This document shows positions 1-64,000 of a stretch of 64,000 nucleotides of DNA, one piece after another (the stretch's first letter is position 1; each line of letters opens with the position of its first letter). The stretch lies in assembly GCA_000310025.1 (NCBI GenBank), contig FN648493.1, forward strand, positions 70,699 through 134,698. The letters run 5' to 3'. The DNA is from Ectocarpus siliculosus. Its lineage: Eukaryota > Sar > Phaeophyceae > Ectocarpales > Ectocarpaceae. The notes under the pieces were generated by a model. That model saw only the letters and a list, made by a program, of their open reading frames with translations. It made no database searches and was not told the DNA's origin. The position numbers and the translations under genes were made by a program.

Positions 1-3000
1 GGGGGGGGGGGGGGGGGGGGCGAGGCAGACGTATAGGAAATGGAAACACGAAAGCCCTTATATCTGTTTGGGGGGTGAGCATGAAGAAACGGGGATCGTC
101 GGCGAGCAGACACCAAGGGGAGATGGAAAGGTACTTACAGTGCAACGGCAGGCAGCCGTAGCCCACGTGGCGGTCAGCCAGTGCTTCCAGTCTGCTGACG
201 AGGTCGTCCGTCACCTCAAGGTTGCACAACCAAGACACCATCTGATGATGAGGCAGCAGCAATCCCCGCAGGACCCGTTCAACACGCAGGTTTTCGCAGG
301 AAGGGGTCGACCCCGGTTCGTTGCATTTCGCACGGGGGGGGTGGGGGGGGTGGGGCAGGGAAAGGGTTGGGATCGACGCACTCTGCCATGCCTCTGTCTT
401 ACAGTTTCGAATGCAAGTACGAAAGCACACTCGCGGATACCCGAATAACGTTTTCAGTATTGTACCCTTCCCAACAAATAAGCCACGTATACAACTACTG
501 GGCTAAGCGAACTCAGGACAAAAGCTCAAAACACCTCCTGTTCCGCGCCTCACGCGTACACCAGGCGCATGGGAGTAAGCTCACTTATTTCGGAACAGCG
601 CGACGCGGGCTATCTCCGAGTCACGCCGACACACGCGCACACACACACGGTAAACCCTTGCAGCTTTCCTCTGTTATTGCTTCGGAATACATATCTGTCT
701 TGAATCCAGAGCGAAGCGCAGACTCCTCCATGACGCTCCGTAAAAGGGTGCCAGATCGTGGCGTTTAGAAAAATTTTGTGTTTTCAACAACCGCACCAAC
801 TGACGAATTTTCATTGGTCAGCCGGTTAGCGCGGTCAATGCTATTAATAGTAAGAAACACACACCTTGACGAGTGCCCTGCTCTGCCGGACCATGTTGCC
901 GTCAAACAGGTTCTTGGTTTTCGGCGCCTTCTCGAACAGCTTTTCGTAGAAAGCGTCGTAGAACACGCTGATGCGGGACGGCGCCAAGCCCGCGTCCTGC
1001 ATGCCGGTGTCATCCTGCCATACATATACACGGCGGACACGTGTCGCAGTGTAGCGGTTTCAACAATGGCACCCAATCGAAGCAGTGGCATCGCAGGCAG
1101 CGGCAGGCCGCAGCAGTCGCAAGAGCGGCGACGGCCATGCAGCACGGAGAAAATGTGGGAAGGCAGGGGGGTTGAAGAGTAGGGGGCATGCACAGACTGA
1201 TTGTAGATCCGAAGGCACGCCGTACATAGCGGGATGGGCTGCTGGTAACCTCAGCGTGGCGACCAAGCACGGCAACAGGTATGTAGGTGCGGCGGCAGAA
1301 ACAACAACAGCAGGAGGACCTGCGGCAACAACGCCAACGACACAAGTGCTTGCTGTGAGAAGACACAAACTTCGGTTGTATAGTTGCATCTCCCCCGGCT
1401 GCCTGCCGTCTGTCTCTTCGGGCAAAGTTTCGAGCCTGCAGGCTTTCGCAAGGAATGTTTTTCTTTTCTTCGCCTTTTCGGGAGGAGAGAGGAGGCGGTG
1501 GCCGCAAGCCCCAAACAAGTGCAACACGGAAATAAATGAAAAATGGTGGGAAGGAGCTGCTGCTGCTGCTGCTGCTGCTGCTGCAGGGCATACATAGCAC
1601 AGAATTTGAAAGGGTGTGCCTGGGTGTAGTTGATGGGATGGTGCACCCTCTCGGTTGATACCCAAATGGATGTACTACATGCGTATGATGACGTCCGGAA
1701 GAGGAATTGTCCAGCAGTAGTGATGAACGCGTGAGCAGGAGTGATGAACGATTGCGGGCATGGAGTGAGTACACCACTCAGAGCAAGCAGTGCCTCCAAA
1801 GAAACGAGAACGAACGCGGGCTCGCTCGAAAGACTAGTGTGCAAGTTGTCACTGCCGCACTCCAGGCAAAGACACGTCATATGGAAATGGCACCACCCGT
1901 CATGAGTCCATACAGAAAGCACAGAACCGACGTGGGTGTAAACATATGCACAGCAGAGCCGGGCAATTATGCAAATGCATGCCTCAGCCCACCCAAGCCC
2001 ACGACTGCTCGTAAAGTAGGGGGGACTGTGCGAGCGTGGGATAATTCGGCGGCCCCTCATGCCCCGCGTGCTGCCGCAATCATACAAGATGGCCAAGGAG
2101 ACTAAAGAGGGTGCTAACATGCGTGCTGTTGTAGTGTAGTCTCCATGTCTCCATCCGGTGAACTGCTGTTGTACGCATGCGAGGGGGTATACTTCGCCAT
2201 CAACAACCCGTTAGGAACAAAGTCATACTTAGTAGGAACATGGTCAACGTCCCCCGACACGACATTGAAACTTGGGCAAACAGTCGCACCGCGCGAAAGA
2301 ACGGCATCGTGTCTTCCGGCCAGGAACAACGAACCCAAGCCCCGATAATACCACCAACGAACGCCCACGTCACCCGTCAGAACAGGTACAAGTACGTAAA
2401 TAGCTGCCCTCCAAGGCCCTTACGACAACTAGTCTGTTGATGAAAATGGTTGCCGCATGGTCTGCAATCGGACATTCAAGCAAATGACATTAGCCGCAAC
2501 TCGACGACAACAAAAACCGAGGTGTGCAGCAGCAGCGCAACAACGCGGAGCATCACCACAGCAAAAACCGATGTCTGCTATCGTTGCTTCGCCTTTTGTA
2601 TTGCTCTACCCTGCTTGGATCCTCGCACCGCAAGTTGGCGGGCGGGCGGGCGTCGATGTTGTGCAGCAGGCAGGTGGTGGCAGGTGGTGGCAGACCTACA
2701 TAGAGTCATCACCAAAAAAACCAGGAACACTTTCTGCACTTTTTCTCGTCTATTGTATGCATATGTAGGAGGGAACTACGGATGGATTTCGCTTCTCCGA
2801 CCTGGCCGCAAATCTGCTGCTTGCTGGAATTGCTGTCGTGGTGGAGTGTCTTGTGTTTTGGCTGTCGTGCCTGTTTTTTTCGGTCGTTTTTAGAACACGG
2901 CGGCGGTCATCCTGCGTAGGGGTTCACGAGCTACGCTGCTCGATGGATCGCCACCACGACTACGAAGGTCGCGTCCCTCTCTGCAGCAATCCCCTACACG

Positions 3001-3316
3001 AGCCTTAGCTAGTCCGCCCCCTCTGCTGGTACGCATGCATGCATGTAAGATGATTGCACAGCGAAAAGAAGGCGTGTGTACCCCTACTTCCATAACTCCA
3101 TAACGGTTGGCGTGGCCCTTCTTTGCTCACCTCTTCCGCAATCAAGTTCCAGTGATTCGCAACGAGCCTGACCTTCTCCTCCGTCAGCGCCGCGTCAAGG
3201 TTGATGTACTGGGGGAGGTAGGCCAAGTACCTCTCCTTCACCGCCACGCGCACGCGCACTCCCTCCGCCTGCCTCCCTGTCGGAAGAGGAGGAGGAGCGC
3301 TGGCGCCCACACCCAT
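1..3316 (-). CDS. globin, multi-exon, 3' end beyond the window
   Basis: Globin-fold haem protein, expected to bind oxygen or another small ligand. Three exons are visible on the minus strand: 3316-3131, 1014-865 and 241-139; the gene continues off the left edge. Exon 1 holds the A helix (LTEEKVRLVANHWNLIAEE). Exon 2 holds the B-C/D region, with VFYDAFYEKLFEKAP followed by LFDGNM and QSRALVK. Exon 3 holds SRLEALADRHVGYG, where His at about residue 137 is the likely proximal haem ligand (F8). Donors are gtgagc, gtgtgt and gtaagt; the acceptors end in CAG, and phases agree (0, 0, 1). Intron 1 is 2.1 kb and contains a CTG microsatellite. The ATG at 3316 is open, but a strong pyrimidine-rich CAG acceptor lies about 35 bases inside it, so a further upstream exon is possible. 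The G/H helices are not in the window. Family call is secure; subtype is not. Confidence 0.8.
1556..1584. repeat. CTG trinucleotide microsatellite
   Basis: About ten perfect GCT/CTG units lie inside globin intron 1. They create Ser, Ala or Gln runs in three spurious reading frames, which are not genes. Confidence 0.9.
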
Positions 3317-5609
3317 CTCTCTAGCTCGGCTAACACGCCGACAGTCCGGGGGGTGTCAGATATCAGATCGATGATGACCCTCACTCAAGACAGCAGCCCG
3401 GCAGCGGCGCAAAAGATCCACGCTCTCCGTCCCCGTGCCCCTTCCTTCTCTACACGCCCGCAGGAAATCCCGTGGGGCCGGCCCCTGTCCCGGACGGGCG
3501 AGGAGTGTTGCGCGTCCCTCTCTCTCTCTCGCTTTTCTCCTCTCGTGTGTGTGGGAGGTGGACTCTCTGTCTCTCTCCGTTGAAGACCAGTTTAAATTCG
3601 GATCTTTCATGCAGGGTGTGGCATCGCACAGGGTGACAGGGGCAGCAGAGAAAACAGTCGAAAAAAGATTCGTTCCCGCGGAAAACGTGCCGTTGTTGAT
3701 TGTTCAAGTGTAAGCGCGGCAGCAGAGGCGTCGGGCGGCCGGCAGCTGATGAACGGCGAATATCGCACTTCGGCCAACTGTCTGCCCTGCCTGCCAGAAC
3801 CTGAATTGTGGACTGCTGTGGGCATGCAACACTGCTTGCTGCTGCATCGATCTCCCTGCTGGTTGCTGGTGGAAAGAGGTCGTCTATTATTTCTATGCAT
3901 AGTAAGTGTACGTCAACCATACACACAAGGCAGTAGCGATTGAGGTTACGCACGCCACCCAACAGATTCGGAGAAGAAGCACTTCGGTGTCTCTGCTGTA
4001 ACTTCTAACGTTTGACGGGCATGTGCGGCGGGTTCGTTGTTGCTTGCGGTCGCTGCACGCCCTCTTGTCTTTCGTGCATCATGCATCAAACCAGCAAGCA
4101 GCATTGTTATGTGTGCATTTGCATGCATGCTTACATACCGCAGCACATCTATTTCTGTAGGCGCGAAGGTCGCAAGCACGTGTGCACAGATACGCAGACA
4201 ACGTAGATCTGCTGGTGGAGATCATGACGATACAAAAAACGGACTTCACAGGGGGCGTCTGGTGAAACTGGGGTACAGCAGGTACATGCGATCAAGTAAT
4301 CTCGTTTGCCCATGGGGACCAGTGGGGGGGAACAAAGATTGCTAACTTGCTGGGTGGGGGTCTGCAGCATCCGGAACCAACCGGGGAGAGAACGGAGAGA
4401 CCTCCAGACAACAACAACAACAATGACAACAACCTTGAGGAAATTTAATTTTAGCGTGCGGGTTCTCCCACGGGTGGTCTCCGCCCCGACCACACCTCGC
4501 AACAGGCATCGTCACTCCCGGTGTCACCTGCATCCAAACTATCTACTGTAACTACGCCCTAGCAGCTGTGGAAGGAGCCTGTGTGGACTTCGTATGAATC
4601 TACTGCTGTTTATGCACATCAAATTATTGTAATCGAGGGGTATTATTTTACCGGCGTTTCAAGGCGTTTTGGCAGTCTGCAGTCACGCCGGACTTCAACC
4701 GCGAAGTACGGACACCGCCTTGAGACATCTGCAGACAACAGCAGCAGCCGTGTGAGTGTTGGATTTTCTTCCGATCGATCTATTTTGTACACCAGGCCAT
4801 GCATACGATACTGTTTTACTGGCAAAAAAATATCCAATGATGGGAGCCTTTTAGGCACGACCAACAACAGCAGCAGCAGTTATTTCTAGAAGAGTTGTTT
4901 GAGTGGACAGGCCCAGGTCGCCAGGTTGGGGTTCATCGTTCATCGTGCATCGCTCATCAGGCATCGTGCATCGTGCATCGCTCTTGTGCAGCGGATGTAG
5001 ATGCAGTAACTTGGTGGTATGGGGTCCGATCAATGGGCTCAATGCATCGACAGTCGGCTGTGGGATGGTCCAGCATCTTGCATCACCCCATTGATCACAC
5101 GACTGACTGTGTTCTCATGAGGCCACTCATGACATTTCACTTGCATTTCTCCAACAAACGATTGTCATGCACGAAACGGGGATGAAACGCGCCCACCAAC
5201 CGGCTTCCAACGGTCACGTTCAAAGGTCCATTGAAATGTTACAATGGATAGGCTTCGCCAAGCGTCACCTTTCGTTCCAATCAGTACTCCTTTGCTGCAA
5301 CGTGGAGATCATGCGGCCAAGAAGTTACTTCCGGCTTTACTCTCTAGCTTGATACAATCAAGCCGATGCCCAGCACATGTCTAACCCCTTCGAGAAAGTC
5401 TCCCTCATCAAGCCAGGGAAAATAGAAGCCATCACGGTGCACGCTTTGTTCGAGGACACCAGGTCAAACCGATGGCCCAACCAAGATATCCCGCGCCCCA
5501 CTATCGATCTGAAAAAAAAAAGCGTCAAGGCTCTCAGGAATGTAGCTAGACATTGCCTCGAGCCCTCCCCCCGCCCCCCCGCCCCACGAATCTAGGGCTT
5601 ATCCCCGTC
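3317..5609. other. intergenic stretch between globin and SmF
   Basis: No conserved protein is recognised on either strand. It contains CT-rich tracts, a short GCATCGTGCATCG repeat cluster near 4930-4985 and only low-complexity open frames. Upstream exons or the promoter of the globin gene may be here. Confidence 0.5.
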
Positions 5610-8600
5610 TCAGCCTTCATCCTCCTCCTCGTCCATCCCATTGGCCCCCTCGGCCCCATCCGCTTTTGCGTTGGCCTCGTCCTCTTCTACCCCCCTAAGG
5701 TACAAGACGTTGTTACAGCGGATGAGCACGTCCCCCAAGTTGCCCGCGAACTCGCCGTCCACATACTCCTCCGTCGATGTGAGAAGGAGGTTCATGTACG
5801 TGTCTACCGACACCAGAAATCCTGGGAGGAGGGAAATGCGTGGGGGGGGTGTTGGCGTTTCTTGCTCGCCGCAGTAAGTCGACCGTTGATCACGCATCAC
5901 TCTTGGAGATGGGGCACACAGCTACTCCTACGTCCTCCGAACTGAGAAATCTTCGAAATTTAATGAAGAAGCTGCCGTGAGCACAAACTTATTATCAAAC
6001 GTGCGAATGGCAAAGTGAACGTACCCCAGCTCCCTCAGCTATGGCCAACATTTGGCTTTGGCCAACATTTGGCTTTGGCCAACATTTGGCGACGCTCTGT
6101 ACGCTCGAAGTCAGCGGTGGGTGCGGAAGCTCCCTTAAAAATCACGTCGCTGAAGCACAAATACATCGGCCCTAAACACAGGAACAACGCCAGATCATTT
6201 GCGCCACAAAAACCGACAGGATGAAACTGCCTCTCTCGCTCCAGCGTTCGCCGCTACAGGGCCAAAAGATAAGTATTCACAGCCAGTGCGCCAGGATATT
6301 GCTCGAGTAGAGTTGAGTAGGTGCATAACAACCGTTTGGTTGGTGCTGCTGTTGGAGCTTGACCGCAGAGCATTTGTCACAGCAAGAGTTACCCTGGTCC
6401 GTTGAAATAACGCACATTTCAACTCCGCACAACCATGGGTTGGTACGTTGTCCTGCACTACTGCCGTTAAACATGGGGTTCAAATATCAGCCGGGTGCGT
6501 TTGTTTGGGGAATTGGTTGCTCGCATGCTTTGCCAAAAGAGCATTGTACCTTGTGCGGTTCTCCGCGCGACGCGGCCGGTCGTCCCACCGTTGCGGTGCA
6601 AAAGCATTTTCAGGGTAGTTTCAGTTTTGGACGAAAGCATCTCTCGCTTCGCGCGATAAAAACGCCTTCCGCCCCCCTTTTTCGTTTTATTTTATTTTTC
6701 TTGGACGGCTGGTTCGTCGAAGCCGCGCCCAACAAAACCGACGTGCTTGCTTCCTTCTCCACTCTCCTCCTATGTCCTGGCGATGTACCCAACGTGCGAG
6801 CAAAACCGAAAAGCTGCTACTAGATGCATACGTGGGCCGAACCCGCCGCGAAGCCGACGAGGGTGCTCTCAAAACGGCATCTCAACACTTATTCCGTGGT
6901 GGACAACCTGATCCAAGCTACTCGCGAACCAGTTCAGGCAGAAACCACGAATATGGAACGTCCCAGTGCAGGGGCGATGGACGCGGTTGAGGCGACGGCC
7001 GCGGTCGAGGTGGCTGCGGGGGTGGTAGGGGAGCCGGGGCCCTGACTTACAGTAGGTGCTCCGCGCCCGGAAAGCCGGCAAAACACTCTTTTCGCGCGTG
7101 CCCTCGGCAGGAACGCTACAACTGTGGCCAGACCGGCCACGTTCGTCGTTCCTGCCCAAACTAGTTGGCGAATAGGTCGCATCAGGGTGTCGAGCACGGA
7201 GTAAGTGTTGCGTTTCCCTTTTTTAAGAGAACGTTGGTCGGCTTCGCGGCGGGTGCGGCCGCACGCAGTAGCAGCTATTAGTTTGGTTTTCCTCGCACGT
7301 TGGGTACGTCGCCAGGACATAAAGAAGTGGTAGAGAAAGAAGTAAGCACGTCGGTTTTGAAGGGCGCGGTTTCGACAAACCAGCGGCACAAAAAAAGAAA
7401 AAAACGAAAACGGAAAAGGGAAACGGAAGGCGTTTCTTTTCGCGAGAAGCGAAAAGATTGGATTCGTCCAAAACTGAAACTACCCAGAAAAGTTCTTGCG
7501 CCGCAACGGCGGGACGACCGGCCGAGTCGAGACGCGAAAAACCGCACAAGGTGCAATACTCTTTCGACAAAACATGCGAGAAACCAAGTCTGCCAACGCA
7601 AGATTGTCGGAGGCTTGCGTTCCTGTAGGCAATACGGTGCCTTCGAAAGTGGTAAACAACATACACATACTATGTAGCTGCCCGGTAAAAACGGTTAGGC
7701 CAACAGTGAGCCAACAGCACTTACTTGTTGGTGCTTTTGTTGCGGCATATTCACGGCGAGCCACCACACCCCTCAGAATGTCCACAGCAAAGCGTTTGGA
7801 TCGCTGGCGAACAGCAACTCATCCGTATGGATAGATGGGGATATGCGGCAGCGCAGCTGCACGGATAGTGCTCGGAAGCAATTTTCGTCGCTCGAGCGCA
7901 TATTTTTTTCTTCGGCCCGCGATGTCGGCGTAGTTGAGCGGACAACAACACCACTATTACTGCAGTGTGGGATAGGGGAGGATATCGAGGAGCAGAAGCT
8001 CTTCTTTGCACCAGAAATGTGGAGATCAACGAGGAAGATGTGGGGCATAACTCATCAGCAAAACAGGAGCAGACACACTCCCGCTCGCCCATGTAGGTGT
8101 GCGATGTAATGCGGAACGGATTTAACCACATGTGCGATAAAAATTTCTTTTGTCGACACAGATATGGATAGCATGAAGCGGTGCTCCGGATATGCTCCAG
8201 CAGTTTGTCCAACTGGTGTACTCTAGAACTGTAGTTCCAAAATTTTCAAATCCGGCCAGTTGGAAATGTTGTTGACTCAATGGCGAAGGAGATTCCAGCA
8301 TCGGGTCTTGCTCTATGCGTACGGACCAATGCCGCCAGCTCCCGCGACGTGATCTCTGAAGCGGCCGGCATGTACCAGGAGAAGATTGCAAGGACAACAT
8401 GCAGTTGTAGCATACTCAGGGACATTTTTCTCCGAGTACGCCTACAGCAGTAATGCGAATCGCATTAACGTCTACGTCTGTTTGCAACAAGTGCCCCGGG
8501 TGAGCCCAACGCTCTCCCGACAGAGGAGGCACCCACGATGTGTAGAACTGAGCACGTACATAGACTGCGCGGCCTGCACGCCGACAATTGAAACGACAAC

Positions 8601-8897
8601 TTTGAGCGGGCACTTTCTTTGTCGACAGCGCGCGATCCGAACTCCTTGCAACCGTTCCAAGGGGAGATCGCACTGCTCTATCTTGATGGAGGTGTCTGTT
8701 GTGTTGACATTGTTTCGCCTGATGCTGCTGCAGTGGCACTGGTGAAAAGTAGGGGGGTGGAGACGGGCGGCCATGGATATTTTCAAAAACAAGAAATTGC
8801 ACTCACCCTTGTATTCCATGCCCCACTTCAGCTTCACCATCACCGGCTTCCCTGTGAGCTCATTCAAGAAGGGCTTTGGGTTCACGGGTGTCGCCAT
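5610..8897 (-). CDS. SNRPF: small nuclear ribonucleoprotein SmF
   Basis: Sm-fold subunit of the heptameric Sm ring on spliceosomal U1, U2, U4 and U5 snRNAs. There are two exons. Exon 1 is 8897-8807, opening with ATG and the near-invariant [20 protein letters not shown] (Sm1 motif). Exon 2 is 5821-5610, beginning [10 protein letters not shown] and carrying the Sm2 motif [11 protein letters not shown], then an acidic tail ending MDEEEDEG and TGA. The donor is AAGG|GTGAGT and the acceptor CTCCCAG|GA; the split Gly codon (phase 1) restores KG-FLVSVD exactly as in other SmF proteins. Spliced length is 303 bases, 100 residues, slightly longer than the usual 86-90 because of the Ala/Glu-rich tail. 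The 2985-base intron is unusually long for such a small housekeeping gene and contains an inverted-repeat element. Confidence 0.95.
6043..6090. repeat. short tandem repeat, 17-base unit
   Basis: Three consecutive units of the motif TTTGGCCAACA with a TTTGGC spacer sit in the SmF intron. Each unit contains the palindrome TTGGCCAA. Confidence 0.8.
6500..7620. mobile_element. long inverted-repeat element inside the SmF intron
   Basis: Two arms of about 460 bases (roughly 6500-6960 and 7130-7620) are inverted copies of one another at perhaps 75-80 percent identity by eye. Both arms, read inwards, contain matching peptides such as LCPGDVPNV and GRTRREAD, and CTLCG near the outer end. They flank a central spacer of about 170 bases. 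The arrangement fits a foldback or terminal-inverted-repeat transposon, or a locus that would transcribe a long hairpin. No transposase was recognised. Exact termini and target-site duplication were not resolved. Confidence 0.6.
6890..7164 (+). pseudogene. RGG-rich CCHC zinc-knuckle protein fragment
   Basis: In one plus frame the centre of the inverted-repeat element reads a Gly/Arg-rich stretch ([14 protein letters not shown]) followed by two degenerate zinc knuckles and a stop. The second is close to canonical: [13 protein letters not shown], but the first Cys of the CX2CX4HX4C pattern is Arg (a CGC codon, one change from TGC). The first knuckle ([15 protein letters not shown]) has also lost ligands. 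One in-frame TGA at 6988-6990 interrupts the Gly-rich part. The layout resembles nucleic-acid-binding CNBP/GRP-type proteins. It is probably a captured and decayed gene piece, but it could be the element's own gag-like remnant. Confidence 0.5.
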
Positions 8898-9367
8898 CGT
8901 CTGCCCCTCTTCGCTGCTCTTATCTGTAGCTCCGCGGTTTCGCCTCTCGCAGCCCCAACGCCCCTGCTGTCTTTGCAATCGCGTTTTGACCTGCCGCTCC
9001 GAGAACCAACAGATCTTGGTAAAATAAACTAGCACGGGCTCGGGTCTTCCTTGCAGTCGGCAAACCTTTCACTCTCCTAGGGAAGCTCTGATCGGTTGTG
9101 CTTCTTTCTCTCTGTCTCTGCTGCTCGATGTGTAGCCTGGGTGGGTAGACAGCGTGGTTTGTGTTGGCCCTTGGCAGCTTGGCCTACCCCCTACCCATCT
9201 CAAGTTCCCGATCTATTCACGTATCCCCCATTAATCTCGCCGCAATTTGCAGGTTCCGCCGCCGTTGTCACGCTGCTGTCCCGGCCTCTGTGCCTCTGTC
9301 AAATACCCACGGACATCGACATCCAAGCTCCGTGAACCGTTGCCTTGCGCCGCAATCGGACGTTGGC

Positions 9368-9808
9368 ATGATGCATCCTCGAACACGCAGACGTGTTGCA
9401 GCCGTCGTGATTATGGGTTTGACGACAACAGTATTGGGTGCGGAGTTGCCAGATCGTCCTGCCAACTATGTTAGCTCCTGGACAAGCCGCCCACAAGTCG
9501 GCCCTCACGAGAGCGAGCCTTCGACCGACAACTGGAAGCTGGAGGAGCAGGCGTCTTTGGAGTTGCGTGAGACATTTGGAGAGGATTTCTGTCGGCAGCT
9601 AGAGGAGGAGGACGAGGTGGTACGATCGGTGCACGATCAGAAGGCCAAAATCGGGAGGGAGGCCGGCTGCCACCCGACCTCTCCACTGGCATCATCATCG
9701 CCGGAACGCTCCAGCTTGTCCTCTTCGACCAGCTTAGGACGGTCGGGTGGTGGTGAGGGTAGGACCCAAAATGACATCAGGGGGCCAATGGCGGACTGGC
9801 TTCGGTAG
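9368..9808 (+). CDS. predicted small membrane protein, unknown function
   Basis: An ATG-initiated frame of 146 residues starts 470 bases from the SmF start codon and runs the other way, so the two may share a promoter region. A basic N-terminus (HPRTRRR) is followed by a hydrophobic segment at about residues 10-25 (VAAVVIMGLTTTVLGA), consistent with a signal anchor or mitochondrial signal. Next comes a charged region with LELRETFGEDFC and an acidic EEEDEVV stretch, then a Ser-rich tail. The frame is open further upstream without an ATG. I do not recognise a family. Further exons are possible, and it may not be a gene. Confidence 0.4.
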   Translation: MMHPRTRRRVAAVVIMGLTTTVLGAELPDRPANYVSSWTSRPQVGPHESEPSTDNWKLEEQASLELRETFGEDFCRQLEEEDEVVRSVHDQKAKIGREAGCHPTSPLASSSPERSSLSSSTSLGRSGGGEGRTQNDIRGPMADWLR

Positions 9809-12407
9809 ACCTTGGAGGAGGCGTTGCGCCTATAGCGTTTTGATGCGGTGACAGTAGCCGGGAGGGGCGTGGTGTCTAGACGGCAGGAATTGGTCGCATC
9901 TGTCGACCCAGCAAGAACGCGACACGAATGCGCCAGCCCCCTCTATGTACAGCAGTTGTTGTTTTTCCCATGTGTAGAGTATGGTCATTAGGCAGGTAGC
10001 ATGGCTAACCTGAATCGTCTATTGTCTCTGTGTTCTACTGCTGAAGTTTGGCTATAGGGTACAACGGGGTGCCAGCTTGCCTGTAGTTGGTTCAATGCCC
10101 TTCGTTGCTGTTCGCATTTTTGTCGATTGCGCTTCACTCTGGAAGCCTCGGAAATCCCGAAATACGATAGACGACAAAGGCGACATTTCGGACGTGACGT
10201 GTGATACTACTCGAGACCCTGCAAATGTTTGTGAATCGTCTGCAGGGTCGCAGCTGGTAATACTTCGAATTACAGAGTTGAAAACTCGACCTACATGATT
10301 TGTACGCGCCAAAGAAGCCATGAGGGGTATCCTGGGCAAAACGTCAGTGCCATTTTATGAGAGGTACCACTCTAGCCATTGGTGCATCAACCAAGCTCTG
10401 CTATTTATTCTGTTTGGCGGCCACGTTACCGCCCGTCTACGGGGCTCAACAGAGGACGCAAGGCAAGTAGGAAAACCACTGCTACTCTGGTGCAGGAACG
10501 GTAGCGCCGGCGGCAGAGCCGTTGCGCCCGAGCACAAATGTCAGAGATTGGATGATGAGAGCAGGTAGGTAGGTCTGGTTTTTCCCAACATGGTAAAAAA
10601 AAAGAAACTGAAGCCGCAGCTGCCCTTCTCGCCCCTTCAAGGGGTTGAAGAGACCCTGCGAGGAAAGCAGAGAAACCACTGCTTCTACTCATGGCGCAGC
10701 AACGGCTGCAAGAGCTGCAGTGTAGCGCCGGTGGTGGATCAAGCAATGTCATCCAAAAGTCAGTTCATGGGCAAAAAATAAGAAGCACGAAAAAATTAAC
10801 CCCACACAATATTTTGAGCTTTTTCCACCGTCGCGCCTGCTTCGCCCCTGCTCCTACACTCCAGACAGACCACCCCCTGGCACCCTCCCCCGTAGCATTT
10901 CCCCCTCCAGAGCTCGCTCCCTAGGTGCTCGCCCCGCAGACGGCAGTGGACCTCCGCGCCCTTGATCCGTCCGTCGATACCGAATCGGCTGGTTGTGTGG
11001 TCACCACATTATTTTTTACTTGACAGGCGGGGACGTTTTGAACCCGTTCGTCACCCAAAACTACCCCATCGTAGGATTCGTACCGAGAGACGTCCGCGGG
11101 ATTCTAGAGCGGTTTCTTTTATCACCTCCGTGAAAACGGTAGCTACGTTTTGGTCGGTGGCGGTTTTCACAAAAGCTCGACGCCCTCGCGGCCGCTGTGA
11201 ATTTAGCTGAATATGCTTTGAGTTTTTTTATTTGATGGGATGGAACCAACCGATTGAAACACTGACCGACAAAAACACGCTTCTTGTTTGTGGCACTTGG
11301 ATATGAGTCCGATCTGTGCGTCCTCTGTAGGGGATACGCGTATAGGAAGTAGTGCACTCGTAACACATCGTCCTGTTCACACATGTGTACTGAACCGCAA
11401 TAATCAGTTTGTTCGTGGCATCGAGTATTCCGCGTTCTCCTCTCACTGTTTACTATCAAGTCCAAACGAGGTATGGCGCCCTCACGCGGAAAAGCGGAAA
11501 AAATGTTTTGAGGGTTAATCAACGAACAGCCTGCCCTCGCGCATACACCAAAAATGGGGGTCGGGCGCAGGGCTAACAGTCTCATATCGTTTGCCGGTGG
11601 CATTTCAGTGAGATCCGCGGACCTTCTGTTTGATCGGAAATTGGTCTGAGAGTGGCTTGTTTTTCCTGCTCGACTCCCGATTTGCATCTCCGATGCAGCT
11701 TAGCGTGGTGATAGACGTGATCTGAGACGAATGAACGTTGGGTGCGCTGGCGAGATCGAGTTTGTTACCCAACGGCTTAATTTCTAGTCTATGGTGAACA
11801 ACGTGTTCGGGAACCGCCACGTGAATCGCATGTTTCCTCCACACCAATCACAACCCCACGAATGTTTTGGTCTAGCGAACGTTTCGAGGTCAGCTTCAGC
11901 GGCGGGAGATGGCTGGTAAAGCGTCTTTACGGCTCCCTTTCGCGGAAAAACAGGCAGAAGTGGAAGTTGTGCTGTACGAAGCTTGCAGGCGAGCGTTACG
12001 TGTGTCCATGCATCGCGACTAGGGGCGGAGACAATCTTCTGGAGTATGGCCTCATCTTTTTTCCAAGGTGGATCAGATGGACATGGAGACGCCCGCATGG
12101 CGCTTCGGTCGGCTTGCCTCGTCTTTCAGTCCATACCAAACTACATACACCACCACAGAACCTGAGGTCAATACTATGTACGCTTCGCTTTGAATATATT
12201 TCTCAGCCATCTAAAAAAAGTCGAGCTCAACCGCGTGGGTCGAAGCGCGCATTAGTCGCCTAAATCAAACACCGGCGCTGCAAATCTCGTAGTTCAAATG
12301 CACATGTTGAGCCTCGAGCATGGTTGTGAGTGTTTCACATTCAGACCCCACGTTGTACTTTCGCAGTCAAACATCATCACAGTCGTGTGCCCCCACTTCA
12401 ATCTTGA
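9809..12407. other. intergenic, nothing recognised
   Basis: Both strands show only short frames of unbiased composition; no conserved motif, repeat array or RNA gene was recognised. The 3' flanks of the TrmK-like gene and of the 9368 frame are here. Confidence 0.5.
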
Positions 12408-14670
12408 TTAATCGGTTTTGCTAGAAGATCTCCTCCATCGTCGCGACGTGACAAGCCTCTCTTCCGACCCATCTTTTCCTGATACTCTGATGGCATCTTC
12501 GACGGCTCTCAACACGCTGTCGACGCCCTCCGAAACAGCAGTGGAGTCCTGCCTTTCGGCGGTTACCCCGCGGCTCGTCCGCGAACGTGCACGCTCGATA
12601 GCCGTCAGCCAATCTCGTTGGTGCCTCAGGTACGCAAGAAACGTGGACGCCTCTTGCCGTTCTGTACCTCGCCCTCCGATGCGCAGCTGGTCGGAGTCCA
12701 TGGTTCGCGAAGGCAGAAAGTCCCCAAGCCAGTCTGACCACTCCTCCTGTGGCATGCCTGTTGGCCACTCTGGTCCAGAGAAGGGTGGAACCCCCTGGTC
12801 ACTTTTGAGGCTCCTCAAGGTTTCCGTACAGTCCGCTCGTAGCGTCAGAAAAGCGTGTCTCCCTCCCTTGCCCAGTGTGGACACGATTTTTTCCTGCAGA
12901 TGGTAAGGGAGGCAGAAGCGTAGGAGGTGCAACAGCAAAGCTTTTGAACGTGATGTTGGCTACAGTTGGCTGTGCTTGTCTACCGAAGCCACAGGCGCCA
13001 TGTGGAGCAACGTGATTCGTCGATGCCCAAGGCGTGGAAGCGTAGAAAATGCAAAGTCCTCGGATGTTTTCGGCCGTACTTTTCGCTGAGTCCATATACA
13101 TGAATGCAATGGCACGGCCACACCACAAGGCCAAAGACATACATGTTTTTATCAGGTACACCCATTGCCTGAAAGGCGCAGATTTTCACCCCACCTGTGT
13201 TATTCGCCAACCATTTTCTCGTAACCACACGCGTAGGTCGCGCATATATTCCAGTCGAGCGTCCATCGGCTGCAGCACAAGCCGTCGCACTCCTAGACGG
13301 GACAGTGCAGGAACCCCCCGCCCATGCGAAGATTCTGGGCTATCCGTTACATCGACACTGCTGTCGCTCGTACTCGTGCTGAGAATCTGTATCATCGTCT
13401 TGACACCTGAACAAGCAAGTCCGAAGCGTTTCGGGTGGAAATACACGCTCGTTGAGCAGGTGTAGGGACAACAGTCAACGAGGACGAAATTCCTCGAAAA
13501 CGCAGAAGATGATGCAACACCCTTGGAAACAGCGCTCTTGTTTCAACGATCTTATGGTACACAGACGTTGCTGGCCGCTTGAAAATGGTGTCCTACGGAT
13601 ATCCATTGGCCAAACGAGGTAACAAACGGTTGGCGCACCCACCTCTTCTCTTCGATTTGTCTAAGAGTGGAGGTCGCCCAAGCACAAAGGATACGGAGAA
13701 AACGACAAGCACAGTCAAGAACGAAGTTCGAACAAAATGAACGCAAAAAAACGGTAGTCACACACAGCCAAACAAGATACGCACCTACCCCCGCGATACA
13801 CACTGTGTCCGCTTCCCCTTGCTCCAGCACGGCTAGCCCATCACCAAGACGGCACTCCAAGCGCGGGAAAACCCCGTCCGCGACAGCCCCATCATTCCCT
13901 ACCCCTTCGCCGCTACTACCTTCATTTATTGGTCGGAGAAGTGTTTCAGCAGTAGCGTCGGGGGTCCCCGTACACTCGCTTTTACCGGCGGGTGCTCCTC
14001 TTTCTGCAGCCGCGGTGGTGAGCACGGAAAAAGGTGCTTGCTGAGCGTGTCTCAGGTAAAGCTTGGCGTTTTGGCGTGCGACGTTCAGGGGCCCGGCCGC
14101 CCTATCGCCGGCGATGACGTTGGCACCGTTGGCGTGCAGGCAGATCGCGAGTAGTCCGTGATCTGAACGCAGCTCGCAGGACGAGGGATGCAGAGTCGGT
14201 GAAAACGTGGTCACTAACAAGCCACCGTGGTTGCGTAAACAACTTCTTCTGTGCATGGGCGAGATCGGCGACGGGGCTTGTTGCGTGGGTGTTGAATGTG
14301 AGTGTCGGGCAAGAATCGTGGCAGAAACACAAGAACGCTCGAAGTGAACGGACTCAATCATTGGCACCCAAACAGCCTCTGGTAGCACGGCCTGATCAAG
14401 TACGTGGTCTCGCGCAAGTACTAGCAACGGCACGATCAGCGTGTGCAGGACATCGACACAAACTAACGGTGAGCTGCAACTCTCAAGAACACGGACGCCT
14501 AACGTCAGCAAACGTACAACGCATTCCCCACAAGCACAATGCTCACCTGTTCCTATGTCCGCACAGCCGAAAGATCCGCCACCAGACTCCACCCTATCCT
14601 CGAGGGCTAGATCTGCTACTTCTTGAAGGCGATCAAGACGCTGTAAGGGAGCTCGCTCTAGCCTCTTCAT
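12408..14670 (-). CDS. TrmK-like (DUF633) tRNA adenine-N1 methyltransferase
   Basis: S-adenosylmethionine-dependent methyltransferase resembling bacterial TrmK, which makes m1A22 in tRNA. There are four exons: 14670-14547, 14162-13785, 13406-13195 and 12893-12408, 1200 bases, 399 residues. Joining exon 1 to 2 restores motif I, ADIGTDHGLLAICL; exon 2 has LGDGLAVLEQGEADTVCIAG; exon 3 has RRLVLQPM and LRVWLRENGWRI; exon 4 starts EKIVSTLGKGGRHAFLTL, matching the family's GRFYEVIVAE strand, and ends in a helical, Arg-rich tail typical of the TrmK C-terminus. Donors are gtgagc, gtgcgt and gtgggg; acceptors are TTCAG, TTCAG and CTGCAG; phases match (1, 1, 0). An insertion of about 60 Ala/Gly/Thr-rich residues separates the binding fold from the GDG motif. 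The ATG at 14670 is the first in its frame. Eukaryotic copies probably serve an organelle, but no clear transit peptide is visible. Confidence 0.85.
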
Positions 14671-15595
14671 GCCTAGCCATGGGCTTCGCGTGCCGAAGAT
14701 GTCTCTGAGCAAGACCGGCGACCCGCGTTGCGATCGTTTTCGCACGGACGCCTCGGTGATGGGCCCTCCGGGGCCGTCTAGCGCTGCCGAGCACGGCCGA
14801 ATGGCCACTCCCGCCCGTGAGGCAAATCGCTGCTGCACGAGTAACAACCGCGCGCATGATCCAAATTGGAGGAGGCATATGCGGCATATTTGAATTTCAG
14901 ACTCAATGTCACCAGCTCTAGCCAGGGGTTGCTGTGGTTTTCGTCATCGCTCGCTGAAACGGACAGGATTAACACACGCTCTGACTCGGCCACGTAGTAA
15001 CTGGGATTGTATGCTATTTGTACAGGTGAGAATGTACAGCTGGTGGGATTTCAAGGTAAGACCTTGTCATGGAGTGCGCCAGATAAGGAACGCAAATCGC
15101 AAGTCTACAACGTGAATAGTCTGGATACTAACCGATACCTCAAATAGATACACTGGGTGCACAAACAATTTGAGCCCTTTGTCAGTCAGACGGCCAACCG
15201 AATGTTCGCAAGATTGCATTGCCTGCTATCATGCCGTTGCCTGGTCAAAGATGCACATGCTCTCCTTGAGCTGCCTCTCAGAGGACAGCAGTCGCAAAAC
15301 CGCCAGAGTGCACCGTGGTTCTTCGAAACATGTAGTTAGAGGAGTGATGGATTCTTACCCATGGACTCACGCACGGGGAGTGGAACGCGCAAGACACCAC
15401 CAAAGCTCGCATAGTCCTTCTTGCAGTTACAAGGATGACGGCCAGGTGCGGGAGAGCGGTTTGTCGGCGGCGGTTTGTCCGCGGCGGAACTGTTGGAATT
15501 CTCCCCAGCAGCAGGACACGCCGCCACATCATTGAGACCCCCAGCTCGCTCACGCGCTCTCAACCGCGTGTCTGTGGTAGATCGTCCTACCCTCT

Positions 15596-15805
15596 ATGAA
15601 TGACGAGCAGGCGGCGGCCGACGCTCTGCGAAGCGAACGTCCCGATGAAGTGCAGATAGGCGTGGTCGTTCTTCCCCTCGTGCTCTCTGCGGCCCTGGTG
15701 ACTGTGGTGGTGGCGTACCGATGTTTCGCCAACAGGCTCCGGCGAGATCGCCTCGCCCTTGAGCGTCAAGAGGAGGTCGAAGAGATAAGAGGTAACAAAC
15801 ATTAG
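15596..15805 (+). CDS. candidate single-pass membrane protein or first exon
   Basis: ATG-initiated frame of 69 residues: an acidic N-terminus (NDEQAAADALRSE), one strongly hydrophobic helix (IGVVVLPLVLSAALVTVVVA, about residues 23-42), then an Arg/Glu-rich, coiled-coil-like tail (RLRRDRLALERQEEVEEIR). A donor-like AGAG|GTAACA just before the stop suggests it may be exon 1 of a longer gene; no following exon was identified. Composition looks coding. Family unknown. Confidence 0.4.
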   Translation: MNDEQAAADALRSERPDEVQIGVVVLPLVLSAALVTVVVAYRCFANRLRRDRLALERQEEVEEIRGNKH

Positions 15806-16137
15806 TAGGAGAGTTCAGTGTCGTTCGCTCTCGTGGCGTTCGCTATGCCCTTCTAATATATGCGCAAACATTTTGCATCTTTTGGCCTCCTGTTCGACAC
15901 GAAATGCACACTACCGCTTTGTGGTGCGGGATGTCAGCCAAGTTGATGTGTCAACGTGTCAAGTATTATCAACAGATCGGCAGCCCGACACGCTCCCTAC
16001 CTGTAGCAGGTTCTTCCTGATCCCTGCCGTGAAGGAGGCACAGACATTGCCAAACACGACGTTTGAATTTGGCATTTGTAATTGTGTAGTGTAGCAGTTC
16101 TGTATGCGAAATCCTAGCAGCAGCAACGGAAAAACAA

Positions 16138-16750
16138 TATATGCACCCATGGGTACGCACATATTCTAAGCCATGCACCCACAACATGGCAGTCCTGCCT
16201 ATACAGACCTGCACGAACACCATTACCACCCAAAAGCGACCTAGCCCTGCTGCAAGGCCCACCAACCTAACACCTAGCCACGTCAGGACCAACCTAGCAC
16301 CTATCCAGGCAATATCAACCTAGATTTATCCCATCAACGCCAATCTGGTACCTATCCAAGCAGTAACAACCTAGAGTTTTCCCCGTCAACACCAGCCTAG
16401 CCCTAATGCCGGCACAACAACCTAGAGCTGAGCCACCCAGTCCAACCTAGCAGCTGTCGGGTGGGTTTGGGTTTGGGGTTAGGGTTAGCATTAGGGTTTT
16501 TCGCCGGTTTCGTGCCCCTGCCAAAGTAGAGCATGGTAGTGTTTACAAGCACAAAGAATGCCTTTGATAGAAAATCAATTACTAATACATTGTAGTAGCT
16601 GGTTGAGGGACAAGTTTTGCAGCATGTGACAGGGCAGGGCACGGGTTCAAGCCTCGGAACATTTTCCCATTTTTTTCGCCTGCAGGGGGTGTTTTTGGTC
16701 TGTAGAGCGCATGGGTACATGGCTTATGTGCGTACCCATGGGTGCATATA
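16138..16750. mobile_element. MITE with terminal inverted repeats
   Basis: The ends are inverted copies of about 38 bases, beginning TATATGCACCCATGGGTACG at 16138 and its complement ending at 16750, with a one-block indel further in. The 613-base element has no coding frame. Its interior is a loose CAACCTAGC-type repeat and, near 16455-16500, telomere-like TTAGGG words. TA/TATA at the borders would suit a Tc1/mariner-like or similar target, which is inference. Confidence 0.7.
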
Positions 16751-19700
16751 ACTTTTGCCAGCAGCAACAGGCGTCGGCGATGGCTTGTGTACTCGTGCGG
16801 CAACGTCCGCCTCGCGTCTGACACGCTTGTACTCTGCCCCATCAACACGGCCCGCCTCGTCGCGCCTGTGTTATGTTTATGTTTCTGCGACGGGTGTGGC
16901 CTACCTAGTGATTTCCCACGCGTTGCTACATTGTGTCTCTGTGTCCTACAGCACTGCCTGTGTAAACGGCGAGATCATGACCGTTTGCTTAGAGAACCAG
17001 GATTTGTCACGGAGGAAGGCACGCAACATGTCTACTATGTACCTCCTACACATACAAGTGGTAGCGTTAACCTCAGTCACATAACGGTGGCTTGGTGGTT
17101 CAGTCGGGGTATGCTCATAACCTGACACTACAGCCGCAGGCCAATCTCTCCGGCGGAATGAAAAATACTCGACAGCACATGAAAAGTTAAGAGCGTGTTG
17201 CAGTACCAACATGATAGTACACATGAGAGACGGCAGTGCCGAACCCTTCTCGCGTCACAAATTGAAGGCTAGCATCGCCGGAGCAACGTGGAAAATTCCT
17301 CCCGTATAACCTGGCTACCCTACCAAGCATTGTCCAAAGGGTATAGATGGGGAGAGAAAAAGAAAAATATGGCCTGCTCTGCCCGATGTCAGAAATGATC
17401 GCGTGCTCTGAGTAGAAAGCGCATGCTCTTCCACAATCGTCGCCTCGTTTACTTGATGCTCAGCGAAAGAAGGGGCTCGGAAGATGCCGCGCCTGTGCCT
17501 TCTCTGCCGTTCCTGATGACGAGGACCGGACAATGCCCACCGTCGTGCTCTCTCAAGTAACAACGTAACGCTTATTTTTCCAAAACGAAACCGTTTCTTA
17601 CGTATCACACAAGTGTCCACATTGCCCTGGCTCAACGTGCCATGGGCGAATATCAATGGATGTTGTAGTTGTCAGCTATCACTGGCTGTAGCCACCAGGA
17701 TCCAACACGCTTGTTTGCCGTCTCTTGCTGTGGGACTACGATCCAGCCTTCAACACTCGCTCTGCTTTCCCGGCCCCAACCCTTGTCCCGCAGCTGCTCG
17801 AGGGAGAGAAGAAGCAGGGGAAGGGGGATCACCTCATCGAAGTGCTGCCATGGCGGGGCTGGGCAAAGACCAATATATGTCGGCGTACAAGAAGCTATTG
17901 GCCCAGGCCTGAACATAGAAGAGGCCTGTCTTCGTCAGCTAATAAGAGTCTGGGCACGGATATCACTGATTTTTTCGCCGTATAGCGTGCAGGTTCAACA
18001 TGTGCTCGGAGAATCGAGCAAGGCGCAACTGTTGTACCATACCGGTCTACTCGTTTTGTAGAACACGTCTGTATAAACTGAATTGAATTTTGGTGCTTGA
18101 TGTTTTCTGCGAACCTCGGTCGAGTTGAAAGCAGGGAATTGTGTGTCCTCTTGCTGAGTAGATGCGGAGACCTATTCCGACGAACAGTTTGCCTCCTCAA
18201 CGAGTCTTTTTGTAAATACTTGGTCAACAAGCGCCAAGGCAGTGTTGTTTTGTTTGCGCAAGGATTTCGAGTTCCGGGAAGGGCACGCCCGAAGCGGGGT
18301 ACGGGGTTGCTGGTGGGGGGTCTGTTCAGCGGCCTTAAACTTGAAGCCCCAACACGTAGACCTATTCGAGGAAGCACGTAGACCCCTGCGAGGCATTCGT
18401 GGGTGCTTACTGGTGCGTGTACCCGTTGCGCATAGGATACGCTGTGAGGTCGCGAAAGGGAACGTACGTACGCCTCTAGTATGGTGCATGTAGTCCAAAC
18501 AGCAGCTTCCCTCTTGACACGAGGGCATTCGGCTATCAGGAGTGTGCCAGGTGTTGTGGCATGGACCCTCTCGGTCTCCATGTTTTCGAATCTAGTACAG
18601 GAAGGTCAAAACGATTTTTATTGTAGCAATTAGAAGCTTTCGTGCTCCCCGTTTTGCAGCCACAAGTGTTGGTGGCAATTGACTTCCAACCTTTGTTGTG
18701 GTCCATTTGAAAATCAGTCCGCTCGCGACGAACGTGGTCGTGCTCTCTGATTGGGTGCACTACGCGCGTGCAGTTTACAAGAAGGAAATGTCTCCCCTGT
18801 CAAGTAGTCCGACAAGCCACGGAATGGGTTGCCAGAATCTCCCTTCCTCTCCCGCGTAAAAGGTAGTCGTACAACGCAACACTGCGAGTTAGCCTAGCGA
18901 CGACAAGTAAGCCAGCCGAAGGGGAAAACTGATTACCTCGTAGCTTGATTTGGCCCTGAAAAATTTGGAATTCCCAGGAAAGGCTACTTTTCGTGCAGAA
19001 TTGGTCGTGGGATTGGGGGTAGCGTTGCCGGCTTCCCCAACCGTTTTGAGTCATCGGTGATGCAGGACCGAGAGGTTGAGTTGGTGAGGTTGCCTTTCCG
19101 TTGGAAGACGAGGAGTGATATATATGTGCTTCTACTGCGAATTAGAATTGGTATGTGGAGGCCGTGCTAATGGCTCTCAATCCCATGTCGTGTTTGGCCG
19201 GTCCCAAGAGAGCCTTATTGGCTCAGCAACATAATGAACAAGGTCAATGGAAACCCACCGTCCTTGTCTCAGTTGTTCTCCAATACGGCGATCTTCCACC
19301 ACGCACTGATCACCAGTTCCCATGCAAACACAACAAAATTTCCGCCTCGTCTGTTCGCGTTGCAGACAAACTACCCCCGGCCTGGGAAACACCAGATCCG
19401 TCAATGTTTCAACGTGAAATAAGTGACCACGACAAAAATAGTCAGGCGAAAGAACGAGAGACGTTCATCATCATTGAGACAAAATAGTGCACGAGCTCGT
19501 GATGGTTCGTGGCGAAATACGGTAAGTTTGCCGCGAAATCAATAATACTGCTACAGTACTCGGGCAACCGAAGCAAACATGGAAAACAAATGCACGCACC
19601 AGGACAGGACGAAAATAAAGTTTTTTTCCCCCAAACCTAATTGGTATTTGTCGCGTTTTCCTGACCTCTCCGCACCTCACTAGTAATGAATCTGTGATGG

Positions 19701-20065
19701 AACAGGGCACATTGAAAACTACAAATGCTCCAACACGTTGATACCCATGCCCCCCAAGCATGAGTTCGATGCAAATTTATCAGTAAGCCTGATACAGCCG
19801 TTCGATACCGCCACATCGCAAACCCTGTAGACTCTTTCAATGTACATGAATGTGTCAGGTGTCTCAGGCTTCTCAGGTGGTACATGTAGACTTACTTCAT
19901 ATGCATCTTGTACCAGATAACACCAGTTCAGTTTGTTGGCCGTTGGCCGCCGCCCCCCCGACGTTCCACTACGGAGCCCCCATTCGATTTTGATTTGACC
20001 GCAAAACACCGCAGCCGCAGGCACAACAACAACACATCTACCCAGGAGCCCAGGAGTTCTACACA
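16751..20065. other. intergenic, no recognised gene
   Basis: No family-level match was found. A short ATG frame at 17849-17912 (MAGLGKDQYMSAYKK) has coding-like character but is only about 20 residues long. A 228-codon minus frame ending at 17895 has no recognisable domain and is judged chance. Apart from the MITE to the left, no repeats were noted. Confidence 0.4.
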
Positions 20066-23000
20066 ATGGAGAGCAGCCGAGATAATACCCAGTTGCTTGG
20101 GGCCTCGGTTGCAAGTTTTCTAGCCGGCGCATTCGTGATGCACTGGCTCTCATCTCGCCGACGTAGGTATGCGAATCTGACGAGCATGGGATCAGCTCCA
20201 TAGCTCGATGAATCCGATGTCCGTTCGCACTGACTGCTGCTGTTCACATGGGAGTGCAGTGTTGCGTTGCCCTGCATGTGCATTGTGTTGGACTCGTGGT
20301 GCGATGATTGAGCTCCGTGGTTCTTCATCACCTTGCGTGAAGAAGGAACTCGCTGCAGCAGTTTACCGATGTGTGTGTTGAGTACTGATGTGTCTTGGTG
20401 TATGTGTATATGTGTATGCCTAGCTGCCGGCAGACTGCTGTCGAGGGCAAAGACTGGTCGAGGTACGCTGCGGGTGGGTGGGCGGACAAATACGGCATGT
20501 GACAGCTTTTGGTTCCGGTACCGAGTAAGACCGTTTCTCTGCGCCATTACACGCGCATGTGCTTTAAAAACTTCAACGATGGATACACAGCCTACAGCAC
20601 TAGGGGTGGTTTGCAGAACGTTACACAAGACCTGGGCCGATCGTCAAAACCTCGAGTATTCTGCAGCAACAACGGCGAGGTGCCGAGAAATGGCAGCGTT
20701 GGCACCGTCTCGTCGAGATTATTTCGAAAACGAATCATCTAACCTTTGCATCTTCAACGTCAAGGAGTAATCGATCTTTGAAAATCGATCAACGGGTGTG
20801 CACAACTCCACGAACCCAACGTGCCTTTTGTACTTGTGTTTCACCACAAATCCTACACCCTTGGGAACGTTCCCCACGTTCTCCTCGGAATATTGAGATT
20901 CGTACCTCCCTGCGTTGTTCTCGAATTCAACACCTTATTTTGTGTGAATTAGCATCGACCGTCCCAAAAAGTGTGTGAGTTTTTTTTGTCAGCATCGACC
21001 GCGCTAACCGGCTGACCAATGAAAAGACGCTATTCTCAGGGCGGATAAAAACACTAAATGTCTCGCTGTATGTGTGTGCATACGGCCATATCCAAATGTC
21101 TAGGGTTGTGGTTGTTTTCGCCCGCCCACGGCCCAAGCCGAGCGCATACCTCGCACCCCTGGGTTCGGGTCAATCGCTGTTGTTGATTGCGTTAGATAGA
21201 AACGGATGCAACGGCGGACCAATCAGTTGTATTTCTCTCGCACGGCGCTGATACCATGCATGGAGTTGTATTCGTCCTGCAGGCAATGTGCGATACGTGT
21301 TACTCAAACTTTCGTGGAAATTGCACACAGACATGACTACGGCGAGGGTGCAGCGCAGGTACCGGTGCACCACGCACATACAATATATATTTTCGCAACA
21401 GTTGGACGGGAGCATTGCCTTTCAGCTTGTACTACTCCTATGCATAGGTATCAGCACACATCGCACACACCTTCCTCGCTCAAGAGGATGATTTTCAGCG
21501 CCTAGCGGCCACTGTAAGCACACAATGTGTAAGGTACTAACGTACAAACGTAACACAGATATTCCCCTTGATGAATTTCATTTTGTTGCCCACCACACAG
21601 GCGAGAACCGGTATCTCGGGGTGACGCTGAGTTCGAGGAGGAGTTTGAGGAGGAGGAGAGAGCCCTACAGTCCAACGGCGGGGCACGGGCATGGTCCTTA
21701 GACGACGGCCCGTTCAAACTCGTGCTCATTGTCAACATGCAGCTCAAGATGGGGAAGGGGAAGGCGAGTTTTGGTCGGTGTTGCTGCAGCAAATCCTGAC
21801 TGCCCGACATGTCACCCCAGTGGCAGGGTTGTGAGACGGTGCAACTGCCGCGCCCGCAAAAAAGAAATGCGAAGATAACTCAGTTACAACATCATCGCGA
21901 AACATAGGGGAAATGTCTACGAAGCACAGCTCAGCGGTGGAACTTTCACGACAATATGAGCATAATTTTGACACCCTCACCAGCCAACCCTTGCAATCAT
22001 TTAGAAATCTCGCTTGAAGAACAGCAGTCCGACGCCTATGCGAAACCAAGGGTATTTCAACGAAGTGGTAGGATGGATTTGTCGGCGCTCTCACGAGCTT
22101 TTTTCTATGGGTTGTGAACATGCAAATTTACTGATCTGGCGTTGCTTGGTCGGTGTCTCTCCTTCTGAAACCCCACGCCGGTTCCAGGTAGTGGCGCAAT
22201 GTTGCCACGCCACGCTCGGCAATTACAGGATTTCGGAGAGGCACTGTCCGTCTGCGTTGAGAGGGTGAGTTAGCACACGATTGTATATTGCAGCCTCGGG
22301 TACATTTCACGTGGTGCTGCTCTTGCGTATCATGGTTGGCGTCATCTGCAGCGAAGGACGGGGTGATCAGGGGTGATGCTTGTTTGCTGTCTCTTTTTTT
22401 TTTCGTCTCCAAAGTGTTTCGTCCAAGTACGGCTCATGCTCGCGTATATCGTACGCGCCTGTGTGTACGTATGATAGGTTGTATTGTAGTTTTCGCGTGA
22501 CCCTAGCCCTCCCGAGTGCAAAGTGATGGTTACGAGACTCGGTAGGCAACGCAACCTCCACGTGCGGCGTGACCCATTAATGGGCGACGATCACAGGCAC
22601 CAACCACAGAGCTGCTCGCAGCTGTTGGTGTTGAACCCACCCAGCGTAGTTGGCATGCGACTGTCGGGCATCGCTGTGCCAACACCAGTCGCGAAAGCCG
22701 CTGTGGTGGAAGGAAGGCCCCACCTTGAGACCAGCCTGTTATGTTGCTGCTGCTGCTGGCGCTGTTCAATTCATTTTTTATTGCAAACACAGTCGTCTGT
22801 CCCGTTTTTCGCGCGTGTTTCGACGAAGAAATCTCACGGTTATTGCTGATGGCGATGATGATGTTGTCGCGACAGGTGGGAACACATGGGGCAGGCAAAG
22901 ATTTGTGTCAAGTGTCCAACCGAGACAGAGCTGTACGACATTCAGGCCAAGGCACAGTCGGCCGGTCTGGTTAATTATCTAGTGGTGAGCTGGTTGGTCT

Positions 23001-23647
23001 TCCTTGCTCCCTCGCGGTGCTCGTTAGAGCACTGATAGTGTATCACGTGACCTGCCGTCGATATTGGCATCCTAAGGCTCGTATGCCCAATGTAGTGGTA
23101 ATGGCTCCGGTTTTTTTTCACGGGTTCACCTCTGTCCGCGTATTGCCGGACAGCCGTTACGAAACAGAACGTGGCCGGCACAACAAGTTCACCGCCGGCA
23201 CATATTTTCGGCACTTACACGTGTTCGCAACCCTCCTTGTGCATTTGTTTAGGCATGTGCAGTGTCGAAAAACCCGGCATTCCCACACTTTTAGGAACGC
23301 CGCGCTGTTTTGAATCCTTAACTGACAGCGGGCGCGGTGGTTTCTCGATGCCCATCAACACAGGCCGGATGAATAGCACAAAATTGTAGCGCATTCGCCG
23401 GTCTTGTGGCCCCTGGCTCGGCACAGACGCGCCCATCCTTAGTTTTCCTCACTCTTCCTGATAACAAAAAAACTCCTTCCTTGTTGCATGTGCTGTCCTG
23501 GAACACTGTACCTCCGCCATCCTCTTGATACCACAGATGGATGCCGGTCATACCCAGATTGCCGCGGGGTCCCGTACCGTGCTGGCGCTAGGGCCGGCTC
23601 CGGTGTGGGCGTTCGAGGGCATATCGTCGCACCTCAAGCTCATGTAG
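20066..23647 (+). CDS. PTRH2: peptidyl-tRNA hydrolase 2, membrane-anchored
   Basis: Hydrolyses peptidyl-tRNA dropped from ribosomes; the human orthologue is anchored in the mitochondrial outer membrane. There are five exons: 20066-20166, 21601-21763, 22188-22264, 22876-22984 and 23537-23647; 561 bases, 186 residues. Exon 1 encodes a hydrophobic helix ([19 protein letters not shown]), i.e. an N-terminal anchor like human PTRH2. Exon 2 ends in an acidic linker and the PTH2 signature [17 protein letters not shown]. Exon 3 continues [14 protein letters not shown], with catalytic His95. Exon 4 has [12 protein letters not shown]. Exon 5 starts [20 protein letters not shown], with catalytic Asp152, and ends HLKLM then TAG. 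Phases agree throughout (2, 0, 2, 0). Intron 2 has a GC donor, AAG|GCGAGT; the other donors are GT. Exons 4 and 5 recur in the 30-kb copy. Confidence 0.95.
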
Positions 23648-25232
23648 ACCGACGTTTCTTTGTAGGTGTGCTGCTATAGAAGCTTGCGTTCCAATGAAGT
23701 GGCTAAAGAAGCGGGCCGATTTCCACTCGATAGCTTTTGGCGGAGAAGTCCATGACTTCTTTCTTGTCTTTGTTCGAGGGCAGTGGCGTGTCTCATGCGG
23801 AGAAGGCAAAGGTACTTGGATTTGTTTTCGAGCGCGTTTTTGGCAATACTTTCGTCAGGGGGAAAGGAACTCGGGGGCAAAGTCCTTACAAGAACGTTTT
23901 TTCGGAATCATTCTAGCATGAGTAAGAGCTTAAGAGCTTCGACTGGAACCAGCTCGCATAGTGGAACCTTGCCCAAGGGCCGCGGATGATAAGCATTCGC
24001 CGTTGATTCCCGAAACGCGCGTCATTGCGATATTTTTCTCCCCCTCAAGGTTTCCCTTCGCCATTAATTTAGCTGGCCTTGAGCTCAATCTGCCGGCTTG
24101 CGACGCACCACGTGTTTTTTCGCTTGTCCTGTCGTTTACAGCCACATTCACTGTTGCCTCTCGGCCAGCCACCGTAGCCCAAAGTTTGGGGTCGGGCTTA
24201 CGACCACGGCACACCAACGACCGCCGCAGGTTCCTCCGACACCCGAAAGATGCCCGACCAACCCAAAACCGACTGCTGTAGAATGACGCGGGTGCTCGGA
24301 GGATACTCGAGTGCAACCACCACTGATGTCTCTATGCGGCAAGGTCGGACAAAGCATCATTAGCAACTACTGCTACTACTACTACGGCTGTATTGGTAGT
24401 TCAGTCCAACGCAGGCGGCGGGAAAAACTCGGCGTACTTCTGCTCGTAGATGAAGCAATGCCGTCGCCCGAGGTTCCCCCTACGAACGCGGTGCGGTGCC
24501 CCTAACACTCTTCCTTCCGTCGCCCGCTCTAGCGCCTGAATGGCGCCAGGCCAAACCACGAAGTGACGAGCAAGGGCGGCGAAACAAATGACAGATACAT
24601 CGGGCAGCTATAGAACAAGAAAATTTATGTGTGTGTGTGTGTGTGGGGGGGGTGTACTCATAGTGGTGCATGCCGTAGTCGTTAGACCATTGACCTCGCA
24701 TTCCTACAAAGCCGGGACGGAGCACGCCGGGTTCTCACCGGACCAGGCTCTCACATCACCAAGCGCGATGCGCCGTGAGGTATTTGGCGAGTCGCACAAA
24801 GGGTGCGCTGCATCATGCTAAGGGTGTTCGGCATCTCGTGCTTACTCTCCTGCGTACGGATAGTAGCTGCGTATGACTTAATTTATTTTCTGGTGCTTTC
24901 ACTTCAAGAGACAGTTGTAAGCATTGTGAAACTGCCTCGAGGGTGCTTGACCAATTTAACACAACGTGGTGCGATCATCCCCCTTGCGCGGAGTGAGGGT
25001 TGTCGACCCCGCACAACATAATCTACTCGACCACCGCAAAAACAAAACCAAAGGCAAAAAAAGAACGGTAACCTGGTTGCCGCGCTCATGAAGTGATCGG
25101 CTTGTTTTACAACATCGCTGCCAAGCGACGAAAACCCAACCCCGATGGCAAACACCGGGGGCGGCGGCTTGTTTTACAACGCCGTTGCCAAGCGCCGAAA
25201 ACCCAACCCCGATGGCAAACACCGAGGGAAGG
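22795..25232. repeat. segmental duplication, copy 1
   Basis: The sequence from 22795 matches that from 29969 at a constant offset of 7174. To about 24770 I saw only about four substitutions; beyond that the copies fall to roughly 85-90 percent identity and end in a minisatellite. It includes PTH2 exons 4-5 and the last exon of the convergent oxygenase. Confidence 0.9.
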
Positions 25233-28200
25233 AGGGGGGGGTATACATGCGTTAGGATATGCCTAGGTTGCAAGAAACGCACGCGAGCATTGAGGCACTT
25301 ATCCTGATTCATGTGCATTGCTTAGCGACGGCAGCAGCGCTACTACGACGAAACAAATCTCACCAAAGACGATCTCTTTGGGCCAACACACCAAGGCTGT
25401 GATCCATCCATGCTTGACCCACCTTGCCACCGAAAAGGATGAGCTCTCTGCCTTCTGCTGCAGCCAGGCTTCGACCTCCATCGCTCCCAAGACCGGCGCA
25501 TACGGCTTCAACGGGGAGCCAGCTGCTAACGCATAGAATCCGAGAGGAGGAAAAAAATGTATTGTGTTGATATGCGCCGTACAAAGACCGGAGCTTTTAC
25601 ATACATGTGGCAAGTTGACCACGAGAAAGACTCAGAAAAAAACAACCAGCAGATGTTGGTGTTGCTCTTAGGTTTATACTGGGATCGTGGGGTGTCGGGG
25701 TTATCTCCTCGGAATGATTTGACAGTCGCTGCCTGCTACCCGTCTACCCCCTCTCTCTAATTCCATCTAAATCCTCAACCTTGATTTTGAATGTGGCTCG
25801 AAACGGAAATTATCCTTGACTCTCAATCATATGGTTTAGGGGTAGACATCTCCTCATGGGAGGATTGGTCCGTCCGTGAAAACTGTTCTGAAGATGGTGC
25901 TGCGCACCGCATGTACAAGTATCAACGTAGAGCCCTGACATTTTGGACATTTCGATCGGTGTTCGGAGATAATTCTAATTTTTGGGCGTTGCAGGTACTT
26001 GAGGTTTCATCGTACTCGCCTGGGCAGACATATGTAGTTGTCACCGGCGGCATGCAGAAAATTCCTCATTTGACCAACGTAGTTTGTCGGTTTCAGAGCA
26101 TCACAAGGAACATAATCTGACAACAGCTTGAGCACAACATTGATTTCCTCGATCTTCTCATTTCGGTTCCTACGCCGCCGCTCCCTGTCTACAATCCGAT
26201 TCGTAAAAAAGACAACCTCGGGTGCGGGAGCTCTACCCGTTCTCAGACCAACCCCAAACGCGTTCCCCGCTCGCAGCAGCACCTTCCCGACGCCCGGTCG
26301 CAAATCTCCAATCCTTCCACCCCGCAGCAAGGCTCCGCCACGAACAGGCTCGGATCGACGTGCTCCCCCACCGTCAGATCTTCTTGCTCCAGGGCTGGGT
26401 CGGCGAACTCGTTCGGGTATCTGAGCGCATAACTCACGGAGAAGTCGTCGTGGGAGTCATCATCGCAGCTGTCTCTACCGCAGCCGTCCCCTGTCTCATC
26501 CTGGATCGCGGAACAAGCAAAGCGCTGCCGGTGGCAAGCTCCGCCGTCCATGCCGCCGGTGCTACTACCTCCACCTTTCTCCCCTCGCACGGCGGCAGCG
26601 GCATTTCCTTTTTCCGGTTCCTGCTCCTCTCGCAGACTGCTCCCGCACACGGGGCATCGCTCGCACAACAGCCCATCTACCGCCTTTAGGCTCGCTCCCC
26701 CTTGCCGGTTGGTGCTGCGGCTCTTTTTCGCCTTCGCCGGCGGCGCTCCCAGCACAGGGCGGCCTAGCGTTAAGGTCAGCGCGCGGTGGCACACTCGCTG
26801 GAGGAGGCGCAGCATGGCGAGCCAGGCCCGGTGGAGGCGTGGGCAGGGCCACGGTTGCCGTTGGGAAGACGGCGGGAAAGCTGAAGCCGGCGCCCGAAAC
26901 ACCTCGCGGACGATACCGCACTTCTCGTAACCGGTGTGCCACTTATACCGTGTGGTTCGTGGAGGATTGGGTTCGGAGTGGCGCGAATGTTAGTCTTGCG
27001 TTTGGCGATGATAGTGCGGTAGGCGCGCGCTTCTGTCGTACGTCTAGTTTGCAAGCCGTCCCGTGAGGTTGGTGCTGTGTATCTGTGTGTGCCCCACAGC
27101 CTTCAGAATCGGCATGAACGTGATCCACGACACATCTAACGGTCCACCCAACGTTCGGCGCTCAACTCGGGGCTCAGAAATGGCGTTCATATGATACGAA
27201 ACCCCAGCCTGTCTGCCGAGAGGACAGCGGCTACATTGTGAGCATCCTCAGCGAATGGTTGCTTAGATCAACTCGTGAAACAAAAAGAACAAACGACGGA
27301 ACAATCTGCATCACTATCAGCAGCGAAGGCTTTCCCTCACCATGGGGATGCCGCGCTCGTTGAAGTGCACCCTCCCTTTGAAGGCCTCCTTCCAGCCGGA
27401 ACCGCCGTCGAAAAAAGCCTTCAGGAGTTCCATGAACTCCAGGTAGGCGTCCCGAATGGCGCCCGTCTCCGTCAGCACGACGAAACCGTGCCTCTCCATG
27501 AGGCCGACAAACCTTTTGGTCAATCGAGTGAGGCCAGTGAACCGGGTCGACAAATTGTCTGGCGGTCTCTTGGATGTAGGGAAGACTGGCAGGGCAGCGG
27601 CCCAGCACCAGATTCATGCCAACGCGATGCCATGTGAGGACAAACTGCAAAGGTACTTGTCAATACCTTTCTGACGTGTTGTCCATCGAACACTTTCCAG
27701 TACAGCCTGCTCTACATCCAGAGTGCATAGTGCTTGTAGACTTTGGTCAATGGTAGCAAAGGGTGTAGAAGGTCTACGGAGACATTGTGGGGTTCCGTAT
27801 CATGGGTATCCCTTGGGGAATGTACTGTTGTCAAAGTTGGATGATACACGAGGTCCTGTTCCCGGGGGTTTCTTTGCCACTCTCTTTTCTAAACAGCAAA
27901 AGAGTTTCGTATGTCATCTCTCAAGCCCATAACCTAATCCGTACTGGGGATGCAGTTCTGATGGACATGCATCAACATTGCGAATCCTGGAAAATCGCTT
28001 GGTGGTCTATGCCGTACAACACGCGTACACCAACTGCAAAACTTGAATTCAACAACACCGCGAGAGATGAGCACATAGCAGGACGAGCTCCAGCGTGAAC
28101 AATAAACAACATAATGATACATCGTGGTATACACATGAGGAGGACTCCAGCTTGTGTTTTGGTGGGCATGACCCAAGGCGCTGATCGCTAGAAGGGTGCG

Positions 28201-28744
28201 ATCAGTAGGAAACTGGATTTGTGGCGCATGTAGAAGCTGTGAAAAAGGGGACGCTTGCGAGGGCCGTAAGCCCGCCACCCCCCCCGAAACTGCGGTTGAG
28301 GGGTCGGTAGAGAAAGGGTGAGAATCTTCAGTCCAACATCCCTGATTCAACTCCATTATCTTTCAAATCGTCACGCACGCAGCATACACGAGGTTGACCT
28401 GAAACATCAACCCTGCCAGCACTGCCGAACCTCAGCGGCGATGCAGCAGCAGACAGTACCGAGTGTGCCAAGTATTCAAACTGGGCGCTATTGGCCAGGC
28501 CCTCCACCTCCCCATACCTCGAGGTGTTGGTGCTATTCAGCTCGCGTAGCTGCATAGTCGGGATGTCAATTGCCTCCCCGTCCTTTTCAAACGCGAGGGG
28601 GCCAGCAACAGCAGGACTATCGTCGCCTCGCTTGCAGGTATTTGTTTTTTCTCCGCCATTTGCCCCGACCAAACCACCCTCTTCCGCGGCGCTGCGATGG
28701 CCGCATCCGAACACAGTAAATCGCCGTGTGCTTAGAAGCTCCAT
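24401..28744 (-). CDS. 2-oxoglutarate/Fe(II)-dependent oxygenase, IPNS-like fold
   Basis: Non-haem iron oxygenase of the isopenicillin-N-synthase/plant 2OG type; substrate unknown. Five exons join in phase: 28744-28518, 27512-27341, 26941-26283, 25522-25423 and 24535-24401; 430 residues. Exon 1 contains IDIPTMQLRELN; exon 2 has LMERHGFVVLTE and FMELLKAFF (N-terminal DIOX_N pattern); exon 3 has WHTGYEKCGIVREVF and the facial-triad pair in GEHVDPSLFVAEP (His327, Asp329); exon 4 has WLPVEA and ELILFGGK; exon 5 has ATEGRVLGAPHRV (third ligand, His401) and GRRHCFIYEQK, where Cys replaces the usual Ser of RXS. A Gly/Ser-rich insertion of about 80 residues with CERCPVCG precedes the HXD motif. Donors are gtatgg, gtgagg, gtgctg and gtgggt. 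The exon 1 assignment is the weakest, resting on phase and spacing. Converges with PTH2, 750 bases apart. Not a known named gene. Confidence 0.82.
25101..25232. repeat. 66-base minisatellite, two units
   Basis: Two tandem units each contain TTTTACAAC-GTCGTTGCCAAGCGACGAAAAC (with variants) followed by CCAACCCCGATGGCAAACACCG. The central words CGTCG and CGACG can pair as a hairpin. Confidence 0.8.
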
Positions 28745-29304
28745 GGTTCTTTCGTGCCTTCCTCGCCGGTGTGTGTATCGGAGGGTCGGAGAGAGCCAAA
28801 AGTGGGTGTGATCGTGATGATGTGATGGTGGTCGACGGCTGATCTGCCGCTCGCGGTGCGACGGGACTGTTGGAAATTGGCGAATGAGATCGGCCCGGGT
28901 TCAGTAGTGCTTCCCCCCTTCCCCGGGAAGCGAGGGAGGTAAAAAGCCAAGCGGGATCACGTGAGTTTTGGAGGAGACAATATTAATATTCATGTTCGAC
29001 ACCTGCGGCAGTGGCCATGTGCGTCCCATGGTGCCATACCTACTGTAAAAAATCTCAGCTGCGCGCATCTCTTCGCGGATTTTGTAAGTCGAACGAGCGT
29101 ACAGCACTCGTAGACTGCATGTGTGTAGACCAGCATGCAGGGCATAACCGGCGTCTCAGCCAGACATTGGTCGACTGCCAACCCGCGTGTCTGCCTGCGT
29201 TACTCCGCGCATCTTCTCTGTAGCTACCTCAAGTCGCGGCGTCCCTTGCGAAAACCGTTCACTTCTGCTAAAGAACCCTGTATCTGCACCGTGTGTGATT
29301 TTTG
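28745..29304. other. upstream flank of the oxygenase gene
   Basis: No gene recognised. Contains a TGATGATGTGATGG-type purine-rich stretch and probably the oxygenase promoter. It lies next to a LINE remnant on the right. Confidence 0.4.
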
Positions 29305-29470
29305 AGCGGTATCATCAACTAACTGGATCATCCCCTTCCCCCCAAACTTCATGAACTCGTTGACTATCCCATCCGCCCCTGCTGCTTTGTGACACTGCAA
29401 TTAGTTCACACACGCCTCAACCTCGTCCTCAGTGAACTCCTTTTCTAGTTCTACGTTCCCAACGTCTGCC
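29305..29470 (-). pseudogene. LINE reverse transcriptase fragment
   Basis: Minus-strand translation reads ELEKEFTEDEVEACVN, a stop, then LQCHKAAGADGIVNEFMKFG. The K-A-x-G-x-D-G-I motif is the start of the reverse transcriptase domain of non-LTR retrotransposons. The in-frame TAA and loss of sequence on both sides show a dead fragment. The same family may have given the 33.6-kb remnant. Confidence 0.7.
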
Positions 29471-29619
29471 TTCGATGTCTCTTCTTCTTTCTGGGCCCAT
29501 GCGTCCACCTACACTTGGTCAAAAGCTTCATTCTCCGAAGGCACTCCAAGTATCTTGTGTCCTGCTACAGAACTTCCCTTTTTCCCTTCCCACTGCTGAT
29601 ACTTACATTATTTGGGAGA

Positions 29620-29868
29620 TCCACGTGGGACGTCCCACGCGTCACCACTGGGCCGTCCCACGTGTCCCATTGTGTCCCATGGGACAGTGTTATGGTATTT
29701 GGACCCTTAGCCGTCCCATGGTGTCCCATGGGACACGTGGGACGGCCCGTGGGACGCGTGGGACGTCCCATGGGACACCATGGGACACCATGGGACGCGT
29801 GGGCCGCCGCATCCGTGGGAGGTCCACAATCTGTCCCGGGGGGGCCCGGGACTTGCCAGACCCCTTCC
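29620..29868. repeat. array of GTCCCATGGGAC palindromes
   Basis: About 15 copies of GTCCCA or TGGGAC half-sites occur in both orientations, many as perfect GTCCCATGGGAC or CCACGTGGGAC palindromes, ending in CCCGGGGGGGCCCGGGAC. The array abuts the scaffold gap, which it may have caused. Confidence 0.8.
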
Positions 29869-29968
29869 NNNNNNNNNNNNNNNNNNNNNNNNNNNNNNNN
29901 NNNNNNNNNNNNNNNNNNNNNNNNNNNNNNNNNNNNNNNNNNNNNNNNNNNNNNNNNNNNNNNNNNNN
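29869..29968. other. scaffold gap of 100 N
   Basis: Exactly 100 N bases, the usual size for a gap of unknown length. Confidence 0.99.
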
Positions 29969-30049
29969 GTCTGTCCCGTTTTTCGCGCGTGTTTCGACGA
30001 AGAAATCTCACGGTTATTGCTGATGGCGATGATGATGTTGTCGCGACAG

Positions 30050-30821
30050 GTGGGAACACATGGGGCAGGCAAAGATTTGTGTCAAGTGTCCAACCGAGAC
30101 AGAGCTGTACGACATTCAGGCCAAGGCACAGTCGGCCGGTCTGGTTAATTATCTAGTGGTGAGCTGGTTGGTCTTCCTTGCTCCCTCGCGGTGCTCGTTA
30201 GAGCACTGATAGTGTATCACGTGACCTGCCGTCGATATTGGCATCCTAAGGCTCGTATGCCCAATGTAGTGGTAATGGCTCCGGTTTTTTTTCACGGGTT
30301 CACCTCTGTCCGCGTATTGCCGGACAGCCGTTACGAAACAGAACGTGGCCGGCACAACAAGTTCACCGCCGGCACATATTTTCGGCACTTACACGTGTTC
30401 GCAACCCTCCTTGTGCATTTGTTTAGGCATGTGCAGTGTCGAAAAACCCGGCATTCCCACACTTTTAGGAACGCCGCGCTGTTTTAAATCCTTAACTGAC
30501 AGCGGGCGCGGTGGTTTCTCGATGCCCATCAACACAGGCCGGATGAATAGCACAAAATTGTAGCGCATTCGCCGGTCTTGTGGCCCCTGGCTCGGCACAG
30601 ACGCGCCCATCCTTAGTTTTCCTCACTCTTCCTGATAACAAAAAAACTCCTTCCTTGTTGCATGTGCTGTCCTGGAACACTGTACCTCCGCCATCCTCTT
30701 GATACCACAGATGGATGCCGGTCATACCCAGATTGCCGCGGGGTCCCGTACCGTGCTGGCGCTAGGGCCGGCTCCGGTGTGGGCGTTCGAGGGCATATCG
30801 TCGCACCTCAAGCTCATGTAG
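30050..30821 (+). pseudogene. duplicate of PTH2 exons 4 and 5
   Basis: Exon 4 (30050-30158) and exon 5 (30711-30821) are repeated with the same splice sites, frame and stop. Exons 1-3 are absent because the copy starts at the gap, so either the gene is truncated or its front end lies in the unsequenced gap. Confidence 0.8.
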
Positions 30822-31574
30822 ACCGACGTTTCTTTGTAGGTGTGCTGCTATAGAAGCTTGCGTTCCAATGAAGTGGCTAAAGAAGCGGGCCGATTTCCAC
30901 TCGATAGCTTTTGGCGGAGAAGTCCATGACTTCTTTCTTGTCTTTGTTCGAGGGCAGTGGCGTGTCTCATGCGGAGAAGGCAAAGGTACTTGGATTTGTT
31001 TTCGAGCGCGTTTTTGGCAATACTTTCGTCAGGGGGAAAGGAACTCGGGGGCAAAGTCCTTACAAGAACGTTTTTTCGGAATCATTCTAGCATGAGTAAG
31101 AGCTTAAGAGCTTCGACTGGAACCAGCTCGCATAGTGGAACCTTGCCCAAGGGCCGCGGATGATAAGCATTCGCCGTTGATTCCCGAAACGCGCGTCATT
31201 GCGATATTTTTCTCCCCCTCAAGGTTTCCCTTCGCCATTAATTTAGCTGGCCTTGAGCTCAATCTGCCGGCTTGCGACGCACCACGTGTTTTTTCGCTTG
31301 TCCTGTCGTTTACAGCCACATTCACTGTTGCCTCTCGGCCAGCCACCGTAGCCCAAAGTTTGGGGTCGGGCTTACGACCACGGCACACCAACGACCGCCG
31401 CAGGTTCCTCCGACACCCGAAAGATGCCCGACCAACCCAAAACCGACTGCTGTAGAATGACGCGGGTGCTCGGAGGATACTCGAGTGCAACCACCACTGA
31501 TGTCTCTATGCGGCAAGGTCGGACAAAGCATCATTAGCAACTACTGCTACTACTACTACGGCTGTATTGGTAGT

Positions 31575-31709
31575 TCAGTCCAACGCAGGCGGCGGGAAAA
31601 ACTCGGCGTACTTCTGCTCGTAGATGAAGCAATGCCGTCGCCCGAGGTTCCCCCTACGAACGCGGTGCGGTGCCCCTAACACTCTTCCTTCCGTCGCCCG
31701 CTCTAGCGC
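31575..31709 (-). pseudogene. duplicate of the last oxygenase exon
   Basis: The same 45-codon exon, with GAPHRV, IYEQK and the TGA stop, on the minus strand in the copied block. The preceding exon, expected further right, is not found; the sequence there has diverged into repeats. Orphan exon. Confidence 0.8.
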
Positions 31710-32290
31710 CTGAATGGCGCCAGGCCAAACCACGAAGTGACGAGCAAGGGCGGCGAAACAAATGACAGATACATCGGGCAGCTATAGAACAAGAAAATTT
31801 ATGTGTGTGTGTGTGTGTGGGGGGGGTGTACTCATAGTCGTGCATGCCGTAGTCGTTTGACCATTGACCTCGCATTCCTACAAAGCCGGGACGGAGCACG
31901 CCGGGTTCTCACCGGACCAGGCTCTCACATCACCAAGCGCGAAGCGCCGTGAGGTATTTGGCGAGTCGCATGAAGGGTGAGCTGCATCCTGCTAAGGGTG
32001 TTCGGCATCTTGTGCTTACTTCCTTGCGTACGGATGACAGCTACGTATGACTTAATTTATTTTCTGGTGCTTTTACTTCCAGAGACAGTTGTAAGCACTG
32101 TGTAACTGCCTCGAGGAAGCTTGACCATTTTAACACAACGTGGTGCGATCATCCCCCGTTGCGCGGAGTGAGGTTTCTCCACCCCGCACAACATGATTTA
32201 CTCGACCACCATTATGGTTACCGCCAAAAAAAAAACCGAGGTAAAAAAAAAAAACGGTAACCTGGTTGTCGAGTTCACGAAGTGAATTGG

Positions 32291-32480
32291 CTTCTTTTAC
32301 AACGTCGTTGCCAAGCGACGAAAACCCAACCCCGATGGCAAACACCGAGTGGGCGGCTGGTTTTACAACGTCGTTGCCAAGCGACGAAAACCCAAACCCC
32401 GATGGCAAACACCGGGGGGGGCGGCTTGTTTTACAACGTCGTTGCCAAGCGACGAAAACCCAACCCCGATGGCAAGGGAG
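32291..32480. repeat. 66-base minisatellite, three units
   Basis: Three units of the same sequence as at 25101-25232, separated by G-rich linkers of variable length. Confidence 0.8.
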
Positions 32481-32911
32481 GGGGAGGGAGACAAAAAGGG
32501 GTCGAGGAAAGAAAGAAATGTATGAGGGTATTCACCTTCTTCCACCATGCGGTCGCGGCGCGCGAGACTTCGCCCGTCCGTGTTCACTTCCGCAGAAGCC
32601 TTGTCAAGGAAGAAAACACGAGCAGGGAGGGGTTCGTACCGTCGTCTTACTAAAATCAAAGTGTACATTCTACCGCTACGCTACGTGTTGTGACATGGCG
32701 TGTGCGACATGCTCGTAAATCTCATGAATGTATAGTGGGGGGCTGAAAAAATTGTGTGGCACAACACCGCCCACGACGCGGCCAATAAGCGCACACTTTG
32801 CCGTCCCCCCCACCCAAAAGCGGGAACTCCGAGTATTGTCGTCTTCCATTGCCAATCGTTTAATGGGAAGTTTTTGGTCAGTTAAGTTTTATGTTCCACA
32901 ACAACAACATA

Positions 32912-34350
32912 CCGTAAACGTCGGAGTTTCCCCCCCCCGGGGAGAGGGGATCGTTTTTTTCTGAAACCAACCCCCCCGGGGGGAAATTGACGTACCGGGG
33001 GGGGTTAGTTTTTTTGGTTCCAACGCTACCCCGAGGGGAACCCCCCCCTCGGGGAGTTGTGCAAAATAATGATGGTCTACACACCAAACACACAGAGAGT
33101 GGCGAAACTGAGATGGATAAGGTTTACGAGCAAGCGTTCAACAAACAGAGGGAGGAGGAACGTATGACCAACGAAGGCGAAGAGGAAAAAATACAGCAAG
33201 GAGGACAGCAGCAGAGGGAGTTTGTCTCGTCCCGCAAGTAATTCCACGAAAAGGAAGGGCCCGCCTTACAGTGACAAACGATACACCTAAATCTCGCTCG
33301 AAGCGCACATCTGCAACAATACTTTCCGTCCCATATCGTGCTTTTCGTGCTCCGCGATGCAACAAAATCGACTCAGAAAATTAGAGAAACACATCCCCCC
33401 GGGGGGGGACCCGTGGGAAAACTGGTACCCCGGGGGGAAATTGAAATACCCGGGGGGATTTTGTTTTTTTTGTTCGAATACGATCTACCCCGGGGCTAAA
33501 TCAAAGAAACCATGCTTCCAGGCCGAAAATGTAGTGGGGGGGCGTACTCTTATGTTTTGCATGCCTTAGCGGTTTGACCATTGACCACGCGTCCTCGAGA
33601 GGACGGAGCATTGTTCCCACAGGACCGATCACCGATGGCCAATCGTTCCTTCCTACTTTGCCAAAGGTGGCTCAAAAATGTCTTCCCTAGTCTGTCTATC
33701 CTAACGATATCCCTTCCCGCCTTTTCAAACCACTTCCTACTCCCCAGTACAGCAACCGTCCTCTCCTCTCTATTACATGCCTCAAACATCTCCCTGTACG
33801 TCCCTTGTATTTTTCCCAGCTCAGTCATGTACACGTCCCTCTCCTCTTCGTACCACGGGCATTCCGCGTAGTTCCGCATTCGAAGCCGCAATCACATTTG
33901 AACTTGTCGTCTTCGTCGTCTACCGTCCTATGTCTTCGTCGACGTTCTCGAAGGCCTATGTCCCCGGTCCTGAATTTGACCTTAAACTTTGTCCCTGCAT
34001 CCATTGGTCCATGTAGGTAATCCTTGAACCCTATTACTGCTTTTAACATTCCGTACACTTCTAGACCCTCCTTATCCTTGGTTTCTTTCCTTAGATTCTG
34101 TTCTTCTCTCTCGGCACAAGCGACAGATGTCTTCTTGAACCCCTGTAGACCCTCCGTTTCCAGCGTTTCATCTTCGTCGATGTCTAACCCCTTCCATACG
34201 TCCTCTACAACCTTGACCCATTCCGTGGGTTGTCTACCCCTCTTTTTGTTTGTCCACTTCGCCTCCCATACTATTCTCGGCAACCTCTCCTCTCCCATAG
34301 TGGAGGGAGGGGAAAACTCTACCAGGGGGGGGAAAGTCCGACGTTTACGG
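32912..34350. mobile_element. TA-flanked element with short inverted repeats
   Basis: The left end CCGTAAACGTCGGAGTTTCC and the right end, its complement with one change, face each other and are both flanked by TA. The 1.44-kb body is full of C7G6-type palindromes and contains a LINE 3' fragment. No transposase seen, so it would be non-autonomous. The TA target duplication suggests a Tc1/mariner-like mechanism (inference). Confidence 0.65.
33550..34298 (-). pseudogene. LINE 3' (post-RT) fragment, frameshifted
   Basis: Minus strand: ATG at 34298, then GRQPTEWVKVVEDVWKGL, a basic region, and a Cys cluster (FKCDCGFECG). The reading then shifts by one base near 33880 to continue as ECPWYEEERDVYMTELGKI, the usual C-x2-C...H/C-P-x-Y-E-E-E-R tail of non-LTR reverse transcriptase proteins. 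The RT domain itself is missing. One frameshift and loss of the 5' part mark it as dead. Confidence 0.65.
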
Positions 34351-37300
34351 TAATATGCTAGGCGCGCAATTCTTTTCAGATATATATATATTCGACCGCT
34401 ACATGAAGTAATTTTTAAGGAGACAGACTTACGTACGTGTCGTCGTATTGACTTTTACAGAGGCATCGTATAGTAATCATCGCCTCTCTCTTTTTCGCAG
34501 TCTTTTCTTTCTCCCCCGATCGTTGCGGTTCGTATTTCTACCCAATCATATCAAATAGTAGGTCCATGTCTATGTTGCTTCTGGTACTACATAATGATGA
34601 GAAAATATACAGATTACACTTAAGAATTTAGTGGTCAAGAAATGCGGCCTCGAAAAAAATCAAAATCAAAGAAATTGGCCATAAGAACACTTGCTCAGTC
34701 CCGACGTGGTGTTAAGAACCAGAACCCGCCTTCGTGGTGAAACAATGTGCTTACCGATAAGAACAGAGCCCCAAAACGCGGCAGCTGCAAGAAGATAAGA
34801 ACTCACGAAGGGGTGAGGGGCTACTCGCGGGCTGACCGGTGGGCAGTTACAGATCAGCGGCGAGGAGGGGGTTCCTTTGAAATAGTACTGGTGCGGAGGG
34901 GGGGGGGGCGTACTCTTATGTTTGCACGGTGTAGTCAACTAAAATCGGCCTTACAATGCCGGCACTTTTTTTGTAGCTGTTTAGGTATTTCTTTATTGCC
35001 GCGAATGCCAAATGTATTGGTGTGTGTACTCTGTGGACAACGGCGGGTAGTTTTCGCGACAAGGCACGGACATTCTTGGGCTTGGACAACCTCGCCTGTA
35101 ACCTCGTACGGGTACAGATGTCCCTTAACTGGGTTTAGGGCGGCGTTTCCGTACCTTGCCTGACCTTGGACGGTTGAGAGCGGTGTGCCCGAGGGGGTTA
35201 CGCAGGTCCCACAACGCCTAGGGGCTACAGGTCGCTTTAACCCCCCCGTAACGGTGCCCACCGGCCACCTGTGGACATCAGCGTATCTTACCTCTCTCTC
35301 TGAACTCGAGATACATCAAAGAAACATACATGCATATCACCTCTTCGAACGAGACTCATTGTACTGTACCTGGAATCAAGTTGGGACTTGCGATTGGGTG
35401 CACATATTTCTCACGTCATCCCTGGCGTGACTATGCGCCGTAGCACCTATGAATCTCTTCAAAGTCGCACAGCATACTTCCAAAATGCACTGTACCACAA
35501 CTACGAGCCGACAGGGGGGCGAAAACCTTGAGACCTCTCCAACCCGGGACACCAGGGAACACGATCAAGATTTAGGTTGGACCATAACGTAAGCCTATAC
35601 AACGAGGAACCCCATAAGGTTCTGGGCAGGGAACCTCTACAGCTGAGGTGAGCATTTCCCACCAGCAGCATCGGAGGAAAGGGACAACTGAACACCAGGC
35701 ATATCGCGAACAAGAGTTTTGAACACAAGGCAACCCGAACTACTCCTGCTTGACTCTCGTGTCACCCATGCTACCGCGTCCGTGGTGGACACGGAACGGT
35801 GTTCATATTTGCCACGGAATAGATCGGAAAAGACGGGCCAAAACGAAGCAAACGGACCAAAACGATGTACCCTCTACGGGAATCCAATGAACGGCCCCTA
35901 TAACTGCCACGGATATGCGACCAACTCCTCATACTATGCACATAAATTCATATTTTTGCAGCTTGTCATCACCCTTCCATCGAGCTAGATGGCAAAATGC
36001 TCCAAGGACGTCCTCGATGGTACTCGGTGTATTTGATGCATGCGACGGCTACCCTACGTTGAGCGCTTTCCCAAAACAAACGACAAGAACTTGACTTGGT
36101 ATAACGGAAATCATGGACAACCCGCATTACAACCACTAAGGTGCGCCACGCAAGGACGCGAGGGGCACTCACTTTACGCACTACTCGAAAGCACCCCATT
36201 GTCTCAGACGACTATCCCAGGGAATACTGGCGAAAGGATGACGTGATCTTTCCTAGACTAGACATACAGACGTCACCCAGATGTCTCCCGCACAGCTACA
36301 AGACCTCATGGCGTCTCCTGTGACATTAGCGGCGGGGACTCTCCTCTATCGATTATACTCTTCCATTTCGACATGACACCATATAGCAGGACTCAATAGA
36401 TACATCTATGAACACAAACGTCACAACGATGGCCACAAAAGGCAGAAGACCTCAACCATGCGCGTCGTCTGCTAAGCAACAACGAGTAGCGCCTGTTGAG
36501 AAAGCTGCTTGTGCCGAAAACAGAACGTCTAACCACGCACGAACGAAGACAACTGTCGCTCGAGAGAGCAGGCCATGCTGCCGTTACCGAAGTACCCCGT
36601 ACAATACTCTCTCCGTACCCCTCTATTAATACCAAAGGAAGGTAGTGTTAGACCTAACCCTTGGGGTCGCGCTGACTACCGAGCGAAGATTACAGCCAAC
36701 GCAACGTGAATCTGTAGGAAACAGTCGTCACGTCCGAAAAGAAGGGTTTCGTCCCATCAACTTGGAGCTCCGCGGCAGCTCGTTGTGGACGAGCATGTTG
36801 GTGATCAGGACGAAGCGGTGGAGCGTCCTGCTCATCTTCGACACTGTTTTTCCGAGACCTGGCGTCGTTCCGGCGTGGGTTGGCAACAAGAGACGGGCTG
36901 TTGTGAACGCAGTCATGCTATTACAATAGTTGGGGCCTTTCTCACGTAGTGCCGCGCCACCTGACAAACGAACGTATCCTGCGTGGTTGGTTGGCGGTCT
37001 CAAAATATGTCTTGCCTATCCGGTGTTTTCTGGTATCGACTGTGCGACAACAGACAACTGAGAGGAGTAACTCTATGTATTGTCGGGTAATTCCTGAGTT
37101 CCTTGGTATCCCCCATTCCAATTTTTCAACTATTCCGAGCGGGCTAGGTCATTTCATGCAAGCGTGACGCTTTGAACGAGGCCTCTGGGTCCTTTCTGTG
37201 GGCCCGCCCATACTTGTTGTCGACCACTGACCTGTAGCCTTGTGGCCACAGACTGTAAGGAGCAGTGTCAACAGGGAAAAAGCCCCGCGACAAGAGCCGT

Positions 37301-37786
37301 TGCCTGATCAATGTTGGCATATTGGGAAGCCTGTTGGCCACTATCTGTAAGGCGCCGCGTCGGGGTGTGTGTGGTGGTGTCCGGTCACGGGAAAAGGATC
37401 GAACCAGATACATGTTCCGCCGCGGATTGCATTTGAAAGGATTTTAGAGAGGCAGTATAATGGCGGCACTTCTCCACAGCATCATCTCTTTTTCACAACC
37501 CGAAAAGTTTTCCCCATGAGGTAAGAGCGATTTCCAAGAGTCGTGTTCTCACGGACCCTCTAACCCTCGGGGGAATAAAAAAGGACTGCTGCTCAGCGAA
37601 AACATACTGTTGTATTCTTATCCCTTACCCAGATCATTCGATGTAAGTATTGGATTTGGTTGGGTGAGGCCTCCTGCGCCGGCCTGTGGTCCCGCCGATT
37701 ACTTTCTTGTTGATTATCCGATCTGCCACATCTTAGTTATTGACCACTCACGGCTCTAAGCTAGGTCTCGCCCACCCAAACTTTCT
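34351..37786. other. repeat-rich stretch, no recognised gene
   Basis: A poly-G tract followed by CGTACTCTTATG at about 34900 repeats a junction seen at 33535. A Cys-rich minus frame at 34935-35261 (CGTC ... CPC ... CRHC) lacks an ATG and a family match. Nothing else convincing was found between 35.3 and 37.7 kb. Confidence 0.4.
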
Positions 37787-39175
37787 TTATTTTCCGCGGA
37801 GAGCACACGCAGAGAAATCGCATGTGAAGTCAGCCGACAACGGCAACGCGTTTGAGTCTGCGTACAGCTCGCTACGGATCCTCTTGGAACCCGTTGCCCC
37901 CACACTAGTAGTGGCGCCAACATATCGCTTCGCTACACTCTCCGTACGCCACCCGGCAATTTTCATGATAGCGTCCATCGCCGTTCCGTCAAGCGACTGC
38001 GCTACAGAACCTCCGACGCGGAACGAGTGCATAGTGTAGCGGTGCGGCAGTCCCGCCGCTCGCAAATGCCCTTGTAGGGCAGCCGTCATGTGAACCGCCG
38101 TAAGCGGAGCGCAGCCCCGAGTTCCGTCCAGCAGAACGATAGGAAACAGATGCCCTTGGGACAAGTCCCAGCCAATACGCTCCGCTGCACTGATGTAGGC
38201 CGTAACATTGCTCACCGCACAAATAGACGGGCAGGCGACGTCCGGACGCACGACCACGGCATGGATAGAGTCCCGGAGGGTCTTGCCAAACTGGAAGTTG
38301 AAAATCAGACAATGCCCCGCGGGCAACCGCAGAACTTGCGATCCCATAGTGATGGAGAGATCATGGCCTCGCCGCATGGAGGCGAACGCCAGCGAAAACA
38401 AAGCGACGTCCCTGGTGAGCTCAATATGTCCCGCCAAAGAGGACGCAGTCTGTGGGCGAGAGCGCGTGTCCCTCAACAAATCGATGAGGACGTGCGGTAA
38501 CATAGCCTCTGCCTGGTTGACAGCGACACCCACACGTTATTGTTCCTCCCCCGTGAAGACAAGGTAGGCGTCGACGAGAGGACTACAACATGGGTTGCCC
38601 GAGCGCGTGGCAGGGTCCCAGCTGCTGTCTTTTCCCAACTGTTCTTGCATCGCCATCTTCAACTTGGACACGATCCCTTTCGGCATGGACGCGGCGGCAT
38701 ACCGCTTAGCAGCACATGGCGAGTTTGGAAGACAATCGCGGCCGTGAGTCGTGCCGACACCAGGGCATGCCCTGTCGTGCACCCACTTGGTACCACTACC
38801 TTGTGTGTCCAAGAAGCAGAGATCGTCAAACACGTGTCGGTCCGCCTGCTTCCAACCCCGACGTTGTTCAGTCGCCGAAAGTATGAAAGCGTCGAACCCG
38901 TCCGCTACGGCGCACTTGCGCTGTTGAGCACCACGGTTAGACGCGGCCGAGAGGGCCTGATCACCACGAGCGCGCAGCGCGTCGAAATCGATCGACACCC
39001 GAGCCGCTTGAGGGTCACGCGGTACCGGACGCCCGCGGGCAGGCTGAACACCGCAGGACCAACAATAGTTGTAATGTCCCACGTTTTCCGTCTGGCACGA
39101 CGAACACGCGACAAACTGGACACAGCCGCCCGGAGGCAGGGTGGGAACGTGTGATACGAAGCACAAGCCATCCAC
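37787..39175 (-). pseudogene. DIRS tyrosine recombinase, one in-frame stop
   Basis: Site-specific recombinase that integrates a circular DNA copy. The N-terminus has a C-x2-C-x10-C-x2-C zinc ribbon (CSSC...CWSC), followed by a helical core-binding region and the catalytic domain: Arg in FASMRRGHDL, HSFRVGGS (His and second Arg) and GWRTESVAKRYVG (nucleophile Tyr). A single TAA at 38539-38537 divides it; element B has a Gln-rich sequence at the equivalent point, so a CAA-to-TAA change is likely. Both halves are otherwise open and in the same frame. Confidence 0.75.
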
Positions 39176-39282
39176 AAGCCAAAGGGAGGGAACTGGGCAA
39201 GATGGACGAGAGCCGCATGCCGCATTAACAGGGTACCGGTGTCAATAAAGATTTTTGTTTTTTTTTGGAGAGCGTCAACCAC

Positions 39283-39650
39283 CTAAGAACAAGAAGTAAA
39301 ATCAACCTCGTAAGCTACCATGGACCACCTCGGGTACTTCCACTCTTTCAGGGACCCATCTGGGCAAGGCCACTGAAAATATCCCCCCGCATTAGGCGGG
39401 GAAATCAGCATAGACCGCACTGCCGCCTGCTGCACTCGACGGAACCAGTAAGACCTAGAACCCGGTACAACAATAACCGCATGCGCGTGGTACTCCGCAA
39501 GGTGTTGCACTACGTGGCCCGCCATCACCGGCGGCGGGAAACAATATCCGAATGCTCGATCCAGAGTACCTGGGCGCAACGACACGTCTTGGGCGAAAAC
39601 ATCTACACCCGATGAACCCTCGCAATCACCGCGCGAGGAAAACGGCAGAA
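39283..39650 (-). pseudogene. DIRS linker domain between RNase H and recombinase
   Basis: Reads SSGVDVFAQDVSLRPG, then FGYCFPPPVMAGHVVQHL and AHAVIVVPGSRSYWF. The corresponding part of element B (48085-48378) matches it. This GVDVFAQ...CFPP...VVP...W pattern is characteristic of the region after RNase H in DIRS-like polyproteins. Confidence 0.7.
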
Positions 39651-39659
39651 TAACGAACG

Positions 39660-39992
39660 ACTCCGGGATTGTTTTTTTTTTTGTTTGTCTTCACTTCAAA
39701 TCAGCGCTCACAGCACTAGTGCCGTTTACTCCAACCCGTGGTCACACAGAAGAGCCCCTCTCTACCCTCCCCTCCTGCGGTACTTTGCCTTCGATTTTTA
39801 ATGCGAGAAGAGTTCAGCACTCTCTTCCCTCTGTGTACACACGAACTAGCGCTATCCACTGGGCCAGAAGCGGAAGCGAGAGAAAAACTCATTTTGCAAG
39901 AAAAGCTCGCTTACGCCGGGATTCGAACCCCTGACGTGACCTCTAGAAGGTTTCAAGGATACCAACTAGAACACCGGGGCGACCGGCCTTGC
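39660..39992 (-). mobile_element. tRNA-derived SINE-like insertion
   Basis: The minus strand begins with a tRNA-like head: a weak A box (TGTTCTAGTTGG) and, some 35 bases on, a perfect B box inside GGGGTTCGAATCCC. A body of about 230 bases follows, ending in an A-rich tail (CAAACAAAAAAAAAAAAC at about 39670). It interrupts the DIRS reading frame between VAPVF and the linker domain. The T-stem pairs only three bases, so it is not a functional tRNA. Confidence 0.6.
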
Positions 39993-40290
39993 GATACGCT
40001 GAGCCGAAGCGTCGGAGGCCATGAGGTCGATAGTAAACGGCCCCATGTCCTCCCAGAGAGCCTGAAAGGCCGCTGGGTTGAGCCTGATGATGCCCTCACG
40101 CGAAGGGCGAGAGATATCATCAGCGACGACCTTGGCAGCCGACGGGACCCATTTGATGGACAGCATGAACTCATACTCGACTTGTAGCTCGAACAAACGA
40201 ACAAGAAGTGCATGCGTTTCCGGGTCGCGCGCCCGCCCCCTGTTGAAAGATCCACACACCGCGGTGTTGTCGACGTCGATGCATCTCGTA
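39966..40290 (-). pseudogene. DIRS RNase H C-terminal part
   Basis: Minus strand reads CIDVDNTAVCGSF (catalytic Asp of RNase H), LVRLFELQVEYEF, IKWVPSAAKVVADDISRP and GPFTIDLMASDASAQ. The pattern of DN, WVPS-x-N/K-x-x-AD and DLMAS is typical of DIRS RNase H. The frame ends at the SINE-like insertion. Confidence 0.75.
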
Positions 40291-41717
40291 CCACAAACTC
40301 CGTGTTGCTGGGTTCTGTAGTTTCGACAACAACGGACGCGTTCTCACAAGCTGATACAAGCGTTAGAACGGAACTCGCAGGAGGGGCGGAACGGGCCAGG
40401 GTGGACACCACTTACGAACCACACGAAAATCTGTCGATGGAAGCTTGAGAAACATCGACCGAAGAAAACAACTTGCCTTTAGAGAAGAGACCGGACATAA
40501 ACGAGAGTGGGGTCGGGAAAAGTGGGGTCGAATATGGGTTCTGAGAATATCGGCGACGGAAACTGAATCCCGATGATGCGTTGGGTATCGAACGTCTCGC
40601 GTTTTTCGCACAGGAAGTTGCGCCGAAAGCACGCACAACTACTACTGGCACTCAGAAACACAGGTATTGTTACTGCACCTGCCTCCCGTGTGAAAATTAT
40701 TCAATGCGGATGTCGTTCTGGGATCGGTGATATATCCCCGTGCAATCAGCAGTCAAGACCGACAAAATAACCTCCGGCCGCACCCCCGTGCGTTGGGTGT
40801 GGTCCACATGGCAGGAACCCCCCCCCCCCCCCCCCATCGAAAACACGCCCGGTCAACGCCCTGCGATCTATGTCTGCATGCTGCCACCGCCGGCCACTTT
40901 CCCCTGAAAGCCTTGGGGGGGCTTGCGCCGTTTCTGTGGAGGAAAATATCGCACGAACTTCGTCACAGACACCCATAACTTGGCAACGCACCTTGTATGA
41001 ACGCGTTCGTGGACTCCGCAATAAACGTCTTCCACCGCGAAGGAAACTGTTGTTATCGTCTGTCCGGTACAGCAGAGGATCGTCCGTCTTGAAAGGTGAA
41101 CAAAACTCCAGGCAGTCGGGTTGCTTGTGATTCCTGGCATGGAACCTGGTGCCGACGTCAAGTGTTTTGGACGGCGCGCAGGGTGTGCAACATGCGGGGC
41201 GGGTGAGGGGCCGTCTTCGGTTTTGGTGATAGTGTAGACCCTAGAGTACTCTAGTAGACGGAAACAAACCTGGTGCCATTGGCAATGACCCCAGCTTGTC
41301 TCACGACCTGACTGTAGCCCACAATATAGATGCAAGGCAGGAAGTTCGACGCAACTATAAATCCCGCAACTAGGTGTAGGTGTCCACCGCGTACGCTTCC
41401 TCAGGCAAAGTAGGCAGGCGGCTCACCCACGCTCGAGCAACACAGAAAGGGTCGGAGCATGCTGGGGCATGCTATTGGCCCTCAAAGTCTGGAATAATCA
41501 AAGCCCTCAAAGTAAGTTGCAATAGATACAGTGTGCCGAATACGCCGTTTCTCCGCCTAGCCACTAGTTTGTCCGTAAAAACATATGACGTTCATGACAG
41601 CGGCTGCGATGTTGACAGACCCTCCGTGCGGGAGAGGGAGCTGGCTCTGTGGACTGCCGCGGTCCTGCCCATTTCTCGCCGGCTTTCCACACTGTTGCCA
41701 CGAATTTATTCTTCATG

Positions 41718-42055
41718 ATTGGACGGCAGGTTTATAATGTTTTCCTTCTTCCGTTCGATGGTGTAGTTACTGTTTCCAACTGGAGCGGATTAGTAGTCTT
41801 GAAGATCCGCTCATAAAATCCCACATCATGAAACCTGAAATTTACTTCTATATAGTAGAGTGTGTTCAGCAACTAGGTAGGGTTTATGGGAAACGTACAT
41901 TCCTTCTTCCGTCGGGTGGTGGATAAACTGACACCAACGGGAGCGGATGGCTAGTCTTGAAGGTCCGCTCAATATGCTCCTCATGCAGAAACCAAGAAAT
42001 CAAGTTTATATCGTAAGGGTGTGCTAATGAACTACTTCTAGTTGGGTTTATGGGA
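41718..42055. repeat. tandem duplication of about 170 bases
   Basis: Two imperfect copies (about 41718-41880 and 41883-42055), both containing CCTTCTTCCGT, GGAGCGGAT, TAGTCTTGAAG and GGGTTTATGGGAAAC in the same order. Confidence 0.7.
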
Positions 42056-42239
42056 AACCTACAGAAGCAGCCGCCAAACCAGAATGATCGATATCGCTGT
42101 ATCGTGCCGCGAGCTTGCCCGTTCGATATTTGTTCATCCGCATCATTATGCATTGTTTCCAGGACTCCCGTGCTGCCGACGACATACACGCTTCCTTCTT
42201 AGTTTTAGAAACAATAAAACCAAGACGCATACCTATCAA

Positions 42240-44260
42240 CGTAGTTGACGGTGGAAGCCCAAGCCGGGTCGGGGTGCGCTAGAAGGAAACGTCGCCTGAA
42301 GCAGGCTCTGTCGTAGAACAGGATGGTGGGATGTTGTCCTGGCGCTCGGTAGATATCATTCAGGGCCGCGGCGGTCTCGAGATCGGAACTTTCGCTCTCG
42401 AATATGGGGGACATGCCGTGAATAGCACCGCAAGTTAAGGTCACCAAAAGGTAGCCGAAGGTGTAGCGTGGCACGAGGCAGGATCCAGGTACTTCATGAA
42501 CTCTGGCTTGTTCGTGACCGTTTGGACAGAAGGGAGGGTTTGCAAGTTCAGTGTGCGGGAGGCATCCCAACGCAGGTAAGGAAAGGGTAATGCCCGTCGT
42601 TCTTTGTGTGAAACATGCACCATTTCGAACTCCCGCTCTCAAGCGCAGAATCGACGTGTATGTTGCAAAACAGCATGGGCAACAACGGTTATCGTATGGG
42701 CGAAGGCGATCGATGTCAACCGGCTACGGAATGGAGGCGCCGCCACAGTATGGTGACCTATGAGCACACATACGAGGACACACAGGTGCGCACTCGGATG
42801 ATCCAGCGAGGGTTACAAACCACCCCACACACGCATTAATATCAACGTGAGGTCACGTGATGTAACGCGACGCCTTGCCCATATCGCCCTGGTTCGCCGA
42901 CAGGAGGAAAGTCAGCAAAATCCTGAATAGGTAGTGTCCCTTGCCCTGAAGTTCTTTTGCCATCTGTACTCGGGTTTGCGCCTTAAATCTGGGGAGGAAA
43001 TTCTTGTGTTGCATATTGTTTGCTATAAACTGGTGCGCGGGTTGCTCCCGTAACCGGGACGCTTAAACGTTCAGTCGGTGACACCCCCTGCAGTACCCTG
43101 GCGAATCGTAGAATGATGACGCTAAGATTCTAATGTGACTCCCAAAACTATTTGGCGATTCTACAGCAGGAATACGCAGTGGCTAGCACGAACCTCTCTA
43201 TCCTCGCCCGCATTCCTCGCTGCGCTGCGAACATGTAACCCTCCTCTCCTCCTCCAGGCGTTGTACCGGTCCTCCCATGAGCGATGCTGTGAGCAGGTGA
43301 AGTCTGGGTCCGTGATTGCGCAGCGGTGTCCATGCATAGGGTAATGGTAGGCGCAATACCTGCAAGATGGGAGTACGGAAAAGCGCGGCCGAAAACGTCT
43401 AGACGCCGTTAGTATTAGCCACATCCGGCTCGCGTCTTCATTGGATGGCCGCCGAACTTTGTACGTCATCCTTGTAGTTGTTTGTCTCCCTATGCGGCTG
43501 CCTGAAAGGTTACGACAATGTGCACATGCGGTTGAAGTGCACTAGCTCTGAATGACATGTTGACAGGCCAACACTATAGCGCCGGTGACATGTGTGCCCA
43601 GCAGTGGTATGCGCCATGGCGTTACGAATCCATGCCCAACCTCGACGTTGGCCATGCAGAACCCGCCAACGACTTGGCGTCGCTGTAGTGTTTCTTGCTT
43701 GCACCACCTTGCTATCGCCCCTCCATACACTCCCTTCGGTCACAGATTAATGGACGATGACATGGATGCATTTTGATATTGTCTCACGACCAACCATCGA
43801 ACACGCGACAAACTTGCATGGAAGGCAAGAGCCTGGCCCCCTAACATCCACCCCAACCCATCACCTTTGTCCGTTGCGCAGGACATCTTCCTTGCATCCG
43901 TGCACGTTGCACTTCTGGAAGCGGACAGCGGTCAAGCCGTCGGCCACGGCCGCTCAAACAGGGAAAGTTTCGCCTTCGACCTCGATCTCCTGGCAGCAGG
44001 CATCACACTGGTGCCTCGTCCAGAGGGCCTGCTGCTGAATCTCCTCCGTCACCTCGTCCAGCAGGTCTTCTAAACCGGGCCAGAAATTGGCACCTGAGAG
44101 GTTGCCTCGGTCGTCCGAAATTGCAACCTCTCGCGGATTGTCTACCAGTACGCTTTGACCTGCCGGCGGATTCCACCACCATGGACCTGGGGCGAATGCG
44201 CGCGCAGGGTGTGTCTGTGGGTGTATTCGGGGGTGATAGGAATCGGCTATCGTCGGCACG
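42240..44260 (-). pseudogene. KDZ-transposase-like gene remnant
   Basis: Three coding-like blocks lie in order on the minus strand. 44259-43954 ends RHQCDACCQEIEVEGETF. About 43400-43200 has CAYHYPMHGHRC then CSQHRSWEDRYNAWRRRGG. 42640-42240 has LTCGAIHGMSPIFESESSDL and HPTILFYDRAC, ending VNYVDR at a donor-like GTATGC. Cys clusters followed by CG-I...SES...YD-x-AC...VDR resemble the KDZ (Kyakuja-Dileera-Zisupton) transposase superfamily. Exon joins were not fully resolved and later catalytic parts were not found. Family call is tentative. Confidence 0.35.
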
Positions 44261-44610
44261 ACACGGACGGCTACCTAGAAGGCTTGGGATAACCTGCAGT
44301 GTCGCCCTTAGAACAGAGGGCGACCGGCGGGAGTGATCGCCAGGAAAGGCTCGGATAATAAAGCTGTCACAACGACGTGAGAACCCAGCTACCGCAAATA
44401 TTGAGCCCAAGTTTTTGGACCCTCTGTACCTAATTTCAACGCTCGACTACTCGGCAGGAAAAGCGGTGATGGCCCAAGCATTGCAGCGCTATAACCGCCT
44501 CGTCCGGATGGTTCTAAACAAAAAGGATATCACAAGATATATCATTTGATAGGCTGAGTCTTACGGGTGATATTATTTCAGAGATATAGTTTTTCTCTCG
44601 GGGGGGGGGG
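44120..44610. repeat. repeat flanking the second gap, clean copy
   Basis: This stretch, ending TTTTTCTCTCGGGGG, is repeated after the gap at 44719-45128 with the same order of words such as AATTGAGC, TTTTTGGACC and GATATCACAAGATATA. Confidence 0.85.
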
Positions 44611-44615
44611 GGGCG

Positions 44616-44715
44616 NNNNNNNNNNNNNNNNNNNNNNNNNNNNNNNNNNNNNNNNNNNNNNNNNNNNNNNNNNNNNNNNNNNNNNNNNNNNNNNNNNNNN
44701 NNNNNNNNNNNNNNN
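44616..44715. other. scaffold gap of 100 N
   Basis: Exactly 100 N bases, preceded by a 14-G run. Confidence 0.99.
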
Positions 44716-44718
44716 CCA

Positions 44719-45128
44719 GGGTGTTTTTCTGGTTATATTCGGGGAAAAAAGAATTGGGTTATGTTGGCCACAACACAGACGATCACCTAAAAGGCTGGGA
44801 ATAACTGCCAGTTTTGCCTTTAAAACAAAGGGCAACCGGCGGAATTAATCCCCAGAAAAGCTTGGAATAAAAAAGTTGTCAAAACAACGTGAAAACCCAG
44901 TTACCCCAAAAATTGAGCCAAATTTTTTGGACCTTATTTACTTAATTTAAACCCTTTACTATTAGCCAGAAAAAACGGTAATGGCCCAACCATTACAGTG
45001 CTATAACCCCTTTTTCCGAATGTTTTTAAAAAAAAAGAATATCACAAAATATATAATTTAATAGGTTGATTTTTACGGTGATATAATTTCAAAAATATAT
45101 TTTTTTTTTCGGGGGGGGGGGGGGGGGG
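44719..45128. repeat. repeat flanking the second gap, degraded copy
   Basis: Second version of 44200-44610 with many substitutions, most towards A, T or neighbouring-base runs (AAAAAA, TTTTTT), ending in a longer G run. Probably low-quality contig-end sequence rather than biological divergence. Confidence 0.75.
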
Positions 45129-45215
45129 TTGGCCTGCACGGAAAAAATCATCAAGATCCAAACGACGGTTCCTCGAGGTATATTTTTTTCTGAAGGGAAA
45201 AAAAGGCTATTTCAT

Positions 45216-46030
45216 GTTCTTGTGAGTCAAAACATGCTTCAGTACACGGTTTTGGCTCGTGTGCGACCAACAAGACACCGAGCGCCCTCTTTGTGGGTCG
45301 CCTGCAGAGGGCATGTGTATCATCGCACGCCAGTGGCTGCAGTTTGTGGATGTCGTCGGCCAAAGGCCTCTTTCTGATGGCATGCGTTGTACACAGATCA
45401 CACTTGACTCGGAGCAAGCGGCAGAAAAGAAAAGCAACGTCCAAAAAAGGCAACACCGAACCACACGTCGATTCACGTTTGCAGGCCGTGTGCAATCAAA
45501 ACTGGACAATACGCTCTGTTTCTGGGATGCGAGCAGAGGGTATGTGTATGACCACACGCCACTGGCTGCTGTTTGTGGATGTCGTCGGCCAAAGGCCTCT
45601 CTCTGGCATGCGTTTTTGACTGGTCGCGGGTGACACACGGAGCAAACACACGGCGGAAGAAGAAAAAATACAAAAAAGTCAACACCGCAACACACTTTGG
45701 TTCACGTTTGCAGGCCGTGTGCAATCAAAACTGGACAACACGCTATGTTTCTGGTACGCGAGCAGAGGGCATGAGTATGAACACACGCCATTGGCTGCAG
45801 TTTGTGGATGTCGACGGCTTAAGGCCTCTCTCTGGCATGCGTTTTGATGGCGTCATCACACATGCAGCAGGCGAAAAAACGGGTCTTTTCGGCCCAAAGG
45901 CAAGAACGTAAGCAGAGCAATGTGGCATGGTTGACGTCTTCGGCTCGTGTGCGGCCAACACGACGCAGAACGCCCTGAATTTTAGATACCTGCAGAGGAT
46001 TTGTGCATGACCTCTTGATATTGGCCTCTG
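45216..46030. repeat. satellite, 229-base unit, about 3.5 copies
   Basis: The block TTTGTGGATGTCGTCGGCC recurs at about 45343, 45572 and (one change) 45801, exactly 229 bases apart, with flanking words GCATGCGTT, TTCACGTTTGCAGGCCGTG and CACACGCC. A partial copy follows to 46030. Confidence 0.85.
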
Positions 46031-48084
46031 TTTGGCCAGCAGACGGTGGAGTTCCTCGTTCTGGCACGATCGGGGGGTGACCAGGGGGTAACCCCCCCCA
46101 TTTCTAACAGCCATTTTCCAACCGGATCGCTGTTGGAAAATGGGCCAATTTTCTAACAGGCCGGCCGGAATCGCTGTTGGAAACTGCGCTGGTGGATTTT
46201 GGGCTGTTGGAAATTGCCATTTTCCTACCCGTAAGACGCCCAAATATTGTTTTTGGCTCTGAAAAGCCCCCCCCCCCCCAAATCCAATCCGGAAATAATC
46301 ACACCGTAAGACTCAGCCTGATATCGGCATCCTCTCCGTCGTGTAGAAACCGATATTTGAGAATCGGTCCAGGGGGTGTGGTATTTCTTGCGACCTACGG
46401 GCGATTGTCAGGGGAAGGCTTGGGTCGTTGCAAAGGGGATGACAAGTGAGCGATAGAGAAGCAAAAAAACACCCCTGGCTGTGGGAGAAGAGACTCTCCG
46501 GACCTCAATCGGACTTAGTTCAGTCAACCCGGCATGCGCTGGAAATGAAGCAGAATACCGAATGGAATGACTGACGTTTGCTACGACTCGAACGGTTTTG
46601 ACAAGCCTGTCTAGGGAACATCCGAAGCCAAGTCCCTCAGCGGTGAATCGGGGTGTTAGTTTCGTCACGGATTTTTCACAGGGAGCGTTTGCGAGTGTGA
46701 CGTGAATCCATCCGCGAGACTTGGCGGACCACATCGCCGACTTGATGTGGTCGAGGGCTTGACAACCGAGCGTGTGGCGACACGAAGCCAAGGCATGAAA
46801 CTCATCTTCCGTTCATATATGTTCGTAGACAGGAAAACTCGGTCATTGTTACGACGGCGTTTAGATAGCACTACTTTGGGCTTACGGCGTTTAGCTAGCA
46901 TTACTCTTGCGCGGCGAAGAACGCAACTCACCCTCCCAGGTAATATTGGTTGGGGGTGTCGGCGGGATTCCGTGTTGTCAAATGTTGTCATCAACCATAT
47001 GTGCTCGGAAAGGGTCCGTTTCGACGCAACATTTAAATCTGCGTAAAAGATTTCGGCCGCTTCACGTGAACGCACGAGCGGACGGAGTACTTCAAATTCC
47101 AAGCCGTTACATCCACACATAGGCGATGAAGGGTCTACTTCAGTAAGAATGTTAGCGTGTGATGTGGCCCATGGTACTGACGAGCGAAAACGCGTCTACT
47201 GTACCCGACACCTACGGTGATAGCCCCGGGCCTTACCTTTGCACTGCTTGTGCTTGAGTGCCGCAAACAGGGCCCAGCACTCCAGCAGGACAGAGCCGGT
47301 GAGCGGGACCGTCCTGGAACCGCCTTCGTGCCTCACCGTGCGGTTGTGGATTTCCGCGAAGGTCTGAAAGCCGGCCCTGTACGGGTGTGGGGAATCAGGG
47401 TTGGATCGAACAGAGCAGAAGTGGGACGGGAGGCGCCGTGGGCGTAATAGGCGTAATAGTCAGCGCTGATCGTTTGGTAGTCGTCAAACACGTGTTTCTG
47501 CGGGGTATACATCCCCTGCGCAGTACGCAACGTCGCCCGCACGGATATCTACTGCTCGTAGGCACGATGACCACTAAACGACCAGTCAGCGCTAAGTAGT
47601 GTAGTGGTCATCGCGCTTCGAAAATGTTGTTAACACTACCTACACCTCGCACGAACAACGCCAGCAGCTCCAGAAGACAGCGTCCCTCGCTGCACAGCGT
47701 AACCCATTTTGCCCAACAGGTAATGAGCCAACGTGGTAGGTAAACCACATCGAGTCACAATGATGTCCGTAATCCGTATCCTGAAGGGATACGCGCAGTT
47801 CAGCGGAAAAGCCGACGTACTACAAGAGTTGGATGTCTCTCCAGCGAGCCCTAATGTTCGAAGCAGGCGTGGGAGAGATGATGACAGGGGCGGAGACAGC
47901 GCCTGCGGCACAGACTGTAAATACACCCCCGGCCGAGACATCGGCTCAACAAGTTGTACTACTGGCGTTCAAAAAGACGAATGGCAAACTGAATACCCGC
48001 CATGTTATTGCGGCATGAATTTGTTGGCAAGAACGATGGCCAGTAGACCACCGATCAGGAGTAACTAGTAGTATAGAGGTCAGC
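46031..48084. other. stretch without a recognised gene
   Basis: Near 46090-46220 the motif GCTGTTGGAAA with CATTTTCCAAC repeats in both orientations. A 151-codon ATG frame (47120-46665, minus) starts MCGCNGLEFEVLRPLVRS and looks partly coding, but no family is recognised. The 5' part of DIRS element B may begin here. Confidence 0.4.
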
Positions 48085-49872
48085 GTGCTTCTCAACATCT
48101 ACGCACAAATGTTCGGTTTTTGTTTTCCACCAACGAAAAAGGTAGGAGTGGTGTTACAACGCATGGCAGAGTGTGGGGCGCAAGCGGTTGTGATAGTGCC
48201 AGACCAACAACAAACCTGGTATCCGATGCTGGCAGACGCCGCAGTACGGTCTTACACGATAGCCAAACAAGCAGAGGAATCGGTATTCTATCGAATGCAC
48301 CATCAGCGAGGGAAGGTGTCCTTGGCTTGTAAGCGCTGGGCGATGCGAGCGGTGGAGGTGAACTTCGCCGATAAATAATTGGAGGATTATTGTCTTTCGT
48401 TAATGTGTCTATCAGGCGCTATGAGGCTTGTTAACAGCGGCGAGGCTCATCTTGACTATTGTGGAGAGGTGGTGGTCGGGTACGGGCCAACAGCCACAAA
48501 ACCGGGGATCATCGATCAACCATGATCACTTGATCGAGGTGTCACCAGCACGATCAAGAGTTTTGTGTCCGCACTCAGAATGTTTAGGTGAAAACGATGA
48601 GCGATACAGGTATTGCCAATGGTGCGCGAAGGCCTGTACAAGTTCAGGTCGGAATCCTACAGTCGGGTCCTTAACCATTGACGAGGCCGCTCTAGCCAAG
48701 AGGTACAGAGAATTCAAGGAGGCAACGGCAGATACCGCGGCGATGAAGAGCAGATGTGCGACAATGATTACATACACGCAGTTTCTTCAGTCGCGAAAAA
48801 CCGGGCGTGTGGTGTCTATGACGGAATCTCAGCCGAGAGATATCGTTGACTATCTGTGCTGGTTAGATGCCTGCGGCAAGAGGAGCGTACAGTAGTGCAC
48901 GCAAGGGAATGTTAAGCGGTGGGCACTTCAAGCTTAGACGCTTGTTCAACCGAGCAGGGAGCGTGTACCAAGAGGTATGCTCACGATTCTCTGAGAACGA
49001 ACCACTTGTCAAAATTGGCGGTGGCTTTCGAGAAGGAGTTGGGGTGCACGCACGATTGGGACAGTCAACGACGAACAGGAAACCCAGTGAGAAGCGAGTT
49101 GGTGACACAGTACATGCGATTTACAACGAAGCAGCAAAAGCAAGGGGTACTCGTTCCTTTGAGGGCCGAGCTCGATTTTACAACATCAGCGGAGAAGAGG
49201 GTGACTTTGGCACGAGATATCGCTTTCTTCACAGTAGCGTTTAGCACGACGAAGAGAGGAGACGAGTTGGTAAACACGCTCATACAACGTATACGGCGGT
49301 TACCCAACAAGAGCGGTCTGATGTTCAATTTTCAATGGGAGAAGACGCAGCGAGATGGGGCGGATCACGTGTTATCAGTGGAGTACGACTCGGAGTGTCT
49401 GCCGTTATGCCCTGTTAGTGTGGTAGAGCGCTACATAGGCATGGGAAGAAGTGTGGGTTGGGATATGAGTACAGGCTATTTGTTTTCAGGCATTTCGGCG
49501 AGTAAGACAGGAAAGAAGCCGAAAAGAGAGCCGAGGCCAGTGAAGGCGGCATACATGACAGCAATGTTGAAGAATTACGCGAAAGGAGTCGGGTTGGAGC
49601 AGGAGTTTTCGATGCATTCGTTTAGGGCAGGGGGAGCCATTTCGAGGGCCCTAGCCGGAGAATCCCTTTCGACCATCATGCAGGTGGCGTTTTGGAAAAA
49701 CCCGAAGACGGCGTGGAGGTACGTGAGGTTGATGGAAGTGGTAGCTCTAGGAGCGGGAAGCGAAGGCATGGTAGAAGGGATCACGGAGGACCAGTACCGG
49801 GAGTTGAACGAGTTTCCACTAAGCGAACAAAGACGTTCATTGGCTGCGTTCGGGAACACGCCGTTACTCTAA
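48085..49872 (+). mobile_element. DIRS-type retroelement B, coding part
   Basis: Homologous to element A but on the plus strand: linker domain (48085-48378, with FGFCFPPTKKVGVVL and AVVIVPDQQQTWY) and then a tyrosine recombinase (48428-49872). No RNase H or reverse transcriptase was found to the left, so the copy is 5'-truncated or disrupted. Its 3' flank carries an 85-base repeat that reappears at 56.1 kb. Confidence 0.7.
48428..49872 (+). pseudogene. DIRS tyrosine recombinase B, frameshift and stop
   Basis: Zinc-ribbon N-terminus (CPHSEC...CQWCAK), a core-binding domain ending DYLCWLDACGK, then the catalytic domain: Arg in TTKRGDELVN, HSFRAGGA, and Tyr in KTAWRYVRLM; it ends FGNTPLL and TAA. 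Around 48893-48925 the frame shifts by one base and a TAA follows a few codons on, so it cannot be made as one protein. From 48931 to the end it is fully open. Element A supplies the alignment that reveals the two lesions. Confidence 0.7.
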
Positions 49873-49984
49873 GAAAAGAAAAGCCTACAACGAATAATAC
49901 TACGTATAGCACAGTATGGGATAAAACATACAACACCTTCAACTTGGCATCTGAAGGATGTGGAGTTAGTTTTGGAAAGGGTGA

Positions 49985-50070
49985 CTTCACCAGCCGCGGG
50001 AGGTGAAGCCGCTGTCTTATCCCACACTATAGGGGAAGAATAAACGGTCACAGAGATACTGCTGTATTAT
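49985..50070 (+). repeat. terminal repeat of element B, first copy
   Basis: Contains GACTTCACC...GGAGGTGAAG (a hairpin), CTTATCCCACACTATAGGGG and CGGTCACAGAGATACTGC. It recurs at 56128-56218. Confidence 0.75.
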
Positions 50071-50342
50071 GAAGACCGGTCCGGGAAATGTTCTATACAA
50101 TTTCCAGGAACGTTCGCACACGAAAGCACACGTATCACAGGGATGCCTCTCATCGCCACTTCTTTGGGCAACCAAGTGCCGACACGGCAAACAGGAGAAA
50201 ATAGAGAGTACGTTTAAAGCACCGCCCACCCACCCTTACAAGTGGTATGTAGTAGTACCTCAGGTGACGTTTATTTTCCAAAAATGCAGTCGCGATCAGG
50301 AGTGTCGATGAGTGTGGTAGAGACACAGGAGAACACTCATCG

Positions 50343-50581
50343 TTTATTTTGTTTTCTTTCGAATTGCTTCATTATTTCTTCGGTTTCTAGGCTACGTGTT
50401 GGGGAGAGAGACGCACGAAACGCTCATCGTCTCTCCGGCCGCGTTAGCTGCAAAGGCCCGGCGTCAACTCTTACAAATCCATCTCTCTCCCCACAAATAC
50501 TAGCCGGGGGACTACGACTGCAAACGCAGGAGTCCCAAAACTGACCAAGTCCTCAAATGGTACACACCATTCTACAACACC
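50343..50581 (-). repeat. element C repeat B2 (outer 3' end)
   Basis: 239 bases starting TTTATTTTGTTTTC on the plus strand; identical to B1 except one extra C in a CCC run. Confidence 0.9.
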
Positions 50582-50649
50582 TGACTAGATACCGAATATT
50601 CCCGAACTTATGCCCCCACCTTCGAAAGAAAAGGGATGGGAGGGCGGGA

Positions 50650-50912
50650 TTTTCTAAACTGCCGCCGCTACTGCGTTAGGCGGCTGCTGCTGTCCTTCCG
50701 TTGCTTCACGCGCTCTGTAGCTGTCACACGTTACCCGACTTTGCTACAGCCCCTGCGTGGACTCGATCACGGAATGACACCCCCAACTATAGACTAATAA
50801 TTCCAAACACCGTGACCCTGGGTTTCCGGTAGAAAATGAAGCCAAATTCTAATTCGACTGTTACAAAATAAACACCAGTTTATTCTATCTGCTTCGACGA
50901 ACAAACCTTCCT
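50650..50912 (-). repeat. element C repeat A2
   Basis: About 263 bases from TTTCTAAACTGCCGCC to GAACAAACCTTCCT; matches A1 at 55848-56109 with no difference noticed. Confidence 0.9.
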
Positions 50913-51150
50913 TTTATTTTGTTTTCTTTCGAATTGCTTCATTATTTCTTCGGTTTCTAGGCTACGTGTTGGGGAGAGAGACGCACGAAACGCTCATCGT
51001 CTCTCCGGCCGCGTTAGCTGCAAAGGCCGGCGTCAACTCTTACAAATCCATCTCTCTCCCCACAAATACTAGCCGGGGGACTACGACTGCAAACGCAGGA
51101 GTCCCAAAACTGACCAAGTCCTCAAATGGTACACACCATTCTACAACACC
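50913..51150 (-). repeat. element C repeat B1
   Basis: 238 bases ending TTCTACAACACC; copy of B2, directly joined to A2. Confidence 0.9.
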
Positions 51151-51191
51151 CACATCGAGGTCAGTTTCTGGACGACTACCGAATAAGTCAA

Positions 51192-52346
51192 CTATCCGTT
51201 CCCCCAGACGGTCCCCTCCCCCGGCTGTCTCGATACGATCCTACTGCCGTCTGTAAGTTTCCGTGACACTCGCCGCGAATCCTCTACATTGTTTCGCGCG
51301 TACGGCTTGTATGCATCCGACCTCCACTTCCCTTCTCTCTGAATCACTCGTTCTGCGATGTCTCCGCCCGATGCAAGAGCCGTCGCGCCTCCAATTCGCA
51401 ACGAGTGCAACGCGTACTCCTGGGGGTTACGCCCCGACCTCGCTACCACTTCTCTGAGTGCACGGAGGGCAGCAGTATACCTCACTACTCTCACTGCTCT
51501 TCCACTACGGTACGAAGCCAACGGTGCGGAGTCAGGGAACGTCGCATGACACGATAACAGCTCCACCACAAGAGCCACCGCGCCACCGCGTGCTCTCACA
51601 CCTGACTGCGGTCCGGTGACTTCGTCTCGCGTACGAACCCGTATGTTTCCTTTCTGCTCTTGATCGGCCTTGTGCCCTCTAAACCTCATTTCGACACGGT
51701 CTGCTCTACGATAGTGACTAAAGACTAATTGCGTCTCGCCAGCAAACAATGCTACGTCCGCCCTCGTAAGACAGTGTGCCTCATGCACCCTGCCCGCATC
51801 ATTCGCGAACACCTCATCAGACCGTGTGATAAAGAGATAGGACAAGCACAGACACAGCCACATCACTCTGCCCCCTTCCCCCCAGTTCTGGCTTGCGCTT
51901 TCCCCGTCCAGCAGCATACGCCAAGACACAGGCAGGCGCACACGGCGTACCGTCCCCACAGCCACGTGGTTCCTCGCAATCCCCCTTAGCGCACATTTCA
52001 ACATCGGAGACGACAAGTCTAGCTCGACAGAAGCTTCCAGCCTATGAAAATGTTGTACAGCCGTGAGTTTTCCGGATATTGTACTCGCTAGATTACCCTC
52101 AGACTCGAAACACCAGGCTACGAAGTCTATCAACTCCCACACATGAAGGTCCCCGGCACGTTGCCCTAGGAACTTGGGCTTCTCCGTCAGCCTGCGAAAC
52201 GTGCACCAAGAGTTGAAGCCTGACGTGTAAGTCCTTCTAGACGAAGACGCAACTGAGTGCTCGACGAGCTGCATGCCAAGACGTCGGTAACAAAGTCCCG
52301 TCCTGCCTGTCCCAGGTCCTGAACCTGCTGATAGCCCTGGAGCCAA
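51192..52346 (-). CDS. tyrosine recombinase of element C
   Basis: Integrase of the tyrosine-recombinase class. The frame is open from at least 52346; the first ATG is at 52274 (MQLVEHSVASSSRRTY), giving about 360 residues. The N-terminal core-binding part includes TSGFNSWCTFRR and LIDFVAWCF; the catalytic part includes LFITRSDEVF (first Arg), LHSLRIGGATALASGG (His and second Arg) and GKWRSDAYKPYAR (nucleophile Tyr). No stop or frameshift is visible, so it may be functional. It is only distantly like the DIRS recombinases of A and B; the S-SRRTY...G-x-x-W-x-x-F-C start is that of other eukaryotic retroelement recombinases. Lies 45 bases from repeat B1. Confidence 0.8.
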   Translation of the reverse strand: MAPGLSAGSGPGTGRTGLCYRRLGMQLVEHSVASSSRRTYTSGFNSWCTFRRLTEKPKFLGQRAGDLHVWELIDFVAWCFESEGNLASTISGKLTAVQHFHRLEASVELDLSSPMLKCALRGIARNHVAVGTVRRVRLPVSWRMLLDGESASQNWGEGGRVMWLCLCLSYLFITRSDEVFANDAGRVHEAHCLTRADVALFAGETQLVFSHYRRADRVEMRFRGHKADQEQKGNIRVRTRDEVTGPQSGVRARGGAVALVVELLSCHATFPDSAPLASYRSGRAVRVVRYTAALRALREVVARSGRNPQEYALHSLRIGGATALASGGDIAERVIQREGKWRSDAYKPYARNNVEDSRRVSRKLTDGSRIVSRQPGEGTVWGNG

Positions 52347-52417
52347 CCTCGTGTAGACCGGCGTGCTGCCGTTCGATTTAGCCGCAGGTGCGCTGCCATC
52401 CGAGGTAGGCCCCCCCG

Positions 52418-53387
52418 CTACGCGGGAGAGCCCGCACCCCTATTTGTCTTTCCCGTGGGTGAAGAAGCCAGCGGCCTTGGGTCTCGCGCCGCCCTCGCCA
52501 GCGGCGCGCGCCTCTCCTCCGCGCCCTCCCCCGTTGCCGTGGCCAACGCCGCGCGCGCCGGTTGCCGGAGTTTCGGACGCTCCGCGCCTAGCGTGGGAAG
52601 GGTTCTGGGCGTGGATGTGTGGGCAGTTACGATCATGGCAACCGGACGACGAGTTGAAGGCGAAGCAGTAACCACGAGCGTGTCGAGCGATGCCGCCACT
52701 TTCTCTGTCACCAGGACGCCTTTGCGAAGCAAGGATTGCCACTCCATCTGCGACAGTTTTGAAACTGCCGGGGGCCGCCCCAGGATGAGCCACGCTTTTA
52801 CCCGGCGGAGGTCCCCCCACATCCGCGCTCTATCCTTTGCCGTAGCCTTAGCCGCCTCGGCGCTGGGTGTAGCGGGGGCCCGAGAGGCCGATGGTGGGGC
52901 GGTTGTGCCCACAAGTTGCACCCCCCCCCGGAAGGCCAGGTCCTGCTGCTTGGGTGGCGATCAGGTCGTCGATCGTTGCTTGAAGCTGCTGGCGATCACC
53001 GGCAGCCTCATCGCGCTTCCGCTGCAGCTCCTCCCTCAGGCCGTCCACCAGCCCGCGGAGAGAAGCGAGCTCAGTCTCATCAGCGGGGGGGTCGCCGCGG
53101 GTGCCTGTCCCTGGCGCTCGCGAGGAGGATACCGCTCGACGCCTCGCGGGAGTACGTGATCCGCTGCGCGTCGAGGGGCGAGCCGTCGAGCTCGCCACCG
53201 ATCGCGCGGTAGACCTCTCGTGCGTGGTGTCGAAGGTGTCGCCGCCCGACCTCGCCCTGCTTGCCCAGCCGCTGCCCTGCCGCTCCGCGTGGAGGCCCGT
53301 GTCGGCATCTGGTCGCGGTTGGAGTCGTATAAGCAGCGGACCGGCGGCAGGCGGCGGGCGAGCGTCAGGGCGGCGTTGCGGGAACAC
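52418..53387 (-). pseudogene. gag-like CCCH zinc-finger region of element C
   Basis: Three overlapping minus frames cover this stretch. The first (from 53387) is Arg/Pro/Ser-rich and ends in a coiled coil (LRGLVDGLREELQRKRDEA). The second (52921-52418) continues with WGDLRRVKAWLILGRPP and MEWQSLLRKGVLVTEKVAAS. The third (to 52440) carries GYCFAFNSSSGCHDRNCPHIH, a C-x7-C-x4-C-x2-H finger of the kind found in gag proteins of tyrosine-recombinase retroelements. Changing frame twice to read this suggests frameshift mutations, or programmed frameshifts. High GC and matching long antisense frames complicate the call. Confidence 0.55.
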
Positions 53388-53439
53388 TTCTTTTCCTCTT
53401 CATCGTGGGCGTAGTCGATCGCGCGCCTGGATCTGCAGT

Positions 53440-53690
53440 TAGAATGGTCTACAAATCCTATCTTCGGGCGAAACTATCTGACGTGGGTTTTCGTCGGGCC
53501 CAGAACGACGCGTTGTTATATCGCGAGCTCGCGTTAGTTCATTCTCGACGCCTGTGGATTGAATGGAGTGATTATTGCTGCTGACGCTACGGTCACCGGA
53601 CGTCGACCAATCCCGAATATTTCTCTCTTTGGAACACTAGCGATGGTTTCTCTTTTTTTTTTTTTTTTTATATATATATTTTCTTGGATT
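53440..53690. other. element C internal, upstream of the gag-like frame
   Basis: No coding frame; ends in a T-rich run followed by TATATATATA. Confidence 0.4.
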
Positions 53691-53699
53691 CGGTGAACC

Positions 53700-54690
53700 C
53701 CGGTTCGCCATCGGCACGGGTGCTTCCACTCATTGGCGCGTCCCGTGCTGATACGTGTTTTTTTTTTTTTTTCGATGCGTTGGATACGGTGAACTCCACT
53801 TGCCAACAGCGCGGGTGCTTCCACTCATTGGCGCGTCCCTCGCTGAAACTGACAACACATATGCAGCACGGGTGCTTCCACTCATTGGCGCGACCCGCAC
53901 TGATGATACTTGTACGCAGCGCGGGTGCTTCCACTCATTGGCGCGTCCCTTGCTGAAACTGACAACACATATGAGCACGGGTGCTTCCACTCATTGGCGC
54001 GTCCCGTACTGATACGTGTATGACTTCGTTTTCGATGCGTGGAGATCGGTTAATTCTACTCGCCCAACAGCACGGGTGCGCCCACTCATTGGCGCGTCCC
54101 GTACTGATACGTGTACGGCGTTTTTGTTCTTTCTTTTTGAGATCGGTTAACTCTACTCGCCAACAGCACTCATTGGCGCGTCCCTTGCTGAAACTGACAA
54201 CACATATGCAGCACGGGTGCTTCCACTCATTGGCGCGTCCCGTACTGATACGTGTACGACTTCGTTTTCGATGCGTTGAATTCGGTTAACTCTACTCGCC
54301 AACAGCACGGGTGCGTCCACTCATTGGCGCGTCCCGTGCTGATACATGTACTTGCGTTTTGTTCTTTCTTTTTGAGATCGGTTAACTCTACTCACCAACC
54401 GCACGAGTGCTTCCACTCATTGGCGCGTCCCGTGCTGAGGCTGACATCACATATGCAGCACGGGTGCTTCCACTCATTGGCGCGTCCCGTACTGATGCAT
54501 GATTTGTGGTATTTTTCTACCGCTGCGTTGAATTCGGTTAACTCTACTCGCCAACAGCGCGGGTGCTTCCACTCATTGGCGCATCCCGTGCTGATACATG
54601 TATGACTTCGTGTTTCGTTGCGTTGAGATCGGTTAACTTCCACTCGCCAACAGCACGGACGAGTGCTTCCACTATTGGCGCGTCCCGTGC
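53700..54690. repeat. minisatellite within element C, about 13 units
   Basis: The motif GGTGCTTCCACTCATTGGCG followed by CGTCCCGTGCTGATACGTGT recurs about 13 times at 50-95 base spacing, with linkers such as GAAACTGACAACACATATG and GATCGGTTAACTCTACTCGCC. Open frames across it merely repeat the unit. Confidence 0.9.
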
Positions 54691-54699
54691 TGGTGCGTG

Positions 54700-55847
54700 T
54701 CCTTGTTTTTTTTATTTTCATTGAGATCACTTCCGCATAGACAATCCTACGGCAGGTTGACGAGTTTTTGGCATGCATCAATTGCTGTCCGGGCGTTTTT
54801 GGTCGCTTAATCGTCGATGGACGTGACGTATTCTTATAGAAGGTTTGTGTCACGGCGGCAATAAATTTGACGTGATGCCCCTCGAGACCGTGATGCACTC
54901 ACATGGACCGCTACCTGACGTTCCTCGCGAGTCCGAACCTCGCGTGTCACATCCACCTCCCCCCCCTATTTTTTTCTCATCTTCTTTTTCCTTATGCATA
55001 CAGCACGTAGTTCGCTGTCTCGTTTTTTTTTTCTCGTCTTCATTGTTTTTCAGTCTTTTTCTTTGAGTCTTTCTCTCGCATGCATGTGTTTTTGCTTTTA
55101 TCCGTTCCCGTGAATGCTGTTGAATGCACTTTCCGATTACGTATGCGGCCGCTTTGTATGCCATGGGACTTGTCGATACCATCAGTGGGGACTTGTCAAT
55201 ACCATCCGTGGAGACGATTGCTTACGTGAGTGGGCATATTATCGTCGATTCCTTCAGCTATATGCCCCTCTGTGCGCGGCACAGACAAGATTGTACCGGC
55301 AAGTAGTCCCTAGTAAGCCGGGGGAAACAGAAAACAAGGCACCTGCCTCATGTGCATAATCGTGACAGCATCATGCCCTACTGCCGCGGGTCGATTGGTT
55401 ATGTCCGATGCCGCAGGGTTCCTCCACCCCGTGCAGTACAATGGCTGCTATCAACCGCGACAAGTCAGCGTGCGACCATACAACAGGCCCCGCTCTTTCT
55501 TTTTGCCGTTGAATTTTTTCTTCAGAGAGAGTACGTCTGGTTGGGACGAACCGCATTTTTTTTCTTCAGCGAGAGTACGTCTCGGTTGGGATGAACCGCA
55601 TCCCATGTTTGGGAAGGGACCTATCTGAGCGGCGCGGCGAGCGAGACTGCGTTGGCTTGCCGCCGCTTATCTTACTGCACCCTCCCCCCTCGTGCTAAAT
55701 GCACGCAGCGGTGAGGTCACAAGAGTAGCGGGACGCGAATAGGAACACGGCCGACACGATGGATGTTGGACACGAGTACACACCTTTATATGGAGAGTCG
55801 CGTGCTGGTCACTTCCCCAATGCTTGCGCCGTGTCCCGTCCCGCCCT
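54700..55847. other. element C leader region next to repeat A1
   Basis: No convincing gene. Contains T-rich runs, a short duplication (GAGAGTACGTCTSGKTTGGGA twice near 55530-55595) and two GACTTGTC-AATACCATC words near 55170-55205. Confidence 0.4.
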
Positions 55848-56109
55848 TTTCTAAACTGCCGCCGCTACTGCGTTAGGCGGCTGCTGCTGTCCTTCCGTTG
55901 CTTCACGCGCTCTGTAGCTGTCACACGTTACCCGACTTTGCTACAGCCCCTGCGTGGACTCGATCACGGAATGACACCCCCAACTATAGACTAATAATTC
56001 CAAACACCGTGACCCTGGGTTTCCGGTAGAAAATGAAGCCAAATTCTAATTCGACTGTTACAAAATAAACACCAGTTTATTCTATCTGCTTCGACGAACA
56101 AACCTTCCT
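55848..56109 (-). repeat. element C repeat A1 (outer 5' end)
   Basis: Copy of A2; its right edge at CCTTCCT marks the 5' border of the element. Confidence 0.9.
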
Positions 56110-56127
56110 ACATTTCCTTTTCACGAC

Positions 56128-56218
56128 GGTTGACTTCACCAACCTAGCGGGAGGTGAAGCCGCTGTCTTATCCCACACTATAGGGGAAGAACAAACGGTC
56201 ACAGAGATACTGCTGTAT
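56128..56218 (+). repeat. terminal repeat of element B, second copy
   Basis: Matches 49985-50070 (hairpin, CTTATCCCACACTATAGGGG, CGGTCACAGAGATACTGC) and starts 19 bases outside element C. Confidence 0.75.
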
Positions 56219-56456
56219 TTCTATGTGTAACGTGGACGCAGGTAGCATCCTGTACGCTCACGTGTGAGGAAAGGACGTTCTTGCTGGTTGTCTGGTTTAT
56301 CGCCGTGTCCCGGAGCAACGACGAGCTGATGATGAAGTGTCCCGACTTGGAAGCAATGAAGTCCGGCAGCTTCCTGTCGTCCCACGACTTGTATACATGC
56401 CAGGAGCAGTCCGACCCATTCCTCGCAGTCATCTACATTTTAGATTTTTTTAGTGA

Positions 56457-56514
56457 AATATTTCATGGAAGTCCATGGAAGTCCATGGACTTCCATGGAC
56501 TTCCATGAAATATT
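56457..56514. repeat. 58-base perfect palindrome
   Basis: The two 29-base halves are exact reverse complements with no spacer (arm: AATATTTCATGGAAGTCCAT then GGAAGTCCATGG...). The inner part is a tandem of TGGAAGTCCA/TGGACTTCCA. Confidence 0.95.
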
Positions 56515-56639
56515 CCTTCATTTACAAATTCTTCTAATCTCGGATCACAAATGAAGTCACATGACCCAGTGAAATCTGTACCTACAAAACTAAACTTTGT
56601 AGGCCGTTGTTGTCGTCGCCGTCGTCGTTGTTGTTGTTG

Positions 56640-57115
56640 TCGTCCCTTTTCAAAAACGCGCTGTTCGATGTTTCAGCCTCCGGCTCTTTCGCGAGGAGGG
56701 AGACCAAGGCACACAAGGTGCTGCGCGCCGTGTCTCGCGCCCAGCGCGCGGGGCGGCCGCGACGGTGGCGCAGGGTGTGCGTGCGGAGGTGGCGGCGCAA
56801 CCGGCTGCGCTACACAAAGCATAGATCAAATCGTTGTTTTGGGGGGCTGCTGCTGTGTGCAGCTGCTGTGCTCTGTCTGTTATAGAAACCTCACTGCTAC
56901 GAATCAATCCAGTGCTTTTTCCTTTCGCGTCGAGGGAGACCGAGCCACAAACGACACTGCCCGCCGTGTCTCGCGCCCAGCGCGGCCGCGGTCATGGGGC
57001 GGTGAGTGTGCGGGGGTGGCGCCGCAACCGGCTCTGCGGTACACAAGAAAAAAGGTGAAATCGGTTTATTTGGGGTGCGCTGCTGCTGCTGCTGTGCTGT
57101 GCCGTTGAGGTTCCT
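56640..57115. repeat. tandem duplication of about 250 bases
   Basis: Two imperfect copies share CGTGTCTCGCGCCCAGCGCG, GTGGCG, CGCAACCGGCT and GCTGCTGCTG in the same order (about 56690-56880 and 56925-57110). Confidence 0.75.
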
Positions 57116-57503
57116 GTCTCATATATACAATATTTTATTTTTTTATATATATGTAGATAGCTCGATCACTGGTTGTTGATGCTTCACAGCAGGGTGGACC
57201 AGACGCCGAACGACGTCAGCCTATTACGGCAGGCAACGACCATGACTGGATGGGATAGCTTCTCCGACGGCCAGCCATGCTACTGTTATTACTATGCGAT
57301 GCAACCATCCGTTCGCGTGTCATGCGCCTGCCACATGTCCACCAACACGTACAGGCAGAGCTCTCGCTCCCTCTGTAGTTGTTGCCGCGCAAAGGCGCTC
57401 CTCGGGGATCTTCCACATCGTATATACTACTGGGGTACTACTGTACATGGAAGTCGTGATGGGTCGAGGTACTTGTGATTGCCATGGTCGCTTAAGCGCT
57501 TAT

Positions 57504-58090
57504 GTCTTCAAACTTTCTTAGCCGGCCTTCAAACTTCCTCCTGATAAGTCTCCGTGTTTACTTCCCCGCGAATGAGTCATGTGCAGTTATGACCTGCGCT
57601 TTGACTTTCACGATGGGTAATTTACCTCCCCGCCTTGCATTGGTGAGTACCTGCGTTATAAGGAAGGATTGCATTAAAGTACGACTTTTTCCCCTTGCGT
57701 TTCCTTCCCCTATCCTATGCGTACCACATCTGTGTCATTAATCGTCGTCGGCCTCCTCGATACTTGTGGATTACCTGTTGAAAATTGTGGGAACCCCTTC
57801 ATTCCGAGAGGGCCATAGATAGGTCGGCATCCGGCCTTTTCTTTTTTTGTATCATGCACTTTTCTTCTTGTGAAGTTTTGACGTTGCGCTTGCCATCGTC
57901 GCGTACTAAGTGTTTGTGTCTTCAAACCTTCTCAGCTGGCCTTTAAAATTCTTGTTGATAAGTCTCCGTGGTAACTTCTCCGCGCATGAGTCATATGCAG
58001 TTATTACCTGCGCTTTGACTTCACAATGGGTGTTTTTCCTCCTCGTCTTGGCATTGGTGAGTACCTGCGATATACGGAAGGATCGTTCCA
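57504..58090. repeat. duplicated block, about 175 bases, 414 apart
   Basis: Copies at about 57504-57680 and 57918-58090 share TGATAAGTCTCCGTG, GAGTCAT, GCAGTTAT, ACCTGCGCTTTGACTT and TTGGTGAGTACCTGCG. Possibly a duplicated exon/intron border (GGTGAGTACC is a good donor) but no protein is recognised. Confidence 0.65.
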
Positions 58091-59034
58091 CGACGCAAAC
58101 GTCGACGTCTCCTTTTTTTTTTTGTTTCCTTCGCACTCCTTCCTTGCGGCGGTGGGTGGACATGTGTCATTTCATTACAGAATACATAGACATCGACGCT
58201 GCGAACGGACACCTCGATAGCACCCCTAGGTGGATGAGATGTGAACTGCCCGTGTTTCAAGAGACGGTTAGATTAACGATTCGAAAAATGTACTCGCTTT
58301 CCTAGATACGTTTGACCTCCGAAGTGCAACCCGTGAGTGTTGATATCTGCCTTCCGAGCTCGACTCAATTTTGGGTGGCTGTTAAATCGAAAGTCGCAGC
58401 GGAGGGAGCGGCTGCAAGCACTTGATGTTAGGTACCGTCGACACCCCACCGCCTTCAATTTTAGTCAGTAGCAGTCAGTAGTCACTGCTCAGGTGTAAAG
58501 CCCAAAAGCGGCGCGCCTCGTTCACTTTTCGAAGAGCAATCGCAATTTCACAACTTGAATGATAGAACAGCAACAGATGATCGAATAAAGTGAGTGTGAG
58601 AGAGGGGGAAGCCAGAGCCTTATTTGCTGACACGCTTGGCACCCTTCTGCCCCACACTAACGAAATTCTCCACGAACCACAAACCCGTCTCTCTGGGGAT
58701 AGCGGTGGCAGGCCACCTCGTTCGATGTTAGGCGAGAACTCGGTAAAATTGTCTCACCGGAGAACATTGAAAACAGCAGTTCCCTGCTCCCTTTCCCTGG
58801 CACCAGGTTCAGATCCACACTCTACTCACACCTGCCCGCCACTTCCGGGGAACAGGCTCGACGTGCTTTTCCCAAAATAAGTTCAGCAAGTAATCCCCGA
58901 TCGTTCGAGTGCTCGACTACATAGTTACAGTACGAATTAAACCCGACCTAGCCTGGTGGCCTCAAGAGCACCCGGTTTCACCAGGGTATTGTTAACCCGA
59001 CCCGACGCAAATCCCGTCTATCCCAAATCTGCGT
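58091..59034. other. 3' flank of the glycosyltransferase-like gene
   Basis: No recognised gene; probable 3' untranslated region of the gene to the right, plus anonymous sequence. Confidence 0.4.
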
Positions 59035-62000
59035 TCAGTATTCCTCCAGAAACTGGGGAGGGTTGGGCTCGCGTGACTCTGGATTCTTCATAATGTTTCG
59101 CTTCCAGAACAGTTTGAAGCCAACGCATTCATTGAAGTTGGAGATACTGAGCAAACCTCTGATGTATTGCTCCTCGCCTGGTTTGTCCTCGGGCACATGT
59201 CGACCGTTCGCCTGATAGGTGTTGCAGGACGAGGAGAATACGCATTGGATACATAGCCGACCGCAAGATGGGGGGGAGGCGTAGATGCTTATAGAGCAAA
59301 TAGAGTGTATAAGGATTTTGTATCTTCTGCGCGAAAGGGCAGCTGGTTAAATAAAATGCGTCTGCCAGTTCAAATATATGCGCCGGAAGCAGTTGTTAAG
59401 CACATACGTCGATGGAAACAAAACAACCGTGTCTTCAAAAGTGAGACCCCGGTGGCTCGAAACAAAGAGCACATCATCGAACGAGTACGAGGAGCGTGCT
59501 CACTTGGCAAACCCACGCGTATCTGGTGACGTCCCTGCGCCACTCGTCCACTTGCATGTCGTACGGGTCGGTGGCCATCCAATGCATTTCGTCGGGCATA
59601 TGATACCTTGAAGTTGAAGAAGACGCACCACGAACCGAGTGGGTACGCCCGAGGCAAGTCACACTGAGAGCGGGACATGTCGAAAAATTCAATAGACATT
59701 GCGAGTATGGCGTACAATTTCTAGAAATAGCCGATATTGGGATTGCTCATACGCGATTTGTGCGGCTTCCTTCGCTAATGTTAAACTAATTGTTATTGTT
59801 CCGTTTGCCCTCCGACAAGTGCAGATAGACTCGGTTAAAAAAACACTCAAAACATACTGCATAGTCTACTTGATGTGAACTCGACACAGAGAAGCGCCTA
59901 AAACATCAAAACTGTGACTTCTTGCTTCAATACTCGTAGAGAGCATGTCTCTTCTCAAAACTCAGACAAACCAAGTAAACATAACAGATCAAGTAGACCA
60001 GAACAAACCACAACCACAACCAAACCCATGCCATCACACAACAAAATCAGACAACGACACGAAACAGGTGACATGCATTAAAACTTGAACAATAATAATT
60101 AAAACTTGAAAGAAAAGAGCTTGATGCCCTAGTATGCATCCCAACTCCACCCCCAAATCATCGGCGTCGATGTGGTTGATCCTGATATCGTCTTCCTGCC
60201 CTCAACTTATTGACGCCCTCTCAAGGCGAGCTTGTAGCGATACACTCGACGAGAGTTTTAAAATCTAAAAAAAGCACCGGGTGTTCGAAGGCTGCTAGAA
60301 CTCACCACAGGTAGGCGCCCATGAGATTGAAGTCTGATAGGAGGAGGGTTTGTTCTTCAAGTGTCCACTTTTTGAGCGTCTTCACACTCATACATTTTCC
60401 TCTTCGACTGGCCATGAACTCTTTGAAAGGTATTCCATGGCGTTCCGCAATGAAATCTCGAATGGCAGGGTACCTGTGTTGCGTGGTTGCCAAAGTCAGT
60501 GAGTGGGCGCAGCGCGGCGACCGGGAATCTTCCCTCGAGGGCAGATGGGAAGCGCCTGCCCTCAAGCTGTTCGGCCGATTATAGCAACGTAGAACTTAAC
60601 CAACGCACACCAGCCTAGCTTAGGGGGTTGAGTGAGGGTTAGGGTTAGGGTTAAGGGTTGGGTTAGGCCTAACCGCTGTGAAGTGGGCTGACCTCTGGAA
60701 ATCCGCTGTGCATTTTGTGCGTGTCTAACGCCAAGAAGAGTATTGTACCGTCTTGAGGGCAGGCGCTTTCCCATCTGCCCTAGCGGGCAGGTTCCCGGGC
60801 GCCGGGCGCAGCGTAGTGAGAGTGACAAACATCCTATTTGGTTGACTATTGAACGACATATCAAGGTTGGAGAAACTGGTTTACACAAAGCGAGTCTCGA
60901 CAAATTGTTGTATAGTGCTTACTACGAGAACATCAGGTCGACCTCGCAAGCGTCACAACGAAGCAGGGGAATGTATTGCACATCACAACCGTGAAAAACT
61001 CCAAACCACTACTTATGTTGTACAACAGACTCTCGCCACAAAAGGTGGCCAAATCATCTCACATTTTGCGGGGGTACACGTGTGTGTTGAAGATGCTGAA
61101 CTCGTGAACAACGTCTTCCCCAATCGCAAAAGAAGTGCCTTTTCTCCAGCACGCGGACAGTTGTTGGCCTGCAATGTTCAAACACGTTTGATTGCGACAT
61201 TTGAAGCAATGGCCGTCTAATGGGCTGTAGACGGAACGACAAGAGACATACCAGGTACCGGCTTAGCCTGTAGGCTACCATGTAAGTTGGCTTTTGTTCA
61301 CTATCGGAGAGAGCGCAAGCTAGACGCCTCCCACCTTGCCGCTCCCTGCTAACGCGTGATACCGATATTCAGTTTCTGTACAGCACTGCGGCACCAACTG
61401 GCGAGGACGTTACGCACGAGGACACAGACCTGGAGATGGCACCTCTACTGCAGAGTGAGATGAATAGAGCTCAAACGGCGCGCTGGCCATCACATCTTAT
61501 GGTGAAGCGCAGTAGGCAAGCCGGATACAAAAAGACACGAATTACGGCATGTTCGACGACAACCGGTTACAGTGCACTCAAGCAAGAGAGTAAATCAACC
61601 TCGCGCGCTCGAGTAGCAGCATTTTGCCTGTAATGATCTCTTCTCGGTATCGACGAAACGGTAAAACCGGCTTTCCCCAGTGAAAGATGTGGTCGTAAGT
61701 CAGAGGCTCGAACAGGACCACGTCGGAGTCGAGGTGCAGAATGAAGTCACCCTCGCAGTAAAGATCGGCTCGCAGCTGTTGTCGGCGGCAGCGGTAGACA
61801 GAATTGAGGTCGTTAGTCGGTCAGCCCCATGATTTTCGTGGGCCGTGAGCGTGTGGCGGACGCATTTCGCTTAAACGAATACAAGCCTGGTTTGTACTCC
61901 ACACCTGACTATCTTTGGCCAATGGTGGGTGAATGAGAGTTCATCGGGGGCTGGCTCAAACATCACGACTTCATTGGCGACGGTATGAACGATGTATCAT

Positions 62001-63046
62001 AGTGTTGCTTTCTGGAACGAAGCTGTCAAAATAAGGATGATCTCCACCACGCTTCGTGGACGTCGAACTGTCGCAGCTCTGCAACGACATTGGTCACGTA
62101 TCATCTAGTCCCTCCGCCACCCCAACAATTGTTGGTGGTGGGAACAAGAAACCGAAGCATATCTCCGTTGACCAGCCAGGCACGTGAGCTACGTCCACCC
62201 CTTGCTGTGTCCCCCGTGTGATACCCATTAGTAGATCTTCTCCAATACCTGGTTCATGCCGAAAGGCAACGCGCCAAACCTCCACACGTAACTGTACCTT
62301 GGAGTACTTCTGCTGAATGTGACCGTCCATAATGTCGGGCTCGGTGACAACGCGGATGGGGAAAGGGGCCGTATTTTGATGCGGCTTGATAATTTCCTCG
62401 AACAGCTCTCCATCGGATTCTTCTACGACGACCACTACTTCCTTGGCATCTGGGAAATATCTGGCCACCTGAAGTCCGCAAGTTGACGTGAACAAAAGCG
62501 GCGTGTTCGAATTTGGTGACAATTGTGACGGATTCGTGATGTTTTGCTCGCTGGCGAGGGATACTGTACACCAGATGAACAAATGAGTGGCTGGGCGTCG
62601 TGCCCGACGGTACTGTAATGTTCAACCGTGAGATACGCTGCTGTTGTTTTGAGCTTTATAAAGCCACGAATACGCCGTTGAACGTGTGACTGATTATGAC
62701 CGCGGGCCTGAGCGATTCTACTCAAGATGTCCTACACAGCTGTCTCTTGGTAAATGCTGACACATGTACAGACACGGAAGAGCTACAAAACTTACGGCAG
62801 CATGTCAAGTCGTGTCATGAGAGGCCTACGCACTAACATACCGTGGGAAGTGCGACATTGAAGAGGACGGCGTCTCCGAAAAATGTTCTAAACATCACGC
62901 TGATGTGGTAGTCCTTGAGGCTCGGCATGCGTTCGAGCTTTCTCCTTTCGTTTTCCGTGGGATCACGTGACGTCAGCGGGCCGAACTCCCAGTGCGGCTT
63001 CGTGTTCAGGTGCTTCTTGTGCATTTTTTCAAAGCCAAGCTCGCAA
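59035..63046 (-). CDS. GT-A-type glycosyltransferase-like protein, 5' end unresolved
   Basis: Sugar transferase-like protein, probably Golgi; donor and acceptor unknown. Seven exons join in phase: 63046-62842 (start approximate), 62468-62298, 61775-61628, 61168-61063, 60473-60306, 59606-59504 and 59211-59035. Successive motifs are DYHISVMFRTFFGDAVLFNV, ARYFPDAKEVVVVVEESD, HIQQKYSK, LRADLYCEGDFILHLDSDVV (DxD metal/nucleotide site), FHWGKPVLPFRRYREE, CWRKGTSFAIGEDVVHEFS, FNTHVYPRKMYPAIRDF, LSDFNLMGAYLWYHMPDEMH and a final exon ending PPQFLEEY and TGA. The last six exons give 290 residues. Donors include a GC site (CAG|GCAAAA) after exon 61775-61628. The N-terminus, expected to hold a membrane anchor, is further right and uncertain. 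The layout resembles DUF6492-type proteins. Confidence 0.8.
59706..60300. other. intron of the glycosyltransferase-like gene
   Basis: A-rich intron sequence with many AAACC and ACAAAC words; nothing else recognised. Confidence 0.5.
60497..60835. mobile_element. foldback MITE with telomere-like core, in an intron
   Basis: Arms at 60497-60567 and 60750-60835 are inverted copies; the innermost 28 bases (GGGCAGATGGGAAGCGCC and its complement) are nearly perfect, the outer parts weaker. The core has GGGTTAGGGTTAGGGTTAAG. It lies in the intron 61062-60474 of the glycosyltransferase-like gene, with its end 22 bases from the 3' splice site. Confidence 0.7.
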
Positions 63047-64000
63047 CTGCATAGGACGTTCAACGCCATGTACAGTAAGGAGCGGCCCGATGTGAAGACA
63101 CGTCTTCCTAAAAAAACGATGTTTTTGAAAAGTAAGAAACTAATCGGTGCTTGTGTAGTTCCTACTTGCAAGAAGAAACGACTTCATGAGAAATGGATGA
63201 AGGTAGTGTGCGCTTAGTTTTGAATACTCGTAAAACAACCTGTCTTCTCCCTGATATAAGGGAGGATGCATAGAAGTATCGCGCCAACGAAAGTTTGTTG
63301 TGACACTACACGTGTGAGTTCCACTGCCGATCAAAGGGCTAGAGTCAAGGAAACACTGAGGACATCTCCCCGATACATGAGCCCAGAATAGAGGGAATCC
63401 ACGTGTTGTTGAAATGACGTGAAAGATTGACATTTCAGGAAGTTTTGACGTGAAGAGGTTGCGCCGCTTTTTTGGGGGCAAACTCTGACGGCGAAATTTT
63501 TGTGAGGAAGCGTCAAAATAAAATTTCACCCAAACATAAAACGACGCGAAAAGATTGACGCTTCAAACATCGCCAGACTGTGGCTCACACACGCTTGCTC
63601 TGCTGCGGTCTGCTGTGCGCGGTCAGCAGCGAACACATTGGCCATGCCTATACTGATTGCTCCTAGCGGTCCTGCACCCACGCGTCTCGGCAGTTCTCAC
63701 GGCGGCCAAGTGGCCAGACGCGCGTGTTCGGCGCGCGCGTTCGGTAGATGCGCCGTCGCGAGTGCGCACGGGCTTTCAGCAGCAAAAAGGGGCATAGGCA
63801 GGGGAGTGATTGGGGGAGTCTCGCCCTCGAAGGCAGCACATGGAGAGGAGTAAGGGAGGGTACACGGACTTTGCCAGTCAGTAGGTGCATTTCGCCCGCC
63901 CCCTCACGGGGTTCGGTGCTCTGCTGCCGCAGTGACATCGGTATATACACAGCAGTGCAGCGAGCAGCTGCCTTACTCATCAGCAACGAACGGCAGTTTG
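63047..64000. other. upstream region of the glycosyltransferase-like gene
   Basis: A minus-strand stretch at about 63400-63230 (CPQCFLDSSPLIG ... MHPPLYQGEDR) ends at a donor-like CAG|GTTGTT and could be an earlier exon. The ATG frame at 63638-63853 (plus) is Ala/Gly/Arg-rich and unconvincing. Nothing else recognised. Confidence 0.35.

Follow-up and report, generated by a model that had tools for sequence, protein, structure and literature searches.

TOC1 of Chlamydomonas is a 5.7-kb element with split repeats, an internal tandem array and no reverse transcriptase (RT), and it is not known to have a full recombinase (YR) frame or splice-like boundaries. In YR retrotransposons, both the expression of the recombinase and the origin of non-autonomous forms are little understood. 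The Ngaro-type YR retrotransposons described from Cafeteria have the arrangement A1-[ORFs]-B1A2B2, with genes in the order gag, RT-RNase H, YR and a length of ~6-7 kb (PMC8547959). SIRE, the short relative of VIPER in trypanosomes, retains end sequences of ~185 bp and 220 bp (PMC6681497). For the fucoxanthin alga Ectocarpus, 15 Ngaro families with mostly young elements have been reported, together with PAT-like families and Copia derivatives containing a single gag-like ORF; the abstract and passages of that survey consulted here make no mention of RT-less Ngaro elements or of splicing (PMC12477816). Barley BARE1 carries a facultative GT-AG intron of 104 nt in its retrotransposon RNA, and the spliced RNA makes Gag only; in the BARE1/BARE2 pair the defective partner is packaged in trans, and amplification from genomic DNA yielded no spliced form of BARE1 (PMC3735527). 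Hepatitis B virus (HBV) produces spliced pregenomic RNA, and proteins provided in trans rescue those variants that cannot replicate on their own (PMC11019940).

We analyzed a stretch of 64,000 nucleotides of the Ectocarpus siliculosus genome (contig FN648493.1), referred to here as the window, in which a YR retroelement of 5767 bp occupies positions 50343-56109 on the minus strand. Read along that strand, it consists of A1, a leader with a tandem array, a broken gag, YR, B1, A2 and B2, without RT (Table 1). The order A1-ORFs-B1-A2-B2 with near-identical repeat pairs, proposed in the first-pass annotation, was confirmed: A1 and A2 show no differences over 263 bp, B2 has one base more than B1, and the spacer between A2 and B2 is 68 bp. 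The ends are genuine, as the right-hand B stops at one common base in the fetched copies and the DNA beyond differs. In L016, a second repeat fragment is found directly beyond the right-hand B. The window element sits inside another element, five other copies of which span the boundary; the four that were fetched all carry the empty site CATCG/ACATTT, apart from point differences, and on this one insertion, judged by these sites, there was neither target duplication nor loss.

We class the window element among Ngaro-like YR retrotransposons, as a non-autonomous member. It has the split direct repeats, the downstream YR and the integration without target-site duplication of the Ngaro type, and it lacks RT and RNase H coding. 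A Crypton is defined as a DNA element with YR only and no split repeats; here, split repeats and pol remnants of an RT-bearing ancestor are present. Pfam gave no match for a methyltransferase, a marker distinguishing Ngaro from DIRS/PAT, in the three proteins of the complete relative L008, Pfam being poor on YR and RT here too. By the description given above, TOC1 resembles the window element in size, split repeats, tandem array and lack of RT. The repeat layout and gene order are those of the Cafeteria Ngaro elements, with 8.4 kb for L008 against ~6-7 kb there, and it is the RT/RNase H that the window element is missing in comparison (PMC8547959). SIRE, too, is non-autonomous and derives from a YR retrotransposon with split repeats; in contrast to it, the window element retains YR, and its loss has splice-like boundaries (PMC6681497).

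Table 1. Features of the YR retroelement, in window coordinates and in the order of the coding sense
Feature	Position	Strand	Basis
A1 repeat, element left end (5' in coding sense)	55847..56109	-	identity with 50650-50912; boundary and empty site
Leader tandem array, ~95 bp units, without RT	53703..54730	-	repeat comparison; RT-bearing copies
gag-derived region, broken	52440..53473	-	comparison with RT-bearing relatives
Putative CCCH zinc-finger motif C-x8-C-x4-C-x3-H	52611..52667	-	by eye, in ORF 52440-52829
In-frame TAG dividing gag from pol/YR frame	52440..52442	-	frame reading; related families have same-frame stop
pol N-terminus remnant, residues 1-39	52323..52439	-	tblastn
Hairpin just past stop, candidate readthrough signal	52408..52432	-	position transferred from relatives
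Junction lacking 2054 bp with RT/RNase H (CAG/GT; relatives GT...AG)	52324..52325	-	comparison with relatives
pol C-terminus remnant, residues 723-768, other frame, overlaps YR frame	52190..52327	-	tblastn
Open frame, 415 codons, joining 39 codons of pol to YR in frame	51192..52439	-	ORF reading
B1 repeat	50913..51150	-	repeat comparison
A2 repeat, abuts B1 without gap	50650..50912	-	repeat comparison; B1/A2 = element ends joined
B2 repeat, element right end	50343..50581	-	repeat comparison; end seen in copies; empty site

The CCCH gag-like region and the recombinase had been described as separated by about 70 bases; our reading revealed instead one frame, split by a single TAG. Compared with RT-bearing relatives, the window gag has a frame change and a 511-bp deletion with its junction at 52675/52676, a junction that occurs 72 times in the genome, and the gag remnant is broken in the common short form. 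The cysteine-histidine motif within it, which we take to be a CCCH zinc finger, has a similar counterpart in the gag of L008 and L028. The hairpin behind the stop forms 8 or 9 of 9 stem pairs in nine sequences from six families, as counted by a script with the 3' arm picked for best pairing; in a control on one sequence, 9/9 pairs were reached by 2 of 2000 shuffles. Two hairpin alignments were not used, the first having one row out of register and the second lacking gaps despite unequal loop lengths.

The lack of RT was borne out when the family's 768-aa RT/RNase H protein was compared by tblastn with the whole window, which returned only pol residues 1-39 and 723-768 (52190-52439). The 53.4-55.8 kb stretch, where an RT frame would have contradicted the first reading, is leader with the tandem array, which varies in length between copies and is also carried by RT-bearing ones; the place of the RT is the junction listed in Table 1. 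For the window YR protein itself, no match was obtained in Pfam, PHROGs or NCBIfam; a 63%-identical relative matches a PHROG integrase (E 7.7e-4), and the catalytic motifs ITRSDE, HSLR and Y were recognized by eye. Searches of solved-structure sequences gave no relatives of YR or pol, and structure predictions had mean pLDDT values of 31 (YR) and 34 (pol).

Longer relatives, which the first-pass annotation had suggested looking for, are present in the genome. L004 and L008-L012 share with the window the sequence flanking a ~2.05-kb segment, with the RT exactly between gag and YR, and the 768-codon RT/RNase H frame is kept in L008 and L009. All four pol proteins gave a weak RVT_1 match (best E 0.005), with RNase H and YVDD recognized by eye only. 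RT lies between gag and YR in six of six sampled families, and gag, stop and pol share a single frame in five of them; C11, C112, C14 and C241 (37-40% RT identity), which are without gag-stop-pol in the pieces read, were excluded from these counts. Here the relatives differ from the Cafeteria elements, having gag and pol in one frame with a stop and hairpin between, and YR apparently reached through splicing.

Other copies of the 5.8-kb form were likewise found. The genome contains at least 100 RT-less junctions (0-1 mismatch) and 7 RT donor-site matches, with 0 matches for reversed patterns; RT-less copies are more than ten times as numerous as RT-bearing ones. Thirteen loci, the window among them, encode an identical 415-aa YR, as expected from the recent movement proposed earlier, and of the 47 rows that span its full 415 residues, 43 are free of internal stops. 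The pN/pS of YR among RT-less copies ranged from 0.44 to 0.99 for nine pairs, with a further pair at 1.65, values based on few changes and uninformative on selection. Where variants permit judgement, the A1 and A2 within an RT-less copy are most closely related to one another, being identical or sisters in L005, L016, L017 and L026. The original reading, an RT-less PAT/Ngaro-type element that moved recently and is perhaps mobilised by another element, is supported. In L001, an apparent frame of 1341 codons running into YR turned out to be an assembly gap of N; a hidden RT in the 2.5-kb extra stretch of L005/L006 was rejected, as that stretch lies upstream of the gag remnant and has no frame longer than 160 codons.

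The missing 2054 bp are bounded by CAG/GTGTGG...TGGCAG/GT, i.e., they form an intron-like GT-AG segment, whose donor GTGTGG fits the splice consensus only fairly well. All 19 RT-less loci in which the two sides of the junction can be read share it to the base, and at the L001 junction the seven readable upstream bases agree. In L007, the place of the junction is deleted. Segment length is 2 mod 3 (2054-2063 bp) in L008, L009, L012, L027, L028, C228 and C27b, and removal of the segment from copies with an unbroken pol frame brings YR in frame behind gag-TAG; L004, L010, L011 and L029 have other lengths mod 3 and pol indels. In each of the four sampled families whose RT identity is 53% or more, the homologous donor position is occupied by GT; the position in family 4 was assigned by eye. 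In C50 and C25/C178 the donor is G/GC, not G/GT, and for this reason their lengths (0 mod 3 in C50, 2 mod 3 in C25) were left uncounted. In family 1, the segment lies between two copies of the 6-nt repeat GCAGGT, so that seven placements of the boundary are open and slippage is possible; a 3-nt repeat in family 3 permits four placements. Splicing was rejected as the source of the 511-bp loss and of a further ~78-bp loss in gag, both of which we call deletions because their ends are not GT-AG. Among the copies read, both of these gag segments are present in the RT-bearing members of family 1 except L012, and L017 and L025 retain the 511-bp segment.

RT-less rows do not constitute one clade in the tree (least changes 2, p-AU 0.00043), and the two RT-less lineages of family 1 have an identical junction. 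The RT-bearing L012 is a mosaic, with its 5' part and gag nearer lineage II and its YR nearer lineage I; recombination among copies could accordingly obscure the tree. For family 3 (YR 60-63% identical), the spliced junction was predicted beforehand and then read in one copy, the sole RT-less one found, which is without A2-B2 and has a damaged hairpin. Searches with the predicted spliced junctions of families 2 and 4 gave 0 matches. By tree and family together, RT appears to have been lost at least three times, always at GT-AG boundaries.

Based on these comparisons, we consider it probable that the RT resides in an alternatively spliced intron, that genomic RNA, once spliced, underwent reverse transcription in trans, and that the short form was then amplified. 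The window element would descend from an RT-bearing element of its own family. In the complete form, unspliced RNA would give Gag and, by readthrough of the UAG ahead of the hairpin, Gag-RT/RNase H, while splicing out the RT segment as a GT-AG intron would attach the YR frame to that same Gag-UAG leader, yielding Gag-YR. Spliced genomic RNA would retain both ends and may occasionally be packaged and copied into DNA by an RT provided in trans; the resulting DNA, circularised via the split repeats and integrated by YR, would be an RT-less copy. Such copies would have multiplied on borrowed RT, with the window lineage shedding more of its gag.

Instead of being spliced out, the segment could have been lost in the course of reverse transcription, through template switching or recombination between short direct repeats, with the trans-mobilised RT-less lineage unchanged. 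The GCAGGT repeat in family 1 is suited to such an event, the two gag losses without GT-AG ends demonstrate that deletions of this kind occur in the window lineage, and the predicted junctions did not appear in families 2 and 4. We nevertheless regard this as unlikely, given that the same breakpoint would be required twice in family 1 and again at the homologous place in family 3, which has only a 3-nt repeat, that the GT-AG ends and the phase joining gag to YR would be coincidence, and that the exact family-3 bases were foreseen from the splice rule. Crypton-like movement of the 5.8-kb form as DNA, by YR excision and reinsertion without reverse transcription, would be in line with the YR frame being kept open and with insertion without target duplication; it is very improbable, since cut-and-paste alone cannot account for at least 100 copies, and since the retained split repeats and concerted A1/A2 are expected from one RNA template, a pattern that gene conversion could mimic. 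We give hardly any credence to an older RT-less form that acquired RT later: the position of RT between gag and YR in every sampled family and both pol ends retained in the window speak against it, even though RT-less copies are commoner and the two-change tree also fits one gain and one loss.

The route through spliced RNA that we favor resembles BARE1/BARE2 in combining a facultative GT-AG intron with a trans-packaged defective partner (PMC3735527). It differs from BARE1, with its 104-nt intron and Gag-only spliced RNA, in that a ~2.05-kb RT segment would be removed and Gag-YR presumably made. HBV is a virus without need of integration; in this alga, the putatively spliced form is inherited and outnumbers its parent.

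More generally, we lean towards the view, on sequence grounds, that the RT gene is a facultative intron in a group of algal YR retrotransposons, whose splicing would switch Gag-RT to Gag-YR and repeatedly make heritable RT-less satellites, one of them exceeding its parent more than ten to one. Splicing predicts split reads from CAG/GT to CAG/GT, which are testable in RNA data. If this is true, the genomic junction would be a splicing fossil, it would be clear why the YR frame overlaps that of pol, and complete retroelements would have a recurrent way of giving rise to parasitic satellites with recombinase and ends and without a polymerase.

The window element, 5767 bp in length, is well supported as an RT-less and recently amplified form derived from an RT-bearing family. 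When the 768-aa RT/RNase H (pol) protein of L008, an RT-bearing copy elsewhere in the genome, was compared with the whole 64-kb window, only two end pieces were matched and the middle 683 residues of pol are gone; the RT of this family (family 1) has no match in the window outside the element. The absence of RT and the A1-ORFs-B1-A2-B2 order, both noted in the first-pass annotation, were upheld. Because residues 1–39 of L008 match there, the tyrosine recombinase (YR) frame of 415 codons opens with 39 codons that represent the pol start, fused in frame. A1 and A2 are identical over the full 263 bp, and a single inserted base is the sole difference between B1 and B2.

Split direct repeats and pol remnants of the window element
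Feature	Window position	Strand	Remark
A1 repeat	55847-56109	minus	
B1 repeat	50913-51150	minus	
A2 repeat	50650-50912	minus	abuts B1 directly
B2 repeat	50343-50581	minus	68-bp spacer between A2 and B2
pol residues 1-39	52323-52439		match to L008 RT/RNase H protein
pol residues 723-768	52190-52327		match to L008 RT/RNase H protein

The element is inserted into another YR-bearing repeat, of which five other listed copies extend as far as the boundary. In all four examined (C104, C63, C14 and C11; C32 was left out) the empty site reads CATCG/ACATTT, point differences apart, which indicates insertion with neither target duplication nor loss. The B1/A2 junction consists of both element ends joined, matching the circle model of YR retrotransposons, in which the ends are joined. 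In the fetched copies the right-hand B stops at the same base and the flanking DNA differs beyond it; in L016 a second repeat fragment, from repeat A, follows directly 3' of B2, which suggests that one copy inserted into another copy's A repeat. L024, L012 and C183 (L030) end on the right in one B, with no A2-B2 seen, a form expected from B1-B2 recombination. The invaded repeat (48425-50342 and 56110-56219) encodes a 318-codon YR (PF00589, E 0.0014; PHROG integrase, E 3.9e-5) and carries a repeat of 91 bp, at 49978-50068 and again at 56128-56219. A perfect 58-bp palindrome of two 29-nt arms, spacer absent, lies at 56457-56514. Light-harvesting gene matches with equal scores cluster on contigs C92, C232 and C488 and are apparently near-identical copies. 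One light-harvesting gene of the genome has fucoxanthin chlorophyll proteins as its closest kin, which points to a fucoxanthin alga as the likely host, and the Ectocarpus study PMC12477816 makes it probably a brown one.

The YR search (101 of 755 candidates scored, 102 rows listed) gave full 415-residue coverage in at least 47 rows, 43 of these 47 lacking an internal stop, and an identical YR protein in at least 13 of the loci listed, window included; the recent movement proposed by the first-pass annotation is accordingly judged well supported. The longer relatives it anticipated, with RT between gag and recombinase, were found as L004 and L008-L012, in which the YR match starts only at residue 37 and about 2.05 kb of RT/RNase H lies between gag and YR. 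L008 spans 8439 bp: after A1 come gag with 564 codons, RT/RNase H with 768 and YR with 392, followed by B1, A2 and B2. The RT search (67 of 392 candidates scored) placed at least eight family-1 loci among 70 rows, along with related loci at 66–68%, about 51–57% and about 37–44% identity, among others. The RT/RNase H frame is uninterrupted in L008, L009 and the related L028. Other copies of the short form are represented by at least 100 RT-less junction places with 0-1 mismatch: the spliced-type pattern occurs at 116 genome places at ≤3 mismatches (reversed control, 0), of which 100 were listed, 87 with no mismatch and 13 with one. Some of the 16 further places are RT-bearing, because the RT-bearing acceptor itself differs by three mismatches. 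The unspliced donor pattern occurs at seven places, and the loss of 511 bp from gag that the window form carries is matched at 72.

In RT-bearing copies the extra segment begins CAG/GTGTGGATG and ends GACTGGCAG/GTTCAG, whereas RT-less copies read CAG/GTTCAG at the same place. This junction is the same to the base in all 19 RT-less loci with both sides readable; L001 agrees in its seven visible upstream bases, and in L007 the place is deleted. Two other losses in the window gag (511 and about 78 bp) do not have GT-AG ends. In family 3, L028 (63% identical to family 1 in YR, 53% in RT) has AAG/GTGGG as donor and TGGCAG/GAAC as acceptor at the homologous places. C183 was chosen by its YR match start at residue 11, as in family-1 RT-less copies, which already made a missing RT likely. 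The splice-rule prediction, put down before its bases were known, was AGACAGCAAG/GAACAACTC, and the observed junction is GACAGCAAG/GAACAACTTTTGG. The junction repeat is 3 nt in C183 versus 6 nt in family 1. C183 has a 496-codon gag, then TAG, then a 422-codon fused YR frame; the copy stops at B, A2 and B2 being absent. It is the only family-3 RT-less junction found in the genome.

RT was probably lost more than once. A YR tree built from 21 RT-less and 6 RT-bearing rows, 27 in all, does not bring the RT-less ones together in one clade: forcing one costs 37.6 log units (p-AU 0.00043), on the premise of copies without recombination, and the mosaic L012 leaves room for such recombination. Two changes in RT presence are needed on this tree. 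The window form makes up lineage I. L005 and L006 make up lineage II, which differs from it by about 6% in YR DNA, bears a separate gag deletion and contains 2.5 kb of inserted non-coding sequence. The RT-bearing L012 separates the two (support 100/100); RT-bearing L010 is placed with less certainty (80/80). In its 5' part (85.9% vs 80.7%) and gag (95.0% vs 90.1%) L012 resembles lineage II more closely than lineage I, but in YR it is slightly closer to lineage I than to lineage II (95.7% vs 94.2%). Both lineages carry the identical junction. In L005 and L006 the stop is missing, and one frame, of 522 and 533 codons, leads from the gag remnant on into YR.

For families other than family 1, one or two loci were read per family. 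The homologous donor is GT in families 1–4 (in family 4 two GTs qualify and the site was placed by eye) and G/GC in families C50 and C25/C178; the acceptor is AG in all six. Gag and pol share one frame with a single stop between them in five of six sampled families (1, 3, 4, 5 and 6), the stop being TAG, or TGA in C50. In family 2 no single copy has this arrangement: the pol frame of L027 starts immediately 3' of TAG, and in L029 gag ends at TAG with pol out of frame; single copies may be frame-shifted, as is the L008 gag. A hairpin 3' of the stop forms 8 or 9 of 9 pairs in nine sequences from six families, counted with the arm selected for best pairing, and shows two-sided changes (e.g., C-G to G-C, C-G to T-A); C183 has lost the stem. 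The YR frame differs from the pol frame and overlaps the pol end. Segment length is 2 mod 3 in L008, L009, L012, L027, L028, C228 and C27b, and differs in L004, L010, L011 and L029, all with pol indels. Given this length and the other frame of YR, removal therefore turns Gag-stop-RT into Gag-stop-YR.

The window YR had no match in Pfam, PHROGs or NCBIfam; the related L028 YR matches a PHROG integrase (E 7.7e-4). The YR alignment contains ITRSDE, HSLR and a later Y, which we take to be YR motifs. RVT_1 matches are weak in all four pol proteins (best E 0.005), and AlphaFold models of YR and pol were too poor for use. pN/pS is 0.17 between the window YR and L008; among RT-less copies, with few changes, nine pairs give 0.44–0.99 and a tenth, involving L023, gives 1.65. 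Stops occur in L023 and L024.

By structure the RT-bearing parents are Ngaro-like; the window element, without one defining Ngaro feature, RT/RNase H, is a non-autonomous derivative of them. Parallels to it are SIRE/VIPER (PMC6681497), BARE1/BARE2 (PMC3735527) and HBV splice variants (PMC11019940). No report of RT removal by splicing in a YR retrotransposon was found among the open-access papers listed by the searches, most of them covered by title and abstract start. Splicing is our best reading of how the RT-less form arose and is probably its origin. TOC1 is a further parallel to the window element.

One RNA template per insertion would yield matching A1 and A2 within a copy. In RT-less L005, L016, L017 and L026 they are identical or sisters within one insertion, yet differ between copies (bootstrap 85–94 for L016, L017 and L026). 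Gene conversion could mimic such pairing. L006 has A1 and A2 99.6% alike, with unresolved placement; a single A sequence is common to L001, L002 and the window, which are hence uninformative, and in RT-bearing L009 the A2 is cut, leaving no pair to compare. In four of six RT-bearing copies A and B are 97–99% identical to those of the window. Because the short form is without RT, the enzyme must be supplied from elsewhere, and RT-bearing copies with the same ends would most simply supply it.
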